Source: Ureibacillus acetophenoni (GTDB taxonomy: Bacteria > Bacillota > Bacilli > Bacillales_A > Planococcaceae). Taken from it: DNA of 64,000 nt. Position 1 is the stretch's first letter, and every line of letters starts with the position of its first letter. Position numbers and translations under genes: made by a program. Of this stretch, positions 1 through 64,000 are shown one piece after another. The notes beneath the pieces were generated by a model. It was not told where the DNA came from. It saw nothing but the letters and a program-made list of their open reading frames with translations, and did not search any database. The stretch is from the NCBI RefSeq assembly GCF_900220965.1, contig NZ_OBQC01000002.1:461176-525175 (forward strand), written 5' to 3'.

Positions 1-273
1 TAGAACTTTGTCAAACTCATCATCTCTCGCAGTAAGCATAATGATCGGAATGTTTTTCTTTTGACTGCGTAATTCTTTACATATTTCCATTCCATCCATC
101 GTAGGTAGCATTAAATCAAGAAGCATTAAATCAGGTGATTTTTCTATGGCTATATCTAAACCTTCTTTTCCATCGTGGGCTAATAAAACTTCATACCCTG
201 CTTTTTCAAGGTTATACTTTAATAAAGTTGCAATAGAGATTTCATCTTCTACTACTAGAATTACTTTAGACAT
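1..273 (-). CDS. phoP: Response regulator PhoP, N-terminal receiver domain (partial)
   Basis: Only the first 91 codons are in the window; the rest lies beyond position 1. The protein begins MSKVILVVEDEISIATLL and has the receiver-domain acidic pair (VVEDE), the phospho-acceptor Asp in DLMLPTMDG and the Lys/Thr region MLTARDDEFDKVL, all very close to B. subtilis PhoP. The start ATG at 273 has GGAGG at good spacing. Position downstream of mdh matches the B. subtilis mdh-phoP-phoR order. The expected role is the phosphate-starvation regulator partnered with PhoR. The DNA-binding domain cannot be seen, so another OmpR-family member is possible but less likely. Confidence 0.85.
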   Translation of the reverse strand, partial: MSKVILVVEDEISIATLLKYNLEKAGYEVLLAHDGKEGLDIAIEKSPDLMLLDLMLPTMDGMEICKELRSQKKNIPIIMLTARDDEFDKVL

Positions 274-294
274 TCACGTTTCCTCCAAAAATTA

Positions 295-316
295 ATTTGA
301 AACCCCCATTTCAAAT
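295..316 (-). other. Small stem-loop between the MaoC-like gene and phoP
   Basis: Eight-base arms ATTTGAAA and TTTCAAAT flank a six-base loop just upstream of the phoP ribosome-binding site. The following T stretch is short, so it may be a weak terminator or a processing or stability element rather than a full stop. Confidence 0.35.
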
Positions 317-322
317 CGCAGT

Positions 323-760
323 TTATATATGAGGCATAACGGTTATTACACCTTCTATAACCGACTTTTGTTCTTCATTAGTAGCATATACATAAATTTC
401 TACCAAATTTTCAAGAATATTAATATGTTGTACTTCAATTACAATATTAATTGTTTCATAGTGATAAACTGGTTCATTATACATTAAATTTTGTTGGATA
501 ATTCGAGAACCAGGACCTGGAATATGTTTGGAAATCGCTGATGTGATAATTCCATTAAGCATAATTACTGGAACAATAGGTTTTTTGTATGCTGTTTCAG
601 CTGCATAATCGTGTTGAATATAAAGTGGATTATTATCATTTGTTAAGCCTAAATATAATAATAATTCCTTATCCTCAATTTTTTCGGTTAAATGCAACCT
701 ATCTCCAATAGATAATTCATCTGCCTTTTTTCCGAGTTTTATACTCTTTCGTATCAACAA
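323..760 (-). CDS. MaoC-like hot-dog fold protein
   Basis: A 145-residue single-domain protein resembling MaoC/R-hydratase proteins. The hydratase motif region reads TNDNNPLYIQHDYAA, which keeps the Asp, Asn and Pro of the family motif. Tyr stands where the catalytic His is usual, so hydratase activity is uncertain. The start is a TTG at 760 preceded by AAAGGAG eight bases upstream; no ATG competes. It lies between mdh and phoP, a placement I recall for MaoC-like genes in other Bacillales. It is preceded by the mdh terminator, so it probably has its own promoter. Substrate unknown. Confidence 0.7.
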   Translation of the reverse strand: MLIRKSIKLGKKADELSIGDRLHLTEKIEDKELLLYLGLTNDNNPLYIQHDYAAETAYKKPIVPVIMLNGIITSAISKHIPGPGSRIIQQNLMYNEPVYHYETINIVIEVQHINILENLVEIYVYATNEEQKSVIEGVITVMPHI

Positions 761-858
761 CGAAGCAACTCCTTTATCCTCAGTTTATTCAATAGTATCA
801 ATTTTTTCAGAAAATAACAATGAAAGAAAGATGTTGACGACTCAACAATAAAAGAGAA

Positions 859-887
859 GAGTAAGGATATTTACCATGTCCTTACTC
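859..887 (-). terminator. Terminator after mdh
   Basis: Nine-base perfect stem (GAGTAAGGA with TCCTTACTC) followed, on the minus strand, by a T-rich tail TTCTCTTTT. It separates mdh from the MaoC-like gene. Confidence 0.6.
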
Positions 888-908
888 AAAGTTAAACGAC
901 TTTTACTG

Positions 909-1847
909 TTAAATTAAAACGGACATAACCTCACGTACACTTTCAGCAGAAGCATCTAATGCTGATTTCTCTTCTTTCGTTAAATCAAGTTCATAGATTT
1001 TTTCTATACCGTTTGCTCCGAGTAACGTTGGTACTCCTAAATAAATCCCCTCATACCCATACTCCCCTTCTAAATAAGCAATTGACGGTAGGATACGCTT
1101 TTGGTCTTTTATTATTGCCTCGGCCATTTCAACAAGTGAAGCAGCTGGGGCATAATATGCAGAACCATTACCTAGCAAATTAACAATTTCACCGCCTCCA
1201 ACTCGAGTTCGATCTACTATTGCTTGAAGACGATCAGCTGCGATTAACTTTTCCAAAGGAATTCCGCCGGCATAGGAATAGCGAATAAGTGGAACCATTG
1301 TATCGCCATGTCCTCCTAGTACAAATCCTCTAATGTCTTTTACTGAAACGTTTAATTCCTCTGCAACAAAGGCACAAAAACGTGCAGTATCTAATACACC
1401 TGATTGACCAATGACTCTTTCTTTTGGGAAACCTGTTTCTTTAAACACAGTATAAGTCATTGCATCAACTGGATTTGTTAGTACTAAGATAATTGCATTT
1501 GGTGAGTGTTCCTTAATTTGTGTAGAAACAGATTTCATTACTTTTTGATTGATTTGTACTAAATCATCCCGGCTCATTCCAGGTTTTCTTGCAACACCTG
1601 CAGTTATTATGACAATATCCGATTCTTTAGTATCCTCATAATTTGAAGTTCCCATAACATGTGAATCAAACCCTTGAACAGGGGCTGCTTCCCACATATC
1701 TAAAGCTTTTCCTTTTGTCGGATTTTCAGCTTCAGGAATGTCTACTAATACAACATTACCTAATTCCTTTTGAGCCAATAAGAAGGCTGTTGTTGCACCA
1801 GTAAATCCTGCTCCTATGACAGATATTTTTTCACGTTTCATACTCAT
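909..1847 (-). CDS. mdh: Malate dehydrogenase
   Basis: NAD-dependent malate dehydrogenase of the TCA cycle (LDH-like subfamily), interconverting malate and oxaloacetate in the cytoplasm. The dinucleotide-binding GAGFTG is at residues 12-17. [10 protein letters not shown] carries the substrate arginines in the malate-type context, followed by [17 protein letters not shown] (catalytic Asp) and [10 protein letters not shown] (catalytic His). I chose the ATG at 1847, giving 312 aa as in B. subtilis, because GGGAG lies at suitable distance. A longer GTG start at 1859 would put the ribosome-binding site directly on the start codon. It follows icd on the same strand, but a terminator hairpin lies between them. 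Confidence 0.95.
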
Positions 1848-1880
1848 TTGTCTATTCACTCCCTAATTTCCCTATACAAA

Positions 1881-1910
1881 AAGGAAGCATACAAAGATGC
1901 TTCCTTTTTT
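1881..1910 (-). terminator. Terminator between icd and mdh
   Basis: Ten-base perfect arms AAGGAAGCAT and ATGCTTCCTT with a six-base loop, and T runs on both sides. On the minus strand it ends the icd message before mdh; it may be partial, as citZ-icd-mdh are often co-transcribed in Bacillus. Confidence 0.7.
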
Positions 1911-1976
1911 ATACTTGTATTCAATTACAGTATAGACAATGATTTTGTAAAAAAATTCATCATTTAGAAGAAATAA

Positions 1977-3239
1977 TTAAAGGTTTTTAATTAATTCGTT
2001 TGCGAATTCAGAACATTTCACTTCAGTAGCGCCTTCCATTAAACGAGCGAAGTCATAAGTAACTACTTTAGAAGAAATTGTTGTTTCTACAGATTTTGTA
2101 ATTAAATCTGCAGCTTCTTGCCAACCTAAGTGTTCAAGCATTAACACACCAGAAAGTAAAACAGATGATGGGTTTACTTTATCTTGACCAGCATATTTAG
2201 GTGCAGTACCGTGAGTAGCTTCGAAGATAGCATGTCCAGTTACATAGTTAATGTTAGCTCCTGGAGCAATACCGATTCCACCAACTTGTGCAGCTAATGC
2301 ATCAGAAATATAGTCACCATTTAAGTTCATAGTTGCAACAACGTCGAACTCTTTTGGACGAGTTAAAATTTGTTGTAAGAAGATATCAGCGATTGAATCT
2401 TTAACGATGATTTTACCTGCAGCTTCAGCATCAGCTTGTGCTTTGTTAGCAGCTTCTACGCCTTCTTCTTCTTTAATTTTGTCGTATTGGTTCCATGTAA
2501 ATGTTTGATCAGCAAATTCAGTTTCTGCTAATTCATAACCCCATTTTTTGAATCCACCTTCAGTGAATTTCATAATGTTACCTTTGTGAACAAGAGTAAC
2601 TGATGGACGGTTATGTTTGATAGCATATTCAATTGCAGAACGTACTAAGCGCTCTGTACCTTCTTTTGAAACTGGTTTAATACCGATACCTGAAGTTTCT
2701 GGGAAACGGATTTTGTTTACACCCATTTCAGTTTGTAAGAATTCGATGATTTTTTTAGCATCAGCAGATTCTGCTTCATATTCGATACCAGCATAGATAT
2801 CTTCAGTGTTTTCACGGAAGATTACCATATCTACATCTTCTGGACGTTTAACAGGTGATGGAACACCGTCAAAGTGACGTACAGGACGTAAACATACATA
2901 TAAATCTAATTGTTGACGAAGTGCAACGTTAAGAGAACGAATTCCGCCTCCGATTGGAGTTGTAAGAGGTCCTTTAATTGCAATTAGGTATTCATTAATT
3001 TTATCTAAAGTTTCTTGTGGTAACCATTCACCAGTTTGGTTAAATGCTTTTTCCCCAGCTAAAACTTCTAACCATTCAATTTTCTTTTCACCGTTATAAG
3101 CTTTTTCGACTGCAGCATCAATTACTCTTGAAGCTGCCGCCCAAATATCTGGACCAATTCCGTCACCTTCGATGAAAGGAATTACTGGGTTGTTTGGTAC
3201 GTTTAGTACACCATTTTCTACTACAATTTTGTTAGTCAT
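1977..3239 (-). CDS. icd: Isocitrate dehydrogenase (NADP-dependent)
   Basis: A 420-aa enzyme oxidatively decarboxylating isocitrate to 2-oxoglutarate. The substrate loop [14 protein letters not shown] contains the Ser that binds isocitrate, followed by the Arg cluster in [10 protein letters not shown]. Metal and coenzyme regions are seen in [17 protein letters not shown] and [12 protein letters not shown]. The start is the ATG at 3239 ([10 protein letters not shown]) with GGGAGG eight bases upstream; the frame extends ten codons further to a TTG that lacks a ribosome-binding site. It lies 81 bases after citZ on the same strand, forming the citrate-to-2-oxoglutarate module. Confidence 0.95.
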
Positions 3240-3268
3240 GAATGTTGCCTCCCTATAATCATAAGTCA

Positions 3269-3295
3269 AGGACTGTGCATTCTATTCACAGTCCT
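3269..3295 (-). other. citZ-icd intergenic stem-loop
   Basis: Nine-base perfect arms AGGACTGTG and CACAGTCCT with a nine-base loop, without a T run on the minus strand. It is more likely a stability or processing structure setting the ratio of citrate synthase to isocitrate dehydrogenase than a true terminator. Confidence 0.45.
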
Positions 3296-3320
3296 AGACA
3301 ATTTTAGCATATTTTAAAAA

Positions 3321-4436
3321 TTAGCGCTCATCGATTGGAATATATTTTTGCATTCCTGGTCCTACGTATTCTGCACGTGGACGGATTAAGCGGTTATTTG
3401 AGTATTGTTCTAGAATATGTGCTAACCAACCTGATGTACGTGAAACAGCAAAGATTGGTGTGAATAAATCATGTTCAATTCCTAGTGAATCGTATACAGA
3501 TGCTGAGAAGAAGTCAACGTTAGCTGGAAGGTTTTTCTGACTAACGATCATGTCATGAATTTTAACTGACATATCATATAGTTCAGGTTTTCCAGTTAAT
3601 TTTGTTAACTTTTCACTCATTACACGTAAGTGTTTTGCACGTGGATCACCTTTACGATATACGCGGTGACCGAAGCCCATGATTTTTTCTTTGTTGTTTA
3701 ATTTTGTTTGGATGTAATCTTCTACCTTATCGATTGAACCGATTTCAGATAACATTTTCATAACTTGTTCGTTAGCTCCACCGTGAAGAGGTCCTTTTAA
3801 AGCACCAATTGCCGATGTAATACCAGAATATACATCTGATAATGTTGCTACACATACACGTGCAGTGAATGTAGATGCATTTAACTCGTGGTCAGCATGT
3901 AATACTAATGCTTTGTCAAATGCTTCAATTTCAATTGCTTCAGGCTCTTTACCGTGTAGCATATATAAGAAGTTTGCTGCATAACCTAATTCAGGTTTTG
4001 GAGCAACTGGTTCTAAACCTCTACGGATACGAGAGAAAGCAGTAACAACCGTTGAGATCTTCGCTTGTAAACGAATCGCTTTACGATAGTTTGCTTCCGG
4101 AGACATTACATCCGCTTCTTCATCATATACACCTAATAGTGAGATTGCAGAGCGTAATGCAGCCATCGGATGAACCGTATTTAATGGATAAGCCTTAAAT
4201 TGATCAAGAATTGCTTGAGGAACTTCAGCATTCTCAGCTAATTGTTGTTTCAATTCAGCAAGCTCATCCGCTTTTGGTAGGCGCGTATGCCATAGTAAAT
4301 ATACAACCTCTTCAAATGTAGCATTGTCTGCTAAATCATCAATGTTGTAGCCTACATATGTAAGTGTGTCGTCGATGATTGAACTGATTTTTGACTCAGC
4401 CGCTACGATACCTTCTAAACCGCGTGTTGCTGTCAT
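3321..4436 (-). CDS. citZ: Citrate synthase
   Basis: A 371-aa type II-like Gram-positive citrate synthase condensing acetyl-CoA and oxaloacetate. The catalytic residues are visible: His in LHADHELNASTF, His in GFGHRVYRKGDPRAKHL, and Asp in NVDFFSASVYDSLGI. The ATG at 4436 has GGGGAG eight bases upstream. It is the first gene of the citZ-icd-mdh block, with a strong sigma-A-type promoter about 110 bases upstream and a cre-like palindrome over the transcription start, consistent with the catabolite repression known for citZ in B. subtilis. Confidence 0.95.
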   Translation of the reverse strand: MTATRGLEGIVAAESKISSIIDDTLTYVGYNIDDLADNATFEEVVYLLWHTRLPKADELAELKQQLAENAEVPQAILDQFKAYPLNTVHPMAALRSAISLLGVYDEEADVMSPEANYRKAIRLQAKISTVVTAFSRIRRGLEPVAPKPELGYAANFLYMLHGKEPEAIEIEAFDKALVLHADHELNASTFTARVCVATLSDVYSGITSAIGALKGPLHGGANEQVMKMLSEIGSIDKVEDYIQTKLNNKEKIMGFGHRVYRKGDPRAKHLRVMSEKLTKLTGKPELYDMSVKIHDMIVSQKNLPANVDFFSASVYDSLGIEHDLFTPIFAVSRTSGWLAHILEQYSNNRLIRPRAEYVGPGMQKYIPIDER

Positions 4437-4528
4437 AATATAATCTCCCCTTATAAAGATTTTGTAAGTGCTTTCTTTTCATTTTAGAAAAAGGACACTT
4501 AGATTAGTTCTGCTCAATGAACCTATAA

Positions 4529-4576
4529 GTAAATCGCTTACAAGTTTATTATAATCAATTTTGTCGTCTTTGTGAA
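4529..4576 (-). promoter_or_regulatory. citZ promoter with overlapping cre-like site
   Basis: On the minus strand the -35 TTCACA (4571-4576) and -10 TATAAT (4548-4553) are separated by exactly 17 bases. Six bases beyond the -10 lies TGTAAGCGATTTAC (4529-4542), which keeps the CcpA-site core TGTAAGCG and matches 12 of 14 consensus positions. Its location at the start site suits repression. Binding is inferred from sequence only. Confidence 0.65.
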
Positions 4577-4688
4577 TGAAATTACTAGAATTAAAGTAAA
4601 AATCGAAAATAGAACGAGAAAATTGCACGAAAGAGAATTTCTTATTAACGTACGAGATTTTACATACATTAAATAGAGGTGAGAATTA

Positions 4689-5654
4689 ATGAAGATGCAA
4701 AAATTAAATGAATTTCCTTTTAAAAGTGGAATTAAATTTATTGTATTAGCTGTATATTTATTAATTATTTGGTTTGTTTTTCCAATATCAATTGCAATTT
4801 TTTTTGCCTATTTAATATTTCCAGTAGTTGAATTTTGTAATAAGCGATTAAAACTTCCTTACATACTAAGTGCTATCACTATATCTATATTAATATTTAT
4901 TCTAATTTATTCATTAATTTATATTACTATACAAAGTTTAATTAGTATTTACCCTGAATTACAACAACATATAGCTAAAATCCCTCTAATAGATACCGCT
5001 AGCTTTCAAATATTCGAAACTATTTACGAACAATCCATGTCTTTAATTGACTCTTTAATTTTAACCATCGTTAACTCAATTCAAATAGTTTTTAATTATA
5101 TATTTGAATTTTTTATCTTTCTATTAGCATTTTTCTTTTCTTTGTTCGAATCGAGAAAAGATCGGGCATGGTTCTTTCTCTATGTTCCAAAGGCTTATCG
5201 ATCAGAATGGAAGCAATATTTTACACGAGCTATTGATTTAATAGGTTATTTCTTATTTGTTGGGTTTCAATTATTTATGATTACATTCTTTTTACTAAGT
5301 TGCGGTTTCTCACTTTTAAAATTCGAACAACCTATAAGTAAAGCATTTCTAATTGCGATAGCAGATTTCTTACCATTCTTCGGTATTGGTATTTTCCTTG
5401 TACCGGCAGCAGTCTATTTCTTTTTTGTTGGACAAAGTACATTGGCCATCGCTATTTTAGTTTTATTTTTGTTTATCATGCTGACTAGACAAATAACAGA
5501 GTCCATGTTGTGGGCAAAAACTTTTCAATTGCGAGCCATCCATTCATTTTTCATAAGTGCTGCATCAATATTAATGTTCGGGATATATGGTATTTTACTA
5601 AGTCCATTCATTATTTTAATAGCACTTAAAATGAAACAAAAATCTACCTATTAA
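4689..5654 (+). CDS. ytvI: AI-2E family transporter (YtvI-like)
   Basis: A 321-aa polytopic membrane protein of the AI-2E/PerM superfamily. Hydrophobic segments occur near residues 14-50, 55-80, 130-155, 185-235, 240-265 and 285-315, with the family's large loop between the third and fourth. ATG at 4689 follows AGAGGTGA. The position next to citZ and opposite fxsA matches ytvI and ytwI (fxsA) in B. subtilis. The transported substrate is unknown. It converges on fxsA, overlapping its end by 11 bases. Confidence 0.85.
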   Translation: MKMQKLNEFPFKSGIKFIVLAVYLLIIWFVFPISIAIFFAYLIFPVVEFCNKRLKLPYILSAITISILIFILIYSLIYITIQSLISIYPELQQHIAKIPLIDTASFQIFETIYEQSMSLIDSLILTIVNSIQIVFNYIFEFFIFLLAFFFSLFESRKDRAWFFLYVPKAYRSEWKQYFTRAIDLIGYFLFVGFQLFMITFFLLSCGFSLLKFEQPISKAFLIAIADFLPFFGIGIFLVPAAVYFFFVGQSTLAIAILVLFLFIMLTRQITESMLWAKTFQLRAIHSFFISAASILMFGIYGILLSPFIILIALKMKQKSTY

Positions 5655-6033
5655 TAATATAAACGTTTCCACTTTCCATTTTCTTACGTAACCATTTATA
5701 AATAGATGGTTTATAAAGTTTTCGAGTAAAACTAAAAATAAGTGTAAAACCGATAACATCTGTTAAAAACCCTGGTAAAGCTAATAGTATACCTCCAACG
5801 AATATTAAAAATGTATCGACCATTAAGGGGCCAGGTGGTTCACCCTGATTGATACTATGTTGCAAGTTTTGTACGGATTTCATGCCCAGTTTTTTTGATA
5901 CAGCGATTCCAATAATTGAAGTAAGGATGATTAATAATAGAGTGTTAAATACTCCAATTAAGTTACCTACTAATATAAACAAAGCTATTTCAACTAATAT
6001 AAAAGCTATTAGAGTAAATAATATTTTTCTCAT
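5644..6033 (-). CDS. fxsA: FxsA family membrane protein
   Basis: A 129-aa protein with hydrophobic segments near residues 5-45 and a further membrane region around 70-100, with a short basic C-terminus, as in FxsA/YtwI. E. coli FxsA relieves phage exclusion when overproduced; the normal role in Bacillales is unknown. The ATG at 6033 is preceded by GGGGGA. The gene lies upstream of citZ on the same strand as pyk, separated from pyk by a strong terminator. Confidence 0.85.
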   Translation of the reverse strand: MRKILFTLIAFILVEIALFILVGNLIGVFNTLLLIILTSIIGIAVSKKLGMKSVQNLQHSINQGEPPGPLMVDTFLIFVGGILLALPGFLTDVIGFTLIFSFTRKLYKPSIYKWLRKKMESGNVYIINR

Positions 6034-6124
6034 ATGATTCCCCCAATTCGTTACTATTAAAACTTTATCTCATAATTTACGTTCATACAAATTGAAAGAT
6101 TCATTTATGAATCATTTAGAAAAT

Positions 6125-6162
6125 AAAAGTAGACAAAACTATTTTACGTTTTGTCTACTTTT
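6125..6162 (-). terminator. Terminator downstream of pyk
   Basis: Fifteen-base perfect stem (arms AAAAGTAGACAAAAC and GTTTTGTCTACTTTT) with an eight-base loop and T-rich flanks on both strands. It ends the pfkA-pyk message. Confidence 0.85.
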
Positions 6163-6173
6163 ATGTTTATTTG

Positions 6174-7934
6174 TTATAAAACACTTGCATGTCCTTTATA
6201 TATAACGCCTGTTTCTGCATCCATCGTAATTTCTTGGCCATGTCTTATTAAGGTTGTTGCTTCTTTTACACCAACAATAACTGGAATACCTAAGCTCAAT
6301 CCGACAACTGCTGCATGGCTCGTTAAGCCGCCTTCCTCTGTAATGATACCAACACATTTTTCAATCACTGGCATCATTTCACGATCAGTCCCAATAGTCA
6401 CCAATATACATCCTTCTGTGTCGTATGCCTTTGCTTCATCTGCATTATTTACAACTACTGCTTTAGAAACGACAGACTCTTTTCCAATCCCTTGTCCACG
6501 TGCAAGAAGATCACCAATAACATGTACTTTCATTAAGTTTGTTGTTCCTGCTTCACCTACTGGTACACCAGCTGTAATTACAACAACATCACCGTGGTCA
6601 ACATATTTATATTTTAATGCTTCATCAACCGATAATTCTAAAATTTCATCTGTTGTCGTTACTTTTGGAGTTACGATTGGCGTAACACCCCACACAAGAG
6701 TTAATTTTTGGGCTGTCGTAGCCTCATTTGTAATTCCAATAATTGGTACACCTGGACGATATTTTGCAATCATTTTCGCTGTAGTACCACTAGAAGTAGG
6801 AGCTAATACTGCCTTAACTCCTAAGTTTATGGAAGTATATGAAACGGCTTGTGAAAGAGCTTCTGTCATTGTTGTACCTTTTTCACGACTTCTAGTTGAT
6901 ACAATCGAACGATAATCTAATGAGTTTTCAGTGTATTCCGCGATTTTGTTCATTGTTTTAACTGAATCTACTGGATAAAGCCCAGCTGCAGTTTCTCCAG
7001 ATAACATGATGGCATCTGTACCATCAATAATAGCGTTTGCTACATCACTTGCCTCAGCACGCGTAGGTCTAGGATTTCTTTGCATAGAATCTAACATTTG
7101 TGTTGCTGTAATAACAGGCTTTCCAACTTGGTTACATTTTTTAATTAATGTTTTTTGAACTAATGGTACTTCTTCAGCAGGAATCTCAACCCCTAGGTCT
7201 CCGCGCGCAACCATCAGGCCATCAGACACTTCAATAATTTCATCTATGTTATCTACACCTTGTTGGTTTTCAATTTTAGGGATAATTTGAATATGACTGC
7301 CGCCATTTTGTTCTAATAATTCACGAATTTCTAGTACATCTTTAGCCGTACGAACAAACGATGCAGCGATAAAGTCAACGCCTTGCTCGATTCCAAATAA
7401 AATATCTTGTGCATCTTTTTCAGTAATACCAGGAAGATTTACAGAAACCCCAGGTACGTTTACACCCTTTTTATTTTTTAATACTCCAGCATTTTCCACA
7501 ATTGTATGGATTACACCCTTGTCAGTATCCTTAGCTAAAACACGTAATTCAATTAAACCATCATCAAGTAAAATCTTATCGTTTTGATCCACATCTACTA
7601 TAAGTTGATCGTAAGTGACCGAGAATACATTTTCATCGCCTTCAACTTCTTCCATTGAAATGTCAATAACTTGTCCACGAGTAAGATGTACTTCACCGTT
7701 CTTCATATTATGTGTACGAATTTCTGGCCCTTTTGTATCAAGTAAAATACCAATTGTTCGATTCAATTTGGCAGCAACTTCTCTAATCGTTGCAATTCTT
7801 ACCGCATGTTCATCGTGGGAACCATGGGAAAAGTTTAAACGTGCCACATTCATGCCTGCTACTATTAACTGTTCTAGAACTTCTGGTGATTCACTTGCTG
7901 GTCCAATTGTACATACTATTTTCGTTTTTCTCAT
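6174..7934 (-). CDS. pyk: Pyruvate kinase with extra C-terminal PEP-utiliser-like domain
   Basis: A 586-aa enzyme transferring phosphate from phosphoenolpyruvate to ADP. The N-terminal barrel shows [21 protein letters not shown], the catalytic Lys in [10 protein letters not shown] and [12 protein letters not shown]. After the usual 475 residues there is the extra C-terminal segment typical of Bacillus enzymes, ending in [11 protein letters not shown], which resembles the phosphohistidine domain of PEP-utilising enzymes. The ATG at 7934 has CGGAG upstream. It is the second gene of pfkA-pyk, 29 bases after pfkA. Confidence 0.96.
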
Positions 7935-7963
7935 TTATTTATCGCTCCGTTTTTTACTATTAT

Positions 7964-8929
<966 letters not shown>

Positions 8930-9154
8930 CTACCTCCTAATCTTTCCTCATATTTAACACATTATCATAAAATGGAATTAATGTAATGATTATAAGAAGT
9001 TAAAATTGCTACTTTTACAAAAAAATTATATTTATACCAGCGTTAGTTATTGTTTTTACAATTTCATGATTTCTTGATGACAATTCAAATATTCCTTACA
9101 AAGTTTCCACATGTTGAAAAAAATATATTCTGTTTCACTAAAAGTTTAATATAT

Positions 9155-9191
9155 AAAAAACGACAAAACCTTTTAATAAAGATTTTGCCGA
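9155..9191 (-). terminator. Terminator after accA
   Basis: A 13-pair stem with two G-U type pairs (CGGCAAAATCTTT with AAAGGTTTTGTCG), three-base loop, then T6 on the minus strand: a classic intrinsic terminator closing accD-accA. Confidence 0.85.
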
Positions 9192-9198
9192 GTTTAAT

Positions 9199-10155
9199 TT
9201 ATTGTTCAATAAATTCACCAATTACTCTAAATTTATTGTAACGATCTTCGATTAGCTCCTCAGATGATAACAATTGTAATTTTGATAATTCCTCTAATAG
9301 ACATTCTTTAATAGCAAGTGCTTGTGCATTTATGTTTCTATGTGCACCACCAGATATTTCAGGAATTATGCCATCAATTATTTCCATTCTCTTTAAATCT
9401 TGGGCTGTAATTTTCATTGCTTCGGCTGCTTGTTTTGCTAAACTCGCATCCTTCCAAAGAATAGATGCTGCACCTTCAGGAGAAATAACAGAGTATGTTG
9501 AGTTTTCAAGCATGAAGATACGATTAGCAACACCTAATGCTAGTGCTCCACCACTACCACCTTCACCTATAACAATGCTGATTACAGGAACTTTTAATCC
9601 AGCCATCTCAAACAAATTCTTTGCAATTGCTTCACTTTGACCACGCTCTTCCGCAGCTTTACCAGGATAAGCTCCTTTTGTATCTATAAAACAAAGAATT
9701 GGTCGGCCAAATTTTTCAGCTTGTTTCATTAATCGAAGAGCTTTTCTGTAACCTTCTGGATGTGGCATACCAAAGTTTCTTCGAATATTTTCTTTTGTTG
9801 CCTTTCCACGTTGATGACCAATAATTGTAATCGGCTGATCTTCGAAGAATGCAATACCACCAACAATTGCTTCATCGTCACGGAAAGTACGATCTCCATG
9901 AAATTCAACAAAGTCCGTGAAAATTTCTTTTATATAATCTAATGTCGTTGGACGCTCAGGATGTCTAGCTACTTGAACACGATCCCAAGGTTCCATATTT
10001 GAATAAACCTTAATTTCTAACTGTTTAAGTCGTGTTTCAAGAGTTTTAATTTCATCAGACATATCAACATCGGCTTTACTTGCGATGTCTTTTAACTCAT
10101 CTATTTTTTCACGTAGTTTAATAACCGGTTCTTCAAAAGCCATATTTTTAGCCAT
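9199..10155 (-). CDS. accA: Acetyl-CoA carboxylase carboxyltransferase subunit alpha
   Basis: A 318-aa alpha subunit of the carboxyltransferase that moves CO2 from biotin to acetyl-CoA, giving malonyl-CoA. The crotonase-like core contains [18 protein letters not shown] and [14 protein letters not shown], both hallmarks of AccA. The ATG at 10155 has AAGGAGG at good spacing, and the gene overlaps the end of accD by eight bases, implying translational coupling and equal subunit supply. The pair sits between a FadR-type regulator gene and pfkA-pyk, as in Bacillus. Confidence 0.96.
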
Positions 10156-11023
10156 TTGAAACTCCTCCTTTTCGATGAATTTTTACGATTGTTGCTACCT
10201 TTTCTCGCATTTCTTTACGATGGAAAATAGCATCTAATTGTCCATGTGCAAGTAAAAATTCTGCTGTTTGGAAGTCATCAGGTAATTTTTCTCGTACAGT
10301 TTGCTCAATAACACGACGACCAGCAAAACCAATTAATGCTTTTGGTTCTGCTAAATTTATATCACCAAGTGATGCAAAGCTTGCTGAAACCCCACCAGTT
10401 GTTGGATGTGTCATGATAGATATAAATAATAAACCATTGTCACTATGACGTTTCAATGCAACACTTGTTTTCGCCATTTGCATAAGGGAAAGGACGCCTT
10501 CTTGCATACGAGCCCCACCACTTGCAGTGAAAATTATGAACGGTGTTTTTAATTCAGTAGCTTTTTCAATCGCTCTTGTAATTTTTTCACCAACTACAGA
10601 ACCCATTGATCCCATACGGAAATGTGAGTCCATGATTGCTACAACTACACGCTCACCTTTTAACTGACCAACACCTGTTAACACTGCTTCATTTAACTCG
10701 GTCTTAATCATATCTACTTCAATTTTTTCTATATAAGATGGGAACTTTAATGGATTAGATGTTTGTAAATGATCATCTAAAGATTCAAAAGTCCCTTTAT
10801 CTAAGAAATAATCCACTCTTTCCCATGCAGTTAATTTATAATGATGATCACAATTCGGACAAACTTTGAAATTGTTCTCTAATTCTTTTGTTAAATATAT
10901 TTTTTTACATTCTGGACACTTTGTCATTAAATCAGCGGGAAATTCATTTTCTTTCTTACCTTCGATAACTACCCCGCCTTTTGATTTCTTACGATTCAAC
11001 GTTAAAAAGTTCTTAATCGCCAT
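10148..11023 (-). CDS. accD: Acetyl-CoA carboxylase carboxyltransferase subunit beta
   Basis: A 291-aa beta subunit partnering AccA. A zinc ribbon CPEC...CPNC lies near residues 36-58, followed by the crotonase-like domain with [12 protein letters not shown] and [18 protein letters not shown]. Two adjacent ATG codons (11026 and 11023) follow an AGGGGG ribosome-binding site; the second has the better spacing and is used here. It lies 23 bases downstream of the FadR-type regulator gene and may be in the same operon. Confidence 0.95.
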
Positions 11024-11046
11024 CATAATCCCCCTTATGGTAAATA

Positions 11047-11703
11047 TTATTTTTCATTATCCATATTATTTTTAATATAATTCATCCACTCGTCATATGC
11101 TGCAAGTGCTTCTTTCTGAAAACCAAGCTGAAGCGATTTTAATAGTACTATAAGCATTGGTTTTTCTTGTTTAGTCGTTGTCTTTTTTAAAGGTGTGGCG
11201 CTATAAGCTGCAAGCTGTAACCATATTTTTAAAGCAAGTCGATTACCAGATGCAATAATGAACTCTCTTAAAATATGATCTCTAACAACGTCATTTTCTA
11301 TTTCAATTTTATAAAATAAACTTTCCCAAACAGGTAAGGCGGTTAAATCTTTATCTGAGCAAATAATTCTAATCGCTTCTTTTTCATGCATTTTTCTTAT
11401 TGCATCTAATTCTTTTACAGTTCGACTTTCTCTTAAAATAAAAGAAGCTAAAATTTCTACTAGTTGAATATTTTGCCCTGATGATAGAAAAGTACCTCCA
11501 CCTTGCCTCGTTTCGATGAGCCCAAGTAATTCTAAACTGCGCAATGCCTCCCTAACGGACGATCTACCAACATTTAATCGTTCAGATAGGACTCTTTCCG
11601 AAGGTAACTTATCTCCAGGTCTAATTTGTTCTTTATCGATTAAAACTTTTAATTGATTCACAATCTCTAAAAATACTTTTTTGTTCTCCTGTTTAGTATC
11701 CAT
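11047..11703 (-). CDS. FadR-family GntR transcriptional regulator
   Basis: A 218-aa protein with an N-terminal winged helix ([32 protein letters not shown], given here in part: [12 protein letters not shown], then [11 protein letters not shown]) and a C-terminal helical ligand domain with [12 protein letters not shown] and a degenerate FCD-like pattern. I use the ATG at 11703 with GAGGTG upstream; an alternative frame start lies 13 codons earlier without a ribosome-binding site. It is next to accD-accA, suggesting control of lipid or organic-acid metabolism. A palindrome containing the FadR-type operator core TGGTCAGACCA lies about 115 bases upstream, so autoregulation is plausible. The effector is unknown. 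Confidence 0.8.
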
Positions 11704-11810
11704 AAACACCTCACACAAAGTAAATCCTACGGAAACCTGCACCGAGATAAGGTCTTAGTCAAGTTTATATACGTATAACTGAATATTTTTATTACAAATG
11801 TAATAAAAAA

Positions 11811-11837
11811 CCTAAAAGTGGTCTGACCACTTTTAGG
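11811..11837 (-). terminator. dnaE terminator with embedded FadR-type operator palindrome
   Basis: A perfect 27-bp palindrome: 13-base arms around one central base. On the minus strand it is followed by T6, so it can terminate dnaE transcripts. Its centre (11818-11830) is GTGGTCTGACCAC, the core form of operators bound by FadR/PdhR/LldR-type regulators, and such a regulator is encoded immediately downstream. Confidence 0.7.
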
Positions 11838-11874
11838 TATAAGAATACATAAATTTTGTTTGTTTGTAAAGAAG

Positions 11875-11899
11875 AAAACTGTGCGAAATGCACAGTTTT
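11875..11899 (-). terminator. First hairpin after dnaE
   Basis: Ten-base perfect arms AAAACTGTGC and GCACAGTTTT with a GAAAT loop. The T run is better on the plus strand than on the minus strand; with the next hairpin it forms a tandem structure following dnaE. Confidence 0.5.
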
Positions 11900-11990
11900 T
11901 TCTAGAATATTAAAATAACTACGCGTTTATGTAGCTATAGTTCTGTTTTAGGTACATCTGAGTTCTTACTTTACGGCTAATAAATTTACA

Positions 11991-14900
11991 TTACTCATTA
12001 ATTTTTTGAAGTGATTTAACGATAATTTGAGGTTTATCAAAACGATATTCTAAAGTACCTTCGACTAAAACAATAATGTCCTCTTTAATCCAACCTATGA
12101 TGTTGTTATATTCTTTCGGGAAAATCGTTGTTGATATTACTCCAAACTCATCTGATATTTGTAAGAACGCCATTAATTCGCCTTTTTTCGTACGAATTTG
12201 ACGGACATTATCAACCATTCCAACAATTGTTACAAAGGTTGAAGGACGCAATGTTTTAGTAGATCTTGTGTTGTGGTGCACGTTGTTTAATCTTTGCCGT
12301 TCAATCGTTACAGGATGTAAAGATAAATAAAATCCAAGTACTTCTTTTTCAAATTGAAGTTTTAATTTTTCGGGGATTGGATCTACATCGATATATTTAG
12401 GTTTCCCAAAAATAGTAGGATTCGAAGAAAACAAATTATCTTCATCTGTTGGTCTAACTATTTTTGCATGTTTAATCGCTGCATCAATCGTAGCAAGTAA
12501 ACATGCACGATCTTTCCCAAAGTCATCTAGAGCTCCTGCTTTTATTAATGGTTCAATTTCTTTACGTGTAAACGTTGCTGCACTTAATGAAGTAGCTAAT
12601 TCAAAGATGTCTTCGAAATACTTTCCGTTTGCTTGCCGAACGCCTAGTAATTTTTTTAAAAAGTTTTGTGAGACGCCTTTTATTATTGAAAGACTACATC
12701 TGATTTTTCCATTCTCCACAACAAAATGTCGATAACTTTTTTGTATGGAAGGTCTTTCGATTTCAATCCCTTTATTTTTTGCTTCTAATATATACTGGAA
12801 AATCTTATCGGGATTTCCAATAGAGTTGGTCATAAGTGCTGCATAAAAATGGACGGGATAATTTGCTTTTAAATAAGCCATTTGATAAGAAATTAAACTG
12901 TAGGCTACTGCATGGCTTTTCGCAAATCCGTAGTTAGCAAATCGAACAATTAAATCATATACTTCTTCTGCAACTTGTTTTGAGAATCCTTGTCGAATCG
13001 ATCCTGTTACAAAAGATTCTTTCTGTTCATTTAATATATCTAATTTTTTCTTACTTACTGCTCTTCTTAATAAATCTGCTTGTCCAAAAGTAAAACCAGC
13101 CAATACGTGAGCAATTTGCATAATTTGTTCTTGGTACACTATAATTCCATAGGTTTCTTTCAAAATTGATTCAAGGACTGGGTGTGGCATAATGACAGGT
13201 TCTTTATTTGCTTTTCTACGTGCATAAGTTGAAATAAATTCCATTGGTCCAGGACGATATAATGCATTTACTGCAACAATATCTAAAATTTGTGTTGGCT
13301 TAATTTCCCTTAATGCATTTTGCATTCCTTCTGATTCTAATTGGAAAATACCAGTTGTATCCCCTTGTTGTAATAATTCATATGTCTTTTGATCGTTTAA
13401 AGGAATGTTGTTAAAATCTATTTCCACATGTTCTGTATATTGAATAGATTTACGTATTTGCTCTAAAATTGTTAAATTGCGTAAACCTAGAAAGTCCATT
13501 TTTAAAAGTCCTTGCTTTTCAACCTCTTGCATAGACCATTGCGTTAAATAAATATCATCATGCCCCTTTTCAATTGGAACTACTTCCACTAACGGTACAG
13601 GACTTAGTATAACACCTGCAGCATGTGTGGAGGAATTCCTTGGAAGACCTTCTAATTTTAATGCGACACTGAACCATCTTTTTCGAATTTCTTCTCCTTC
13701 AATCCAATTTCTTAGTTTTTCAGAAGAAGCGTATGCCTCTTTTAAGGTAATACCCAATTTGTTTGGAATTAGCTTTGAAATCATTTCAAGTGTTTCACTT
13801 TCAAAGTTAAACATTCTAGCAACGTCACGAGCTACAGCTTTTGCTGATAATGTACCAAATGTAATAATTTGTGCGACATGTTTTGTACCATATTTTTTTG
13901 CTACATACTCAATTACTTCGTTTCTTCGAGTATCTACAAAATCGATATCTATATCTGGTAAAGATATTCTTTCTGGATTTAAAAATCGTTCGAAAAGTAA
14001 TCCATACTTAATAGGATCTACTTGGGTAATTTGGAGAGCATAAGCAACTAATGAACTTGCCGATGAACCACGACCTGGTCCTGTTAAGATTCTCTCTTTA
14101 TGAGCATATTTCATAAAGTCTGAGACGATTAAAAAATAATCCGCGTAACCCATTGAGTTAATAATGCTTAACTCATATCGAAGTCGATCTAAATATTCTT
14201 CATTTGGAATGTTTCCTTGAAATCTTTCTTTCAATCCTATTAAAGCCATTTCATACAACACATCTTCCGCAGATACTCCTTCTGGAAGTGGGAACCTAGG
14301 TAAATAGGTCTGTTCATTATTAATCTCTACATGGAAACTTAATAATAGTCTTTCAGCTTCATTTAGCCACTCCGGACGGTCATGAAACCATGTAGTCCAT
14401 TGTTCTGCTGTTGGAACATATTGGTGTTCTTTTGAAATTGGTTGTACTCTTTCATTTAACTTCACACCTGTTTCAATGGCTTGTGCAACCTCAAACGAAA
14501 AATGGTCTTCCATATTTTGAAACAAACATTCATGTAGTGCGATTATTTTACATCCAAACTGATTACTTAACTGATTTGCTTTTTCTTCTAGTAGTGAACG
14601 GATTCCACCTGGGCGTGAGATACCAAAAAATAAATTTGTAGAAAAAGCTGTTGCCATTTGATTGATTGACTCAATGGCGTCATCTTGTAACCAAATCTCT
14701 TTGTTGTCCATTAATGGTAAAACAATGACTAATCCTTGCGAATACCCTAATAACCATCGATAAGGCAATGTTTCGTCGTCTCTAATTGATATGCTGCTAG
14801 TAATTTTCAACAAATTTTTATAACCGTTCGTTGTTTGGGCGTATAGAATTGCCGGAAAAGTTTTTCCATCATGAAATTGGATTTCTACTTTTAACCCAAC

Positions 14901-15080
14901 CACTGGATGGATATTAGCTTGCTTAACTTCCTGCCAAAAAGGCAAAAGCCCGTACAATTTCGTATTTACGATTGCACATGCTTTTGCCTTTTGTTGTCGT
15001 AAAAATGGGATGAGCTCATCAATACGAATTGTACTTTTTAACAGATCTGCACTTGTTCGTATTTGTGGATAAATTGTCAA
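11991..15080 (-). CDS. dnaE: DNA polymerase III DnaE-type alpha subunit
   Basis: A 1029-aa C-family replicative polymerase, expected to extend lagging-strand primers beside PolC. The polymerase core shows GPGRGSSASSLVAYAL and the catalytic acidic motif PDIDIDFVDTRR; RSTHAAGVI-like sequence appears as SSTHAAGVILS; an OB fold lies near residues 920-1000 (FVTIVGMVDNV). The N-terminal PHP domain lacks the usual metal-binding histidines (see findings). The start is a TTG at 15080 preceded by AAGGAGGG; a longer frame from 15098 would contain this ribosome-binding site within the gene. It follows nrnA by 19 bases. Confidence 0.93.
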   Translation of the reverse strand: MTIYPQIRTSADLLKSTIRIDELIPFLRQQKAKACAIVNTKLYGLLPFWQEVKQANIHPVVGLKVEIQFHDGKTFPAILYAQTTNGYKNLLKITSSISIRDDETLPYRWLLGYSQGLVIVLPLMDNKEIWLQDDAIESINQMATAFSTNLFFGISRPGGIRSLLEEKANQLSNQFGCKIIALHECLFQNMEDHFSFEVAQAIETGVKLNERVQPISKEHQYVPTAEQWTTWFHDRPEWLNEAERLLLSFHVEINNEQTYLPRFPLPEGVSAEDVLYEMALIGLKERFQGNIPNEEYLDRLRYELSIINSMGYADYFLIVSDFMKYAHKERILTGPGRGSSASSLVAYALQITQVDPIKYGLLFERFLNPERISLPDIDIDFVDTRRNEVIEYVAKKYGTKHVAQIITFGTLSAKAVARDVARMFNFESETLEMISKLIPNKLGITLKEAYASSEKLRNWIEGEEIRKRWFSVALKLEGLPRNSSTHAAGVILSPVPLVEVVPIEKGHDDIYLTQWSMQEVEKQGLLKMDFLGLRNLTILEQIRKSIQYTEHVEIDFNNIPLNDQKTYELLQQGDTTGIFQLESEGMQNALREIKPTQILDIVAVNALYRPGPMEFISTYARRKANKEPVIMPHPVLESILKETYGIIVYQEQIMQIAHVLAGFTFGQADLLRRAVSKKKLDILNEQKESFVTGSIRQGFSKQVAEEVYDLIVRFANYGFAKSHAVAYSLISYQMAYLKANYPVHFYAALMTNSIGNPDKIFQYILEAKNKGIEIERPSIQKSYRHFVVENGKIRCSLSIIKGVSQNFLKKLLGVRQANGKYFEDIFELATSLSAATFTRKEIEPLIKAGALDDFGKDRACLLATIDAAIKHAKIVRPTDEDNLFSSNPTIFGKPKYIDVDPIPEKLKLQFEKEVLGFYLSLHPVTIERQRLNNVHHNTRSTKTLRPSTFVTIVGMVDNVRQIRTKKGELMAFLQISDEFGVISTTIFPKEYNNIIGWIKEDIIVLVEGTLEYRFDKPQIIVKSLQKINE

Positions 15081-15099
15081 ACTCCATCCCTCCTTCAAA

Positions 15100-16044
15100 T
15101 TATTTATATTTGCGACAAATTTCTTTTAATTCTGAGATAACTTTGTCCGCTTCTTCCCAAGAATAGACTGTTGCACCAGATGCTAAAGGATGGCCGCCAC
15201 CGTTATATTTTTTGGCAAGTTCATTAATAATAGGTCCTTTAGAACGTAGTCGTACTCGAATTTGACAATCTTCTTCTACGAAGATTACCCAGGCACACAC
15301 ACCTTTAATGTCTCCAAATGATCCGACAAGTAAAGAAGTATCTGATGGAGTCGCATCAAATTGTTCTAGTATTTCTTTCGTTAATTTAATATAAACTGCA
15401 CCATTTTCATCAAAATGATAATTTTGATATAAGTAGCCTTGAAGTTTCAATAATTTATGATCTTTTTCATACATTCCATCAAACAATTCAGTACGATTAA
15501 ACTTATAACGTATTAAATGACCCGCGATTTCAAAGGTTTTTTCTGTAGCACTTGGAAATATAAATCGCCCAGTATCGCCAACAATCCCTGCAAATAAAAG
15601 ACGAGCAGCTTCGTCAGATAATGTCCACCCTTTATATTCACGACCTTCTACAAACAGCTCATAAATCATTTCACTAACAGAACTTGCTTCACAATCTACC
15701 CAAAGTAAATCACCATATTGATCGTCATTTGGATGGTGATCTATTTTTACTAAAAAATCCCCAGTACTATAACGATTATCATCGATTCGCTCAGTATTAG
15801 CGGTATCTGTCACAATAATTAAAGCACCAGAAAATGTTTCATCATCAACTTGATCAGGCTTTGCTAAAAACGTTAATGATTCATCATGATCACCAACAGC
15901 ATATACATTTTTTTCTGGGTAATTTGTTGAAATAATTGTTTTTAGCCCAATTTGAGAACCATATGCATCAGGATCTGGTCTCACATGACGATGAATAATA
16001 ATTGTGTCATATTTTTCTATTGCTTCGATGATTTTACGTTTCAC
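15100..16044 (-). CDS. nrnA: Bifunctional oligoribonuclease and PAP phosphatase NrnA
   Basis: A 314-aa DHH/DHHA1 phosphoesterase that degrades nano-RNA and dephosphorylates pAp. Metal-binding motifs are visible: HRHVRPDPDAYGSQIGL, VTDTANTERID, the DHH signature in KIDHHPND, and the substrate motif GGGHPLASGA near the C-terminus. The start is GTG at 16044 with GGGAGG seven bases upstream. It is directly upstream of dnaE; in B. subtilis ytrI/ytrH lie in this neighbourhood and are absent here. Confidence 0.93.
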   Translation of the reverse strand: MKRKIIEAIEKYDTIIIHRHVRPDPDAYGSQIGLKTIISTNYPEKNVYAVGDHDESLTFLAKPDQVDDETFSGALIIVTDTANTERIDDNRYSTGDFLVKIDHHPNDDQYGDLLWVDCEASSVSEMIYELFVEGREYKGWTLSDEAARLLFAGIVGDTGRFIFPSATEKTFEIAGHLIRYKFNRTELFDGMYEKDHKLLKLQGYLYQNYHFDENGAVYIKLTKEILEQFDATPSDTSLLVGSFGDIKGVCAWVIFVEEDCQIRVRLRSKGPIINELAKKYNGGGHPLASGATVYSWEEADKVISELKEICRKYK

Positions 16045-16183
16045 TCTAGTTCCTCCCGGAGATTTAATGTTTATTGTGAAATGTTAATAGCATTTTCCAT
16101 GAAAAATCGATACAATAATGACAGCTTGTCTAATTGCGGATAACTATTCGCAAAGTCGTGATTTTGTTAGGAGGTCGCTATTT

Positions 16184-16492
16184 ATGAATTTTAATTATTT
16201 TTTTCTCACAATCGTTGTGATTGCTTTTGCTGTTTATTTTTATTATAAAACAAAACAATTCAGATCCACTTTACCAATTCGTAAAAAGTGGTATAAAGCA
16301 AAGGCTGGTATTGCATTAGGTGTATTTATTATTGCCTTTGGTATAAATGCAGTAATTATTCATCAATCGTTAGTAAGTTACATAATTTGTGCAATTTTTG
16401 TTATTCTAGGTCTTGTACAAGCATATAACAATTATCTTCGTATGCGTCATGAAGGTAAGTATGTTCAAGAAGAATATGAACTAAATCGTTAA
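16184..16492 (+). CDS. ytpI: YtpI-like small membrane protein
   Basis: A 102-aa protein with an N-terminal membrane helix (residues 3-20), then two more hydrophobic segments around 42-62 and 68-85, and a charged C-terminus ending EEYELNR. Size, position and topology match B. subtilis YtpI, whose function is unknown. The ATG at 16184 has AGGAGG nine bases upstream; the frame extends 22 codons further upstream without a ribosome-binding site. It diverges from nrnA and converges on ytoI with a shared terminator. Confidence 0.8.
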   Translation: MNFNYFFLTIVVIAFAVYFYYKTKQFRSTLPIRKKWYKAKAGIALGVFIIAFGINAVIIHQSLVSYIICAIFVILGLVQAYNNYLRMRHEGKYVQEEYELNR

Positions 16493-16501
16493 ACTTAAAG
16501 G

Positions 16502-16530
16502 AAGCAATATACTTTGTATATTGCTTTTTA
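16502..16530. terminator. Bidirectional terminator between ytpI and ytoI
   Basis: Ten-base perfect arms AAGCAATATA and TATATTGCTT with a five-base loop and T-rich tail on the plus strand; A-rich flank gives a shorter tail on the minus strand. Serves two convergent genes. Confidence 0.75.
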
Positions 16531-16539
16531 CTTTTAGTC

Positions 16540-17847
16540 TTATCTTTCTAATAATTGGAACATCATCATCGCTTTTCCGACTAATGTATGATCATTAAAC
16601 ACATCAAAGTCCATCTTTACGAACTTACGGCTCATATCGAGTATATGTGGAACGATAGTAAGTACCGTTTCCATTTGGATTGGTTTAATAAAGTAAATCG
16701 TCATATTTTCAGCTACAGCATCCCCACGTTTTTTTCTTTTTAGTGCTAATGCACCAACTTCAGAAAGAAGCGTTGTGAATGCCCCGTATGAAATTGCCCC
16801 GAATTGGTTTGTCATCTGAGGTGTAACTGTAAATTCAACCATTAAATCTTCATCACTGATTAATTTAATCTCTTTTTTCACTAAGTCATCGATTGTTTCA
16901 CCGTGATGTGGTTGACGTTGTGCATGTTGTAAAGCTTTTAATACATCTTGTCGACTTATTACCCCTTGTAAAATACCGTCCTCATCTACGATTGGCAATA
17001 AGTCAATTCCTTCCCAAATCATACGATGTCCAGCAGATGCTACACTTGTTTTCATAGAAGTTGAGATAGGGTGCTTTGTCATTACTTTATCAATAGGTTC
17101 TGACGGTTCTCTTCCAATAACGTCTTTTACAGTTATCATACCAACAAGTTTTCTATTGTTCCCAACTACAGGAAATGCACCGTGACTTGTTTTTCCGTTT
17201 AAAATACGGAAATCCTCAATTGTTTGATGAGAATGTAACGTAGCCGTTTCCTCGATTGGTATATAAATATCTTCAATTAAAAGAATATCCTTTTTAATTA
17301 GTTGGTCGTAAATAGCCCGATTGATCAATGTTGCAACAGTAAACGTATCATAACTTGAAGAGATGATTGGTAGTTCAAGTTCATCAGCAAGTCGTTTTAT
17401 TTCTTCAGTTGTGTCAAAACCACCAGTTATAAGAACAGCTGCACCTTCTTTTAAAGCATTTTCCTGTGCTTTAAAACGATTCCCTACAATTAGTAAGCTA
17501 CCTGCTTCTGTATAACGCATCATATCTTCAAGTTGCATCGCACCAATAACGAATTTTGTTAAAGTTTTATGTAAACCGTTCATCCCACCTAAAACTTGTC
17601 CATCAACTATGTTAACAATTTCCGCAAAGGTTAATCGCTCAATATTTTCTTTCTTTTTCTTTTCAATACGGATTGTTCCAACACGCTCGATAGAACTTAC
17701 TAAGCTACGGTTTTCAGCTTCTTTAATAGCACGGTAGGCTGTACCTTCACTAACTCCCATATCTTTTGCTATTTGTCTAACAGAAATTTTATCTCCTACT
17801 GGTAAAGACTCAATATATTGTAATATTTTTTCATGTTTTGTAGACAT
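16540..17847 (-). CDS. ytoI: HTH-DRTGG-CBS-hotdog protein (YtoI-like)
   Basis: A 435-aa multidomain protein. In order: an N-terminal winged helix (about 1-60, VRQIAKDMGVSEGTAYRAI), a DRTGG domain (about 70-175), two CBS domains (about 180-300, with VVGNNRKLVGMITVKDVIG and LPIVDEDGILQGVISRQDVL) and a C-terminal thioesterase-like hot-dog domain (about 320-435). The architecture matches B. subtilis YtoI. It suggests a nucleotide-sensing regulator with an acyl-CoA-like domain, but the function is unknown. ATG at 17847 has AGGTGAT upstream; an 18-codon longer frame lacks a ribosome-binding site. Confidence 0.85.
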   Translation of the reverse strand: MSTKHEKILQYIESLPVGDKISVRQIAKDMGVSEGTAYRAIKEAENRSLVSSIERVGTIRIEKKKKENIERLTFAEIVNIVDGQVLGGMNGLHKTLTKFVIGAMQLEDMMRYTEAGSLLIVGNRFKAQENALKEGAAVLITGGFDTTEEIKRLADELELPIISSSYDTFTVATLINRAIYDQLIKKDILLIEDIYIPIEETATLHSHQTIEDFRILNGKTSHGAFPVVGNNRKLVGMITVKDVIGREPSEPIDKVMTKHPISTSMKTSVASAGHRMIWEGIDLLPIVDEDGILQGVISRQDVLKALQHAQRQPHHGETIDDLVKKEIKLISDEDLMVEFTVTPQMTNQFGAISYGAFTTLLSEVGALALKRKKRGDAVAENMTIYFIKPIQMETVLTIVPHILDMSRKFVKMDFDVFNDHTLVGKAMMMFQLLER

Positions 17848-17951
17848 GTCATCACCTAATTTCCAAATTAGTTCCTTATCTATTAGTGTAACATATTTCA
17901 TCTATGTATTGACATAAGTGGATTACCTATTACTAATGTACCAAATCAAAG

Positions 17952-18003
17952 AAAAAAGAGAAAGTAACATCAAAGCTTCATTATCACTTTTATGTTACTC
18001 TCT
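17952..18003 (-). terminator. Terminator after ytkL
   Basis: Arms AGAGAGTAACAT and ATGTTACTTTCTCT pair with a two-base bulge, followed on the minus strand by a T run. It separates ytkL from ytoI. Confidence 0.6.
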
Positions 18004-18013
18004 CTATGAACTA

Positions 18014-18694
18014 TTAAATTTCTACTTTTTCGCCTGGAGCTAATATTTGTACTTTTGCATCCTTTACTAATTCCTCAAACTTATTAGGGTCTTGTTCAAT
18101 CACTGGGAATGTATTGTAATGAATTGGTACAACTACTTTTGGTTTTAATAGGGAAACAGCATATGCAGCATCCTCTGGCCCCATTGTAAAGTTATCCCCA
18201 ATAGGTAAGAAAGCAACATCGATTGGATGTCGATCACCAATTAACTTCATATCTCCAAAGAGTGCAGTATCCCCAGCATGATATATTGTTAATCCTTCTG
18301 CGGAGAATAGTATTCCTCCCGGGTTACCTGCGTTAATAATCTCTCCAGTTTCAGTTTCATATACTGAACCGTGAAACGCGAGTGTATACTTTACTTTTCC
18401 AAAATCAAATTCATAAGATCCGCCAATTCCCATGTTGTGAACATTAACACCTTGAGTTGCTAAATAGTTTGCCAGTTCATTTGGCGCTACAACTAGTGCA
18501 TTTTTATCTTTAGCTAATTCAACTGTGTCACCAACATGATCATTATGTCCATGCGTTAACAAAATAGCATCTGGCTTTTCTTCCTCTACCTTTAAATCTG
18601 TTAACCCATTGCCACGAATAAATGGGTCAATAAGAATTTCTTTACCATTCGTTTTAATTTTTACAACTGAATGACCATGATATGAAATTTCCAT
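18014..18694 (-). CDS. ytkL: Metallo-beta-lactamase fold hydrolase, UPF0173 (YtkL-like)
   Basis: A 226-aa metal-dependent hydrolase. The binuclear metal motif HGHNDH is near residues 53-58 ([12 protein letters not shown]), a further His in [12 protein letters not shown], an Asp in [12 protein letters not shown] and a His in [11 protein letters not shown]. These are standard ligands of the fold; the substrate is not known. ATG at 18694 has AAGGAGG upstream. It is transcribed divergently from the M24 peptidase gene. Confidence 0.85.
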
Positions 18695-18762
18695 TAAATA
18701 TCCTCCTTACAGTTATTCATTGATTTATTTCTCTCTAAAAACAAATATCCCTTCTATTTTGT

Positions 18763-18768
18763 TATAAT
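18763..18768 (+). promoter_or_regulatory. Extended -10 promoter for the M24 peptidase
   Basis: TATAAT with an upstream TG one base away (extended -10), about 50 bases before the TTG start. No convincing -35 was seen. Confidence 0.4.
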
Positions 18769-18815
18769 ATATTAGAATTTACTATTTTATTCCTAGCCAA
18801 ATGGAGGGTCAAACT

Positions 18816-19901
18816 TTGACAAAGATTAAACAAATTCAATCCTATTTAAAAGAAAAGAATCTGGATCTGGCTTTTATTACAACTCCTGACAATGTATTTT
18901 ACTTCTCTCAATTTAAGAGTAATCCTCACGAACGATTACTTGGGGTGTTAGTTTTTCAAGATGTAACACCTGTATTAGTTTGTCCAAAAATGGAAGTACC
19001 CGATGCTATCAATTCCGGCTGGCAGTATGATGTAATTGGTCATTTAGATACCGATCAGCCATTTGAACTAATTAAAGAAAAGGTTCAATTAAACAATATT
19101 ACTGTAAATAACATGGCCATTGAAAAAAGTCATTTAACCGTTGAAAGATTAGAAGCTCTCCAGCAAGTTTTCCCAAAAGCAAGTTTCACTAGACTAGATG
19201 AAAAAATTAATGAAATGCGTGTTATTAAAGATGAAGTTGAACTTGAAATAATGCGTGAAGCGGCTCGACTTGCAGACTATGCGGTTGAAGTTGGAGTGAA
19301 AGAAATTGCTGAAGGTAAAACGGAAATGGAAATATTAACAGCTATTGAAAATACAATAAAAGAAAAAGGTTACAGTATGTCCTTTGACACTATGGTATTG
19401 TCAGGCCCTAAAACTGCTTCACCACACGGTAACCCTGGTAATCGCAAAATTCAAAAAGGTGATCTAATATTATTTGATTTAGGTGTAGAATATAAAGGAT
19501 ATTGTTCTGACATTACAAGAACTTTCGCTTTTGGTAATGTATCAGATGCTCAAAAAGAGATTTATCAACTAGTTAGAAGTGCGAACGAAAAAGCAATTGA
19601 AGCAGTGAAGCCTGGTGTCCGTGTTATGGACCTTGATAAAACAGCTCGTGATATTATTACTGAAGGTGGTTATGGTGAAAATTTCACTCACCGCCTTGGC
19701 CATGGTCTTGGTATTTCAGTGCATGAGTATCCTTCTGTAACTGGTACAAATGAATTACAACTAAAAACAGGAATGGTCTTTACTATCGAACCTGGAATTT
19801 ATAACGACATTGCCGGAGTAAGAATTGAAGATGATGTTGTTGTTACAGAAACTGGTGTTGAAGTTTTAACAAAATATCCAAAAGAATTAATAATTCTATA
19901 A
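18816..19901 (+). CDS. M24 family Xaa-Pro dipeptidase-like peptidase
   Basis: A 361-aa pita-bread metallopeptidase. The N-terminal creatinase-like domain covers about 1-125. The catalytic domain shows the five metal ligands: two Asp in LFDLGVEYKG and CSDITRTF, His in HRLGHGLGISVHEYP, and Glu in IEPGIYN and RIEDDVVVT. The start is TTG at 18816 with GGAGGGTC upstream; an ATG at 18801 lies inside this ribosome-binding site and is unlikely. Specificity (Xaa-Pro dipeptidase or aminopeptidase) cannot be decided from sequence. Confidence 0.9.
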   Translation: MTKIKQIQSYLKEKNLDLAFITTPDNVFYFSQFKSNPHERLLGVLVFQDVTPVLVCPKMEVPDAINSGWQYDVIGHLDTDQPFELIKEKVQLNNITVNNMAIEKSHLTVERLEALQQVFPKASFTRLDEKINEMRVIKDEVELEIMREAARLADYAVEVGVKEIAEGKTEMEILTAIENTIKEKGYSMSFDTMVLSGPKTASPHGNPGNRKIQKGDLILFDLGVEYKGYCSDITRTFAFGNVSDAQKEIYQLVRSANEKAIEAVKPGVRVMDLDKTARDIITEGGYGENFTHRLGHGLGISVHEYPSVTGTNELQLKTGMVFTIEPGIYNDIAGVRIEDDVVVTETGVEVLTKYPKELIIL

Positions 19902-19923
19902 AATTGAAGACTTAAATAATAAA

Positions 19924-19951
19924 GGTGACGAGAATTTTCATTCTCGTCACC
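19924..19951. terminator. Bidirectional terminator between the M24 peptidase and livF
   Basis: Eleven-base perfect arms GGTGACGAGAA and TTCTCGTCACC with a six-base loop; T-rich on the plus side, A-rich flank on the other. Serves two convergent transcripts. Confidence 0.8.
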
Positions 19952-19963
19952 TTCTTTTATGCA

Positions 19964-20677
19964 TTAAGACGTAGATTTTCTTCCAAGATATGCTTCAACA
20001 ACTCTTGGATCCTCTAATAGACTTTGTGCACTACCTTCAATTATTATTTTACCGGTTTCCATGACATAGCCATAATCAGCTATTTTCAATGCCTGTTTTG
20101 CATTTTGCTCAACTAGAAGAACTGTTGTACCAGCTTCATTTATTTCTTTAATAATTTTAAAGATATCAGCAACAATCAATGGTGCTAATCCCATTGAAGG
20201 TTCATCTAATAGTAACAATTTTGGTTTTGACAGTAGAGCCCTAGCGATAGCTAACATCTGTTGTTGACCACCAGAAAGAGTACCAGCCATTTGAGTTTGT
20301 CTTTCTTTTAATATTGGGAAACGTTGCATGACGTCTTCAATATCGTTTCGTACGTCTTTATCATTTCGTTGATAAGCACCCATTTCCAAATTTTCTAGTA
20401 CTGTCATCGAAGTTAAAATCGCACGACCTTCAGGAACTAAAGATATACCTTTACGTAACAATTGGTCTGGACGTAAGCCTGTGACATTCTCACCATTAAA
20501 TTCGACTGAACCATTTTTAGGTTTTAAAAGACCTGCAATCGTCTTCATAGTCGTTGATTTTCCGGCACCATTTGCACCTAACAAAGTAATGATTTTCCCT
20601 TCATTTACTTCTAAATCGATTCCTTTTAGTGCTTGAATTTGACCATAAAATGTTTCAACATTTGTAAGTTTAAGCAT
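19964..20677 (-). CDS. livF: Branched-chain amino-acid ABC transporter ATPase LivF
   Basis: A 237-aa ABC ATPase. Walker A is GANGAGKST (about 33-41), the signature is LSGGQQQMLAIARAL and Walker B is LLLLDEPS, followed by the His-switch region VLLVEQNA with Gln, typical of LivF. It overlaps livG by eight bases and is the last gene of the livJHMGF cluster. ATG at 20677 has GAGGATG upstream. Supplies energy for uptake of Leu, Ile, Val or related amino acids; the exact substrate is inferred from the family. Confidence 0.93.
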   Translation of the reverse strand: MLKLTNVETFYGQIQALKGIDLEVNEGKIITLLGANGAGKSTTMKTIAGLLKPKNGSVEFNGENVTGLRPDQLLRKGISLVPEGRAILTSMTVLENLEMGAYQRNDKDVRNDIEDVMQRFPILKERQTQMAGTLSGGQQQMLAIARALLSKPKLLLLDEPSMGLAPLIVADIFKIIKEINEAGTTVLLVEQNAKQALKIADYGYVMETGKIIIEGSAQSLLEDPRVVEAYLGRKSTS

Positions 20678-21443
20678 CTACTTCATCCTCCTCTTTTCCA
20701 AGGTAGGCTTCAATAACTGCTTCATTATTTTGAATTTCGTCTGGAGTACCTTCTGCTAGTTTTTCACCGAAGTTTAATACAGCGATTCGATCACATAATT
20801 TCATAACAAGTGGCATGTCGTGTTCAATAATTAACACTGTAATACCTCTTGATTGCACAGTTTTTATTAGATCATATAAACTATCAGTCTCATTTTCATT
20901 CATACCTGCTGCAGGTTCGTCTAATAATAGTAGACTAGGATTACTTGCTAAGGCGCGTGCAATTTCAAGTCTTCTTTGCTGTCCGTAAGCTAAGTTCTCT
21001 GCAATCGTATCTTTATGTTCTAGAAGACCTACTAAATCTAGTAATTCTTCAGCCTTTTCCTTTAATAATTGCTCTTCTTTGCGTTGTGCTTTTGTACGAA
21101 AAACACTACTAAATACGCCAGATTGTGATTGGCTATGTCCACCAACCATTACATTATGTAGTGTAGACATTTGTGAAAATAAACGGATGTTTTGATACGT
21201 ACGACAAATCCCTTTTTCTGTAATTTTATAAGGTTTTAATGCCGTTATATTTTCACCATTAAATATGATTTCACCTGAAGTGGGTTCGTAAATATTCGTA
21301 ATCATATTGAACATTGTTGTTTTTCCGGCACCATTAGGACCAATTAGACCGAAAATTTCACCTTTATTAATTGAAAAAGAAACATCCTTTAAAGCAGAGA
21401 TTCCGCCAAAGTTTTTTGTAATTTTTTTCAATTCTAAAACCAT
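20670..21443 (-). CDS. livG: Branched-chain amino-acid ABC transporter ATPase LivG
   Basis: A 257-aa ABC ATPase. Walker A GPNGAGKTT, signature LAYGQQRRLEIARAL and Walker B LLLLDEPAAGMNENE, with His switch LIIEHDMPLVM, are LivG hallmarks. Its ATG touches the livM stop (TAATG) and its end overlaps livF, so the permease and ATPase genes are translationally coupled. AAGGAGGGG precedes the start. It pairs with LivF as the heterodimeric motor of the transporter. Confidence 0.93.
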   Translation of the reverse strand: MVLELKKITKNFGGISALKDVSFSINKGEIFGLIGPNGAGKTTMFNMITNIYEPTSGEIIFNGENITALKPYKITEKGICRTYQNIRLFSQMSTLHNVMVGGHSQSQSGVFSSVFRTKAQRKEEQLLKEKAEELLDLVGLLEHKDTIAENLAYGQQRRLEIARALASNPSLLLLDEPAAGMNENETDSLYDLIKTVQSRGITVLIIEHDMPLVMKLCDRIAVLNFGEKLAEGTPDEIQNNEAVIEAYLGKEEDEVDA

Positions 21444-22393
21444 TAACGAACCCCTCCTTTTGAACGTTTAAATTTAAACTTTTTAAGTAAATTTGCATCA
21501 AGAATACCTTGAGGACGTACAGCCATTAAAACAACTAGAAGGATACCGTAGATAATATAACGGAACTCACTTACAAAACGTAATACTTCTGGCATTAATG
21601 TTAAGAAGAATGCACCAAATACAGAACCAATTATTACTTCACTACCACCAAATACAGTGAAAATTAATACTTCAACAGCACGGTGATAAGAGAAGTCAGC
21701 TGGAGAAATATATCCAATTACATGAGCAAATAATGCACCAGCTAGTCCTGCAAAGAATGCACCTTGTGTAAATGCTACTACTTTATAATGAGTAATATTT
21801 ATTCCCATAGATTCTGCTGCTCTATCATCCATATTAATAGATTGTAAAGCTCGTCCAACACGTGAATTTTGTTGACGAATAACAAACCATAAAATCGCGA
21901 TTACTAAAATTAGTAACACTAAGAAAATAGATAGAAACACAAATTGATTGTTTCTAATACCGATCATTGCTGGTTCAAAACCTAGGCCACGTGAAAACTC
22001 TAAAATTTCCCTACCTAATTGTGGAATTCCTGTTAAGCCAACTGAACCCTTAGTTAAAGAATCCCAGTTCACGAAGATTACACGGATTACTTCCCCAAGA
22101 CCTAATGTTGCAATAGCTAAATAGACACCTGAAAGTCTTAAAGAAGGAATCCCAACAATCACTCCTAGAATACTTGCTGCTAATGCACCAGCGATAACCC
22201 CTACAAAAATTGGTAAATCAAAATGGATTGTAAGTAATGCTGATGTATAAGCTCCGACACCCATAAATCCAGCGCTTCCTAAAGAAAGCTGACCAGATGA
22301 TAATGGAACATATACACTAATCGCTAACATAATATTAATTAAAATAAACGACCCTATTTGTAAATAATAGGTATTTAAAATTTCTCCTAACAA
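21443..22393 (-). CDS. livM: Branched-chain amino-acid ABC transporter permease LivM
   Basis: A 316-aa membrane permease with about nine hydrophobic segments and the family loop SVGLTGIPQLG followed by NNQFVFLSIFL; GINITHYKVVAFTQGAFFAGLAG (quoted only in part: GINITHYKVVAF) is the permease-ATPase contact region. The start is TTG at 22393 preceded by AAGGTGAT. A longer frame to 22462 overlaps livH entirely in another frame and has a non-LivM N-terminus. It lies five bases after livH. Confidence 0.9.
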   Translation of the reverse strand: MLGEILNTYYLQIGSFILINIMLAISVYVPLSSGQLSLGSAGFMGVGAYTSALLTIHFDLPIFVGVIAGALAASILGVIVGIPSLRLSGVYLAIATLGLGEVIRVIFVNWDSLTKGSVGLTGIPQLGREILEFSRGLGFEPAMIGIRNNQFVFLSIFLVLLILVIAILWFVIRQQNSRVGRALQSINMDDRAAESMGINITHYKVVAFTQGAFFAGLAGALFAHVIGYISPADFSYHRAVEVLIFTVFGGSEVIIGSVFGAFFLTLMPEVLRFVSEFRYIIYGILLVVLMAVRPQGILDANLLKKFKFKRSKGGVR

Positions 22394-22397
22394 GTGA

Positions 22398-23282
22398 TCA
22401 CCTTCTTTCTTGAGATACCTTTGAACCAAAGATACCTTGTGGACGTAATAATAGGATGACAATAATCATAATAAATGCGATTGCATCTCGGTATCCTGAA
22501 TCTCCGTATGCAACTAGCATCGTTTCAGATAAACCTAAAATTAGGCCACCAACCATTGCACCTTTTACATTGCCCATACCACCTAAAATGATAATCGCTA
22601 GCCCTTTTAACCCCATTGACAATCCCATTTGTGGACTGACTGAGTTAAACGCCATACCAACTAAAATACCTGCAATACCACCGATTGCAGACGCAACAAC
22701 AACTGTTAGTATAATAATTTTCTTTGTATCTACTCCTAGAATACTAGCTGTTTCTAAGTTATCTGCTGTTGCTCTTAATGCCTTACCTGCTTTTGTCTTC
22801 GAAAGCCAAACCGTTAAACCAATCATTAATAGAATTGAAATGACGAAAATAACAATTTGAACTAGATAAACAGTAATTGATCCTATATTAATACTAATTT
22901 CTGAAAATGATGTGTTGAATGGTTTATTCCCAGCACCAAAAATGTGATGTGAAAGATTCTCCAACAATATGGACACACCGATCGTACTAATTAATGGCGC
23001 TAAATGTGATACACCCTTTTTTCCTCGTAAAGGTCTTAAAGTAAAACGTTCTAATAAGTAGCCTAATATACTTGTAACTACAATAGCCGCTATAAATGCC
23101 AACCAAAGAGGCCATCCAAGCACTCCAGTTGTTGTTACTCCTACAAAAGCACCAACCATAAAGATTTCACCATGTGCCATATTGATAATACCTAGCACAC
23201 CAAATACAAGGGTAAAACCGAGTGCTATTATTGCATAAATACTACCTAACGTTATCCCGTTAATTATTTGTTCTAATAGCAA
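22398..23282 (-). CDS. livH: Branched-chain amino-acid ABC transporter permease LivH
   Basis: A 294-aa membrane permease. It has the typical N-terminus LEQIINGITLGSIYAIIALG and repeated hydrophobic segments, with GVDTKKIIILTVVVASAIGG (ATPase contact loop) near residues 185-205. The start is TTG at 23282 with AAAGGATG upstream. It is separated from livJ by a perfect 11-bp stem-loop, probably allowing more binding protein than permease to be made, as is common for binding-protein transporters. Confidence 0.9.
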   Translation of the reverse strand: MLLEQIINGITLGSIYAIIALGFTLVFGVLGIINMAHGEIFMVGAFVGVTTTGVLGWPLWLAFIAAIVVTSILGYLLERFTLRPLRGKKGVSHLAPLISTIGVSILLENLSHHIFGAGNKPFNTSFSEISINIGSITVYLVQIVIFVISILLMIGLTVWLSKTKAGKALRATADNLETASILGVDTKKIIILTVVVASAIGGIAGILVGMAFNSVSPQMGLSMGLKGLAIIILGGMGNVKGAMVGGLILGLSETMLVAYGDSGYRDAIAFIMIIVILLLRPQGIFGSKVSQERR

Positions 23283-23335
23283 TTTAAATCATCCTTTAGT
23301 TAATTTGATTACCCTAGCAAACACTTATTATGTAG

Positions 23336-23367
23336 ATTGGTTCTCGCAATGACTTACGAGAACCAAT
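23336..23367 (-). other. Stem-loop between livJ and livH
   Basis: Eleven-base perfect arms ATTGGTTCTCG and CGAGAACCAAT with a ten-base loop and no T run on the minus strand. Likely protects the livJ message 3' end or attenuates the permease genes rather than ending transcription. Confidence 0.55.
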
Positions 23368-23378
23368 AAGGTTATTGA

Positions 23379-24536
23379 TTATTCAAATTCAATGAATTTA
23401 CCGTCTTTAATCTCAAGGACAGTAACATCCATAATTACATCTCCAACTTCATCGAATGAGAATTTCCCTAAGATACCTTCAAGATCTTTTGTTTCTGCTA
23501 AAGACTCTCTAAATGCTTCACGATCGGAACTACCAGCTCTCTTTAATGCGTCAGCATAAATGAATAAAGCATCGTATGCTTGTGCAGCAAATTGGTCAGG
23601 TTTTTTGCCGAATTCTTTTTCATATTTTTCATTGAATTCGACAATTTTTGGATCTGATGATTCACCAAAATATGGAGTTGCAACGATTAAACCGTTTGCT
23701 GCATCACCAGCAATTTCAATCGCTTGTGGTGAGTTAAAACCATTTCCACCTACAAATGGAATTTCGATACCCATTTTACGAGCTTGGTCCATAATTACAG
23801 CACCTTCGTTATATAAAGCAGATGCTAATATTAAATCTGGATTTGTGTTTTTAATTTTTGTCAATTGTGCATTGTAATCACTTTGACCTTCTTGATATGT
23901 TTCAATAGTTGTAATTTCAAGTCCCATTTCTTTAGCTGTTCTTTCCATTACTTCGAATCCGCCTTTTGTTAAAGCGTCGTCATTTCCATAAATCATAGCA
24001 ACTTTTGTCGCCCCAGTTCGTTCAACAGCTTTTTCAATCGCTGCAGGGATTGCTAATGATTCTGGAACTGCATTTCTAAATACGTAATCACCAATTTCAG
24101 GAATACCATCAACAGTAGTTGAAGTACCTAAAATTGGAATACCGTTCAAATCAACTTCTGGTGCTACTGCAAAAAATTCAGTACTTAATGTCGGTCCAAT
24201 AATTGCAGTAATCGAATCATCACTCATAATCTTTTGAGCTGCGTTAAGTGCTTGATCCGCTTTACCTGCAGAATCCTCAATAACTAATTCAATATTTACT
24301 TCACCAAGCGCATTGATATCTTGTTGCGCTAACTTCAAACCATTAGTAATAGCTTCACCGTAAGCAGCTCCAGCTCCAGTTAAATATGAAATAACGCCAA
24401 ACTTAGCGCTTAATACTCCATCTTCACCTGTATTTGAATTCGATTCTGTTGTTGTATTACCGCCACCACATGCAGCAAGTAATAATAGCATAACAATTGA
24501 TAAGATTGAGAATAGCTTTTTATTTAATTTTCTCAT
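23379..24536 (-). CDS. livJ: Branched-chain amino-acid binding lipoprotein LivJ
   Basis: A 385-aa type I periplasmic-binding-fold lipoprotein. The signal peptide runs from residue 1 to 22 with a lipobox LLAAC and lipidated Cys 23; GGGNTTTESNSNTG follows as a flexible linker. Mature domain motifs include GVISYLTGAGAAYGEAI and IIGPTLSTEF. ATG at 24536 has AGGAGG nine bases upstream; a frame 12 codons longer lacks one. It is the first gene of livJHMGF and catches the amino acid at the outer face of the membrane. Confidence 0.92.
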   Translation of the reverse strand: MRKLNKKLFSILSIVMLLLLAACGGGNTTTESNSNTGEDGVLSAKFGVISYLTGAGAAYGEAITNGLKLAQQDINALGEVNIELVIEDSAGKADQALNAAQKIMSDDSITAIIGPTLSTEFFAVAPEVDLNGIPILGTSTTVDGIPEIGDYVFRNAVPESLAIPAAIEKAVERTGATKVAMIYGNDDALTKGGFEVMERTAKEMGLEITTIETYQEGQSDYNAQLTKIKNTNPDLILASALYNEGAVIMDQARKMGIEIPFVGGNGFNSPQAIEIAGDAANGLIVATPYFGESSDPKIVEFNEKYEKEFGKKPDQFAAQAYDALFIYADALKRAGSSDREAFRESLAETKDLEGILGKFSFDEVGDVIMDVTVLEIKDGKFIEFE

Positions 24537-24549
24537 CAATAATATCCTC

Positions 24550-24657
24550 CTTAAATAGTTTTTGTTTTTCATTTATATAAAACAATATAACTATTTAAGT
24601 ACATTTAGAGGAAAAAGTAAATGGTATTTTTATAATTTTAGATATTTTCTGATAAAT
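24550..24657 (-). promoter_or_regulatory. livJ leader: hairpin abutting the ribosome-binding site and CodY-like box
   Basis: A perfect inverted repeat CTTAAATAG...CTATTTAAG (24550-24558 and 24591-24599) ends immediately next to the livJ GGAGG. Farther upstream, 24643-24657 reads (minus strand) ATTTATCAGAAAATA, 12 of 15 matches to the CodY consensus AATTTTCWGAAAATT. CodY control of branched-chain amino-acid transport is established in related bacteria; here it is inferred. Confidence 0.4.
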
Positions 24658-24763
24658 TCCATTTTATGTTATCCTCATATAATGTTAGTGAAAATTCTAC
24701 TTAATGACGCTTTTTTCTCTTTAACGACTTATTATTTCTATTTCACCTCACTGAAAAAATCAT

Positions 24764-24813
24764 AAAAAAAAGCTATTTAAAGAGATTTTTTTATCTCTTA
24801 AATAGCTTTTTTC
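24764..24813 (-). terminator. Terminator after ald
   Basis: Long hairpin with arms AGCTATTTAA-AGAGAT and ATCTCT-TAAATAGCT, A-rich and T-rich flanks, T7 on the minus strand. Strong intrinsic terminator. Confidence 0.85.
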
Positions 24814-24816
24814 TAC

Positions 24817-25953
24817 TTATTTACTTACTAGTGTATCGCCTTTTAATAAAGTTTCAACAGGGACATAATCGCGACCTTGGTCGATAGCCACTGCTTGATA
24901 AACCACTTTACCTTCTAATGTGTTAATACCTTTTCTTAATGCTTCATTATCAAGGCAAGCTTGTTTATATCCTTTATTTGCAATTTGTAAAGCGTAAGGT
25001 ACTGTATTATTAGTTAATGCAATTGTTGATGTACGTGGTACAGCCCCTGGCATATTCGCAACAGCATAATGAACTACTCCATGTTTAGTGTAAGTTGGAT
25101 CATCATGTGTCGTTACTTTATCTGTCGTTTCGAAAATACCGCCTTGGTCAATTGCGATATCAATAATTACAGAACCTGGTTTCATCGATTTAACCATTTC
25201 TTCAGTAACAAGTTTTGGAGCTCTTGCACCAGGAATTAAAACCGAACCAATGACTAAATCGGATTCTTTTACCGATTCTGCTATGTTAAATGGATTTGAT
25301 ATTAATGTTTGAACAGATGAACCGAAAATATCTTCTAGTTGACGTAAGCGTTCTGGACTTACATCTAAAATTGTTACGTTTGCTCCCATTCCCACAGCAA
25401 TACGTGCAGCATTTGTTCCTGCTACACCACCGCCAATAATTGTAACCTTTCCTCTTTGTACTCCAGATACTCCACCTAAAAGAATTCCTTTTCCACCATA
25501 TAATTTTTCTAAATATTGTGCACCAATTTGCACAGACATTTTACCTGCTACTTCACTCATCGGTGTAAGTAATGGTAATGATCTGTTCGGTAATTGAACT
25601 GTTTCATATGCAATTCCTACCACCTTTTTCTCTAACAAGCTTTGCGTTAATTCTAACTCAGGTGCTAAATGTAAATATGTGAATAAAATTAAGCCTTCAT
25701 GGAAATAGTCATATTCGCTTGCAATTGGTTCTTTTACTTTCATAACCATCTCTTGTGCCCAAGCTTCTTTCGCCGAATCAACGATGACTGCTCCAGCAGC
25801 ACGGTAATCATCATCAGTAAATGAGGATCCTAATCCAGCACCCGTTTCAATAAATACTTCATGACCTGCAGATGTTAAAGTAACAACTCCAGCAGGCGTC
25901 ATTGCTACACGATTCTCGTTGTTTTTTATTTCTTTTGGTACCCCTATTTTCAT
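24817..25953 (-). CDS. ald: Alanine dehydrogenase
   Basis: A 378-aa NAD-dependent enzyme interconverting alanine and pyruvate plus ammonia, important in sporulating Bacilli for using alanine. It begins [20 protein letters not shown], with the substrate Lys in [11 protein letters not shown], the catalytic His in FTYLHLAPE and the NAD site [14 protein letters not shown] use the second ATG (25953), as AGAGGA sits directly on the first (25959); this gives exactly the B. subtilis length. Monocistronic, closed by a strong terminator. Confidence 0.95.
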
Positions 25954-26188
25954 CGCCATTCCTCTTTCCCTATGTAGTTATGTGTTACGACAATTCCATC
26001 TTATCAGTATTTTCTGATTTTGGAAATATAGTTTTCTAAATTTTGATGTTTATTATTGTCCGAATAATAGAAATATTGTAAGAGAAGCGGCAAACTATAA
26101 TATTTACAATAATTTGTATCTTTTGAGAATGTTTTGTGAATATTAAATTTACTTTTCTACAATTAGTTTTCATTAGTATGCGATTTGA

Positions 26189-26194
26189 TATAAT
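26189..26194 (+). promoter_or_regulatory. Putative -10 of the universal stress protein gene
   Basis: TATAAT 28 bases before the start codon with only a weak -35 (TTTTCA, spacer 16). No sigma-B-type motif was recognised. Confidence 0.35.
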
Positions 26195-26221
26195 TAAAGT
26201 ATAAAGAAGGAGGAGTATATT

Positions 26222-26674
26222 ATGACTCAGTACAAAAGTATCGTAGTTGCGGTAGATGGCTCTAAAGAAGCAGAATATGCATTTAAAAAAGCCGTTGATG
26301 TGGCAAAACGTAATGATGCATCAAAACTGAATTTAGTTAACGTAATTGATACTCGTTCATTTGCAGCGATTGAAGCTTATGATCGCTCTATTGCTGATCG
26401 TGCTCAAAATTTTTCTGAAGATTTGTTAAATGAGTATAAAAAACAAGCAGAAGAAGCTGGTCTTAAAAACGTAAACATCATTATTGAGTACGGTTCACCA
26501 AAAGCAATCATTACAAAAGAACTTTCAAAAGTTGTTGAAGCTGATTTAATCGTATGTGGTGCTACAGGTTTAAATGCTGTTGAACGTTTCTTAATTGGTT
26601 CTGTTTCAGAAGCAATCGTACGCTCTGCAAAATGTGACGTATTAGTAGTTCGTACTCCTGACACTGTAGAATAA
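26222..26674 (+). CDS. Universal stress protein, UspA family
   Basis: A 150-aa alpha/beta protein with the N-terminal YKSIVVAVDGSKEAEYAFKK (substrate-binding Asp) and the ATP-binding G-x2-G-x9-G pattern in GATGLNAVERFLIGSVSE. It probably binds ATP. UspA proteins accumulate under growth arrest and stress; the specific role is unknown. ATG at 26222 follows AAGGAGGAG. Transcribed alone and opposite to its neighbours, with a strong terminator. Confidence 0.9.
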   Translation: MTQYKSIVVAVDGSKEAEYAFKKAVDVAKRNDASKLNLVNVIDTRSFAAIEAYDRSIADRAQNFSEDLLNEYKKQAEEAGLKNVNIIIEYGSPKAIITKELSKVVEADLIVCGATGLNAVERFLIGSVSEAIVRSAKCDVLVVRTPDTVE

Positions 26675-26679
26675 CTTTA

Positions 26680-26718
26680 AAAACCCCTTTAGGGCAACAT
26701 GGCCCTAAGGGGGTTTTT
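26680..26718 (+). terminator. Terminator of the universal stress protein gene
   Basis: GC-rich stem (ACCCCTTTAGGGC with GGCCCTAAGGGGGT, allowing a mismatch) followed by T6 on the plus strand. Confidence 0.85.
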
Positions 26719-26760
26719 TCTATCGCACTGAAATTGAATATAAGAATTCATATAACAGGA

Positions 26761-27690
26761 TTATTTATTTTCTTTCCAAATTTGAACTTTTTCAAAAAAT
26801 GCAGCCAATGCTTGTTTATTTGACATCGTTGGTACTTTAGCTAATAGCACTTCACGGGGAGCACTGTATTCCTTACTCTGCTTTTGAACAATTAGTATAC
26901 TCTTTTCTAATGCTTTATTTGCAAATAGTCCATTAGGCAATTGAATAACCGCTTGTATCCATGTATGCTTTTTTAAATATTTATGTAGCTCTTTTGATTG
27001 CTCTGATTCAAAAAGGTTCGCAGGTATTAAGAAAAATAGGTACGCTCCCTCTTTTGAATGGTTAATTGATTGTTCGATAAATAAATGATGTGCATAACTC
27101 ATTCCCTCATGGGCACACAATTCATAATCTATTGCTACCTCTTCGTTCGGGTAATAACCTACAGGCAAATCGCAAACTACTACATCAACTGGATCTACCA
27201 ACATTTTTTGCAACGCATCTTGATGATAGAGCATTAATGGTTGTTTCGTTAATTCGGCTGTATCTGCAGCTAATCGGATTAACATTTCATCCACTTCAAT
27301 TCCAGTAGCGAAAGTTTTTCCATCTAACAAATTCATAACAGTTAATAATAAATTTCCTGTTCCAACTGCAGGATCAAGTATTGAAATCGGTCCGTTTTTT
27401 AATTTTTCTTCCATGAATTGTTCAACAAAATAGCCAACTAATAATCCAAGGGTATCAGGTGTCATTTGATGATTTGGTTGAGAATTTTTTCTCATTCCTT
27501 TTAAAATCGCTAATTGTATTGCTTTTCTAATTTCTTCTTTGGTTGCATCTTTAAAAGACCAATCAATCTTTCCATCAAGTATATCTTCAAGGGTATGTAA
27601 CACCCCTTCTAAATAGGTGAAATCACTATTTTGTTCATATTGCTCTGAAGTTTCATTGATCGTTGTAAAGATTTGTTCTAATTTATCCAT
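26761..27690 (-). CDS. ytxK: YtxK-like class I SAM-dependent methyltransferase
   Basis: A 309-aa protein of the N6-adenine methylase fold. The SAM motif is LDPAVGTGNLLLTVMNLL and the acidic second-strand end is ATGIEVDEMLIRLA. Motif IV reads CDLPVGYY instead of the canonical NPPY, so methylation of adenine cannot be assumed; YtxK proteins share this variant as I recall. ATG at 27690 follows AAAGGAG. It lies 100 bases downstream of tpx as in B. subtilis, where its role is unknown. Confidence 0.85.
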   Translation of the reverse strand: MDKLEQIFTTINETSEQYEQNSDFTYLEGVLHTLEDILDGKIDWSFKDATKEEIRKAIQLAILKGMRKNSQPNHQMTPDTLGLLVGYFVEQFMEEKLKNGPISILDPAVGTGNLLLTVMNLLDGKTFATGIEVDEMLIRLAADTAELTKQPLMLYHQDALQKMLVDPVDVVVCDLPVGYYPNEEVAIDYELCAHEGMSYAHHLFIEQSINHSKEGAYLFFLIPANLFESEQSKELHKYLKKHTWIQAVIQLPNGLFANKALEKSILIVQKQSKEYSAPREVLLAKVPTMSNKQALAAFFEKVQIWKENK

Positions 27691-27713
27691 AATTTACTCC
27701 TTTGAAACGAACA

Positions 27714-27743
27714 ACCCACTCGTAAAAATCTAGTCGAGTGGGT
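27714..27743 (-). other. Stem-loop between tpx and ytxK
   Basis: Nine-base perfect arms ACCCACTCG and CGAGTGGGT around a 12-base loop, with no T run on the minus strand. Possibly a weak terminator or stabiliser of the tpx message. Confidence 0.45.
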
Positions 27744-27795
27744 CCGTAAAATACCAAACAAAAGTTGTAATTGCATTTAGTTAGCTATGTTACAA

Positions 27796-28305
27796 TTATT
27801 TTGCTAAAGCTGCCTTCACAGCATCAATTGCTGCCTCATAGTTCGGGTGACTTGTTCCTTCTGGTACGTATTCAACATATGTAACTTTTCCTTCACGGTC
27901 AATTACAAATACAGCACGAGCCAGAAGACGAAGTTCCTTCATGTGCACTCCGTAAGCTTCACCAAATGATAAATCCTTATAGTCTGATACTGTGTGCACA
28001 CCTTCAATTCCTGCTGCCGCACACCAACGTTTTTGAGCAAATGGTAAATCTACAGAAACTGTATAAAATGCTACGTCTCCACCAATACTCGCTACCTCTT
28101 CGTTAAAACGACGAGTTTCCGCATCACATACACCAGTGTCTAATGAAGGAACAGAAATAATTAATCGAACTTTTCCTTCTGAATCTTTTAATGTAACAGG
28201 TGACATGTCATTTGCTAATACTGTAAAATCAGGTGCTTGGTCACCTACTTTTACTTCACTACCTACTAAAGTGATTGGATTGTTTTTAAATGTTACTTGT
28301 ACCAT
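27796..28305 (-). CDS. tpx: Thiol peroxidase (atypical 2-Cys peroxiredoxin)
   Basis: A 169-aa peroxiredoxin reducing hydrogen peroxide and alkyl hydroperoxides with thioredoxin. The peroxidatic Cys 60 is in SLDTGVCDAETRRF and the resolving Cys 95 in QKRWCAAAGIEG. ATG at 28305 has GGGAGG at good spacing; a frame nine codons longer lacks one. It precedes ytxK on the same strand. ytfJ and ytfI, which neighbour tpx in B. subtilis, are missing here. Confidence 0.95.
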   Translation of the reverse strand: MVQVTFKNNPITLVGSEVKVGDQAPDFTVLANDMSPVTLKDSEGKVRLIISVPSLDTGVCDAETRRFNEEVASIGGDVAFYTVSVDLPFAQKRWCAAAGIEGVHTVSDYKDLSFGEAYGVHMKELRLLARAVFVIDREGKVTYVEYVPEGTSHPNYEAAIDAVKAALAK

Positions 28306-28386
28306 TATATTCGCCTCCCTTTCTGTAATCATCTTACTAAAAGGTATTTCATCTTTGCAAATAAGTTAGCTTGATTATGGGAAAAA

Positions 28387-28938
28387 TCATCCAACAATCG
28401 GACTGTCTAAAGGAACTGGTTTAACATTGTCCTGTTTCTTTTTAATGTATACATTTTCTTGCACGACAACAGTTTCGGCAAAATAGTCTGCTAAACTATT
28501 GTTTTTTGGCATAAAAACGACAAGAAGGTATAATATCCATACAGTATTATTAATAAACCTTCCAATTAGCTCACGAAAAATAACAGTAACCCAATCTAAT
28601 TTTTCTCCATCTGACTTTTGTACTTTTATACCAAATATCATTTTGCCTAGCGTTTGCCCAAAATATTTTGTCATCAATATGAAATAGCTAAAGTAAAAAA
28701 TTGTTGAGATGATTGATATGGGTGCAAAGTAGCGAGTATCCGTTAAATTCAAATCAAACACTTTAAAAATAGGATATACAACAATCCCTATCATCGCCGA
28801 AACAATACCTTGATCAATAATAAATGCAAAGAAACGCATCCAAAAGCCAACTGTTTTTTCTTCATATTCTTCTACAGGCTTGGCTACTATAGTTTGCTGG
28901 GCTTCTGAGGAATGGTTCATTCCATTTACATCTTCCAT
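28387..28938 (-). CDS. yteJ: RDD family membrane protein (YteJ-like)
   Basis: A 183-aa protein with three predicted membrane segments (about 30-60, 70-95, 140-165) and the family's Arg-Asp signature in GFWMRFFAFIIDQGIV. The C-terminal tail is charged. RDD proteins have been linked to ion (Na+/H+) movement, but this one is uncharacterised. ATG at 28938 follows AAGGAGGG. It lies 15 bases after sppA and is probably co-transcribed, as in B. subtilis sppA-yteJ. Confidence 0.85.
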   Translation of the reverse strand: MEDVNGMNHSSEAQQTIVAKPVEEYEEKTVGFWMRFFAFIIDQGIVSAMIGIVVYPIFKVFDLNLTDTRYFAPISIISTIFYFSYFILMTKYFGQTLGKMIFGIKVQKSDGEKLDWVTVIFRELIGRFINNTVWILYLLVVFMPKNNSLADYFAETVVVQENVYIKKKQDNVKPVPLDSPIVG

Positions 28939-28953
28939 GTTAAGTAACCCTCC

Positions 28954-29958
28954 TTAAAATTCTCCATAAAGATACATCAACCTAGGAGAATTCGATGAAT
29001 TCATTAGTTTAGTGATCATCTGTTGTTCAACAGAAGGACCGAATAATGACCCAAGTTTCATACTTAAAAACGAACGAATACCACCAGTATTTACTTTATA
29101 TTCAAAAAGTGTTGCATTTTGCAATCCATAATCAGAACGTAAACTTGCAATTGTATCGTCTAAACCACCTAATTCATCTACTAAGCCAGCTTTAACCGCT
29201 TGAGATCCACCTAAAATACGTCCATCTGCAACCGCTTTAACTTCTGCTTCACTCATTCCACGGCCTTCCTCAACAACATCAACAAATACTTCGTAGGAAT
29301 CGTTAATCATTTCCTGCATCATTGCTTTTTCTTCTTCCGTTGATGCTCTTGTACCACTAAACATGTCCTTATGTTGACCAGATTTAATAGTTTCAAATTC
29401 AATACCAAAGTTCTCAGCAAGTTGTGAAAAATTATAACTAGACATAATTACACCAATTGAACCTGTAATCGTCTCTCTATGAGCATAAATTTTATCGGCT
29501 GGTGCAGCTATATAATAACCACCTGATGCCGCCATTGAACCCATTGATACATAGATTGGAATATTTCGCTCATTCTTAATTTGAACTAATTTTTTATGAA
29601 TTTCTGCTGATTCAATAGCTCCACCACCTGGTGAATTTACTGTAAGTACTATAGCTTGTACAGTTGGATCTTGCAAAATTGTATCAAGTTGTTTTAAAAA
29701 TAATTGATGGTCATACTCAACTTGAGACCAAATATTGCCAGAACCAACATCTTGAATGACTCCATCCACTGTTAGTAATGCTATTCTTTCTGTTATATTC
29801 CCACTCTCAATTACTTTTTCATTTAGAGCAATAGTTGTCTCTTCTGAAACAGTTGATATTAAATCAGAACTAAAAAAGCCAATTACGGCATTTAATCCTA
29901 TTGAGAAAATAAATAAAAAAGCTGCAATAATAATTGCAATCCATCGTTTAGTATTCAT
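28954..29958 (-). CDS. sppA: Signal peptide peptidase SppA
   Basis: A 334-aa membrane-anchored serine protease with a Ser-Lys dyad. One N-terminal membrane helix (about 7-30) precedes the protease domain; nucleophile Ser is in MGSMAASGGYYIAAPAD and the general-base Lys in IKSGQHKDMFSG. It degrades left-over signal peptides and, in Bacillus, has been tied to lantibiotic resistance together with YteJ. ATG at 29958 follows GAGGAGGG. Confidence 0.93.
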   Translation of the reverse strand: MNTKRWIAIIIAAFLFIFSIGLNAVIGFFSSDLISTVSEETTIALNEKVIESGNITERIALLTVDGVIQDVGSGNIWSQVEYDHQLFLKQLDTILQDPTVQAIVLTVNSPGGGAIESAEIHKKLVQIKNERNIPIYVSMGSMAASGGYYIAAPADKIYAHRETITGSIGVIMSSYNFSQLAENFGIEFETIKSGQHKDMFSGTRASTEEEKAMMQEMINDSYEVFVDVVEEGRGMSEAEVKAVADGRILGGSQAVKAGLVDELGGLDDTIASLRSDYGLQNATLFEYKVNTGGIRSFLSMKLGSLFGPSVEQQMITKLMNSSNSPRLMYLYGEF

Positions 29959-30031
29959 TAAATGAATCCCTCCTCATTAAAATTCTACGAATGGAATTGT
30001 ATAATGTTTCAAAAAGTTTAAGAATTTAATT

Positions 30032-30068
30032 AAGGCTGTCCAGTGAATTGTTCTATCTGGACAGCCTT
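30032..30068 (-). terminator. Terminator-like hairpin after the acyl-CoA synthetase gene
   Basis: Twelve-base perfect arms AAGGCTGTCCAG and CTGGACAGCCTT with a 13-base loop; the T run is weak (TTAATTAAATT). Confidence 0.6.
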
Positions 30069-30106
30069 AAAATTAATATATTTTATTATTTCCTAAAGAA
30101 TGATTA

Positions 30107-31690
30107 CTACTTTACTGTTTCATTAAATTCTTTTTGTCTTAACTCAATTCGACGAATTTTCCCTGATGATGTTTTAGGTAATTCATCGATAAACTCAATT
30201 GCTCTTGGGTATTTATATGGAGCTGTAATTGTTTTCACATGATCTTGTAGTTCTTTAACAATTGTATTACTAGATTTCAACTCTGGATCACGTAAAACAA
30301 CGAATGCTTTTACAATGTGACCGCGAATTTCATCGGGACTTGCAACGACCGCACATTCTTTTACAGCTGGGTGTTTTACAAGAGCATCTTCTACTTCGAA
30401 TGGTCCGATTGTATAACCAGAAGAAACAATTATATCATCACCACGTCCTTCAAACCAGAAATACCCATCTTCATCTTTATACGCACGGTCACCAGTTAGG
30501 AACCATTCACCACGATATTGAACTTTTGTTCTTTCAGGATCATTTAAATAGCCTTTGAATAATGCTGGTGTAGAAGAATGAACCGCAATATCCCCTACTT
30601 CCCCTGAATTTGTTGGTTCGCCTAAGTCATTAATTACTTCAACTAGGTTACCTGGAGTTGGTTTTCCCATAGATCCTGGTTTTGACTCCATACCGATTAA
30701 TGTACCGACTAATAATGTATTTTCAGTTTGTCCATATCCATCACGAACTTGTAGTGAGAACACTTCTATAAATTTGTTAATTACTTCACTATTTAATGGT
30801 TCTCCAGCTGATACAGCACTTCGAACACTTGATAGATCATAATTTTCTAATCCATCTACTTTTGCCATTAATCGATATTCTGTTGGTGTACAACATAAAA
30901 CATTAATTTTATGATCTTGTAGCATTTGTAAATATTGTTGTGGATCAAATCGACCGATATGAACAAATGCAGTTGCCCCACTACCTAATACCGCTAAAAA
31001 CGGACTCCAAATCCATTTTTGCCATCCAGGTGCAGCTGTAGCCCAAGCAAGGTCACCTTCTTTTACCCCAAGCCAATGAGCTGCTGTTGTACGTAAGTGA
31101 GCATATCCCCAACCATGAGAGTGAACTACACCTTTTGGATTTCCAGTAGTACCACTTGTGTATGAGAGGAAAGCTATGTCCGAGTCTTTCGTACGATTCC
31201 CTTCAAATTCTTCAGAAGCTTGTTCCATTTCAGATTGCATTGAAATCCAAGAACCTTGGGAACTTCCAAATACTAGTTGTTGTAAACCATTTAAATGTTC
31301 TACTTCATCAAATTGTGATAACTCTTTCTCAAATGCAATGACAGCTTTAGCACCAGAATGAGTAATTCGATAATCAATATCTTTTGCTCTTAACATTTCT
31401 GAACTTGGAATAATTGTAATTCCAGCTTTTAATGCGCCAATATAAGTTATGTATGCCTCAACAGAACGAGGTACCATTACTAATGCCACATCACCTTTTT
31501 GTAAACCTTTATTAGTTAAAACATTAGCTACTTTGTTAGCTTGTTTAATTAAATCTTTATAAGTAATCTTTTCAATTTCTCCATTTTCATGGTGAACCAT
31601 TAATGCTAATTTTCCTTCTTCACTAGCAAAACGTTCTATTTCGTCTACGATGTTATAGTTTTCTGGAGCTAATAAATCTTCTCTTTTCAT
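30107..31690 (-). CDS. ytcI: Acyl-CoA synthetase, AMP-forming (YtcI-like)
   Basis: A 527-aa member of the ANL adenylating family. The P-loop-like motif is SYTSGTTGNPKGVVHSH, the adenine motif is DGYGQTENTLL, and the A8 loop is WFLTGDRAYKDEDGYFWFEGR with a C-terminal catalytic Lys in LPKTSSGKIRRIELR. This pattern fits acetyl- or medium-chain acyl-CoA synthetases; the substrate is not known. It lies between sppA and sspA as ytcI does in B. subtilis. ATG at 31690 follows GGGGGAAG. Confidence 0.88.
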   Translation of the reverse strand: MKREDLLAPENYNIVDEIERFASEEGKLALMVHHENGEIEKITYKDLIKQANKVANVLTNKGLQKGDVALVMVPRSVEAYITYIGALKAGITIIPSSEMLRAKDIDYRITHSGAKAVIAFEKELSQFDEVEHLNGLQQLVFGSSQGSWISMQSEMEQASEEFEGNRTKDSDIAFLSYTSGTTGNPKGVVHSHGWGYAHLRTTAAHWLGVKEGDLAWATAAPGWQKWIWSPFLAVLGSGATAFVHIGRFDPQQYLQMLQDHKINVLCCTPTEYRLMAKVDGLENYDLSSVRSAVSAGEPLNSEVINKFIEVFSLQVRDGYGQTENTLLVGTLIGMESKPGSMGKPTPGNLVEVINDLGEPTNSGEVGDIAVHSSTPALFKGYLNDPERTKVQYRGEWFLTGDRAYKDEDGYFWFEGRGDDIIVSSGYTIGPFEVEDALVKHPAVKECAVVASPDEIRGHIVKAFVVLRDPELKSSNTIVKELQDHVKTITAPYKYPRAIEFIDELPKTSSGKIRRIELRQKEFNETVK

Positions 31691-31915
31691 TCCATACTTC
31701 CCCCAATTCTAATTTACTTTTTGCAATTTTATATATGATTTTTGCCGGAAATTTAGACATAAAGTAAAAGTCTATCCAAAGGTGTTTTCAATAATTACAA
31801 AAATAATTATAACCTAATTATATACCAAGGTTTTAGGAGTAGGTACTATTTTTTCAGAAAAATTTTTTCTCCATTTTTTTTTTAGAGTAATATGAAATAA
31901 AAAAACACAAAATAA

Positions 31916-31944
31916 AGAGCTAGTAGCTTTCGCTACTAGCCCTT
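31916..31944 (-). terminator. Terminator after sspA
   Basis: Nine-base perfect arms GCTAGTAGC and GCTACTAGC with a GAAA tetraloop (minus strand), followed by TCTTTATTTT. Confidence 0.8.
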
Positions 31945-31953
31945 TTAGTCATA

Positions 31954-32166
31954 TTATTGACCTTGAGTACCACGTAATTGTGATTCAGCCATTTGCACTA
32001 GGCGTTTAGTAATTTCTCCTCCAACTGATCCGTTCGCACGAGATGACGCATCTGGTCCGAGTTGAACACCAAACTCTTGTGCAATTTCATACTTCATTTG
32101 GTCTAATGCTTGGTTAGCACCAGGCACTAATAATTTGTTTGTATTTCTGCTATCGTTTGTTGCCAT
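31954..32166 (-). CDS. sspA: Small acid-soluble spore protein, alpha/beta type
   Basis: A 70-aa DNA-binding protein that saturates spore DNA and protects it from UV and heat. The two conserved regions are clear: [19 protein letters not shown], containing the GPR protease cleavage region (EIAQEF), and [19 protein letters not shown] at 32166 has AAGGAGGTGA upstream; an ATG seven codons earlier has no ribosome-binding site. Presence implies an endospore former. A sigma-G-like promoter lies just upstream. Which paralogue (sspA, B, C or D) it is cannot be told. Confidence 0.93.
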
Positions 32167-32188
32167 GTCTCTCACCTCCTTGTGCATT

Positions 32189-32218
32189 TAGATTGTGCCG
32201 AAATCATTTTTTAATACA
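32189..32218 (-). promoter_or_regulatory. Candidate sigma-G promoter of sspA
   Basis: On the minus strand, TGTATT (32213-32218) and CAATCTA (32189-32195) are separated by 17 bases, close to the sigma-G consensus (TGAATA, CATACTA). The transcription start would fall about 20 bases before the start codon, giving a very short leader. Confidence 0.4.
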
Positions 32219-32301
32219 CAAAAGGTTAGAGGAAATATGTGCTTGTATTTCTAATTAGATGGTTATAAAAATGCGGTGTTTTTTTGTTACTGATTTATAT
32301 A

Positions 32302-33510
32302 TTAAAGTAGACCTTCAAACTTATCTTCTCTTGGTTTTGTCATCGGGAAGATATAAAGTTCACGATTTTTTACTGCTTTATCAATTAAATCATCAAAATC
32401 AGTAAAGCTTTCGTAATATTTAACTTTATCTACTTTTGGTTTAGTTTTTGGATTTGCAGGAGTAAAAATTGTACAACAATCTTCAAACGGTTGAATTGAC
32501 GTTTCGTAAGTACCAATTTTTTCTGCAATATCAATAATTTCAAGTTTATCGTAACCGATTAAAGGTCTAAGAATCGGAGTTGTAGTAACATCATTAATAG
32601 CAGTTAAACTTTCTAATGTTTGGCTTGCTACTTGTCCTAGACTTTCCCCAGTTACAATGCCTAAAGCATCAATTTCTTCACGAACTCTATCTGCGATTTT
32701 CATCATCATTCGGCGTGTTGTTGTCATTAGCATATTTTCAGGAACACGATCTTTAATAAGAACTTGTATATCTGTAAATGGAATGACATGCATTCTTATT
32801 TTATAACCAAATTTCGATAATTCGTTTGCAAGTACTTTTACTTTTTCAAGTGAATTTTGGCTTGTATATGGTGGGCTAAAAAAGTGAATCGCTTCTAGAC
32901 GTACTCCACGTTTCATCATCATATAACCAGCAACAGGACTGTCAATACCGCCTGATAACATTAATAGTGATTTCCCGTTCGAACCGACTGGCATTCCACC
33001 AGCACCTTGAATAACTTGAGCCATCATATAAATAGCATCTTTTCGAACTTCAATTCGTAATTCCACATCGGGTTTCTTTACTTTAACAGTTAAATTTTGA
33101 TAGTTACTTAGAACAGTTCCACCAATCTCACGTTGAATTTCATGTGATTCATGTGGAAATGATTTATCTGAACGTCTTACTTCTACTTTAAAAGTGATGT
33201 CTTGATCTTTAAAATCATTCATAATTTCAATTGCTAATGATTTCATAGCGTCCATATTTTTTTCGCATATTGCAACAGGACTAAATGATTGAATACCAAA
33301 TACTTTCGGTAACTTTTCCATAATAATATCCATTTGCTCATTATTTTCAATTTGAATATGCATTCGATCTCGTTCTGTATGAATCTTCAACGGAGCAATT
33401 TCGTTGAATGTATAACGGATATTATCACGGAGGCGGTTAATAAACTCTTTTCGATTTCGACCTTTTGTTGATAATTCTCCGTATCTTATTAATACTTCTT
33501 TCCATTTCAT
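32302..33510 (-). CDS. thiI: tRNA 4-thiouridine synthase ThiI
   Basis: A 402-aa enzyme making 4-thiouridine at tRNA position 8. Domains: N-terminal ferredoxin-like region and THUMP (about 60-165), then a PP-loop ATPase with LLMLSGGIDSPVAGYM (about 180-195) and ESLGQVASQTLESL. It ends without the rhodanese domain, as in Bacilli, which rely on a dedicated cysteine desulfurase for sulfur. The ATG overlaps the stop of iscS, with AAAGGAG inside iscS, fitting the nifZ-thiI pair of B. subtilis. Confidence 0.94.
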   Translation of the reverse strand: MKWKEVLIRYGELSTKGRNRKEFINRLRDNIRYTFNEIAPLKIHTERDRMHIQIENNEQMDIIMEKLPKVFGIQSFSPVAICEKNMDAMKSLAIEIMNDFKDQDITFKVEVRRSDKSFPHESHEIQREIGGTVLSNYQNLTVKVKKPDVELRIEVRKDAIYMMAQVIQGAGGMPVGSNGKSLLMLSGGIDSPVAGYMMMKRGVRLEAIHFFSPPYTSQNSLEKVKVLANELSKFGYKIRMHVIPFTDIQVLIKDRVPENMLMTTTRRMMMKIADRVREEIDALGIVTGESLGQVASQTLESLTAINDVTTTPILRPLIGYDKLEIIDIAEKIGTYETSIQPFEDCCTIFTPANPKTKPKVDKVKYYESFTDFDDLIDKAVKNRELYIFPMTKPREDKFEGLL

Positions 33511-34655
33511 TTGTAGTTAACTCCTTTTAAGTCCTTAATGACTTTTGCAAATTCTTCTTTAAATTTTTCAATTTCTTCATCTGTATTAAATGCCCCAAAA
33601 CTTAAACGGATCACTCCATCTTTAAATTTAGGTGCTACATTTATTGCTGTTACTACATGACTTGTTGTCTTCTGTTTTGAAGAGCAAGCACTTGATGTAG
33701 ATACGATAATTCCACGTTCTTGTAAAGCATTAATTAATATTTCACCTTTTAAATCCTTCACACTAAAGGATAAAATATGATCTGCACCAAATTTGGTTGA
33801 TAATAAGTGAATAACTTCTCCGAATCCAGTCAAAAACTTCATTAAATCCTCATGCCACTTTTTATATTTACTTTGTATAGCCTGTGCATTTTCAACTGTG
33901 ATTCGAGCAGCCTTTGCAAAAGCAATTGCTTGCGGTACAGCAACAGTACCACTTCTTAAACCAAATTCTTGTCCACCACCAAGTATTAATGGAATGATGT
34001 TCAATTTCTGTCGGAAAACAATTACACCAGAACCTTTTAATCCATGAATTTTATGTCCAGAAACTGTTATAATATCTGGACCTTTGTCACCGTTAAATTT
34101 AATTGGTAACTTACCAAAACTTTGAACGGCATCTACATGAAAAACAGCACGACTATTTTCATGGATAATCTGTCCAGCTTCTTCAATTGGTTGAATCGCA
34201 CCTATTTCATTGTTTACATGCATTATACTTACAAGAACTGTATCTTTTCTAACTCTTTGTTTTAAATCTTCAAGTGATATAGTACCAGTCTCATCTACAT
34301 CTAAGTAATCGACTTCGAATCCATCTTTCTCCAAGGATTTTACTGCTTCTAAAACGGAAGCATGTTCGATTTTTGTAGTAATAATGTGCTTTCCTTTATG
34401 AGTATTTGCTTTAGAGACACCAAATATCGCAAGGTTATTTGATTCAGTGCCACCCGCAGTGAATATGACACATTTCTCTTCTGTATTAAAAATATCCGCT
34501 ACTTGCATTCTAGCGCGATCTAATAATTCATTTACTTCCACACCAGCTTCATGAATTGATGCAGGATTTGCATAAAATTGTTCATTTACTTTTACGAATG
34601 TATCTAACACTTCTTTATATGGTCGTGTCGTTGCACTGTTGTCAAAATAAATCAT
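33507..34655 (-). CDS. Cysteine desulfurase (NifZ/IscS-like) partner of ThiI
   Basis: A 382-aa PLP enzyme releasing sulfur from cysteine as a persulfide. The PLP Lys is in TVSGHKIHGLKG, the cofactor His in HVNNEIGAIQP and the catalytic Cys in STSSACSSKQKTTSHV. It starts at the ATG at 34655 (MIYFDNSATT) with AAAGG upstream; a TTG three codons earlier is possible but poorly spaced. Overlap of four bases with thiI implies it feeds sulfur to tRNA thiolation. Confidence 0.93.
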   Translation of the reverse strand: MIYFDNSATTRPYKEVLDTFVKVNEQFYANPASIHEAGVEVNELLDRARMQVADIFNTEEKCVIFTAGGTESNNLAIFGVSKANTHKGKHIITTKIEHASVLEAVKSLEKDGFEVDYLDVDETGTISLEDLKQRVRKDTVLVSIMHVNNEIGAIQPIEEAGQIIHENSRAVFHVDAVQSFGKLPIKFNGDKGPDIITVSGHKIHGLKGSGVIVFRQKLNIIPLILGGGQEFGLRSGTVAVPQAIAFAKAARITVENAQAIQSKYKKWHEDLMKFLTGFGEVIHLLSTKFGADHILSFSVKDLKGEILINALQERGIIVSTSSACSSKQKTTSHVVTAINVAPKFKDGVIRLSFGAFNTDEEIEKFKEEFAKVIKDLKGVNYK

Positions 34656-34787
34656 ATTTACCAACCTTTATTAATAAATTTCATAAGAATAGGCGTCGCT
34701 TAATAAAACAAGACGCCTTGCCAAAAGAAAATATAACATATTTAAACTATCAAAATAGTAAGCAATATTTGGTATAAAACAAGAAAT

Positions 34788-34819
34788 GGCTGTCTAGAAA
34801 GTTTAGTTTCTAGACAGCC
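34788..34819 (-). terminator. Terminator-like hairpin after ezrA
   Basis: Thirteen-base perfect arms GGCTGTCTAGAAA and TTTCTAGACAGCC with a six-base loop. The T-rich tail is interrupted, so termination efficiency is uncertain. Confidence 0.65.
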
Positions 34820-34853
34820 CTATCGTGAAACTTCAAGATGTTTGAGCTGAATA

Positions 34854-36557
34854 TTAAGACTTAGAATATAATTCTTCTTGCACTAGTTCTTCAATTCGCC
34901 TTATTGCACCTGGTTCTGCTTGTTCAACAGCAGAAACCGCATCTTCTAATGCTTTCATATAGCGGAATTGGTGAAAAGCATCTTCAGCCTCTAATAACTT
35001 TTCATGAACTGTTCTATTCGATGCTCGGTAACGGTTTCCATATTGGATAATGCGCTCAATAAGCATTACATTTTCGATCATTTCTTGCGCACGTTCATCC
35101 ACTTCTTGAATACATTGATTTGCATTTTGTAGATTTGCATTAACTAAATTCATATTCAGTGGAACTTCTTGTAAGCTTTGAATTACTAAGAAGACTTTCT
35201 CTTCTGCTTCTTCTAATCGGGCTTCCATATCTTCTGGAATTCCTGGAATATTTGCTTTTTGTAATTGTCGATCAATATTTTGTAATAGTTTCTTTAGTGA
35301 ATTTAGTTGCTGACGTGCTTTATTTTCATCGATTCGCAAGTTTTTTAGTCGATTTGATAATTCTTCTTGCTGCACTTTAATTTGTTCTATCTCTTCACTA
35401 ATTTCAATTAGTTCTTGTTGTAAACTAGAATAAGCAGATTGTTCCTCATGTACTCTTGTTGCTAGTATTTCAAATCGTTTTTGTATTATCTCTAGCTGCT
35501 TTAAACCAGCTTTCGGAATCTCGGCTTCTTCTTCTGAGATTCGGTAAGTTGTTTGTACATAAACAGCTTCCTCACTCACTTCTTTTGTTACACGTAATAC
35601 ATCATTTATGGATGTATATAAGTGATCGTAATTTTTATCAACAAAGTTTTTAGCAATAACTTCTTTTTCAAGTAGGTCATAGTAGTGGTCGATTTCATCA
35701 TTAATTTTTTCAACCCGAGTAACTACTGTTGAAATGTTTAAATCTTTCACTTCTTGGTTCAGTTGCTCTAATTCATCTTCTAGTTTAGCAAGAGCATCAT
35801 TTAATTCTAAATGATTTAAATAGTAGGAACCTTCTTCCATTTCTCGCTGACCATTTCTTAAATCATGGATTGCATTAGGGATTTTTGTATGTATATCCGT
35901 TATTACACTAGGTATTTCATTTATGAAATAATCAAACTGCTCAGCATCTGTATTTAGTGAAAGTACAACTTCACGGGCTTGTAGATAATTCCCTTCTTGT
36001 GTCAATGTTTCATATTGACTAAACCTTGTAGGAATTTCTTCAAGTTTCTTTTCTAATGCTGGTAGTGCTTGTCCAAAAGAATAAGGATGAGCAAGCAATG
36101 TTTTGCGTGCAGAGCGATAATATTCTTTTAGTTGTTCAACTTCAATACGATTTTTTTCTTCACTACCTACTAATTCTTCTAACTCAGTGATAATTTGATT
36201 TTTAATTTTTTCACATTTCTTTAAATATTCTTCTAGTTCTCTTTCAACCTTTGAAGCTTTTTTAAAATTAAAACGATCAATATAATCCTCAGCATCGAAT
36301 AACATGGAATCCATTTTAATAATGTGGACATCAATCACTTCTGTCCATTGATCGCGCCATGATTCAAATAGTTTTTCAGTTTCACCATTCATATTCAACG
36401 CTTTTACTTTTGTTAGTTCTTCAAAGATAGGATAATGCTGAACTTGTAACTTATCTTTTTCTAATCGCTGTATAATGACATTATGTTTCCGTCTCACAAA
36501 GAGTCCTACAACAAATAATGCTATTAGTACGATGACAATAATGATGATATACTTCAT
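34854..36557 (-). CDS. ezrA: Septation ring regulator EzrA
   Basis: A 567-aa protein with one N-terminal membrane helix (about 2-19, IIIIVIVLIALFVVGL) followed by a long, almost wholly helical cytoplasmic region of Leu/Glu/Lys-rich heptads resembling spectrin repeats. EzrA restrains FtsZ ring formation away from mid-cell and helps recruit PBP1 in Bacillales. ATG at 36557 follows GGGGG; a frame eight codons longer has no ribosome-binding site. It lies between iscS-thiI and divergent hisJ, as in B. subtilis apart from the absence of braB. Confidence 0.92.
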   Translation of the reverse strand: MKYIIIIVIVLIALFVVGLFVRRKHNVIIQRLEKDKLQVQHYPIFEELTKVKALNMNGETEKLFESWRDQWTEVIDVHIIKMDSMLFDAEDYIDRFNFKKASKVERELEEYLKKCEKIKNQIITELEELVGSEEKNRIEVEQLKEYYRSARKTLLAHPYSFGQALPALEKKLEEIPTRFSQYETLTQEGNYLQAREVVLSLNTDAEQFDYFINEIPSVITDIHTKIPNAIHDLRNGQREMEEGSYYLNHLELNDALAKLEDELEQLNQEVKDLNISTVVTRVEKINDEIDHYYDLLEKEVIAKNFVDKNYDHLYTSINDVLRVTKEVSEEAVYVQTTYRISEEEAEIPKAGLKQLEIIQKRFEILATRVHEEQSAYSSLQQELIEISEEIEQIKVQQEELSNRLKNLRIDENKARQQLNSLKKLLQNIDRQLQKANIPGIPEDMEARLEEAEEKVFLVIQSLQEVPLNMNLVNANLQNANQCIQEVDERAQEMIENVMLIERIIQYGNRYRASNRTVHEKLLEAEDAFHQFRYMKALEDAVSAVEQAEPGAIRRIEELVQEELYSKS

Positions 36558-36692
36558 CGTAAGCCCCCTATTCCAAATCACACAAATCGGCTAGTTCGTA
36601 ACTATAATATACCATGTTTTGATTCATTTGTTGAATAAATTAAAGTAAATTAATTCAAGTTTAACTTTCTTTCGAAAAGGAGGAGTATCATT

Positions 36693-37487
36693 TTGAAAAA
36701 AGATGGGCATATTCATACACAATTTTGTCCTCATGGTACTACGGATTCAATTGAGCAATATGTTGAGAAAGCGATTCATTCTGGATTTTCAGAAATTTCA
36801 TTTACCGAACACGCACCTCTTCCAACAAACTTTTCAGACCCAACACCGGATAAAGATAGTGGCATGAATCCGAAATTGTTACAAGCATATATTGAGACTT
36901 TGAGTGAAATAAAGTCTACATATGCCGATAAAATTAAAATTAACGTCGGCTTAGAAATTGACTATATTATTGGTTACGAAACTGAAACAAGAGCATTTTT
37001 AGATACTGTAGGGCCTCTTTTAGATGATGCAATTCTATCTGTACATTTTCTTAAATGGGAAGATGAATATTGTTGTATTGATTTTTCTAAAGAAGTATTT
37101 TTAGATTTTGCTAGAAAAGTAGGAAGTGTTCAAGAAGTTTACAATTTATATTACGAAACTGTAGAAAAATCAATTCATGCAAATCTTGGGAGATATAAAC
37201 CAAAACGTATTGGACATCCAACACTTATTCATAAGTTTCAATTAGCTCATGGTGAAAAAATTGATGATACGACGAGAATAAAAGAAGTCCTTACTTTAAT
37301 GAAGGAAAAAAGATTCGAATTAGATTTAAATAGTGCTGGCTTAAGTAAAAAAGATTGCAAGGAACCATATCCACCGTTACCATTAATTCATTATGCAAAA
37401 TCCATTGAATTACCTATGATTTTTGGTTCAGATGCACACAGCGTCAATGATTTACATCAACATTATGAAGTATTATTTTCAAAATAA
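36693..37487 (+). CDS. hisJ: Histidinol-phosphatase, PHP family
   Basis: A 264-aa PHP-fold metal phosphatase catalysing the penultimate step of histidine synthesis. Metal motifs are visible: DGHIHTQFCPHG near the start, SFTEHAPLP, GLEIDYI, SVHFLKW and the C-terminal GSDAHSVND. The start is TTG at 36693 preceded by AAAAGGAGG. It is divergent from ezrA and 12 bases before the GAF-domain gene on the same strand. The rest of the histidine operon is not in the window. Confidence 0.9.
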   Translation: MKKDGHIHTQFCPHGTTDSIEQYVEKAIHSGFSEISFTEHAPLPTNFSDPTPDKDSGMNPKLLQAYIETLSEIKSTYADKIKINVGLEIDYIIGYETETRAFLDTVGPLLDDAILSVHFLKWEDEYCCIDFSKEVFLDFARKVGSVQEVYNLYYETVEKSIHANLGRYKPKRIGHPTLIHKFQLAHGEKIDDTTRIKEVLTLMKEKRFELDLNSAGLSKKDCKEPYPPLPLIHYAKSIELPMIFGSDAHSVNDLHQHYEVLFSK

Positions 37488-37499
37488 AGGAGCTTTAAT

Positions 37500-37979
37500 A
37501 TGTTCACAAAATTAAAATTTAGTGGGTCTACAAAAGAACAATATAATCTATTATCAAAACAACTTGATGCATTACTAGAAGGTGAAAACGATCTTATAGC
37601 AAACTTAAGTAATGCATCTGCATTATTAAATCAATTCTTAGACAATATTAATTGGGTTGGCTTTTATTTAATGAAGGATGGAGAACTTGTTTTAGGTCCA
37701 TTCCAAGGACTACCTGCATGCGTTCGCATTGCTGTTGGAAAAGGTGTATGCGGAACTGCTGTTTCGAAAAAAGAAACAATTGTCGTTGAAGATGTCCATA
37801 AATTTCCTGGCCATATAGCTTGTGATGCTGCTTCTAATTCAGAAATTGTAATTCCTATTATTAAAAATGATGAAGTTCTAGGTGTTTTAGATATTGATAG
37901 TCCATCATTAAACAGATTTTCCGAAGAAGACCGCGAAGGTTTGGAACAGTTTATGAAAGTATTAACTAAACATTTATAA
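37500..37979 (+). CDS. ytsP: Free methionine-(R)-sulfoxide reductase (GAF domain, YtsP-like)
   Basis: A 159-aa single GAF-domain protein. NWVGFYLMKDGELVLGPFQG and the three Cys residues at positions 74, 84 and 108 (PACVRI, GKGVCGT, HIACDA) match the catalytic set of free-methionine-R-sulfoxide reductases. It would repair oxidised free methionine using thioredoxin. ATG at 37500 has AAAGGAG upstream. It follows hisJ and precedes the convergent GGDEF gene. Confidence 0.88.
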   Translation: MFTKLKFSGSTKEQYNLLSKQLDALLEGENDLIANLSNASALLNQFLDNINWVGFYLMKDGELVLGPFQGLPACVRIAVGKGVCGTAVSKKETIVVEDVHKFPGHIACDAASNSEIVIPIIKNDEVLGVLDIDSPSLNRFSEEDREGLEQFMKVLTKHL

Positions 37980-37980
37980 A

Positions 37981-38027
37981 AAAATGGCTGATTTGAATGT
38001 AACACATTCAAATCAGCCAAATTTTTT
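37981..38027. terminator. Bidirectional terminator between ytsP and dgcP
   Basis: Fifteen-base perfect arms TGGCTGATTTGAATG and CATTCAAATCAGCCA with a five-base loop, A and T runs on both sides. Confidence 0.9.
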
Positions 38028-39900
38028 ATAGTGTTTTTTCTAATTCTTCATCGTAAATATATACTCGGTTTTTACCATTATTTTTTGAATAATAGAGTGC
38101 AGTATCTGCTTGTAAGAAGATCGTTTGAAAATCAGGGCGTTCATCCTTATGCCATACAATCATTCCAGCAGAAATTGTCACGGTCGGGTTTGTCCCAATA
38201 GGAATCGTATCAACTATATTTTCTGCCAGTCGAATGGACTCATCGTCTAAAATATTTGGAACGTAAACCGCCATTTCTTCTCCACCCCATCGAGCACAAA
38301 TCCCTCTAGTACCAACAATATCTAGAAGTAAATCACCAATTTGAATTAATACTTCATCTCCTACATGATGACCGTATGTATCGTTGACTCGTTTAAAGTT
38401 ATCAATATCAACTAGTAAAAACATACCGGAATCATCTGTTTTTAATGATTTTTCAACAAATTGATCTAAATAACTTCTTGCATATAGTTTTGTTAAATGG
38501 TCATGGTCAACCATTTGTTGTAATTGACTTCTTAACATTGAGTTTGCGATTGCTAATGATGAATGTTGAATAAGTGACTGCATTAGTTTATAACTATCAA
38601 ATGAGAAAAAGTAAGATTCGCTATGCAAAACAATGCTAAAGCCATAAATTCTTTGCTCTACAATTAAAGGTATTGCCATTAATGAATTATAGGGGACATC
38701 TTTTGAAATTAAACGATTAAAATCTGCTACAAATAATGAATCTTGAGTTTTATTAAAATGGTTAGATACATATTTTATATATTCCCGTCCCTTTGGCGTT
38801 TTAAAAAATTCGGTACATGCTTCCGTCAATTTGCATGTATTATTTTCAATGAACACAAAACATAGTTCCATAGGTTGAAAAGACTTGATTAGCTGTTTTT
38901 GTAATAGCTTCAACATGTCATTCATATTTAAATTCATATTTAATCGGTGGGACGTTTCATTAATTAACTGTAGATCACTTACTAAACGATGCGACTGATG
39001 ATATAGCTTGGCATTTTCAAGCGCATTCCCTGCAGTATTTGCAAGCATACTTACAAAGTTTTTTTCAATTGGAGAAAAAACATATGAAATATGTGCACTT
39101 ACTTGTAAAATGCCATAAATAGCTTGCCTTCCTTTAATAGGAGCATTGAGCAAACTATAATTTAAATCGCTAGCCTTTTCAGTTGTTATATTTCCTGAAA
39201 CAAAAGCCTCAATAGTGGACGGTCTTTCAGTTAAATAATCAAATTGTTTTATGGAGATTGTTGTCTGCCGATCCTGGTCATTAGATAATATCAATTCAAC
39301 TTGAAAAGTTGGGAAATTTTCTTGAATCGTATTTAATACGTTTTCTAAAATCATATTAATATCCATTGTGGAATGGAATAAATCTGTCATGTTGTACAAT
39401 TTCCGATATTGATTTTCGTTTAATCGAATTTCTTTAGTTTTATTTAACATTTGTACAATATTAGAAATATTTTGCATTGTTTGTTCAAAATATTCTGTTT
39501 GAGTGAACTCTTTCCACTTACTACTTTCTTTTATTAAAAGTAAATTATTATTCTCATTTGGACCTTTTAATAAAATCATATGGGTAAGTTCTTTAAATTC
39601 TTCTTTTTCCTTTAATATATTAGGTAACTCGTTAACCGTTTGTTTAACAAAATACTTTTCTAATAAGGCACTTGGAATTCCACTATATCGAAGATCGAAT
39701 GATACGTCATCATTAGGGCATATAAATTTGTTTCCATCGTATATGAGAAAATAACTATATTCAATATCAAGATAACGTTTTAAACACTTTTCAATTAGTT
39801 CAAATTGACTATTATTTATTGAAAGTTCATCTACAGATTTTGCACATATAGCAAGTAAATCTGATATTAAATGATTGATGGATTGTTGATGTACTTTCAT
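38026..39900 (-). CDS. dgcP: GAF-GGDEF diguanylate cyclase (DgcP/YtrP-like)
   Basis: A 624-aa cytoplasmic protein with two GAF-like regions (about 170-300 and 330-450) and a C-terminal GGDEF domain (about 465-620). The catalytic loop reads ARWGGEEMAVYVP: the acidic residues are present, with Met in the place of the usual Phe. No RxxD inhibitory site was seen five residues before it. Cyclic di-GMP synthesis is therefore likely without product inhibition. ATG at 39900 follows AAAGGTGG. The position next to ytsP and rpsD matches ytrP (dgcP) in B. subtilis. Confidence 0.85.
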   Translation of the reverse strand: MKVHQQSINHLISDLLAICAKSVDELSINNSQFELIEKCLKRYLDIEYSYFLIYDGNKFICPNDDVSFDLRYSGIPSALLEKYFVKQTVNELPNILKEKEEFKELTHMILLKGPNENNNLLLIKESSKWKEFTQTEYFEQTMQNISNIVQMLNKTKEIRLNENQYRKLYNMTDLFHSTMDINMILENVLNTIQENFPTFQVELILSNDQDRQTTISIKQFDYLTERPSTIEAFVSGNITTEKASDLNYSLLNAPIKGRQAIYGILQVSAHISYVFSPIEKNFVSMLANTAGNALENAKLYHQSHRLVSDLQLINETSHRLNMNLNMNDMLKLLQKQLIKSFQPMELCFVFIENNTCKLTEACTEFFKTPKGREYIKYVSNHFNKTQDSLFVADFNRLISKDVPYNSLMAIPLIVEQRIYGFSIVLHSESYFFSFDSYKLMQSLIQHSSLAIANSMLRSQLQQMVDHDHLTKLYARSYLDQFVEKSLKTDDSGMFLLVDIDNFKRVNDTYGHHVGDEVLIQIGDLLLDIVGTRGICARWGGEEMAVYVPNILDDESIRLAENIVDTIPIGTNPTVTISAGMIVWHKDERPDFQTIFLQADTALYYSKNNGKNRVYIYDEELEKTL

Positions 39901-39960
39901 AAAAACCACCTTTTCTAATAGGAAGTGGAACGAATTTTTATAATATTTCAACTAATATTT

Positions 39961-40100
39961 AAGTATACACTCTTTAAGTCTAAATGACTATAAAGTTTTT
40001 ATTAAAAAATATACATATTTTAACTAATTCTACTTAGATATAAATGAATATCTATCAAAAAATATGGTATAAATTAATAATGGAGTACAAATGATTATTA
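39961..40100. other. AT-rich gap between dgcP and the rpsD promoter
   Basis: No reading frame with a ribosome-binding site and no stable structure was recognised; probably carries the dgcP promoter. Confidence 0.3.
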
Positions 40101-40101
40101 C

Positions 40102-40131
40102 TTGACACAAAACCTATAATAATTATACAAT
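40102..40131 (+). promoter_or_regulatory. rpsD promoter
   Basis: Consensus -35 TTGACA (40102-40107) and -10 TACAAT (40126-40131) with an 18-base spacer; TATACA with a 16-base spacer overlaps it. It places the transcription start near 40138, ahead of a leader of about 190 bases. Confidence 0.7.
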
Positions 40132-40137
40132 ACTCCT

Positions 40138-40327
40138 TGTGTAAAATGAATGCAGCAGTTGTATAAGCTAGTTTGTATTTTATTCCTCTAAGATGATTAG
40201 ACGGTGTATTAGTAACCCTTTACGGCTGCAAGGGCGAACCTACATGAAAATAAAATACCCATTAGTGTCGGGTACAACTGGTTTTCTTTGAACACAAAAA
40301 AACCAAATCTAAAGGAGGAGACACATT
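40138..40327 (+). ncRNA. S4 autoregulatory leader of rpsD
   Basis: The 190-base leader carries a ten-base perfect long-range stem (GTATTTTATT at 40175-40184 with AATAAAATAC at 40249-40258), enclosing a hairpin CCCTT...AAGGG (40216-40234), and a downstream region running into the AAAGGAGGAG ribosome-binding site. Ribosomal protein S4 represses its own translation by binding such a leader in B. subtilis; the identification rests on position and structure. Confidence 0.75.
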
Positions 40328-40930
40328 ATGTCTCGTTATACAGGTCCATCTTGGAAACTTTCTCGTCGTCTTGGTATTTCTTTAAGCGGCACTGGTAAAG
40401 AATTAGAAAAACGCCCTTACGCACCAGGACAACACGGTCCAAACCAACGTAAAAAATTATCTGAATATGGTTTACAATTACAAGAAAAACAAAAACTTCG
40501 TCATATGTATGGTATGAGCGAACGTCAATTCAAAAACCTTTTCGATAAAGCTGTTAAAATGAAAGGTGTTGCTGGTGAAAACTTCATGATCCTTCTTGAA
40601 ACTCGCCTTGACAACCTTGTTTACCGTTTAGGTTTAGCTCGCACTCGTCGTGCAGCACGTCAATTAGTTAACCATGGTCACATTTTAGTTGATGGCAAAC
40701 GCGTTGACATTCCATCATTCAGCGTTAAACCAGGTCAAACGATTTCTCTTCGTGAAAAATCTCAAAACCTTGCTGTTGTAACTGAAGCAATCGAAGTAAA
40801 CAACTTCGTTCCAGATTACTTAACTTTCGACGCTGAGAAAAAAGAAGGTACTTTCGTACGTCTTCCAGAGCGTTCAGAATTATCAGCTGAAATTAACGAA
40901 GCATTCATCGTTGAGTTCTACTCTCGTTAA
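40328..40930 (+). CDS. rpsD: 30S ribosomal protein S4
   Basis: A 200-aa primary 16S rRNA-binding protein. It begins [16 protein letters not shown] and has the S4 RNA-binding domain at about 92-155 ([31 protein letters not shown]). It is the zinc-free form, lacking N-terminal CxxC motifs, as in B. subtilis. ATG at 40328 follows AAAGGAGGAG. Monocistronic, with a strong terminator downstream and a likely S4-binding leader upstream. Confidence 0.97.
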
Positions 40931-40956
40931 TTAAATTGCTTCAAAAGAAGCATTCA

Positions 40957-41007
40957 AAAAACCCTAGTATGGTCGATTTTAATCTACCTACTAGGGTTTT
41001 CTTTTTT
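40957..41007 (+). terminator. rpsD terminator
   Basis: Arms AAAACCCTAGTA and TACTAGGGTTTT, extended by GGT/ACC, followed by a T-rich tail; A-rich on the other side, so it can also serve the convergent yugN-like gene. Confidence 0.85.
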
Positions 41008-41019
41008 CTTTTTGATTTT

Positions 41020-41430
41020 TTAGTTTAAATAGTTCAAAACTTTTCCGACAACTTCTTCTCCTGCATGAACCCATCTGTTTTTATTTATTATTGGAGCGTC
41101 CTTATCAAGGGGTTCTTGGAACTGACTAAACCCAGTTGCATCAAGTAAGGAACTTTCATCAAAATCAAGACCACAATGAACAACGTGTTTTATGACATAT
41201 GGAGTTTGAAATTTAATTTCTGCGTTGTAAGAATCGAGTTCTCCATGTGTTACGACAAATGGTAATCTCAAATAGATTGTATCGCAGTCTTTTTTTACTA
41301 AAATTGTATCAAAAAAACCTCGATCATATTCCCAATACCCACCTAGGCAAAAGCCATGTGGTTTAAGTTTATCCCGTAAGTATCCAAATTTCGCTAGTTT
41401 GCCATCTAGTTCTGTTTGTAGTGTTAGCAT
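41020..41430 (-). CDS. YugN-like family protein
   Basis: A 136-aa protein that I match to the YugN-like family from recalled features: LKPHGFCLGGYWEYDRGFFD, YLRLPFVVTHGELDS, an ELDS/NAEIKF strand and a C-terminal ALxxF-like FSQFQEPLDKDAP with a final helix EEVVGKVLNYL. Function unknown. ATG at 41430 has GGAGG upstream with a long spacer; a ten-codon longer frame is possible. It is convergent with rpsD and follows splB. Confidence 0.75.
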   Translation of the reverse strand: MLTLQTELDGKLAKFGYLRDKLKPHGFCLGGYWEYDRGFFDTILVKKDCDTIYLRLPFVVTHGELDSYNAEIKFQTPYVIKHVVHCGLDFDESSLLDATGFSQFQEPLDKDAPIINKNRWVHAGEEVVGKVLNYLN

Positions 41431-41542
41431 TAATAATATCCGCCTCCGTAAAATTCTCATTTATAGGATAGACAAAAATAATTAAGCAAATACTTGATAA
41501 TTTAGTAATTTTGAATAATATTCACTTGAAACAAATACCTTT

Positions 41543-42568
41543 TTAAGTGAAATACTCCAATTTTGCATCAGGGAAAAATTTCTCCATATAGGAATATAAA
41601 TGTGATTTTATATCTTCTTCTTCATCTTTTTGATAAATATATTTTCCTATACCATATTTCCCCCATTTATATCTTCTTTTTTCTTCATCTAACTCTAGTT
41701 TAGTCATTGGATAGTTTTTCTCAATGACTCTTTTTGCTGGCTTTGTAAATCGATGTTGAATAAACTCAAAGGTTAAATCTTTCTTAGCTTCCGAAGGTAA
41801 TTCTGCGGCTAACCGTTCGAACATATGATAATAGCCCTCTTCCCAACCTTCGTGGAGATAAATAGGTGCTACGATAAACCCAAGGGGATAACCAGCACGT
41901 GAAACTTTTCCCGCGGCTTCTATTCTCTTTTCTAATGGAGAAGTTCCAGGTTCAAAATTTTTAATAATAAAATCTGCATTTACACTAAAGCGGAATCTTG
42001 TTTTACCATTGTGCTTTGCATCTAGTAAATGATCCACATGGTGAAATTTTGTTACGAACCTTAATTTCCCAAGTTCAGACTGACCAAAGTGTTCGATTGC
42101 TCTTTTTAAAGTATGAGTTAGATGATCAATCCCAACAATATCAGATGTACAGGATGCCTCAAATCTTGTAATTTCAGGTGCACGTTCTTCCATATATTTG
42201 TCTGCCGCATCAAGAATTTCTTCCACATTAACATACGTACGTATATATGGCTTACTTCCCATTGTCGTTTGTAAATAACAATAATGACAATGGCCCATAC
42301 AACCTGTAGCAAAAGGAATTGCATATTCTGCAGAAGGTTTCGATGTATCAAATTTGAGCGTTTTTCTAACTCCGACTACAAGTGTTGACTTTGCAACCCG
42401 ATATTTTTGAAAATCATTGTCACCGGGTAGATTTCGAATTTGATTGTGTGAAGTAGTTTCACGTATTTCAATATCCATATTTTTAAACTTTTCATATAGT
42501 TCCTTCCCTAAAGGATACTCAAGGGCTTTCGGTTCAAAATATACGAGCCTTGGGGTAAATGGTTTCAT
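41543..42568 (-). CDS. splB: Spore photoproduct lyase
   Basis: A 341-aa radical-SAM enzyme that reverts spore photoproduct (thyminyl-dihydrothymine) during germination. The iron-sulfur cluster motif C-x3-C-x2-C is at Cys 90, 94 and 97 (ATGCMGHCHYC), and the hydrogen-donor Cys is at 140 (EASCTSDIVGID), matching B. subtilis numbering within one residue. ATG at 42568 follows AAGGGGAT. It lies 14 bases after splA in an operon. Confidence 0.95.
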   Translation of the reverse strand: MKPFTPRLVYFEPKALEYPLGKELYEKFKNMDIEIRETTSHNQIRNLPGDNDFQKYRVAKSTLVVGVRKTLKFDTSKPSAEYAIPFATGCMGHCHYCYLQTTMGSKPYIRTYVNVEEILDAADKYMEERAPEITRFEASCTSDIVGIDHLTHTLKRAIEHFGQSELGKLRFVTKFHHVDHLLDAKHNGKTRFRFSVNADFIIKNFEPGTSPLEKRIEAAGKVSRAGYPLGFIVAPIYLHEGWEEGYYHMFERLAAELPSEAKKDLTFEFIQHRFTKPAKRVIEKNYPMTKLELDEEKRRYKWGKYGIGKYIYQKDEEEDIKSHLYSYMEKFFPDAKLEYFT

Positions 42569-42582
42569 TGAATATCCCCTTC

Positions 42583-42816
42583 TTAGTTATTTCCATAGTA
42601 ATAATCGTACGCTTTGTTTGCTTCTTCCTCAGTTGCATACATGGCTAATTCATTGGTAATTGGATAATAGGTTTCATATAAAAACACAGCTAATTCTCCG
42701 TCTTTCTCAGGATTATTGACAACAGCAGCCTCCTGTATATTAGCTACATCTTGGGCATGTGGATTTCGATAAAACACGTAAACAATATCACCAGCCTGGT
42801 AAGCTTGATTTTCCAT
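42583..42816 (-). CDS. splA: SplA-like transcriptional regulator
   Basis: A 77-aa protein with AYQAGDIVYVFYRNPHAQDVANIQ at its N-terminus (cited in part: YQAGDIVYVFYRNPHAQ), a pattern I recall for SplA, the TRAP-like negative regulator of splB. Acidic, no membrane segment. ATG at 42816 follows AAAAGGTGAG. Its place directly upstream of splB supports the call. No confident sigma-G promoter was found upstream. Confidence 0.8.
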   Translation of the reverse strand: MENQAYQAGDIVYVFYRNPHAQDVANIQEAAVVNNPEKDGELAVFLYETYYPITNELAMYATEEEANKAYDYYYGNN

Positions 42817-42906
42817 GCTCTCACCTTTTCTTAAAAAATTGTTGATAATAAAATTTTGGCTCTAAAAGTAATAATTATGTTTTCTTCATTTTGGAAAATT
42901 ATTTAA

Positions 42907-42937
42907 GCAAAAAAAATAGGCCGATATCGACCTATTT
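42907..42937 (-). terminator. Terminator overlapping the CNNM gene stop codon
   Basis: Arms AAATAGG and CCTATTT enclosing TCGATATCGG, followed by T8 on the minus strand. The TAG stop of the gene lies inside the left arm. Confidence 0.8.
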
Positions 42938-44257
42938 CTCTTCTTCAATATTCGTTTCTTCTTCTAATTTTTCTACTTTTATATAATTAATTTGATGATC
43001 TTCTTTTTCGTGAATTGAAAATGCGTAACCAGCAAAATGTATACTATTTGGTTCTTCAAGATCCATATCTTGATTATAATACCATCCACCAATTGTATCG
43101 ATATCATCGTTATCAAAGTCAATTTTAAGTAAGTCTTCTATATCGTCGAGTAATACACTACTATCAAAAATGTAAACTCCCTCATCTAAAATTCTTACAT
43201 CTGCAATTTCATCATCATCAAACTCATCGTGGATATCTCCAACGATTTCTTCAATAATATCTTCTAATGTAACAAGACCCGCTGTTCCACCGTACTCATC
43301 TATTAGAATCGCAATTGGCGTTCGTTCTTTTTGCATTCGTACTAGTAAGTCATTAATCGGTATAGAATCAATTACTTTTATAACAGGATTGATAAATGTT
43401 TCTAAATTAAAAGTATCTGGTTTGATGCGATTATTCATTCCTTGAGTTAGGAAATCTTTAATATTTAAAAACCCAATAATGTTATCACGATCGCCTTCAA
43501 ATATTGGATATCTTGTATATCTTTCTTCTGAAACTATCGTAAGTAGTTCCTCGAAAGAAACATCTTTATAAAAACCAACGATCCTCGTTCTAGGAACCAT
43601 TATTTCACGAGCAATGCGCTCATCAAATTCAAACACATTATTTACGTAATTTAATTCGTTCTGATTGATTTCACCACTTTTATAACTTTCTGTGAGTAAC
43701 AATCGTAATTCTTCTTCCGTATGGGAAAGCTCACTTTCACTTGCAGGCTTCATACCAAATATTCCTATTAATAAACGAGCAGATCCATTTAGGAACCAGA
43801 TAAATGGGAAGAGAATCTTATAAAATACCATAATTGGTTTTGAAAACATTAATGTTACTTGTTCCGCTTTTTGAATCGCAACAGACTTCGGTGCTAATTC
43901 ACCAACTACTACGTGGAAGAATGTAGCCAATGCAAATGCTCCAGCTATCGTAAAATAATGAACATAGTCTGGCCCAATACCTATTGATGCAAATAACGGA
44001 TGCAATATAAATTCAAAGGTTGATTCACCAACCATACCAATACCTAACGCTGTAACTGTTATCCCCAACTGACAGGCAGATAAGTACTCATCAAGGTGAG
44101 AAGTTACATGTTTAGCTGCTTTTGCACCTTTAAATCCTTCCTCCACTAGTTGGTCAATACGAGAAGAACGAACCTTTACAATGGCAAATTCTGTTGCAAC
44201 AAAAAATGCGGTCAAAATAATTAATATTACAAAAATGGTTAAGTTTAAAGCGGTCAA
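42932..44257 (-). CDS. CNNM/CorC family membrane protein (hemolysin-III-like, possible Mg2+ exporter)
   Basis: A 441-aa protein with a DUF21 membrane domain (about 1-190, with ATEFAIVKVRSSRIDQL and LAPKSVAIQKAE), two CBS domains (about 210-340, IMVPRTRIVGF and LIDEYGGTAGLVTLEDIIEE) and a C-terminal CorC/HlyC domain (about 350-430). CNNM proteins such as B. subtilis MpfA export Mg2+; here transport is inferred. The start is TTG at 44257, directly after an in-frame TAG, so no longer form exists. A strong ribosome-binding site lies 32 bases upstream beyond a perfect hairpin (see findings). Confidence 0.88.
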   Translation of the reverse strand: MTALNLTIFVILIILTAFFVATEFAIVKVRSSRIDQLVEEGFKGAKAAKHVTSHLDEYLSACQLGITVTALGIGMVGESTFEFILHPLFASIGIGPDYVHYFTIAGAFALATFFHVVVGELAPKSVAIQKAEQVTLMFSKPIMVFYKILFPFIWFLNGSARLLIGIFGMKPASESELSHTEEELRLLLTESYKSGEINQNELNYVNNVFEFDERIAREIMVPRTRIVGFYKDVSFEELLTIVSEERYTRYPIFEGDRDNIIGFLNIKDFLTQGMNNRIKPDTFNLETFINPVIKVIDSIPINDLLVRMQKERTPIAILIDEYGGTAGLVTLEDIIEEIVGDIHDEFDDDEIADVRILDEGVYIFDSSVLLDDIEDLLKIDFDNDDIDTIGGWYYNQDMDLEEPNSIHFAGYAFSIHEKEDHQINYIKVEKLEEETNIEEEK

Positions 44258-44263
44258 CTATTT

Positions 44264-44287
44264 GTCTTACTTAGTGATAAGTAAGAC
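44264..44287 (-). promoter_or_regulatory. Hairpin between the ribosome-binding site and start codon of the CNNM gene
   Basis: Perfect ten-base arms GTCTTACTTA and TAAGTAAGAC with a TCAC loop. AGGAGGTGG lies just before it on the mRNA and TTG six bases after it; folding would bring the two to normal spacing. Confidence 0.7.
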
Positions 44288-44575
44288 TCCACCTCCTGAA
44301 TTTTAAGTTTTTATTTTTAATATTCGGAATTTTACAAAATTTTAGTGTGTGGTCCCCATCAGAAACACCCCAATTCATAACAATCTAGTAAATAGAATAA
44401 CGTGAAATCGGTACCAAATCAAACAATCTAGTTTAATGGTCAAAAAATCTCCTTTAAATCACATTTATTTTCATTATTTATAATCATTATTGAAACCTTT
44501 TTTATGTTATATCCGTATATATTTTTTCTCTTAACTTAGAAAAATGTTAAGCTCTAGATTAAAATTAAATATAAA
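44288..44575 (-). other. Long 5' region of the CNNM gene
   Basis: About 290 bases with no long gene. It contains two short frames in tandem on the minus strand (44375-44443, 22 codons from TTG after AAAGGAG; and a 35-codon frame whose ATG overlaps its stop and which ends within the hairpin loop), and an AT-rich palindrome at 44478-44492 close to the PerR/Fur/Zur box pattern. None is proven functional. Confidence 0.35.
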
Positions 44576-44621
44576 AAAGACACAAGAATAAATAACATTA
44601 TTCTCAACTTGTGTCTTTAAA
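44576..44621 (-). terminator. gntP terminator
   Basis: Arms AAGACACAAG and CTTGTGTCTT with an inner GAATAA/TTATTC pairing; T-rich tail on the minus strand is modest. Confidence 0.65.
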
Positions 44622-44634
44622 ATAAATACTATTC

Positions 44635-45954
44635 TCAAATGAACATATCCAAAACGATTATGCAAAATAAACCAACGATTGATACGATTGAAGTAAGTAC
44701 AGTCCATGTTTTAAATGTTTTGCCAATTGACATGTTAAAGTATTCTTTTACAATCCAAAACCCTGCATCGTTCACGTGGGAAAAACCAACACTTCCTGCA
44801 CCTGCAGCCAAAGTCATTAACTCTGGATTAGCACCAGTTACGGCTACAATTGGTGCGGCAATACCAGCTGCTGTCATACCAGCAACTGTTGCTGAACCTA
44901 GTGCAATACGTAATACCGCGCTTATAACCCAAACAAGTAAAATGGGTGACAATGCTGTACCTTCCATCAATCCAGCGATGTACTGATCGATTTCACTATC
45001 AATTAACACTTGTTTAAAGGCACCACCACCAGAAATGATTAATAAAATTAATGCTATACCGGCGGTTGCTTTAGCAAATGAATTCATAACCTTTTTCATG
45101 CCCTTACCACGAGCGATTCCCAAAGTGAACATCGCTACAATTACAGAAATTAATAATGCAGTACTAGCAGTCCCTATAAAATCAGTAAATGGTCGGATTG
45201 GTGAATTTGGCGATATGATTTCTACTAGTGATTTAATTGCAATCAAAATAACAGGTAAAATAGCTGTCAATATACTAACAGTAAAACTTGGAATTTCATG
45301 ATTTCCAAATGCTATTGGATTATATAATTCTTTTGGTATTGTTACCTCTAAATCCTCTTTTTTAAAAACCTTTGTAAATAATGGTCCTGCAATAATAATC
45401 GGTGGGATCGCAATAATCACACCCCAAATTAATGTTTCGCCTAAGTTTGCGTTAAAAATTTCTGCAATAGCTGTTGGACCTGGGTGTGGCGGTACAAAGC
45501 CGTGCATTGTAATGAGCGCTGTTATTACGGGAATCCCTATGTATAAAATCGGAACACCTGCTGCTAAAGAAATAGTAAATACTAATGGTACGAGAACAAC
45601 AACACCTGTTTCAAAAAATAGTGCAATTCCAACTACTGAAGCAGTGAAAACTGATGCAAATTGAACATGTTTTTTTCCAAAAGCGTTTAACATCGTTACC
45701 GCAATACTTTTTGCTGCACCTGAGTCAGTTATTAACTTACCTAAAACAGCCCCAAATATTATAATCATCGTAATACTTCCAAGAGTAGATCCAAGACCAT
45801 TTTGAATGGATGTCATTGCTTCAGTGGGTGACATTCCTTCTAATATTCCAACAAACAATGATGCTATAATAAATGCCAAAAATGCATTTAACCTTAACAC
45901 CATCATTAAAAGTAATAGTAGTGTAACTCCTAATATAATCGAAACGATTGACAT
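44635..45954 (-). CDS. GntP family gluconate/organic-acid permease
   Basis: A 439-aa polytopic membrane protein with about 12-14 hydrophobic segments, including FVPPHPGPTAIAEIF and the C-terminal SVGFSHVNDAGFWIVKEYF, both typical of GntP. Such permeases carry gluconate or related hydroxy acids with protons. ATG at 45954 follows AGAGGA. It is divergent from a GntR/FCD regulator gene, which probably controls it. No gluconate kinase is adjacent, so the exact substrate is uncertain. Confidence 0.88.
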   Translation of the reverse strand: MSIVSIILGVTLLLLLMMVLRLNAFLAFIIASLFVGILEGMSPTEAMTSIQNGLGSTLGSITMIIIFGAVLGKLITDSGAAKSIAVTMLNAFGKKHVQFASVFTASVVGIALFFETGVVVLVPLVFTISLAAGVPILYIGIPVITALITMHGFVPPHPGPTAIAEIFNANLGETLIWGVIIAIPPIIIAGPLFTKVFKKEDLEVTIPKELYNPIAFGNHEIPSFTVSILTAILPVILIAIKSLVEIISPNSPIRPFTDFIGTASTALLISVIVAMFTLGIARGKGMKKVMNSFAKATAGIALILLIISGGGAFKQVLIDSEIDQYIAGLMEGTALSPILLVWVISAVLRIALGSATVAGMTAAGIAAPIVAVTGANPELMTLAAGAGSVGFSHVNDAGFWIVKEYFNMSIGKTFKTWTVLTSIVSIVGLFCIIVLDMFI

Positions 45955-46301
45955 AAAAATCCTCTTCCTATTAAAGATTTGCTACATTATAGCAAGTCCC
46001 TTGAATTCACTTATTAATAGAGATCAAATATCCTCATAAAAATTCTTTCACTATAGGATAAACCCTAGAATACCAACCTTACAATTATTTTCTTAACCTA
46101 TAATAAAATCGGTCACTTTTTATAATTTCTTTCATTTGAAATTACACATATATTTATAAACTTATATTCTTAAAAACTTATTTAAAGAAATATGTTATAT
46201 CTTACTTTTTAATAACAAAATCGGAAAAAGCCTTTTCATTTGATGAATACAAATTTATACTACAAATGGGGGAGTTTTTTACTATATAGGAGTCGATTAA
46301 A
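45955..46301. promoter_or_regulatory. Divergent gntP / gntR-type promoter region
   Basis: A 347-base AT-rich region between divergent genes. On the plus strand TATACT (46256-46261) is a likely -10 with weak -35 TTTTCA. Short inverted words CATTTG and CAAATG flank it (about 46237 and 46263), a possible regulator site. No gene or RNA structure is evident. Confidence 0.35.
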
Positions 46302-46916
46302 TTGAAGAAAAAAGACATGCATGCATATACATACGCATATGAATCCATTAGAGATCAAATCTTAAATGGAGATTTTGAACCACATGTAAAGTTAACCGAA
46401 GAAATGCTTGCAGAAAAATTAGGAATTAGTCGAACACCAATTCGTTCTGCAATTGCAAAACTCGAACAAGAAGGTTTAATTCGAAACAAAAGAATATTTA
46501 TACCTACCGAGAATGATATGCGACATATTTTCCAAGTACGCATGTTAATTGAAGGGTTTGCTGCAAAATATTGTTCAAGTTCCATAACTGAAGATGCATT
46601 AAATCGTTTGAAAGAATGTGTTGAAATTGGATTTAACGGAACAATTGAAGATATTATGCAAGCGAATCATGCATTTCACCAAATCATTGTACAGGAAACA
46701 AAAAATCCTATGATGATTGATATTATTGACAAAATGCAGTCGATTATATATTTATTTAGAAAAACAGTAGTTTGGCAAAAAAGACCTCATTTAATAGATG
46801 AACACGCAAACATTGTCAATGCAATTGAGGATAAGAATGGACAACTTGCACAAGATTTAATGGTTGAACATCTAAAAAAAGATTTAGAGTTTAGTATAAG
46901 TAGAATTAAATATTAA
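46302..46916 (+). CDS. GntR-family (FCD) transcriptional regulator
   Basis: A 204-aa regulator with a winged helix (about 10-70, MLAEKLGISRTPIRSAIAKL) and an FCD ligand domain (about 80-200) showing the metal/ligand residues in RMLIEGFAA, ANHAFHQIIVQ and DEHANIVNAIE. FCD regulators respond to hydroxy acids or sugar acids. The start is TTG at 46302 with AGGAG nine bases upstream. Divergent from the GntP permease gene, its likely target. Confidence 0.88.
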   Translation: MKKKDMHAYTYAYESIRDQILNGDFEPHVKLTEEMLAEKLGISRTPIRSAIAKLEQEGLIRNKRIFIPTENDMRHIFQVRMLIEGFAAKYCSSSITEDALNRLKECVEIGFNGTIEDIMQANHAFHQIIVQETKNPMMIDIIDKMQSIIYLFRKTVVWQKRPHLIDEHANIVNAIEDKNGQLAQDLMVEHLKKDLEFSISRIKY

Positions 46917-46928
46917 CCCTTTTAACTT

Positions 46929-46962
46929 AAAAGGCGACTCAAAAAATTGAGTCGCCTTTTTA
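46929..46962 (+). terminator. Terminator of the GntR-type gene
   Basis: Fourteen-base perfect arms AAAAGGCGACTCAA and TTGAGTCGCCTTTT with a four-base loop, T run following. Confidence 0.9.
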
Positions 46963-46989
46963 AAATCAAATTCGCCTTGGAGAATTTGC

Positions 46990-47120
46990 GCGCCCAGATT
47001 TTATCGAGCTTAGGCTAACAGGATGTTAGTCACTTAGACGTTGCCACAGGACGTGGCGCTCTTAGTCTAAGTTCATTTATTAAACCATTAAAAATCTGTG
47101 GCATCCGCCGGAGGCAACCT
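46990..47120. repeat. Structured multi-stem intergenic element
   Basis: A 130-base GC-richer block between a terminator and the tyrS end. Nested pairing: outer stem CAGATTTT/AAAATCTG (46995-47002, 47091-47098); hairpin CTAAC-AGGAT-GTTAG (47015-47029); stem ACTTAGAC/GTCTAAGT (47032-47039, 47065-47072) enclosing GCCAC-AGGAC-GTGGC (47043-47057); then a small GC hairpin at 47101-47115. I have an impression of similar interspersed blocks in Lysinibacillus-type genomes but cannot verify it. It has no coding frame. Orientation is unknown. Confidence 0.6.
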
Positions 47121-47195
47121 TCATTCAGCAAGGATATCCCTCACCGTATGGTAATCTACATACAATTAAAAATCATAATTTATAGAAATGCGACA

Positions 47196-48518
<1,323 letters not shown>

Positions 48519-48595
48519 TTAAAAAGAAATAATTCAACGAAAAATAAGTTGAGTTATTTATATTAAAAGTGTAGAAAAATATTTTATCTACAAAA

Positions 48596-48800
48596 TAAAA
48601 AAGCCCCACATACAAATGAATCATTTGCATGCAGGGACGTTTAAATAATTTTAACGCGGTACCACCCGGCTTGAAGAATACTTTTATATATCCTTCCACT
48701 CGTAAATGTCTTATCGCGACATATTCGTCAAGCTCCAAGAACGTAATTCATATTCTCACTATGACTAGCTTCCACTAACCGCTAGCTCTCTTTACAGGGA
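48596..48800 (-). ncRNA. T-box riboswitch upstream of tyrS
   Basis: The minus strand carries the T-box sequence CGGGTGGTACCGCG (48655-48668), followed by a terminator hairpin (48597-48639; arms GTCCCTGCATGCAAATG and CATTTGTATGTGGGGC, then T6). Upstream lies a Stem I region with a TAC triplet at 48743-48745 that could be the tyrosine specifier codon. Uncharged tRNA-Tyr would pair with it and prevent termination, switching on tyrS. Confidence 0.92.
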
Positions 48801-48865
48801 ATGAAAATACTACTTCAATCTTTTCAACACTTGAAAAAAAATATTATAATGATTGTTATTTTACT

Positions 48866-48895
48866 TGTTTTTTTTATAATGTCAATTAATTGATT
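48866..48895 (-). promoter_or_regulatory. tyrS T-box promoter
   Basis: On the minus strand TTGACA and TAAAAT with a 16-base spacer lie just ahead of the T-box Stem I, back to back with the penicillin-binding protein promoter. Confidence 0.55.
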
Positions 48896-48915
48896 ACTGA
48901 ATATTAGAATTATGC

Positions 48916-48921
48916 TATAAT
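48916..48921 (+). promoter_or_regulatory. Extended -10 promoter of the penicillin-binding protein gene
   Basis: TATAAT preceded by TGC (extended -10), 27 bases before the GTG start; -35 is weak (TTACTG). Confidence 0.5.
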
Positions 48922-48947
48922 AGACAAGATTTTAGGGGGTCGATAAA

Positions 48948-51902
48948 GTGGATGAAATAAAAAAGCGTATCGAACAACTCAATGAAAAAATTGAACAACT
49001 ATCTACTTCAGTGCGAACACGCCCACTTCGAATTGGTATAAGAGTTGTATGGAATTTATCATTGTTATTCCTTTTCATTATCATTATAGGTTTTGTTTTT
49101 GTCGGAGCAGTTGGTGCTGGCTATTTTGCATCATTAGTAAAAGACGAAAATCTACAAGCAAAAGACGAAATGTTATCACAAATTTATAATTATGAAGAGA
49201 CGAGTGAAATTTACTTTGCGAATAATATTTACATAGGTAAACTTCGGACGGATTTAGAACGTCGCGAAACATCATTAGATCAAGTTTCACCACTCGTTAT
49301 TAATGCTGTATTAGCAACAGAAGATGAATATTTCCGTGAACATAATGGAATTGTTCCAAAAGCAGTACTTCGTGGACTTTTACAAGACTTTTTAAATACG
49401 AGTCAACAAACAGGTGGTTCAACCTTAACGCAACAGCTTATTAAGAACCAAATTTTAACAAATGAAGTTTCTTATGAACGTAAAGCTAGAGAAATTTTAC
49501 TTGCAGTAAGGCTTGAAAAGTTTATGACAAAGGATGATATTTTAGAGGCATACTTAAATATTATTCCATATGGTCGAAGTTCTTCAGGGCGTAATATTGC
49601 CGGTGTTGAAACAGCTGCAAGAGGTATTTTCGGTGTTAGTGCATCTGAGTTAACTTTACCGCAAGCTGCTTACATTGCAGGTATTCCACAGGCACCATTT
49701 GCTTATACGCCATTTACTCAAGCTGGACAATTAAAGGATGCTAAAGGTTTACAACCTGGAATCGACCGTATGAAGGTCGTATTATCTCGTATGCTTGAAG
49801 TTGGTTATATTTCTGAATCTGAATACAATCAAGCTATTAGTTATGATATTACAAAGGATTTCAGAGAACCTGAAAAACTGGCAAAGGATAGCTACCCTTG
49901 GTTAACATATGAGTTAGAAAATCGTGCAAAACGAATTATAGCTGGTATTTTAGCAGAAAAAGATGGCATTGATCCAAAACGTCTTGATGAAGAAGAAAAC
50001 TTACTTGAAAAGTATATGATTCTTGCGGATCGTGATATTCGATCAAGTGGTTATCGTATTTATTCTACAATTGATAAAGATATGTACGATGCAATGCAGC
50101 AAGCTGCAGAGAACTTTAGTTACTACGGCCATACATTTACTAGAACTGAAATTGATTCAGAAACTGGTGAGGAATATGAAGTACAAATTCCAGTGCAAGT
50201 CGGTGGTATGCTAATTGAAAATAAAACTGGAAGAATAATAAGCTTCGTAGGTGGTCGTGATTTTGAAATAAGTGAATTAAATTACGCCACTCAAGCATAT
50301 CGTTCAAATGGATCAACTATGAAACCATTACTCGCATATGGTCCTGCATTGGATTATGGAGTTATAGGTGCTGGTAGTCCCGTAGTGGATGTAAAGTTTA
50401 CCCTACCTGGATATGAACCTTCTAACTATTTAGTAAATGAAGAAAGAGGGATTATGACAGCAAGGGAAGCTTTAGCTCACTCTCAAAACTTAACTGCACT
50501 AAGATTATATGATTCTATTCTCGATCGACGTCCAGTAACCTATTTAGATAAACTAGGTTTTTCTAAATTAGTACCAGTTGATTATGAAAGTTTAGCTATA
50601 TCAATCGGTGCAATGACTGTTGGTACAACAGTAGAAGAAAATACAAATGCATTTGCAGCCTTTGCAAACAATGGGCAATTTATTGATGCCTATATGATTG
50701 AAAAAATAGTTGATTTAGATGGCAATATTATTTATGAACATGAAACTGAAGCAGTTGATGTATTCTCTCCTGAAACTGCATACATGATCACGGATATGTT
50801 ACGTGATGTATTAGATTACGGTACTGGTGCAAGAGCAAATAGTATGTTGAAATTCTCATCAGACTTTGCAGCTAAAACTGGGACTTCCCAAAACTATCGA
50901 GACGTTTGGTTTGTTGGTTATAACCCGGATATTTCTTTTGGATTATGGATGGGCTATGACGACAAAAAAGAACCACGTTCGTTATATCAATTTAACAATA
51001 CGTACTATCAACCAAGTACACGTGTAAATATGCTTTGGGCTAATTTTATGAATGCAATGTACGATGTTAACCCTGAACTAATTGGTACATCTGAACAATT
51101 TACTGCTCCACCTGGAGTCGTTAATGCTTCATTCTGTGGAATTTCGGGACTTGCTCCATCCGACGCTTGTACACAAGCTGGATTAGTGAAGTCTGATTTA
51201 TTTAACCGAAACTTCTTACCAACAATTCCGGATGATAGTTTAATTTCATCGTCATCTGTAATGATTGACGGAAAAGCATATGCTGCTTTAGATTCCACGC
51301 CTAGAGAATTTGTAACTGAAAATGGAATAGGTTTAAATCCGGAATTCGCAAAACGAATGCTAGGTAGATTAGGTGGAGATGCATCGAAGTTATTGCCTAA
51401 CAATTCTTCATTTGGTAGCGGTGTTGTTTCAACTTCAACGCTAGAACCAGATAGCGGTAATCCACCTGCTGTCACTGCGATATTGAAAGGTAATGTTATT
51501 ACATGGACGAAATCACAAGCAAATGATGTAATTGGATATCGTGTGTATGACGTTACTAACGGAGATCGCAGTTTAGTTGCGACAATAAGAGATGGTCAAG
51601 AACTTCAGCATTCGATTTCAAATAATAGTTCATATATCGTTGTTGCAGTAGATATTACCGGTTTAGAATCAACAAATTCTAATACAGTTACTACTTTACC
51701 TACTGATCCAACATTACCTGGAGATCCAGGTGAAATTGAAGAACCGGGCAATGGAAATCCTGGCAATGGAAACGGTGGCGGAAATGGCAATGGAAACCCT
51801 GGTAATGGAAATGGCGGTAACGGGAATGGCAATGGAAACGGAAATAATAATGGTGATGACGGAGATATAATTGACGATATTATCAATCCCGGTAACAATT
51901 AA
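48948..51902 (+). CDS. Class A penicillin-binding protein with FN3 domain and Gly/Asn-rich tail
   Basis: A 984-aa bifunctional cell-wall synthase. Order: cytoplasmic N-terminus with coiled region (1-25), membrane helix (about 32-62), GT51 glycosyltransferase (about 100-285; catalytic Glu near 125 in ATEDEYF, GGSTLTQQLIKNQ), transpeptidase with SxxK at Ser 456 (STMKP), SxN at Ser 512 (SQN) and KTG at Lys 643 (KTGTSQ), then a fibronectin III-like domain (about 840-925) and a tail made of Gly-Asn repeats. GTG start with AGGGGG upstream. It occupies the PBP1A-like slot next to tyrS in other Bacilli. Confidence 0.93.
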   Translation: MDEIKKRIEQLNEKIEQLSTSVRTRPLRIGIRVVWNLSLLFLFIIIIGFVFVGAVGAGYFASLVKDENLQAKDEMLSQIYNYEETSEIYFANNIYIGKLRTDLERRETSLDQVSPLVINAVLATEDEYFREHNGIVPKAVLRGLLQDFLNTSQQTGGSTLTQQLIKNQILTNEVSYERKAREILLAVRLEKFMTKDDILEAYLNIIPYGRSSSGRNIAGVETAARGIFGVSASELTLPQAAYIAGIPQAPFAYTPFTQAGQLKDAKGLQPGIDRMKVVLSRMLEVGYISESEYNQAISYDITKDFREPEKLAKDSYPWLTYELENRAKRIIAGILAEKDGIDPKRLDEEENLLEKYMILADRDIRSSGYRIYSTIDKDMYDAMQQAAENFSYYGHTFTRTEIDSETGEEYEVQIPVQVGGMLIENKTGRIISFVGGRDFEISELNYATQAYRSNGSTMKPLLAYGPALDYGVIGAGSPVVDVKFTLPGYEPSNYLVNEERGIMTAREALAHSQNLTALRLYDSILDRRPVTYLDKLGFSKLVPVDYESLAISIGAMTVGTTVEENTNAFAAFANNGQFIDAYMIEKIVDLDGNIIYEHETEAVDVFSPETAYMITDMLRDVLDYGTGARANSMLKFSSDFAAKTGTSQNYRDVWFVGYNPDISFGLWMGYDDKKEPRSLYQFNNTYYQPSTRVNMLWANFMNAMYDVNPELIGTSEQFTAPPGVVNASFCGISGLAPSDACTQAGLVKSDLFNRNFLPTIPDDSLISSSSVMIDGKAYAALDSTPREFVTENGIGLNPEFAKRMLGRLGGDASKLLPNNSSFGSGVVSTSTLEPDSGNPPAVTAILKGNVITWTKSQANDVIGYRVYDVTNGDRSLVATIRDGQELQHSISNNSSYIVVAVDITGLESTNSNTVTTLPTDPTLPGDPGEIEEPGNGNPGNGNGGGNGNGNPGNGNGGNGNGNGNGNNNGDDGDIIDDIINPGNN

Positions 51903-51916
51903 TACTAAATAAAATT

Positions 51917-51961
51917 AACTCTCTATCATAAAGTAATGGCTTTATGTTGGAGAGTTTTTTT
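51917..51961 (+). terminator. Terminator of the penicillin-binding protein gene
   Basis: Arms AACTCTC and GAGAGTT with inner pairing CATAAAG/CTTTATG, then T7 on the plus strand. Confidence 0.8.
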
Positions 51962-51991
51962 GATCAATTGAAAGATAAGTTTTTTGAGATT

Positions 51992-52390
51992 GAGCAACTC
52001 ACTGCTGAATTGAGCACTATTCACATTGAATTGATCACTTTCCCCACGGAATTGAGCAAATTTAACTTCTTCCCGATTTTTTGAGCGACTCCTCGGGTTA
52101 ATTGAACAAATTTCCCACCTAATTGAGCACTTTTTACATTGAATTGAGCACTTTCCCCACGGAATTGAGCAAATTCAACTTCTTCCCGATTTTTTGAGCG
52201 ACTCCTCGGGTTAATTGAGCAAATTTCCCACCTAATTGAGCACTTTTTACATTGAATTGAGCACTTTCCCACGGAATTGAGCAAATTCAACTTCTTCCCG
52301 ATTTTTTGAGCGACTCCTCGGGTTAATTGAACAAATTTCCCACCTAATTGAGCACTTTTTACATTGAATTGAGCACTTTCCCACGGAATT
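51992..52390. repeat. Nested tandem repeat array
   Basis: Three near-identical units of 113, 112 and 112 bp (starting at 52048, 52161 and 52273) with partial units at both ends. On the minus strand each unit is made of about five sub-units beginning with TGCTCAATT or a variant, spaced by about 20-22 bp and one longer step. The array has an open minus-strand frame only because units are in frame or out of frame by single-base changes; no gene is claimed. Confidence 0.85.
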
Positions 52391-52414
52391 TTAGCATCTC
52401 CCCTCCCTACAAAC

Positions 52415-52460
52415 AAAAAAAGCACAATCCTAATCGGCACCGATTAGGATTGTGCTTTTA
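52415..52460. terminator. argD terminator (bidirectional)
   Basis: Twenty-base near-perfect stem with arms around GCACAATCCTAATCGG and CCGATTAGGATTGTGC, a two-base gap at the centre, A and T runs on both sides. Very strong. Confidence 0.9.
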
Positions 52461-52465
52461 TCACT

Positions 52466-53623
52466 TTAAACCGTCTGTTCATTTAACTGTTTAATTAATA
52501 CATCTTCTAAAATTGCAATCCCTTGATCAATCTCTTCATAGCTTACGTTTAACGGTGGTAATAGTCTTAAGACATTAGGACCTGCTCCACAAAGAAGCAA
52601 TCCTGCATCTTCAAATTTTGAAATAGTAGGAGCAACTTCTAAACTTCCACAGTCAATCCCAATCAATAAACCTTTTGCACGAACAGTAAGTTTGTCTGCA
52701 GGTAATATTTCATTTAGCTTCTGAACGAGATACTCCCCTTTTTCTTTTACTTCATTTAAGAACGTATCTTGAAACACAATATCTAGCACTGTTTGCGATA
52801 CAGCTACTCCTAACGGATTTCCACCATAAGTCGTACCATGAGAACCAGGGCTAAATGTATCATAAATTTCCGAAGTTCCTAGAACCCCTGCAAATGGGAA
52901 TCCCCCACCTAATCCTTTTGCCAAAGTTACTAAATCAGGTTTCAATACAGTCTGTTCAAATGCAAAACGAGTTCCAGTACGTCCAATGCCTGTTTGCACT
53001 TCATCGATAATTAATAAAATATCGCTTGTAGAACAAATTTCGTGGATGGCTTCTGCAAACTCCTCTGTAATTGGGTTTACCCCGCCTTCACCTTGGACAA
53101 CTTCTAGCATAATCGCCGCAACTGAATCATCTACAGATTTTTTTAATTGCTCAACATCATTAAAAGGTAAATAAGTGAATTTATCTACTAACGGACCAAA
53201 GCCATTATGAATTTTTTCTTGTGCAGTTGCCGACATAGCACCAAATGTACGACCATGGAAGGAATTTTCAAAAGTGATGATATGATTTTTTCCTGTATGC
53301 TTTCGTGCCATCTTAATGGCTGCTTCGTTCGCTTCCGCACCACTATTACAGAAAAAAGCATGTGACAAATGTTGATCTTTAACTAATGTTTCTGCAAGCT
53401 TTACTTGGCTTGGAATTTCGTACAAGTTACTTGTATGCCAAATTTTCTCGCTTTGTTCTTGTAATGTTTTTACCAATGAAGGATGCGCGTGACCTAAACA
53501 AAGTACAGCAATCCCACTAGTAAAATCTAAATAACTTTTTCCGTTACTATCTTTCACAAATGTCCCTTTACCTTCTACTAAGCTAATTGGTCTTCTAGAA
53601 TAGTTGTTAAAAAGTGCGTTCAT
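52466..53623 (-). CDS. argD: Acetylornithine aminotransferase
   Basis: A 385-aa class III PLP aminotransferase converting N-acetylglutamate semialdehyde to N-acetylornithine. The PLP Lys is in TLAKGLGGGFPFAGV, the cofactor Asp in LLIIDEVQTGIGRTG, and the N-terminal GIAVLCLGHAHPSLV is typical of ArgD. The ATG overlaps the stop of argB (ATGA), implying coupled translation. Last gene of argC-J-B-D; carAB and argF, which follow in B. subtilis, are not here. Confidence 0.94.
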   Translation of the reverse strand: MNALFNNYSRRPISLVEGKGTFVKDSNGKSYLDFTSGIAVLCLGHAHPSLVKTLQEQSEKIWHTSNLYEIPSQVKLAETLVKDQHLSHAFFCNSGAEANEAAIKMARKHTGKNHIITFENSFHGRTFGAMSATAQEKIHNGFGPLVDKFTYLPFNDVEQLKKSVDDSVAAIMLEVVQGEGGVNPITEEFAEAIHEICSTSDILLIIDEVQTGIGRTGTRFAFEQTVLKPDLVTLAKGLGGGFPFAGVLGTSEIYDTFSPGSHGTTYGGNPLGVAVSQTVLDIVFQDTFLNEVKEKGEYLVQKLNEILPADKLTVRAKGLLIGIDCGSLEVAPTISKFEDAGLLLCGAGPNVLRLLPPLNVSYEEIDQGIAILEDVLIKQLNEQTV

Positions 53624-54405
53624 TTTACCTTGCTCAACTCCTGAATAGTAATATTTGTCCCTAGTAAACTATCATTTACAATTTGTACAGAAGGAATGCC
53701 TGCATTTAGTACTTGAACCGCACCTTGAACTTTCGGGATCATTCCACCATAAATTTGCCCATCTTCAATCCATTTTTCGATATTGGATGGAGTTGCTTGT
53801 TGTTGATACTCATCGTTAATACGAATACCCGAAACATCTGTTACTAAAAGTAAACTTTCTGCGTTCATAGCTAGTGCAACTGAACTAGCAACGGTATCGC
53901 CATTTATATTCAGTGCCTGACCATCCATCGTCACGCCAACACAAGCTATAACAGGAACAATTCCTTGAGATAGTAGTGTTTGTAATAAGTTTGTATTGAC
54001 ATCAACTACTTCTCCAACATAACCATATTTCTCTTTATTTAAGTAATTTGCGTGAAGTAAAAATTGATCAAATCCACTTAATCCAATAGCGGAAATACCA
54101 GCCTTATTTAACTCGTATACTAGTTTTGGATTTACCTGGCTAATCAAAGCAGATTTTACAATATCAATTGCATCTTCACTTGTTACACGAATGCCGTTTA
54201 TAGTGTGGGAATCTACTTGTTGTTTTGCTAGTTCACGGTTTATCGCAGGGCCACCACCATGTGTAATGATAATATCGTAGCCATCTTCCTGAAACTTTTT
54301 AAAATTGGAAAAGAAAGCATTGTTCAAGCCTTCTAAAGTACTTCCACCTAGTTTTATAACAATGCATTTACGAGCGGTATGATGCATTGATTTGGACGTA
54401 GTCAT
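53620..54405 (-). CDS. argB: Acetylglutamate kinase
   Basis: A 261-aa amino-acid kinase phosphorylating N-acetylglutamate. It shows the phosphate-binding IKLGGSTLEGL, THGGGPAINRELA and the nucleotide-site residues in LLVTDVSGI and GGMIPKVQGA. Starts at the ATG at 54405 with GGGGGTG about 11 bases upstream. The first 38 bases overlap argJ; an ATG at 54387 is possible but has no ribosome-binding site. Overlaps argD at its end. Confidence 0.92.
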   Translation of the reverse strand: MTTSKSMHHTARKCIVIKLGGSTLEGLNNAFFSNFKKFQEDGYDIIITHGGGPAINRELAKQQVDSHTINGIRVTSEDAIDIVKSALISQVNPKLVYELNKAGISAIGLSGFDQFLLHANYLNKEKYGYVGEVVDVNTNLLQTLLSQGIVPVIACVGVTMDGQALNINGDTVASSVALAMNAESLLLVTDVSGIRINDEYQQQATPSNIEKWIEDGQIYGGMIPKVQGAVQVLNAGIPSVQIVNDSLLGTNITIQELSKVK

Positions 54406-55594
54406 AAGTTAAATCGCACCCCCAAGCTAATCCATAACCATTTCCTTGTTCTAAAGAAACTGATATTTTTACTTCATTTGCTTTTAAGATTTGAATTAGT
54501 TCCTCTTCTGAAAATGGAACTGGTTCGCCATGCTCAACCATTAAGGCATTGCCAATTTTAATTGAAATTTTATTTGGATCAACAGTTGCTCCACTATATC
54601 CTACAGCAGCAATAATTCGACCCCAGTTTGCATCACAGCCAAATACCGCTGTTTTCACTAATGGAGAGCCTACTACTGTTTTAGCAATTTTACGTGCTTC
54701 CCCATCTGAAACGGCCCCTTCAACCTCAACTTCTATTAACTTTGTTGCGCCTTCACCATCTCTTGCAATTGATTTTGCTAAGTCTTCGCAAACTGCTTTT
54801 AGTACATTATAAAAATTAGACCAATCAGGATGTAATGTTGTTAATGAATCATTCCCCGCTAATCCATTGGCCATTACTAATACTGTATCGTTAGTAGATG
54901 TATCACCATCAACAGTAATTGCATTGAACGTAAGATCTGTAATTTCCGATAACGCTTGTTGTAAGACGTGAGATTCAATATTCGCATCTGTTGTAATAAA
55001 CCCTAGCATTGTCGCCATATTTGGTTCAATCATCCCTGAACCTTTTGCCGTACCAGCAATAAGCACTTCTTTTCCATCAATAATTGTGCTGTATGCTGTG
55101 TTCTTCATGACAGTATCTGTTGTTAAAATCGCTTGAGAAAAATCAATGGCATTTTCTAATGAATTACTTAATTCAAGCTTCTCAACCCCAGTACGAACTG
55201 GATCCATTTTCATCACTTCTCCAATGACACCTGTAGAAGCAACTCCAATTAAAAATGGCTCAATATCTAACTTTTTCGCTGCTAGTTGTTGCATTTCATA
55301 AGCATCAGCAATACCTTGTTTACCTGTACATGCATTTGCATTTCCAGAGTTAACAATGATTGCTTGCATTTTTTTACTGTTGTACACGACTTCTTTTGTT
55401 ACATTTAGCGGTGCAGCTTGAATTGCATTTGTTGTAAAAACACCCGCTACACTTGCTGGTACTTCACTTACTAAAAGTGCTAAATCTTTCTTTTTATGTT
55501 TGATTCCACAGTGTATTCCTGCTGCTTTAAAACCTTTTGGTGATACGATATTTTTACTTGAGAGTCTTTTTAACTCATAACCTACTGTTGTCAT
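54368..55594 (-). CDS. argJ: Glutamate N-acetyltransferase / ornithine acetyltransferase ArgJ
   Basis: A 408-aa N-terminal nucleophile enzyme that recycles the acetyl group from acetylornithine to glutamate. The self-cleavage site is the Thr in KGSGMIEPNMATMLG, about residue 190; the alpha and beta chains arise from it. SGNANACTGKQG binds substrate. ATG at 55594 follows AGGGGGAA. Overlaps argB by 38 bases. Bifunctional activity is typical of Bacillus ArgJ but is not provable from sequence. Confidence 0.94.
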   Translation of the reverse strand: MTTVGYELKRLSSKNIVSPKGFKAAGIHCGIKHKKKDLALLVSEVPASVAGVFTTNAIQAAPLNVTKEVVYNSKKMQAIIVNSGNANACTGKQGIADAYEMQQLAAKKLDIEPFLIGVASTGVIGEVMKMDPVRTGVEKLELSNSLENAIDFSQAILTTDTVMKNTAYSTIIDGKEVLIAGTAKGSGMIEPNMATMLGFITTDANIESHVLQQALSEITDLTFNAITVDGDTSTNDTVLVMANGLAGNDSLTTLHPDWSNFYNVLKAVCEDLAKSIARDGEGATKLIEVEVEGAVSDGEARKIAKTVVGSPLVKTAVFGCDANWGRIIAAVGYSGATVDPNKISIKIGNALMVEHGEPVPFSEEELIQILKANEVKISVSLEQGNGYGLAWGCDLTYDYVQINASYRS

Positions 55595-55605
55595 ATTTTT
55601 CCCCC

Positions 55606-56640
55606 TTAAATGAACAATGGCACTAAATTTAAACCATGTGTTTGTGGTAATCCAAATTGGACATTCATATTTTGAATTGCCTGGCCAGCTGCGCCTTTTA
55701 CTAAATTGTCAATGACACTTATAATCGTTACACGATTTGTTCTTTCATCTAGTTTTATTGAAATATCACAGAAATTTGAGCCTTTTACTCGGTTTGTTCC
55801 AAGCGAAGATGCCCCACTAATTACCCTCACGAATGGATCATTTTTATATGTTTCTACTAAACATTCATTCAGCTGTTTTTCCGTTACCCCAGTAATTGCT
55901 GGTGCATATGTAGTAGAAAGTATTCCTCTAGTCATTGGAACGAGGTGAGTATTAAATGTGACTGTTGTATTTACGTCTGTAAATAGTTGAATTGCTTGCT
56001 CAATTTCCGGAATATGTTGGTGTTCGTTAATTTTGTATATAGAAAAGTTTTCATTTGTTTCACTGAAATGTGTTGCTTGAGATGGTTTATTCCCCGCTCC
56101 AGACACTCCACTTTTCGCATCGATTATTAAATAATTTGGATCTATTAATTTTTCTTTTATTAATGGAAGAATCGATAAAAGCACTGCCGTTGGATAACAT
56201 CCAGGATTAGCAATGATTTTCGCATCTTTTATTTGCTTTTCATTCCACTCAGTTAGCCCATAAACGCTCTCTTGTAGTAGCTCGAAGGGAGCAGGCTCTT
56301 TTTTGTACCACTCTTTATATAATTCAGGTTGTTTTAGTCGATAATCACCTGACAAATCGATTAGTTTTGGACCTGATCCAACTAATGGTGGTAACAATTT
56401 ACTCGTTACCCCTGATGGAGTACTTGTAAAAACAACGTCAAAAGAAGCTAAAGTATCTTCATCAATCTTTTTAAGTGAATCATCATGAATGGTTAATAAA
56501 TGGCCAAACCGTGATGAAAAAATTGTTCCCTCATCCGATGATGTAAATAACTCCAATTTTTCTACTTCTGGATGGGTATGTAAAAATCGGATTAATTCCA
56601 ATCCTCCATATCCAGTTGCACCAATTATTCCAACCTTCAT
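55606..56640 (-). CDS. argC: N-acetyl-gamma-glutamyl-phosphate reductase
   Basis: A 344-aa NADPH-dependent reductase. The nucleotide-binding motif VGIIGATGYGGLELIRFL is at the N-terminus and the catalytic Cys is in IANPGCYPTAVLLS. The ATG at 56640 is used because AAGGAG is nine bases upstream; an ATG two codons earlier is only three bases from it. First gene of the arginine cluster, downstream of a good promoter. Confidence 0.94.
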   Translation of the reverse strand: MKVGIIGATGYGGLELIRFLHTHPEVEKLELFTSSDEGTIFSSRFGHLLTIHDDSLKKIDEDTLASFDVVFTSTPSGVTSKLLPPLVGSGPKLIDLSGDYRLKQPELYKEWYKKEPAPFELLQESVYGLTEWNEKQIKDAKIIANPGCYPTAVLLSILPLIKEKLIDPNYLIIDAKSGVSGAGNKPSQATHFSETNENFSIYKINEHQHIPEIEQAIQLFTDVNTTVTFNTHLVPMTRGILSTTYAPAITGVTEKQLNECLVETYKNDPFVRVISGASSLGTNRVKGSNFCDISIKLDERTNRVTIISVIDNLVKGAAGQAIQNMNVQFGLPQTHGLNLVPLFI

Positions 56641-56670
56641 TTCCATTCACTCCTTGTATAAGATATTGTA

Positions 56671-56699
56671 AGTATAGGACTGTATATTTATTAAGTCAA
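56671..56699 (-). promoter_or_regulatory. argC promoter
   Basis: On the minus strand -35 TTGACT (56694-56699) and -10 TATACT (56671-56676) are separated by exactly 17 bases, about 35 bases before the start codon. AT-rich words nearby are loosely like arginine-repressor (AhrC) boxes, but no convincing 18-bp operator was found. Confidence 0.7.
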
Positions 56700-57061
56700 C
56701 TGTATTTTTATATATTTTATTTTTTTCTTAATTTTTTGCTCATAGCTATAGATAAGGTCAATTGTATACAAACAAACTAGTTTTTTGTTGATTTGAATAC
56801 AAAAAAGACGACCATTTGAAGTTTGTGTATACTCTTCACATGTCGTCTTTTTAATGTTTTTGTATAAATATAAGATTTTTTAATATTAGTGCATTTAAAT
56901 AGAGCATTAAAAGCAATTAGTTCATGAAATTATTTTACATGAATACACAGTTAATATTCTAAATATTTCAAAAATTAATTATTTTTTCGTATTTTCGAGC
57001 TTTTTTAAACCTTATTTTTAATATAATGTTAATATCATGTGCAGGTGGTGTTTAGTGATCT
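56700..57061. other. Argument-free gap between argC and acuA with an orphan terminator
   Basis: A 360-base AT-rich region between divergent genes. It carries a terminator-like hairpin at 56799-56853 that belongs to neither neighbour, a -10-like TATAAT at 57022-57027 for acuA, and inverted words TTCATG/CATGAA (about 56921 and 56938). No gene is supported. In relatives acsA usually lies divergent from acuA here. Confidence 0.5.
56799..56853. terminator. Orphan terminator-like hairpin
   Basis: Arms AAAAAGACGACCATTTGAAG and CTTCACATGTCGTCTTTTT pair with one bulge and one mismatch, with A and T runs on both sides. Both flanking genes are transcribed away from it. Confidence 0.65.
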
Positions 57062-57694
57062 ATGAATCATTTAAAAAATTATCATTGTATTGAAATGGAG
57101 ACGAAGCAGGGGAAAGTTTTAATTGAAGGTCCAGTGCCCCCAAATAGGCTTGTACAATACACTCTTCATGAAGATTTAACTTCTTTTAGACCTCCCAAAC
57201 AACAAAAGAAAGCATTAGTTGAAATCGCTGAATTAGAAGAAGGCCGAATCATTATAATCCGAAATGGAGATTTAATTGTAGGCTATGTGACTTATCTTTA
57301 TCCAGATCCACTTGAAAGATGGTCTGAAGATAAAATCGACAACATGATTGAGTTGGGTGGAATTGAAGTAGCTCCATTGTATCGAGCTAAAGGTATAGGT
57401 AAAAAGCTACTCGAAGTTTCTTTCATGGGAGACGAAATGGAAGACTATTTAGTTATTACTACCGAATATTATTGGCACTGGGATTTAAAAGGAACTGGTT
57501 TAAACGTATGGGAATATCGAAAAATGATGGAACGGTTAATGAGTTCAGTCGGCTTTGAACCGTTTGCAACCGATGATCCTGAAATCACTTGCCACCCTGC
57601 TAATTGCTTAATGGCTCGTATCGGAAAACGAGTCAATGAAGATACACTAGAACGATTCGATCGATTACGTTTTAAAAAGCGCTATATGTATTAA
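57062..57694 (+). CDS. acuA: Protein N-acetyltransferase AcuA
   Basis: A 210-aa GNAT-family acetyltransferase. The acetyl-CoA loop is seen in GGIEVAPLYRAKGIGKKLLE (about 100-120), and YYWHWDLKGTGLNVWEYRKMM is characteristic of AcuA (cited here as WDLKGTGLNVWEY). In B. subtilis AcuA acetylates and inactivates acetyl-CoA synthetase AcsA. ATG at 57062 has AGGTGG at a longish distance. First gene of acuABC. No acsA is present in the window. Confidence 0.9.
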   Translation: MNHLKNYHCIEMETKQGKVLIEGPVPPNRLVQYTLHEDLTSFRPPKQQKKALVEIAELEEGRIIIIRNGDLIVGYVTYLYPDPLERWSEDKIDNMIELGGIEVAPLYRAKGIGKKLLEVSFMGDEMEDYLVITTEYYWHWDLKGTGLNVWEYRKMMERLMSSVGFEPFATDDPEITCHPANCLMARIGKRVNEDTLERFDRLRFKKRYMY

Positions 57695-57710
57695 GTAAGG
57701 GGGGATTATG

Positions 57711-58349
57711 ATGATTGTCGAGGAAATTATGAAAACTGATTTAATCACACTAACGCCAAAAAACACTGTACTGGATGCTTTACAACTGATGAAAAATAAG
57801 CAGATTCGCCATATACCTATTGTTGATGAAGACAAAAAATTAGTTGGGCTTATTACATCTAATACATTAAAAAATAGATTATCACTAGAGAATATCGAAA
57901 ATAGAAAACTTAAAAATATTATAGAAGATATTATGATAAAGGATTTAATCACAGCCCACCCTTTAGATTTTGTTGAAGAAATTGCACTAACATTTTATGA
58001 AATGAAAATTAGTTGTTTACCTATTGTATCAGGTGGTAAATTAGTCGGTTTAGTTACAGCTTCAGACCTACTATATACATATATCGAATTAACAGGTGCA
58101 AACAAACCATCCTCAAAAATTGATATTCGTGTAGAGGATAAACCTGGCATTCTATCTGATATAATGTCTATTTTCAAAAGTCATAACGCAAATATTTTAA
58201 GCGTCCTTTTATTTCCTGATTCAAAAGATGAAAAATATAAAATTGTAACAATCCGAGTTCAAATATTAAATCCACTATCAATTATTAACGATTTGAAGAA
58301 AGAAAATTTTAATGTTCTTTGGCCAAATCTTCCAGGTGTTACACAATGA
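57711..58349 (+). CDS. acuB: Acetoin-utilisation protein AcuB (CBS-ACT)
   Basis: A 212-aa protein with two CBS domains (about 1-130, HIPIVDEDKKLVGLITS and CLPIVSGGKLVGLVTASDLL) and a C-terminal ACT domain (about 135-205, DIRVEDKPGILSDIMSIFK). CBS pairs bind adenosine nucleotides and ACT domains bind small ligands, so it may sense energy status; its function in the acu system is unclear. The second of two adjacent ATG codons fits B. subtilis AcuB and the spacing from AAGGGGGG. Overlaps acuC. Confidence 0.92.
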   Translation: MIVEEIMKTDLITLTPKNTVLDALQLMKNKQIRHIPIVDEDKKLVGLITSNTLKNRLSLENIENRKLKNIIEDIMIKDLITAHPLDFVEEIALTFYEMKISCLPIVSGGKLVGLVTASDLLYTYIELTGANKPSSKIDIRVEDKPGILSDIMSIFKSHNANILSVLLFPDSKDEKYKIVTIRVQILNPLSIINDLKKENFNVLWPNLPGVTQ

Positions 58350-59509
58350 AAAAGGCTGTCTTTGTTTATTCACCAGAACAACTCGGATATAAATTTTCAG
58401 AATCTCATCCATTTAACCATAAACGTTTAACGTTAACGATGGATTTACTTAAAAAGATTAATGCACTAAATGAGGATCATATCATTCCTGCGCGAATAGC
58501 AACTGATGAGGAAATTGCGCTTGCACACGATATAAAATATATCGAAGTCGTCAAGCAAGCAGGAATGGGATTACTGACCCCAGAGCAAACTGTACACTAT
58601 GGAATTGGTACTGAAGATACGCCAATATTTCCACATATGCATGAAGCAAGTAGCACCCTGGTTGGAGGTACGCTACAAGCAGTGGATGCAGTCATGCAAG
58701 GAAAAAGTAGACATGCTCTCAATTTAGGTGGTGGACTTCACCATGGATTTTTTAGTAAGGCATCAGGATTTTGCATTTATAATGATAGTAGCGTAGCGAT
58801 TCGTTATTTACGGCAAAAATATAATGTTCGAGTTTTATATGTTGATACTGATGCTCATCATGGGGATGGTGTTCAATGGGCGTTTTATGACGATCCGAAT
58901 GTATGCACATTATCGATCCACGAAACGGGAAGATATCTCTTCCCTGGTACCGGAAATATTACGGAACGTGGTAGCGGAAAAGGTTATGGAACAACATTTA
59001 ACTTTCCAGTAGATGCATTTACGGAAGATGATAGTTTCTTAATGATTTATGAAAATGCTTTAAAAGAAATCTTTGAATATTTTAAACCTGATGTTGTATT
59101 CACTCAAAATGGCGCAGATGCTCACTATTTAGACCCTTTAACTCATCTATGCGGAACAATGAAAATCTATCAAGAAATTCCAAAGCTAGTACATAAATTA
59201 GCCCATGAATACTGCGATGGAAAATGGATTGCTGTAGGCGGTGGTGGGTATGATATATGGAGAGTTGTTCCTAGAGCATGGTCATATATTTGGACAGAAA
59301 TGAATGACCTCCCTGCTCCTTCTGGTCCATTACCTAAAGAATGGATAGAAAAATGGCAAAAGGAATCTCCCGTTCCTTTGTTTCCGAATTGGGAGGATCC
59401 AGATCCATTATACAAGCCTATTCCAAGAAAACCAGAGATTGAAGAAAAAAATGCTCAAATGCTCCAGAAAGCCTTGCAAATTATTAAAAATGAGCAATTC
59501 AAACAATGA
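58346..59509 (+). CDS. acuC: Acetoin-utilisation deacetylase AcuC (class I HDAC-like)
   Basis: A 387-aa zinc-dependent deacetylase. The histone-deacetylase motifs are present: HHGFFSKASGFCIYND, the zinc-site DTDAHHGDGVQ and the catalytic-tunnel Tyr region VGGGGYDIWRV. AcuC deacetylates AcsA in B. subtilis, reversing AcuA. The ATG overlaps the acuB stop (ATGA) and gives the B. subtilis length; a frame nine codons longer is embedded in acuB. AcsA itself is absent from this neighbourhood. Confidence 0.93.
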   Translation: MKKAVFVYSPEQLGYKFSESHPFNHKRLTLTMDLLKKINALNEDHIIPARIATDEEIALAHDIKYIEVVKQAGMGLLTPEQTVHYGIGTEDTPIFPHMHEASSTLVGGTLQAVDAVMQGKSRHALNLGGGLHHGFFSKASGFCIYNDSSVAIRYLRQKYNVRVLYVDTDAHHGDGVQWAFYDDPNVCTLSIHETGRYLFPGTGNITERGSGKGYGTTFNFPVDAFTEDDSFLMIYENALKEIFEYFKPDVVFTQNGADAHYLDPLTHLCGTMKIYQEIPKLVHKLAHEYCDGKWIAVGGGGYDIWRVVPRAWSYIWTEMNDLPAPSGPLPKEWIEKWQKESPVPLFPNWEDPDPLYKPIPRKPEIEEKNAQMLQKALQIIKNEQFKQ

Positions 59510-59513
59510 TAAA

Positions 59514-59563
59514 AAAGGATGTCTTATGTTCTAAGTATCACATACTTAGATAAGACATCCTTT
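59514..59563. terminator. Bidirectional terminator between acuC and ccpA
   Basis: Arms AAAGGATGTCTTAT and ATAAGACATCCTTT with an inner hairpin CTAAGTAT/ATACTTAG, A and T runs on both sides. Serves two convergent transcripts. Confidence 0.9.
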
Positions 59564-59573
59564 CTTTTTCCTC

Positions 59574-60575
59574 TCAACCTTTAACAGATTGACGGGATTC
59601 GATACGGTGTGGCAAAATGACCACTTTTTCTTCAATATTTTCTTTGTTCATGATTTTTGTTAATAAACGCATTGCCACTGCCCCAATATCATATAGAGGG
59701 AATGCAACGCTCGTTAACCTTGGACGAACCATTCTTGCTAGTTTAGAATTTTCAAAACTAATGACCTCAATATCATCTGGAACATTTTTACCGTGATCTT
59801 GTGCTCCATGAATAATTCCAATTGCTAATTCGTCACTTCCCGCAAAAAATGCAGTTGGTGGATTATCTAATGTACTTAGTGTCTCCCATGCCTCAATTCC
59901 ACTATCATAAGAACTTTCCTCAGATATTATTAATTGTTCATCAATTTCAATGTTTGCATCTTGTAACGCTTTTTTATATGCTGCTAACTTATATTTTGAG
60001 TTAATGGTATAAGCAAGAGGTCCTGATAAAAAGGCAATTCTTTTATGTCCATTGCTAATGAGCAATTGAATCGCTTCATAAGATGCTTGGAAATAATCAA
60101 TATTAACTGAAGGAACATCATTTGATTCATCAACAGATCCAGCCAGTACGATTGGAACTGGTGCATGTTTCATTAAGTGATGTAACTTATCTGTTACAGC
60201 ATCACTCATCATAACAATTCCATCAACTTGTTTTCCTAACATAGTATCAAGCAATGTTATTTCTTTTTCTTCGTTTTGGTCCGAATTGGCTAAAATAATG
60301 TTGTAATTATACATTGTCGCAATATCTTCAATTCCACGAGCGGCTTCTGCATAAATACTATTTGATATATCAGGAATGATAACTCCTACAGTTGTCGTTT
60401 TTTTACTTGCTAACCCTCGCGCAACTGCATTTGGTCTATATTCCAAACGTTCAATTACTTCCAACACTTTTTTCCTAGTTGAAGGTTTAACATTTTGATT
60501 TCCGTTCACTACACGTGATACAGTTGCCATTGATACATTTGCTTCACGTGCTACATCATAAATTGTTACAGTCAA
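59574..60575 (-). CDS. ccpA: Catabolite control protein A
   Basis: A 333-aa LacI-family regulator that, with Ser46-phosphorylated HPr, binds cre sites to govern carbon metabolism. The HTH is [20 protein letters not shown] and the hinge helix [13 protein letters not shown]. The effector domain contains [20 protein letters not shown]. The start is TTG at 60575 with AAGGAGG eight bases upstream. Convergent with acuC as in B. subtilis (motPS missing). It can regulate the citZ site and others in this window. Confidence 0.96.
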
Positions 60576-60802
60576 AGGATCCGCCTCCTTTTTTATTTAT
60601 TATTGGTGCTATCATCATACGATATAAGTCTTTTCATTTTCAATGAATAGTATATGAGTTGTAATTATATGGTATCCATTCTAACATAATTCTCAATATA
60701 TTTTATGACAAGAATGTTAAATTTCTCTTTAGAATTTCAATTTGCTAAAAAATTCACAAATTTGAAATGAATTATCGTTCAAATATAGTAAAACAATTTG
60801 CT

Positions 60803-60834
60803 AAAAAATCCGACCAGCATTCACCGGTCGGATT
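60803..60834 (-). terminator. aroA terminator
   Basis: Nine-base perfect arms AATCCGACC and GGTCGGATT with a ten-base loop, followed by T6 on the minus strand. Confidence 0.9.
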
Positions 60835-60838
60835 ACAA

Positions 60839-61924
60839 TTATGCTTTAAGTTCATATTCTTTCATGAACCTTTGAAGTTCTGTATAGAATTGGTTGAATT
60901 CTTGAATATCCATTTGTTGTTGAGAATCAGATAGTGCCACTGAAGGATCTGGGTGAACTTCTGCCATTACTCCATCTGCTCCAATAGCAATTGCTGCTTT
61001 TGCACATGGTAATAGTAAATCACGACGACCAGTGGAATGCGTTACGTCAACAAATACTGGTAAATGTGTTTCTTGTTTTAAAATTGGCACAGCAGAAATG
61101 TCTAATGTATTACGGGTAGCTTTTTCATAAGTGCGAATTCCGCGCTCACATAACATAATGTTCTCGTTACCTTTTGACATAATGTACTCTGCAGCATGGA
61201 TAAATTCGTCAATTGTAGCCGCTAAACCACGTTTTAAAAGTACTGGTTTATTCGTTTCACCAACAGCTTTTAACAATTCAAAGTTCTGCATGTTACGTGC
61301 ACCAATTTGAATGACATCAACATAATCTAATGCTTCTTCAATATGAGCTGGTGTTACGATTTCTGTTACGACAGCTAAACCGTATTCTTCTGACACTCGT
61401 TTTAGGATTTTTAAACCTTCTAACCCTAACCCTTGGAAGTCGTATGGAGAAGTACGTGGTTTGTATGCACCACCACGAATAAATTTAAGACCTTTTGCAC
61501 TTATAGATTCAGCAACTTTCGCAGTTTGTTCATAAGATTCAACTGAACAAGGACCGAAGATAAATGATGGACCACCTGCTCCAACTGTTTCACCGTTAAT
61601 ATCAATAACAGTATCTTCAGCTTTTTTCTTACGTGAAACAAGTAGTTCTTTCTTTTTATTTGCTTCTAATTGTTTTAGAGATGTCTTAAAGATTTGTTTA
61701 AAAATATAGTCAACCGTCATCTGATTTAACGGTCCTTTATTGTGCTCTTTTAATAAATTTAACATATGACGTTCACGTAAAGGATCGTATCGGTTAACAC
61801 CTTGTTTTTCTTTAATCTTACCGATTTCGTTTACAACTTCAGCTCGCTCATTTACTAATCGTAATATCTCTAAATTTAAATGATCGATTTGTTTACGAAG
61901 TGCATCTAAATTTTGCTCGCTCAT
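60839..61924 (-). CDS. aroA: Bifunctional chorismate mutase / DAHP synthase
   Basis: A 361-aa enzyme: AroQ-type chorismate mutase at about 1-90 ([30 protein letters not shown]) fused to a class I DAHP synthase (about 105-361; [57 protein letters not shown]). DAHP synthase starts the shikimate pathway; the mutase domain mediates feedback by prephenate/chorismate in Bacillus. ATG at 61924 follows GAGAGGAG. A palindrome lies between promoter and gene. Confidence 0.95.
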
Positions 61925-61969
61925 TTACTTTCTCTCCTCTCCAGTGTACCGAACTCTTTCAGAAGTATG

Positions 61970-62030
61970 AAATGTATGATACATTTTAGAATAATAATAC
62001 TATTATAATCAAAATATATTAAGTTGTCAC
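61970..62030 (-). promoter_or_regulatory. aroA promoter with downstream perfect palindrome
   Basis: Minus strand -35 GTGACA (62025-62030) and -10 TATAAT (62002-62007) with a 17-base spacer. About ten bases past the transcription start lies a perfect 17-bp palindrome of arms AAATGTAT and ATACATTT around one base (61970-61986), an operator-like position. Confidence 0.6.
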
Positions 62031-62039
62031 GAAATTTAA

Positions 62040-62061
62040 TTTAGCGATTCAACTCGCTAAA
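62040..62061 (+). other. Perfect stem-loop before the FtsA-like gene
   Basis: Arms TTTAGCGA and TCGCTAAA with a six-base loop, 38 bases before the start codon, followed by a tandem GTGAATT repeat. Role unknown (operator or mRNA leader). Confidence 0.5.
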
Positions 62062-62098
62062 GTGAATTGTGAATTATTAAAAAAAGGAAGCGGTTGCA

Positions 62099-64000
62099 AT
62101 GTCTTCAAAACTATTCGCATTAGATATTGGTACACGATCTGTTGTTGGCATTATTTTAGAGGAACAAAATAACAACTTTCACGTTGCAGATATCTACATG
62201 AAAGAACATAAAGAACGTGCAATGGTTGATGGACAAATACATAATGTGCTCTACGTAGCCGAACTGATACATACAGTTAAAACCGAATTAGAGAAAAAAC
62301 ATGGTCCACTTACGAAAGTAAGTGTTGCAGCAGCTGGTCGTGCGTTAAAAACCGAACAAGCAAGTGTTACTATAAACATAAAAAATCGTCCTATTTTTAC
62401 TGAAGAAGATATAAACCGTCTCGAGTTACAAGCAGTTCAACAAGCCCAAGCACAGTTAATTCAACATGAGGTTGAAAATGAGATTAATCATTATTATTGT
62501 GTTGGATATTCTGTTCTGTTTTATAAACTTGATGGTGAAGAAATCGGTAGCTTAGTCGATCAACAAGGAGACGAGGCGACTGTTGAAGTTATCGCAACAT
62601 TTTTACCGCGTGTTGTCGTTGAATCGCTAATCGCCGCATTGAAAAGAGCAAATTTGGAAATGGAAGCTTTAACATTAGAACCAATTGCTGCCATAAATGT
62701 GCTCATACCTTCAAGCATGCGTCGCTTAAATGTTGCACTTGTTGATATTGGAGCTGGTACGTCTGATATTGCCATTACTGATGGTGGAACGATTGTAGCT
62801 TATGGGATGGTACCAGTCGCTGGTGATGAGATTACTGAAGCATTAAGTGATCATTACCTTTTAGATTTTCCTGTTGCAGAAAATACAAAACGCCAGCTAA
62901 CTTCAGAATCAACAATTTTCATAGAAGACATATTAGGTTTTGATCAGGAAGTACCACGTGAAGAAGTATTAGATGCTATTCAACCATCCATCCAACATCT
63001 AGCTCAATCAATTGGACAAGAAATACTAAGATTGAACAATCAACGCTCTCCAAAAGCCGTTATGTTAGTTGGTGGAGGAAGTTTAACTCCTAATGTGACT
63101 ACGGAATTATGTAAAGTATTACAACTTCCAGAAAACCGAGTGGCAGTACGTGGGTTAGATGCTATTCAAAATTTAACAAAATCTGATTCTATTTCTAATT
63201 CTCCTGAACTTATTACACCAATCGGTATTGCAATTGCTGCGAAATTAGCACCAATTCAATACATGACAGTAACAGTGAATGATACAACAGTACGATTATT
63301 TGAAATGAAAGATATGACCGTGACTGACGCATTCTTAGCTGCAAATATACAAGCTAAACAGTTATATGGAAAGCCTGGGAAAGGCATTTCTATAACGATA
63401 AATGGTCAGGATATTTTTGTTCCTGGTGAGCATGGAAGTTTAGCAACAATTTACGTAAACGGTGAAGTTGCAACAACAAAAACTGTCATTAGAAATGGAG
63501 ATCGAATCGAACTTGTAGATGGGAAAAATGGACAAGATGCTACTGCAAAAGTCCAAGACCTTGTTGATAGTGCATTGATAAAAAAAATTAAACTTCAAGG
63601 TAAGCCATTTACAGTCCAACCAAAAGTATTATTAAATGGTTTACCAACTACATTAGATAGAAATCTTAAAGATCGGGATGTCCTAGTCATAAATACAATC
63701 GATACAATTGAGAATTTATTGAATTTGTATAATAAAAAACTAATCAATCAATTACAACCATTTGTTGTTTATGTTGAGGGAAAACCGTTGTACTTACCTG
63801 AATTTACTGCGAAACTTTACATTAATGGAAAGCCAGGAAAACTTCAATATCCTTTTTATGATGGATACACAGTGTCTGTTGAAGAATCTTCATTACCCAC
63901 TATACAGAACATTGCTGATAAATTAAGTATTGTTTTAGAAGATAGAATAACAGTTATATTCCAAGATGAAGAGTTACTATTAAAAAGAACAATTTACGAA
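62099..64000 (+). CDS. FtsA/PilM-like actin-fold ATPase with C-terminal tandem repeats (partial)
   Basis: The first 634 residues; the gene continues past the window. The actin-like ATPase has phosphate motifs ALDIGTRSVVGI (about 7-18) and LVDIGAGTSDIAI, and the adenosine motif MLVGGGSLTPN, over about 1-385, with an SHS2-like insertion region around 80-190. From residue 390 on, a repeat of about 60 residues recurs four times (see findings). ATG at 62099 follows AAAGGAAG. It resembles FtsA but FtsA-specific C-terminal amphipathic tail cannot be judged. Function unknown; a second FtsA-like protein besides true FtsA is likely. Confidence 0.85.
   Translation, partial: MSSKLFALDIGTRSVVGIILEEQNNNFHVADIYMKEHKERAMVDGQIHNVLYVAELIHTVKTELEKKHGPLTKVSVAAAGRALKTEQASVTINIKNRPIFTEEDINRLELQAVQQAQAQLIQHEVENEINHYYCVGYSVLFYKLDGEEIGSLVDQQGDEATVEVIATFLPRVVVESLIAALKRANLEMEALTLEPIAAINVLIPSSMRRLNVALVDIGAGTSDIAITDGGTIVAYGMVPVAGDEITEALSDHYLLDFPVAENTKRQLTSESTIFIEDILGFDQEVPREEVLDAIQPSIQHLAQSIGQEILRLNNQRSPKAVMLVGGGSLTPNVTTELCKVLQLPENRVAVRGLDAIQNLTKSDSISNSPELITPIGIAIAAKLAPIQYMTVTVNDTTVRLFEMKDMTVTDAFLAANIQAKQLYGKPGKGISITINGQDIFVPGEHGSLATIYVNGEVATTKTVIRNGDRIELVDGKNGQDATAKVQDLVDSALIKKIKLQGKPFTVQPKVLLNGLPTTLDRNLKDRDVLVINTIDTIENLLNLYNKKLINQLQPFVVYVEGKPLYLPEFTAKLYINGKPGKLQYPFYDGYTVSVEESSLPTIQNIADKLSIVLEDRITVIFQDEELLLKRTIYE

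What the first reader, a model, noticed from the sequence alone, without database searches (positions are those of the whole stretch)
46990..47120. 130-nt intergenic element with nested stems and two AGGA-loop hairpins
The block folds by eye into a closed multibranch structure: an eight-base outer stem, then a hairpin CTAAC-AGGAT-GTTAG, then an eight-base stem enclosing GCCAC-AGGAC-GTGGC, and a further GC hairpin outside. Both hairpins share the pattern AC-AGGAY-GU, which is close to the GGA-loop signature bound by CsrA/RsmA proteins and could equally pair with anti-Shine-Dalgarno sequence. It is richer in G and C than its surroundings and sits after a terminator and before the tyrS end. It may be a dispersed repeat, a small RNA or a decoy for an RNA-binding protein; function is inferred.
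Basis: partly seen in the sequence, partly recalled or inferred. Interest (0 to 1): 0.7.

Follow-up and report, generated by a model that had tools for sequence, protein, structure and literature searches.

The report
Mobile hairpin repeat behind tyrS
The structured block is a known candidate RNA called Bacillaceae-1, read from the other strand, sitting inside a larger repeat that inserted behind a tRNA-synthetase gene; its copies behave more like a mobile DNA hairpin than like a protein-binding RNA.

Summary
On the minus strand, 47015-47081 is Rfam RF01690, Bacillaceae-1 (81.7 bits, cut-off 35), a family whose function I found stated nowhere. The core lies inside a larger palindromic repeat. 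The composite (about 46964-47210) is a DNA insertion between the tyrS stop codon and terminator: it is missing from 20 of 20 tyrS loci of other genomes of the genus, and it adds four codons to tyrS. This genome has 11 copies; relatives have up to at least 150, often nested in repeats, with filled and near-empty forms in one genome. Stems covary strongly, but mismatches do not favour G-U: 49 G-U against 73 A-C in 192 copies, against 108:5 in tRNA stems and 48:7 in terminator-like hairpins. This points to DNA hairpins rather than an RNA of either strand. CsrA binding is weakly supported: GGA stays in both loops of 90 of 192 copies. No mobiliser was found.

The parts
46964..47210 (-). Composite mosaic repeat (host repeat with Bacillaceae-1 core); boundaries set by eye, uncertain by a few bases
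   Evidence: Absent from 20 tyrS loci of the genus; same host repeat at other places in this genome, mostly without the core
47015..47081 (-). Bacillaceae-1 core (RF01690), two hairpins with RUCCU loops on this strand
   Evidence: cmscan 81.7 bits, E 1.5e-13 (alignment)
47043..47057 (-). Core hairpin GCCAC-GTCCT-GTGGC on the minus strand
47032..47072 (-). Core outer stem of 8 pairs, enclosing that hairpin
47015..47029 (-). Core hairpin CTAAC-ATCCT-GTTAG on the minus strand
46995..47098 (-). Host-repeat stem CAGATTTT/AAAATCTG that encloses the core
   Evidence: the same stem encloses a small hairpin in empty copies such as L016, L018, L025
47082..47210 (-). Left part of host repeat (CCATTCAGCA ... 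TGCTGAATGAAGG, then GCCTCCGGCGGATGCCACAGATTTT)
   Evidence: Repeated in own genome
46964..47014 (-). Right part of host repeat (CCTAAGCTCGATAAAATCTGGGCGC ... GGCGAATTTGATT)
   Evidence: Repeated in own genome
47196..48515 (-). tyrS reading frame (longest frame; the protein likely starts near 48476). Its last four codons and stop (SIQQ*) come from the insertion
   Evidence: ORF; Pfam; relatives end within two residues after MVKF, MVKY or MLKF without repeat sequence
46929..46960 (.). Perfect hairpin with T tail on both strands, a likely bidirectional terminator of gntR (+) and tyrS (-)
   Evidence: Sequence; similar hairpin right behind tyrS in L318 and L320; the consensus scan did not list it

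Best explanation
The block is a Bacillaceae-1 (RF01690) module on the minus strand, carried in the apex of a larger mosaic extragenic palindromic repeat. Shown: the composite was inserted as DNA between the tyrS stop codon and the likely tyrS terminator in the lineage of this genome. Shown: the module is multicopy, nested at different points in several different repeats, and its stems keep Watson-Crick complementarity without the G-U preference that RNA stems show. Inferred: the hairpins matter as single-stranded DNA (recognition by an unknown mobilising enzyme, perhaps on the lagging-strand template) or are kept perfect by template switching between arms, so the copies are a non-autonomous mobile element of the REP/BOX sort rather than an RNA gene or CsrA decoy. 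Inferred: in this locus it is merely co-transcribed as tyrS 3' UTR in the RUCCU sense.
For: RF01690 hit. Eleven copies in the own genome; with model R1, 115 and 119 matches in two relatives and 150, the number of candidates scored, in Rummeliibacillus suwonensis. Filled and empty host repeats in the own genome. In tiles of G090 48 of 54 and of G119 31 of 34 copies have a repeated flank, and 28 and 18 have a counterpart in which both flanks lie within 45 bases of each other. Presence or absence in 23S-5S spacers. No element in 20 of 20 other tyrS loci of the genus. Abutting empty site of another host copy behind secG. Covariation in 14 of 17 pairs but G-U:A-C = 49:73 over 192 of 224 aligned copies, against 108:5 in 105 of 109 tRNAs and 48:7 in terminator-like hairpins, and 39:35 in a plain hairpin of the host repeat. 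In G090 64 of 85 copies follow the fork; sense to genes 42:12 beside leading-strand genes but 2:5 beside lagging-strand genes (Fisher p 0.015).
Against: Rfam files it as an sRNA gene, and Weinberg 2010 marks it Y under RNA (Table 1 passage). Unpaired residues (CUAA, CG, AACG, the loops) are highly conserved, so something probably reads them. Two copies lie inside rRNA operons on the rRNA strand. The fork share of copies (64 of 85) equals that of genes (1291 of 1734), and only 7 copies lie between lagging-strand genes. Degenerate copies would show strand symmetry even if a master copy acted as RNA. No mobiliser found: Y1 transposase is absent from the high-copy genomes G090 and G119 (by elimination from the listing) and no candidate gene family recurs beside copies. 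No plasmid or phage match. Some counterparts counted as near-empty hold a core remnant (that of L285).
Confidence: 0.66

Rival explanations
1. The + strand (AGGAY loops) is an RNA that binds CsrA and sequesters it, as the first reader suggests and as PMC4333381 proposed in 2014.
For: Two AC-AGGAY-GU hairpins; the reverse complement of RF01690 matches a CsrA-site model; the genome encodes CsrA; RF01690 is more frequent in genomes with csrA, 140 of 179, than without, 6 of 21 (one csrA-less genome inferred by elimination); A-C cells, which are G-U on this strand, slightly outnumber G-U (73:49, p 0.037); the + strand folds better here.
Against: Only 90 of 192 well-aligned copies keep GGA in both loops, and in 60 of 192 the second loop is ATCGT or GTCGT, which reads ACGAY on this strand. 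Six genomes without csrA carry the family, G131 with 19 and G133 with 24 matches, 24 being the number scored. No promoter-like site, and a terminator-like hairpin lies between gntR and the element. The csrA association is not corrected for kinship: 7 of the 21 csrA-less genomes are of one genus.
Confidence: 0.12
2. The minus strand is a structured RNA acting in cis or trans through its RUCCU loops, for example by pairing with AGGA of Shine-Dalgarno sequences, or acting in rRNA processing.
For: Rfam strand; conserved loops; here it is tyrS 3' UTR; copies in two 23S-5S spacers lie on the rRNA strand; copies lie sense 41, antisense 19 between co-directional genes in tiles; host repeats lie sense 56, antisense 15.
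Against: No G-U preference on this strand (49:73). In the named, more distant set the orientation between co-directional genes is 18 sense to 20 antisense. Sporadic in rRNA operons: 1 of 30 5S loci hit with R1, and 1 of 11 own 5S genes has a copy beside it, one of the 11 lying at a contig edge where it cannot be judged.
Confidence: 0.15
3. Inert repeat: the perfect stems are produced by template switching between arms during replication, and nothing recognises the element.
For: No G-U preference together with strong Watson-Crick covariation; the host repeat behaves alike.
Against: Unpaired bases are conserved across genera, from Halobacillus and Lentibacillus to Sporosarcina, and the composite has entered a new site in this lineage.
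Confidence: 0.15

Closest known systems
Bacillaceae-1 RNA, Rfam RF01690 (Weinberg 2010, PMC2864571, passages seen)
   Same: Core structure, loops and conserved unpaired bases; 81.7 bits
   Different: Here shown nested in a mosaic repeat, as an insertion specific to this lineage, with stem mismatches that lack a G-U preference; Rfam lists it as an sRNA gene
REP / RAYT palindromic repeats (PMC3733652; abstract parts and passages seen)
   Same: Short, high-copy, extragenic, hairpin-forming, inserted next to genes; CGTC REPs lack a dedicated transposase according to that abstract
   Different: No constant GTAG or CGTC tag at the hairpin foot in alignment A1 (by eye); Y1 transposase absent from two high-copy genomes
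MITEs such as bcr1 of the Bacillus cereus group (named in PMC3733652 passages)
   Same: Non-coding, repeated, inserted next to genes at non-conserved sites
   Different: No terminal inverted repeats spanning the element and no clear target-site duplication at the two sites examined
CsrB/RsmZ-type CsrA-sequestering sRNAs
   Same: GGA in apical loops on the + strand
   Different: Two sites only, GGA lost in one or both loops of 102 of 192 copies; no evidence for transcription of that strand here
BOX elements of Streptococcus pneumoniae (recalled)
   Same: Modular mosaic repeat with exchangeable parts
   Different: Sequences not compared; resemblance from memory only

Membership tests
Bacillaceae-1 RF01690 | Covariance-model score above the curated cut-off | tested here: met
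   81.7 bits against 35
Bacillaceae-1 RF01690 | Two hairpins whose loops read RUCCU (description recalled; visible in the Rfam consensus) | tested here: met
   GTCCT and ATCCT on the minus strand
Bacillaceae-1 RF01690 | Acts as an RNA (transcribed, RNA-type pair changes) | tested here: inconclusive
   Covariation met; G-U preference not met; transcription not testable here
CsrA-sequestering sRNA | GGA in hairpin loops, kept in homologues | tested here: not met
   Present in this copy, but in both loops of only 93 of 193 or 90 of 192 copies
CsrA-sequestering sRNA | CsrA encoded in the same genome | tested here: met
   PF02599 E 3.2e-20 in G000; but 6 csrA-less genomes carry the family
CsrA-sequestering sRNA | Transcript of the GGA strand and binding of CsrA | not testable with these tools
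   Only indirect: no promoter-like site on either strand at 46850-47300
REP / RAYT element | GTAG or CGTC tag at the foot of the hairpin | tested here: not met
   No GTAG in the A1 consensus; CGTC occurs in the first loop and, in some rows only, behind that hairpin (by eye)
REP / RAYT element | Y1 transposase (RAYT) in genomes with many copies | tested here: not met
   G090 and G119 with over 100 matches have none, by elimination from the listing; the own genome has one
MITE | Terminal inverted repeats and target-site duplication | tested here: not met
   Filled and empty sites at secG and tyrS, by eye; only two sites examined
Non-autonomous mobile DNA repeat (general) | Copies present or absent at orthologous sites, empty sites, multicopy | tested here: met

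The most novel reading that the evidence does not exclude
Bacillaceae-1 is not an RNA gene: it is a minimal mobile DNA hairpin module, maintained and spread as single-stranded DNA on the lagging-strand template by an unidentified enzyme, able to insert into the stems of other palindromic repeats and to build mosaic elements in Bacillales genomes.
Probability: 0.4. Interest if true: 0.68.

Novelty: new variant of a known kind. Interest (0 to 1): 0.52.

Why it matters
Bacillaceae-1 has been listed as a structured RNA since 2010 with no function named in the passages I saw, and its strand was in doubt; a CsrA role rested on the reverse complement. The G-U against A-C comparison gives a simple test of strand and of RNA status, and suggests that the covariation that supported an RNA may have arisen at DNA level. 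If right, an abundant class of mobile hairpins in Bacillales has been filed as an sRNA, other repeat-like candidate RNAs deserve the same test, and an unknown mobilising activity remains to be found.

Tried and rejected
RAYT/Y1 transposase as mobiliser: rejected as a general explanation, absent from G090 and G119. A dedicated gene beside copies: 810 neighbour ORFs of 196 copies were clustered; the 15 largest clusters printed looked, by eye, like frames inside the repeats or unrelated host genes. For the 29 copies L040-L068 strand was ignored in that test, and L058 lies at a contig edge so that its place is wrong there. Plasmid or phage carriage: no match for the window element. rRNA operons as the usual home: rejected, sporadic. 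Promoter or terminator in the element: none by consensus scan, although the hairpin at 46929-46960 is plain to see. Gene orientation as proof of strand: biased in tiles, not in the more distant set, so not used alone. A B. subtilis 190-bp repeat was a recalled lead; the paper search gave nothing relevant. Bhal-1 of Bacillus halodurans (74 bp, 36 copies; PMC2267715, passages) may be the same family; not tested. [quoted passage not shown] from memory, its abstract reports that in B. subtilis either the motif or its reverse complement is expressed, depending on the copy. I have not read it.

Limits of the counts. A1 is made of top matches. Rows with more than 4 imperfect pairs of 17 or more than 2 gaps were dropped: kept 37 of 37, 49 of 54, 11 of 14, 73 of 88 and 22 of 31; the outermost pair was left out. 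Besides G-U and A-C, 64 other mismatches and 24 gaps were seen against 2862 Watson-Crick cells. The copies are aligned to the Rfam-strand structure, which if anything favours G-U of that strand. Searches over 200 genomes used stricter filters and scored 24 candidates a genome. The fork direction in G090 was set from 5S positions and agrees with GC skew. Gene calls are long ORFs, not annotation. For G103, counted by hand from the 37 chromosome rows listed, with the terminus assumed at 1.85 Mb, 23 of 37 follow the fork.

Full report
Observation. The + strand of 46970-47140 folds better than 199 of 200 shuffles and the - strand better than 190 of 200; a shorter minus-strand piece is better than 183 of 200.

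Identity. Rfam places 47015-47081 on the minus strand in RF01690, Bacillaceae-1, at 81.7 bits against a cut-off of 35. In 2010 the motif was tabulated as Y for RNA and n for cis-regulatory (PMC2864571, Table 1 passage). In 2014 its reverse complement was matched to the CsrA-binding motif, with the note that the discoverers were not confident of the strand (PMC4333381, passages). Eight copies are reported in B. subtilis (PMC8208703, passage).

Surroundings. gntR (46302-46916, +; GntR and FCD domains) and tyrS (47196-48515, -), the latter behind a T-box leader (48630-48836, -), converge on the element. A perfect hairpin at 46929-46960 can serve as terminator for both. Of 22 genomes searched in the genus, including the own one, 21 have tyrS. 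The 20 other tyrS loci end without the repeat; neither the core model nor blastn with the 247-bp element finds anything in those 20 loci of about 4.2 kb, while both find the own copy. In L318 and L320 the terminator hairpin follows the stop codon closely. In the window about 247 bp intervene, and TyrS gains the residues SIQQ from the insertion. So the composite is a DNA insertion, and its minus strand is tyrS 3' UTR. The + strand lies behind the hairpin that follows gntR, and no promoter-like site was found on either strand at 46850-47300.

Anatomy. A DNA search of the own genome gives 28 matches, some to the core alone. The others resolve into a host repeat (left stem AACTTCATTCAG...CTGAATGAAGTT, then GCCTCCGGCGGATGCCACAGATTTT, a small hairpin, AAAATCTGGGCGC and a terminal hairpin) that mostly lacks the core. 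By eye, L016, L018, L019, L024, L025, L028, L031, L035 and L038 are empty; L012 (the window), L013 and L014 carry Bacillaceae-1 in place of one arm of the small hairpin; L037 carries a degenerate insert; L030 is a right-hand piece only. In relatives the core also sits at a second slot of related repeats (before GCCTCCGGCGG) and, judged by shared flanks, in several other repeats. In G119 both slots can be filled at once, about 103 bp apart. In tiles of G090, 48 of 54 copies and in G119 31 of 34 have at least one repeated flank; 28 and 18 have a counterpart in which both flanks lie within 45 bases of each other. Of the printed examples, the counterpart of L285 still holds part of a core, so these numbers are not all truly empty sites.

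rRNA spacers. Two 23S-5S spacers, L011 in the own genome and L216 in G160, carry a variant with six-base loops on the rRNA strand; several other spacers of the genus are empty. R1 found one copy among the 30 5S loci L187-L216.

Empty site of the host repeat. Behind secG (PF03840; L016) the sister genome G180 has two abutting matches that skip about 176 bases of query. By eye the two sequences show no clear target-site duplication.

Stems. In 37 copies 14 of 17 pairs show double changes, 96.8% of cells pair, and 0 of 500 shuffles reach the covariation score. The controls behave as RNA should: tRNA acceptor and T stems 108:5, terminator-like hairpins with one imperfect pair 48:7. A plain hairpin of the host repeat gives 39:35. 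The module thus resembles the DNA repeat, not the RNAs. A fair objection is that many copies may be dead; but the 37 high-scoring copies of A1 show 2 G-U and 4 A-C against 579 Watson-Crick cells.

Orientation. In G090, 64 of 85 copies point with the fork. Beside leading-strand genes they are sense 42:12, beside lagging-strand genes 2:5, and between convergent or divergent genes they follow the fork 12:5 (Fisher p 0.015 for the difference in sense share; for the host repeat 46:12 against 3:4, p 0.056). This leans towards replication over transcription as the cause, but numbers are small and the overall share equals that of genes. Between co-directional genes, 41 sense to 19 antisense in tiles and 18 to 20 in the more distant set; the host repeat 56 to 15.

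CsrA. The genome has csrA, as do 179 of 200 genomes drawn from the order (own one included); 146 of 200 have RF01690. Six genomes have RF01690 without csrA (G016, G024, G056, G131, G133, G137), two of them with 19 or more matches. The association (140 of 179 against 6 of 21, p 8e-6) is not corrected for kinship. GGA is kept in both loops in 93 of 193 copies, 90 of 192 well-aligned ones.

Mobiliser. Y1 transposases occur in 130 of 200 genomes, the own one included, but not in G090 or G119 (by elimination from the listing). No candidate gene recurs beside copies. No plasmid or phage match.

Mechanism. Best reading: a non-autonomous DNA repeat whose hairpins are recognised or corrected as single strands, moved by something unidentified, and tolerated behind stop codons where it is co-transcribed. 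The insertion and nesting are shown; single-strand recognition and the link to replication are inferred.

Literature check. Of 13 papers that hold the term Bacillaceae-1, I saw passages of seven, one of them only a reference-list entry; none of those passages calls it mobile. Two further searches for repeats in these genera gave nothing that I judged relevant from the listing. The dedicated 2022 paper was not available, so the claim that mobility is unreported is not made.

Noticed in passing
window 48630-48836 (-): T-box leader upstream of tyrS, 105.9 bits.
   Followed up: no
L007 1292-1611 (-): A Bacillaceae-1 copy lies within a BsrG-type sRNA/toxin match, just before a small ORF; in L065 a copy lies within what looks by eye like a similar small ORF.
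   Followed up: partly
L011 1501-1568 and L216 1427-1494: Variant of the core with six-base loops in 23S-5S rRNA spacers, next to 5S.
   Followed up: partly
L281 15345-15536, L295 5380-5571, L296 8552-8743: Host repeats of G119 with two cores about 103 bp apart.
   Followed up: no
Second loop of the core in many copies: Loop alternates between ATCCT or GTCCT and ATCGT or GTCGT (60 of 192 have the latter), while the first loop is mostly GTCCT.
   Followed up: partly
own-genome loci L013 and L018: Upstream reading frames seem by eye to run into the left end of the host repeat, as in tyrS, suggesting C-terminal extensions by insertion.
   Followed up: no
L213 1072-1378 (-): Group II intron domains beside a 5S gene in G078.
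   Followed up: no
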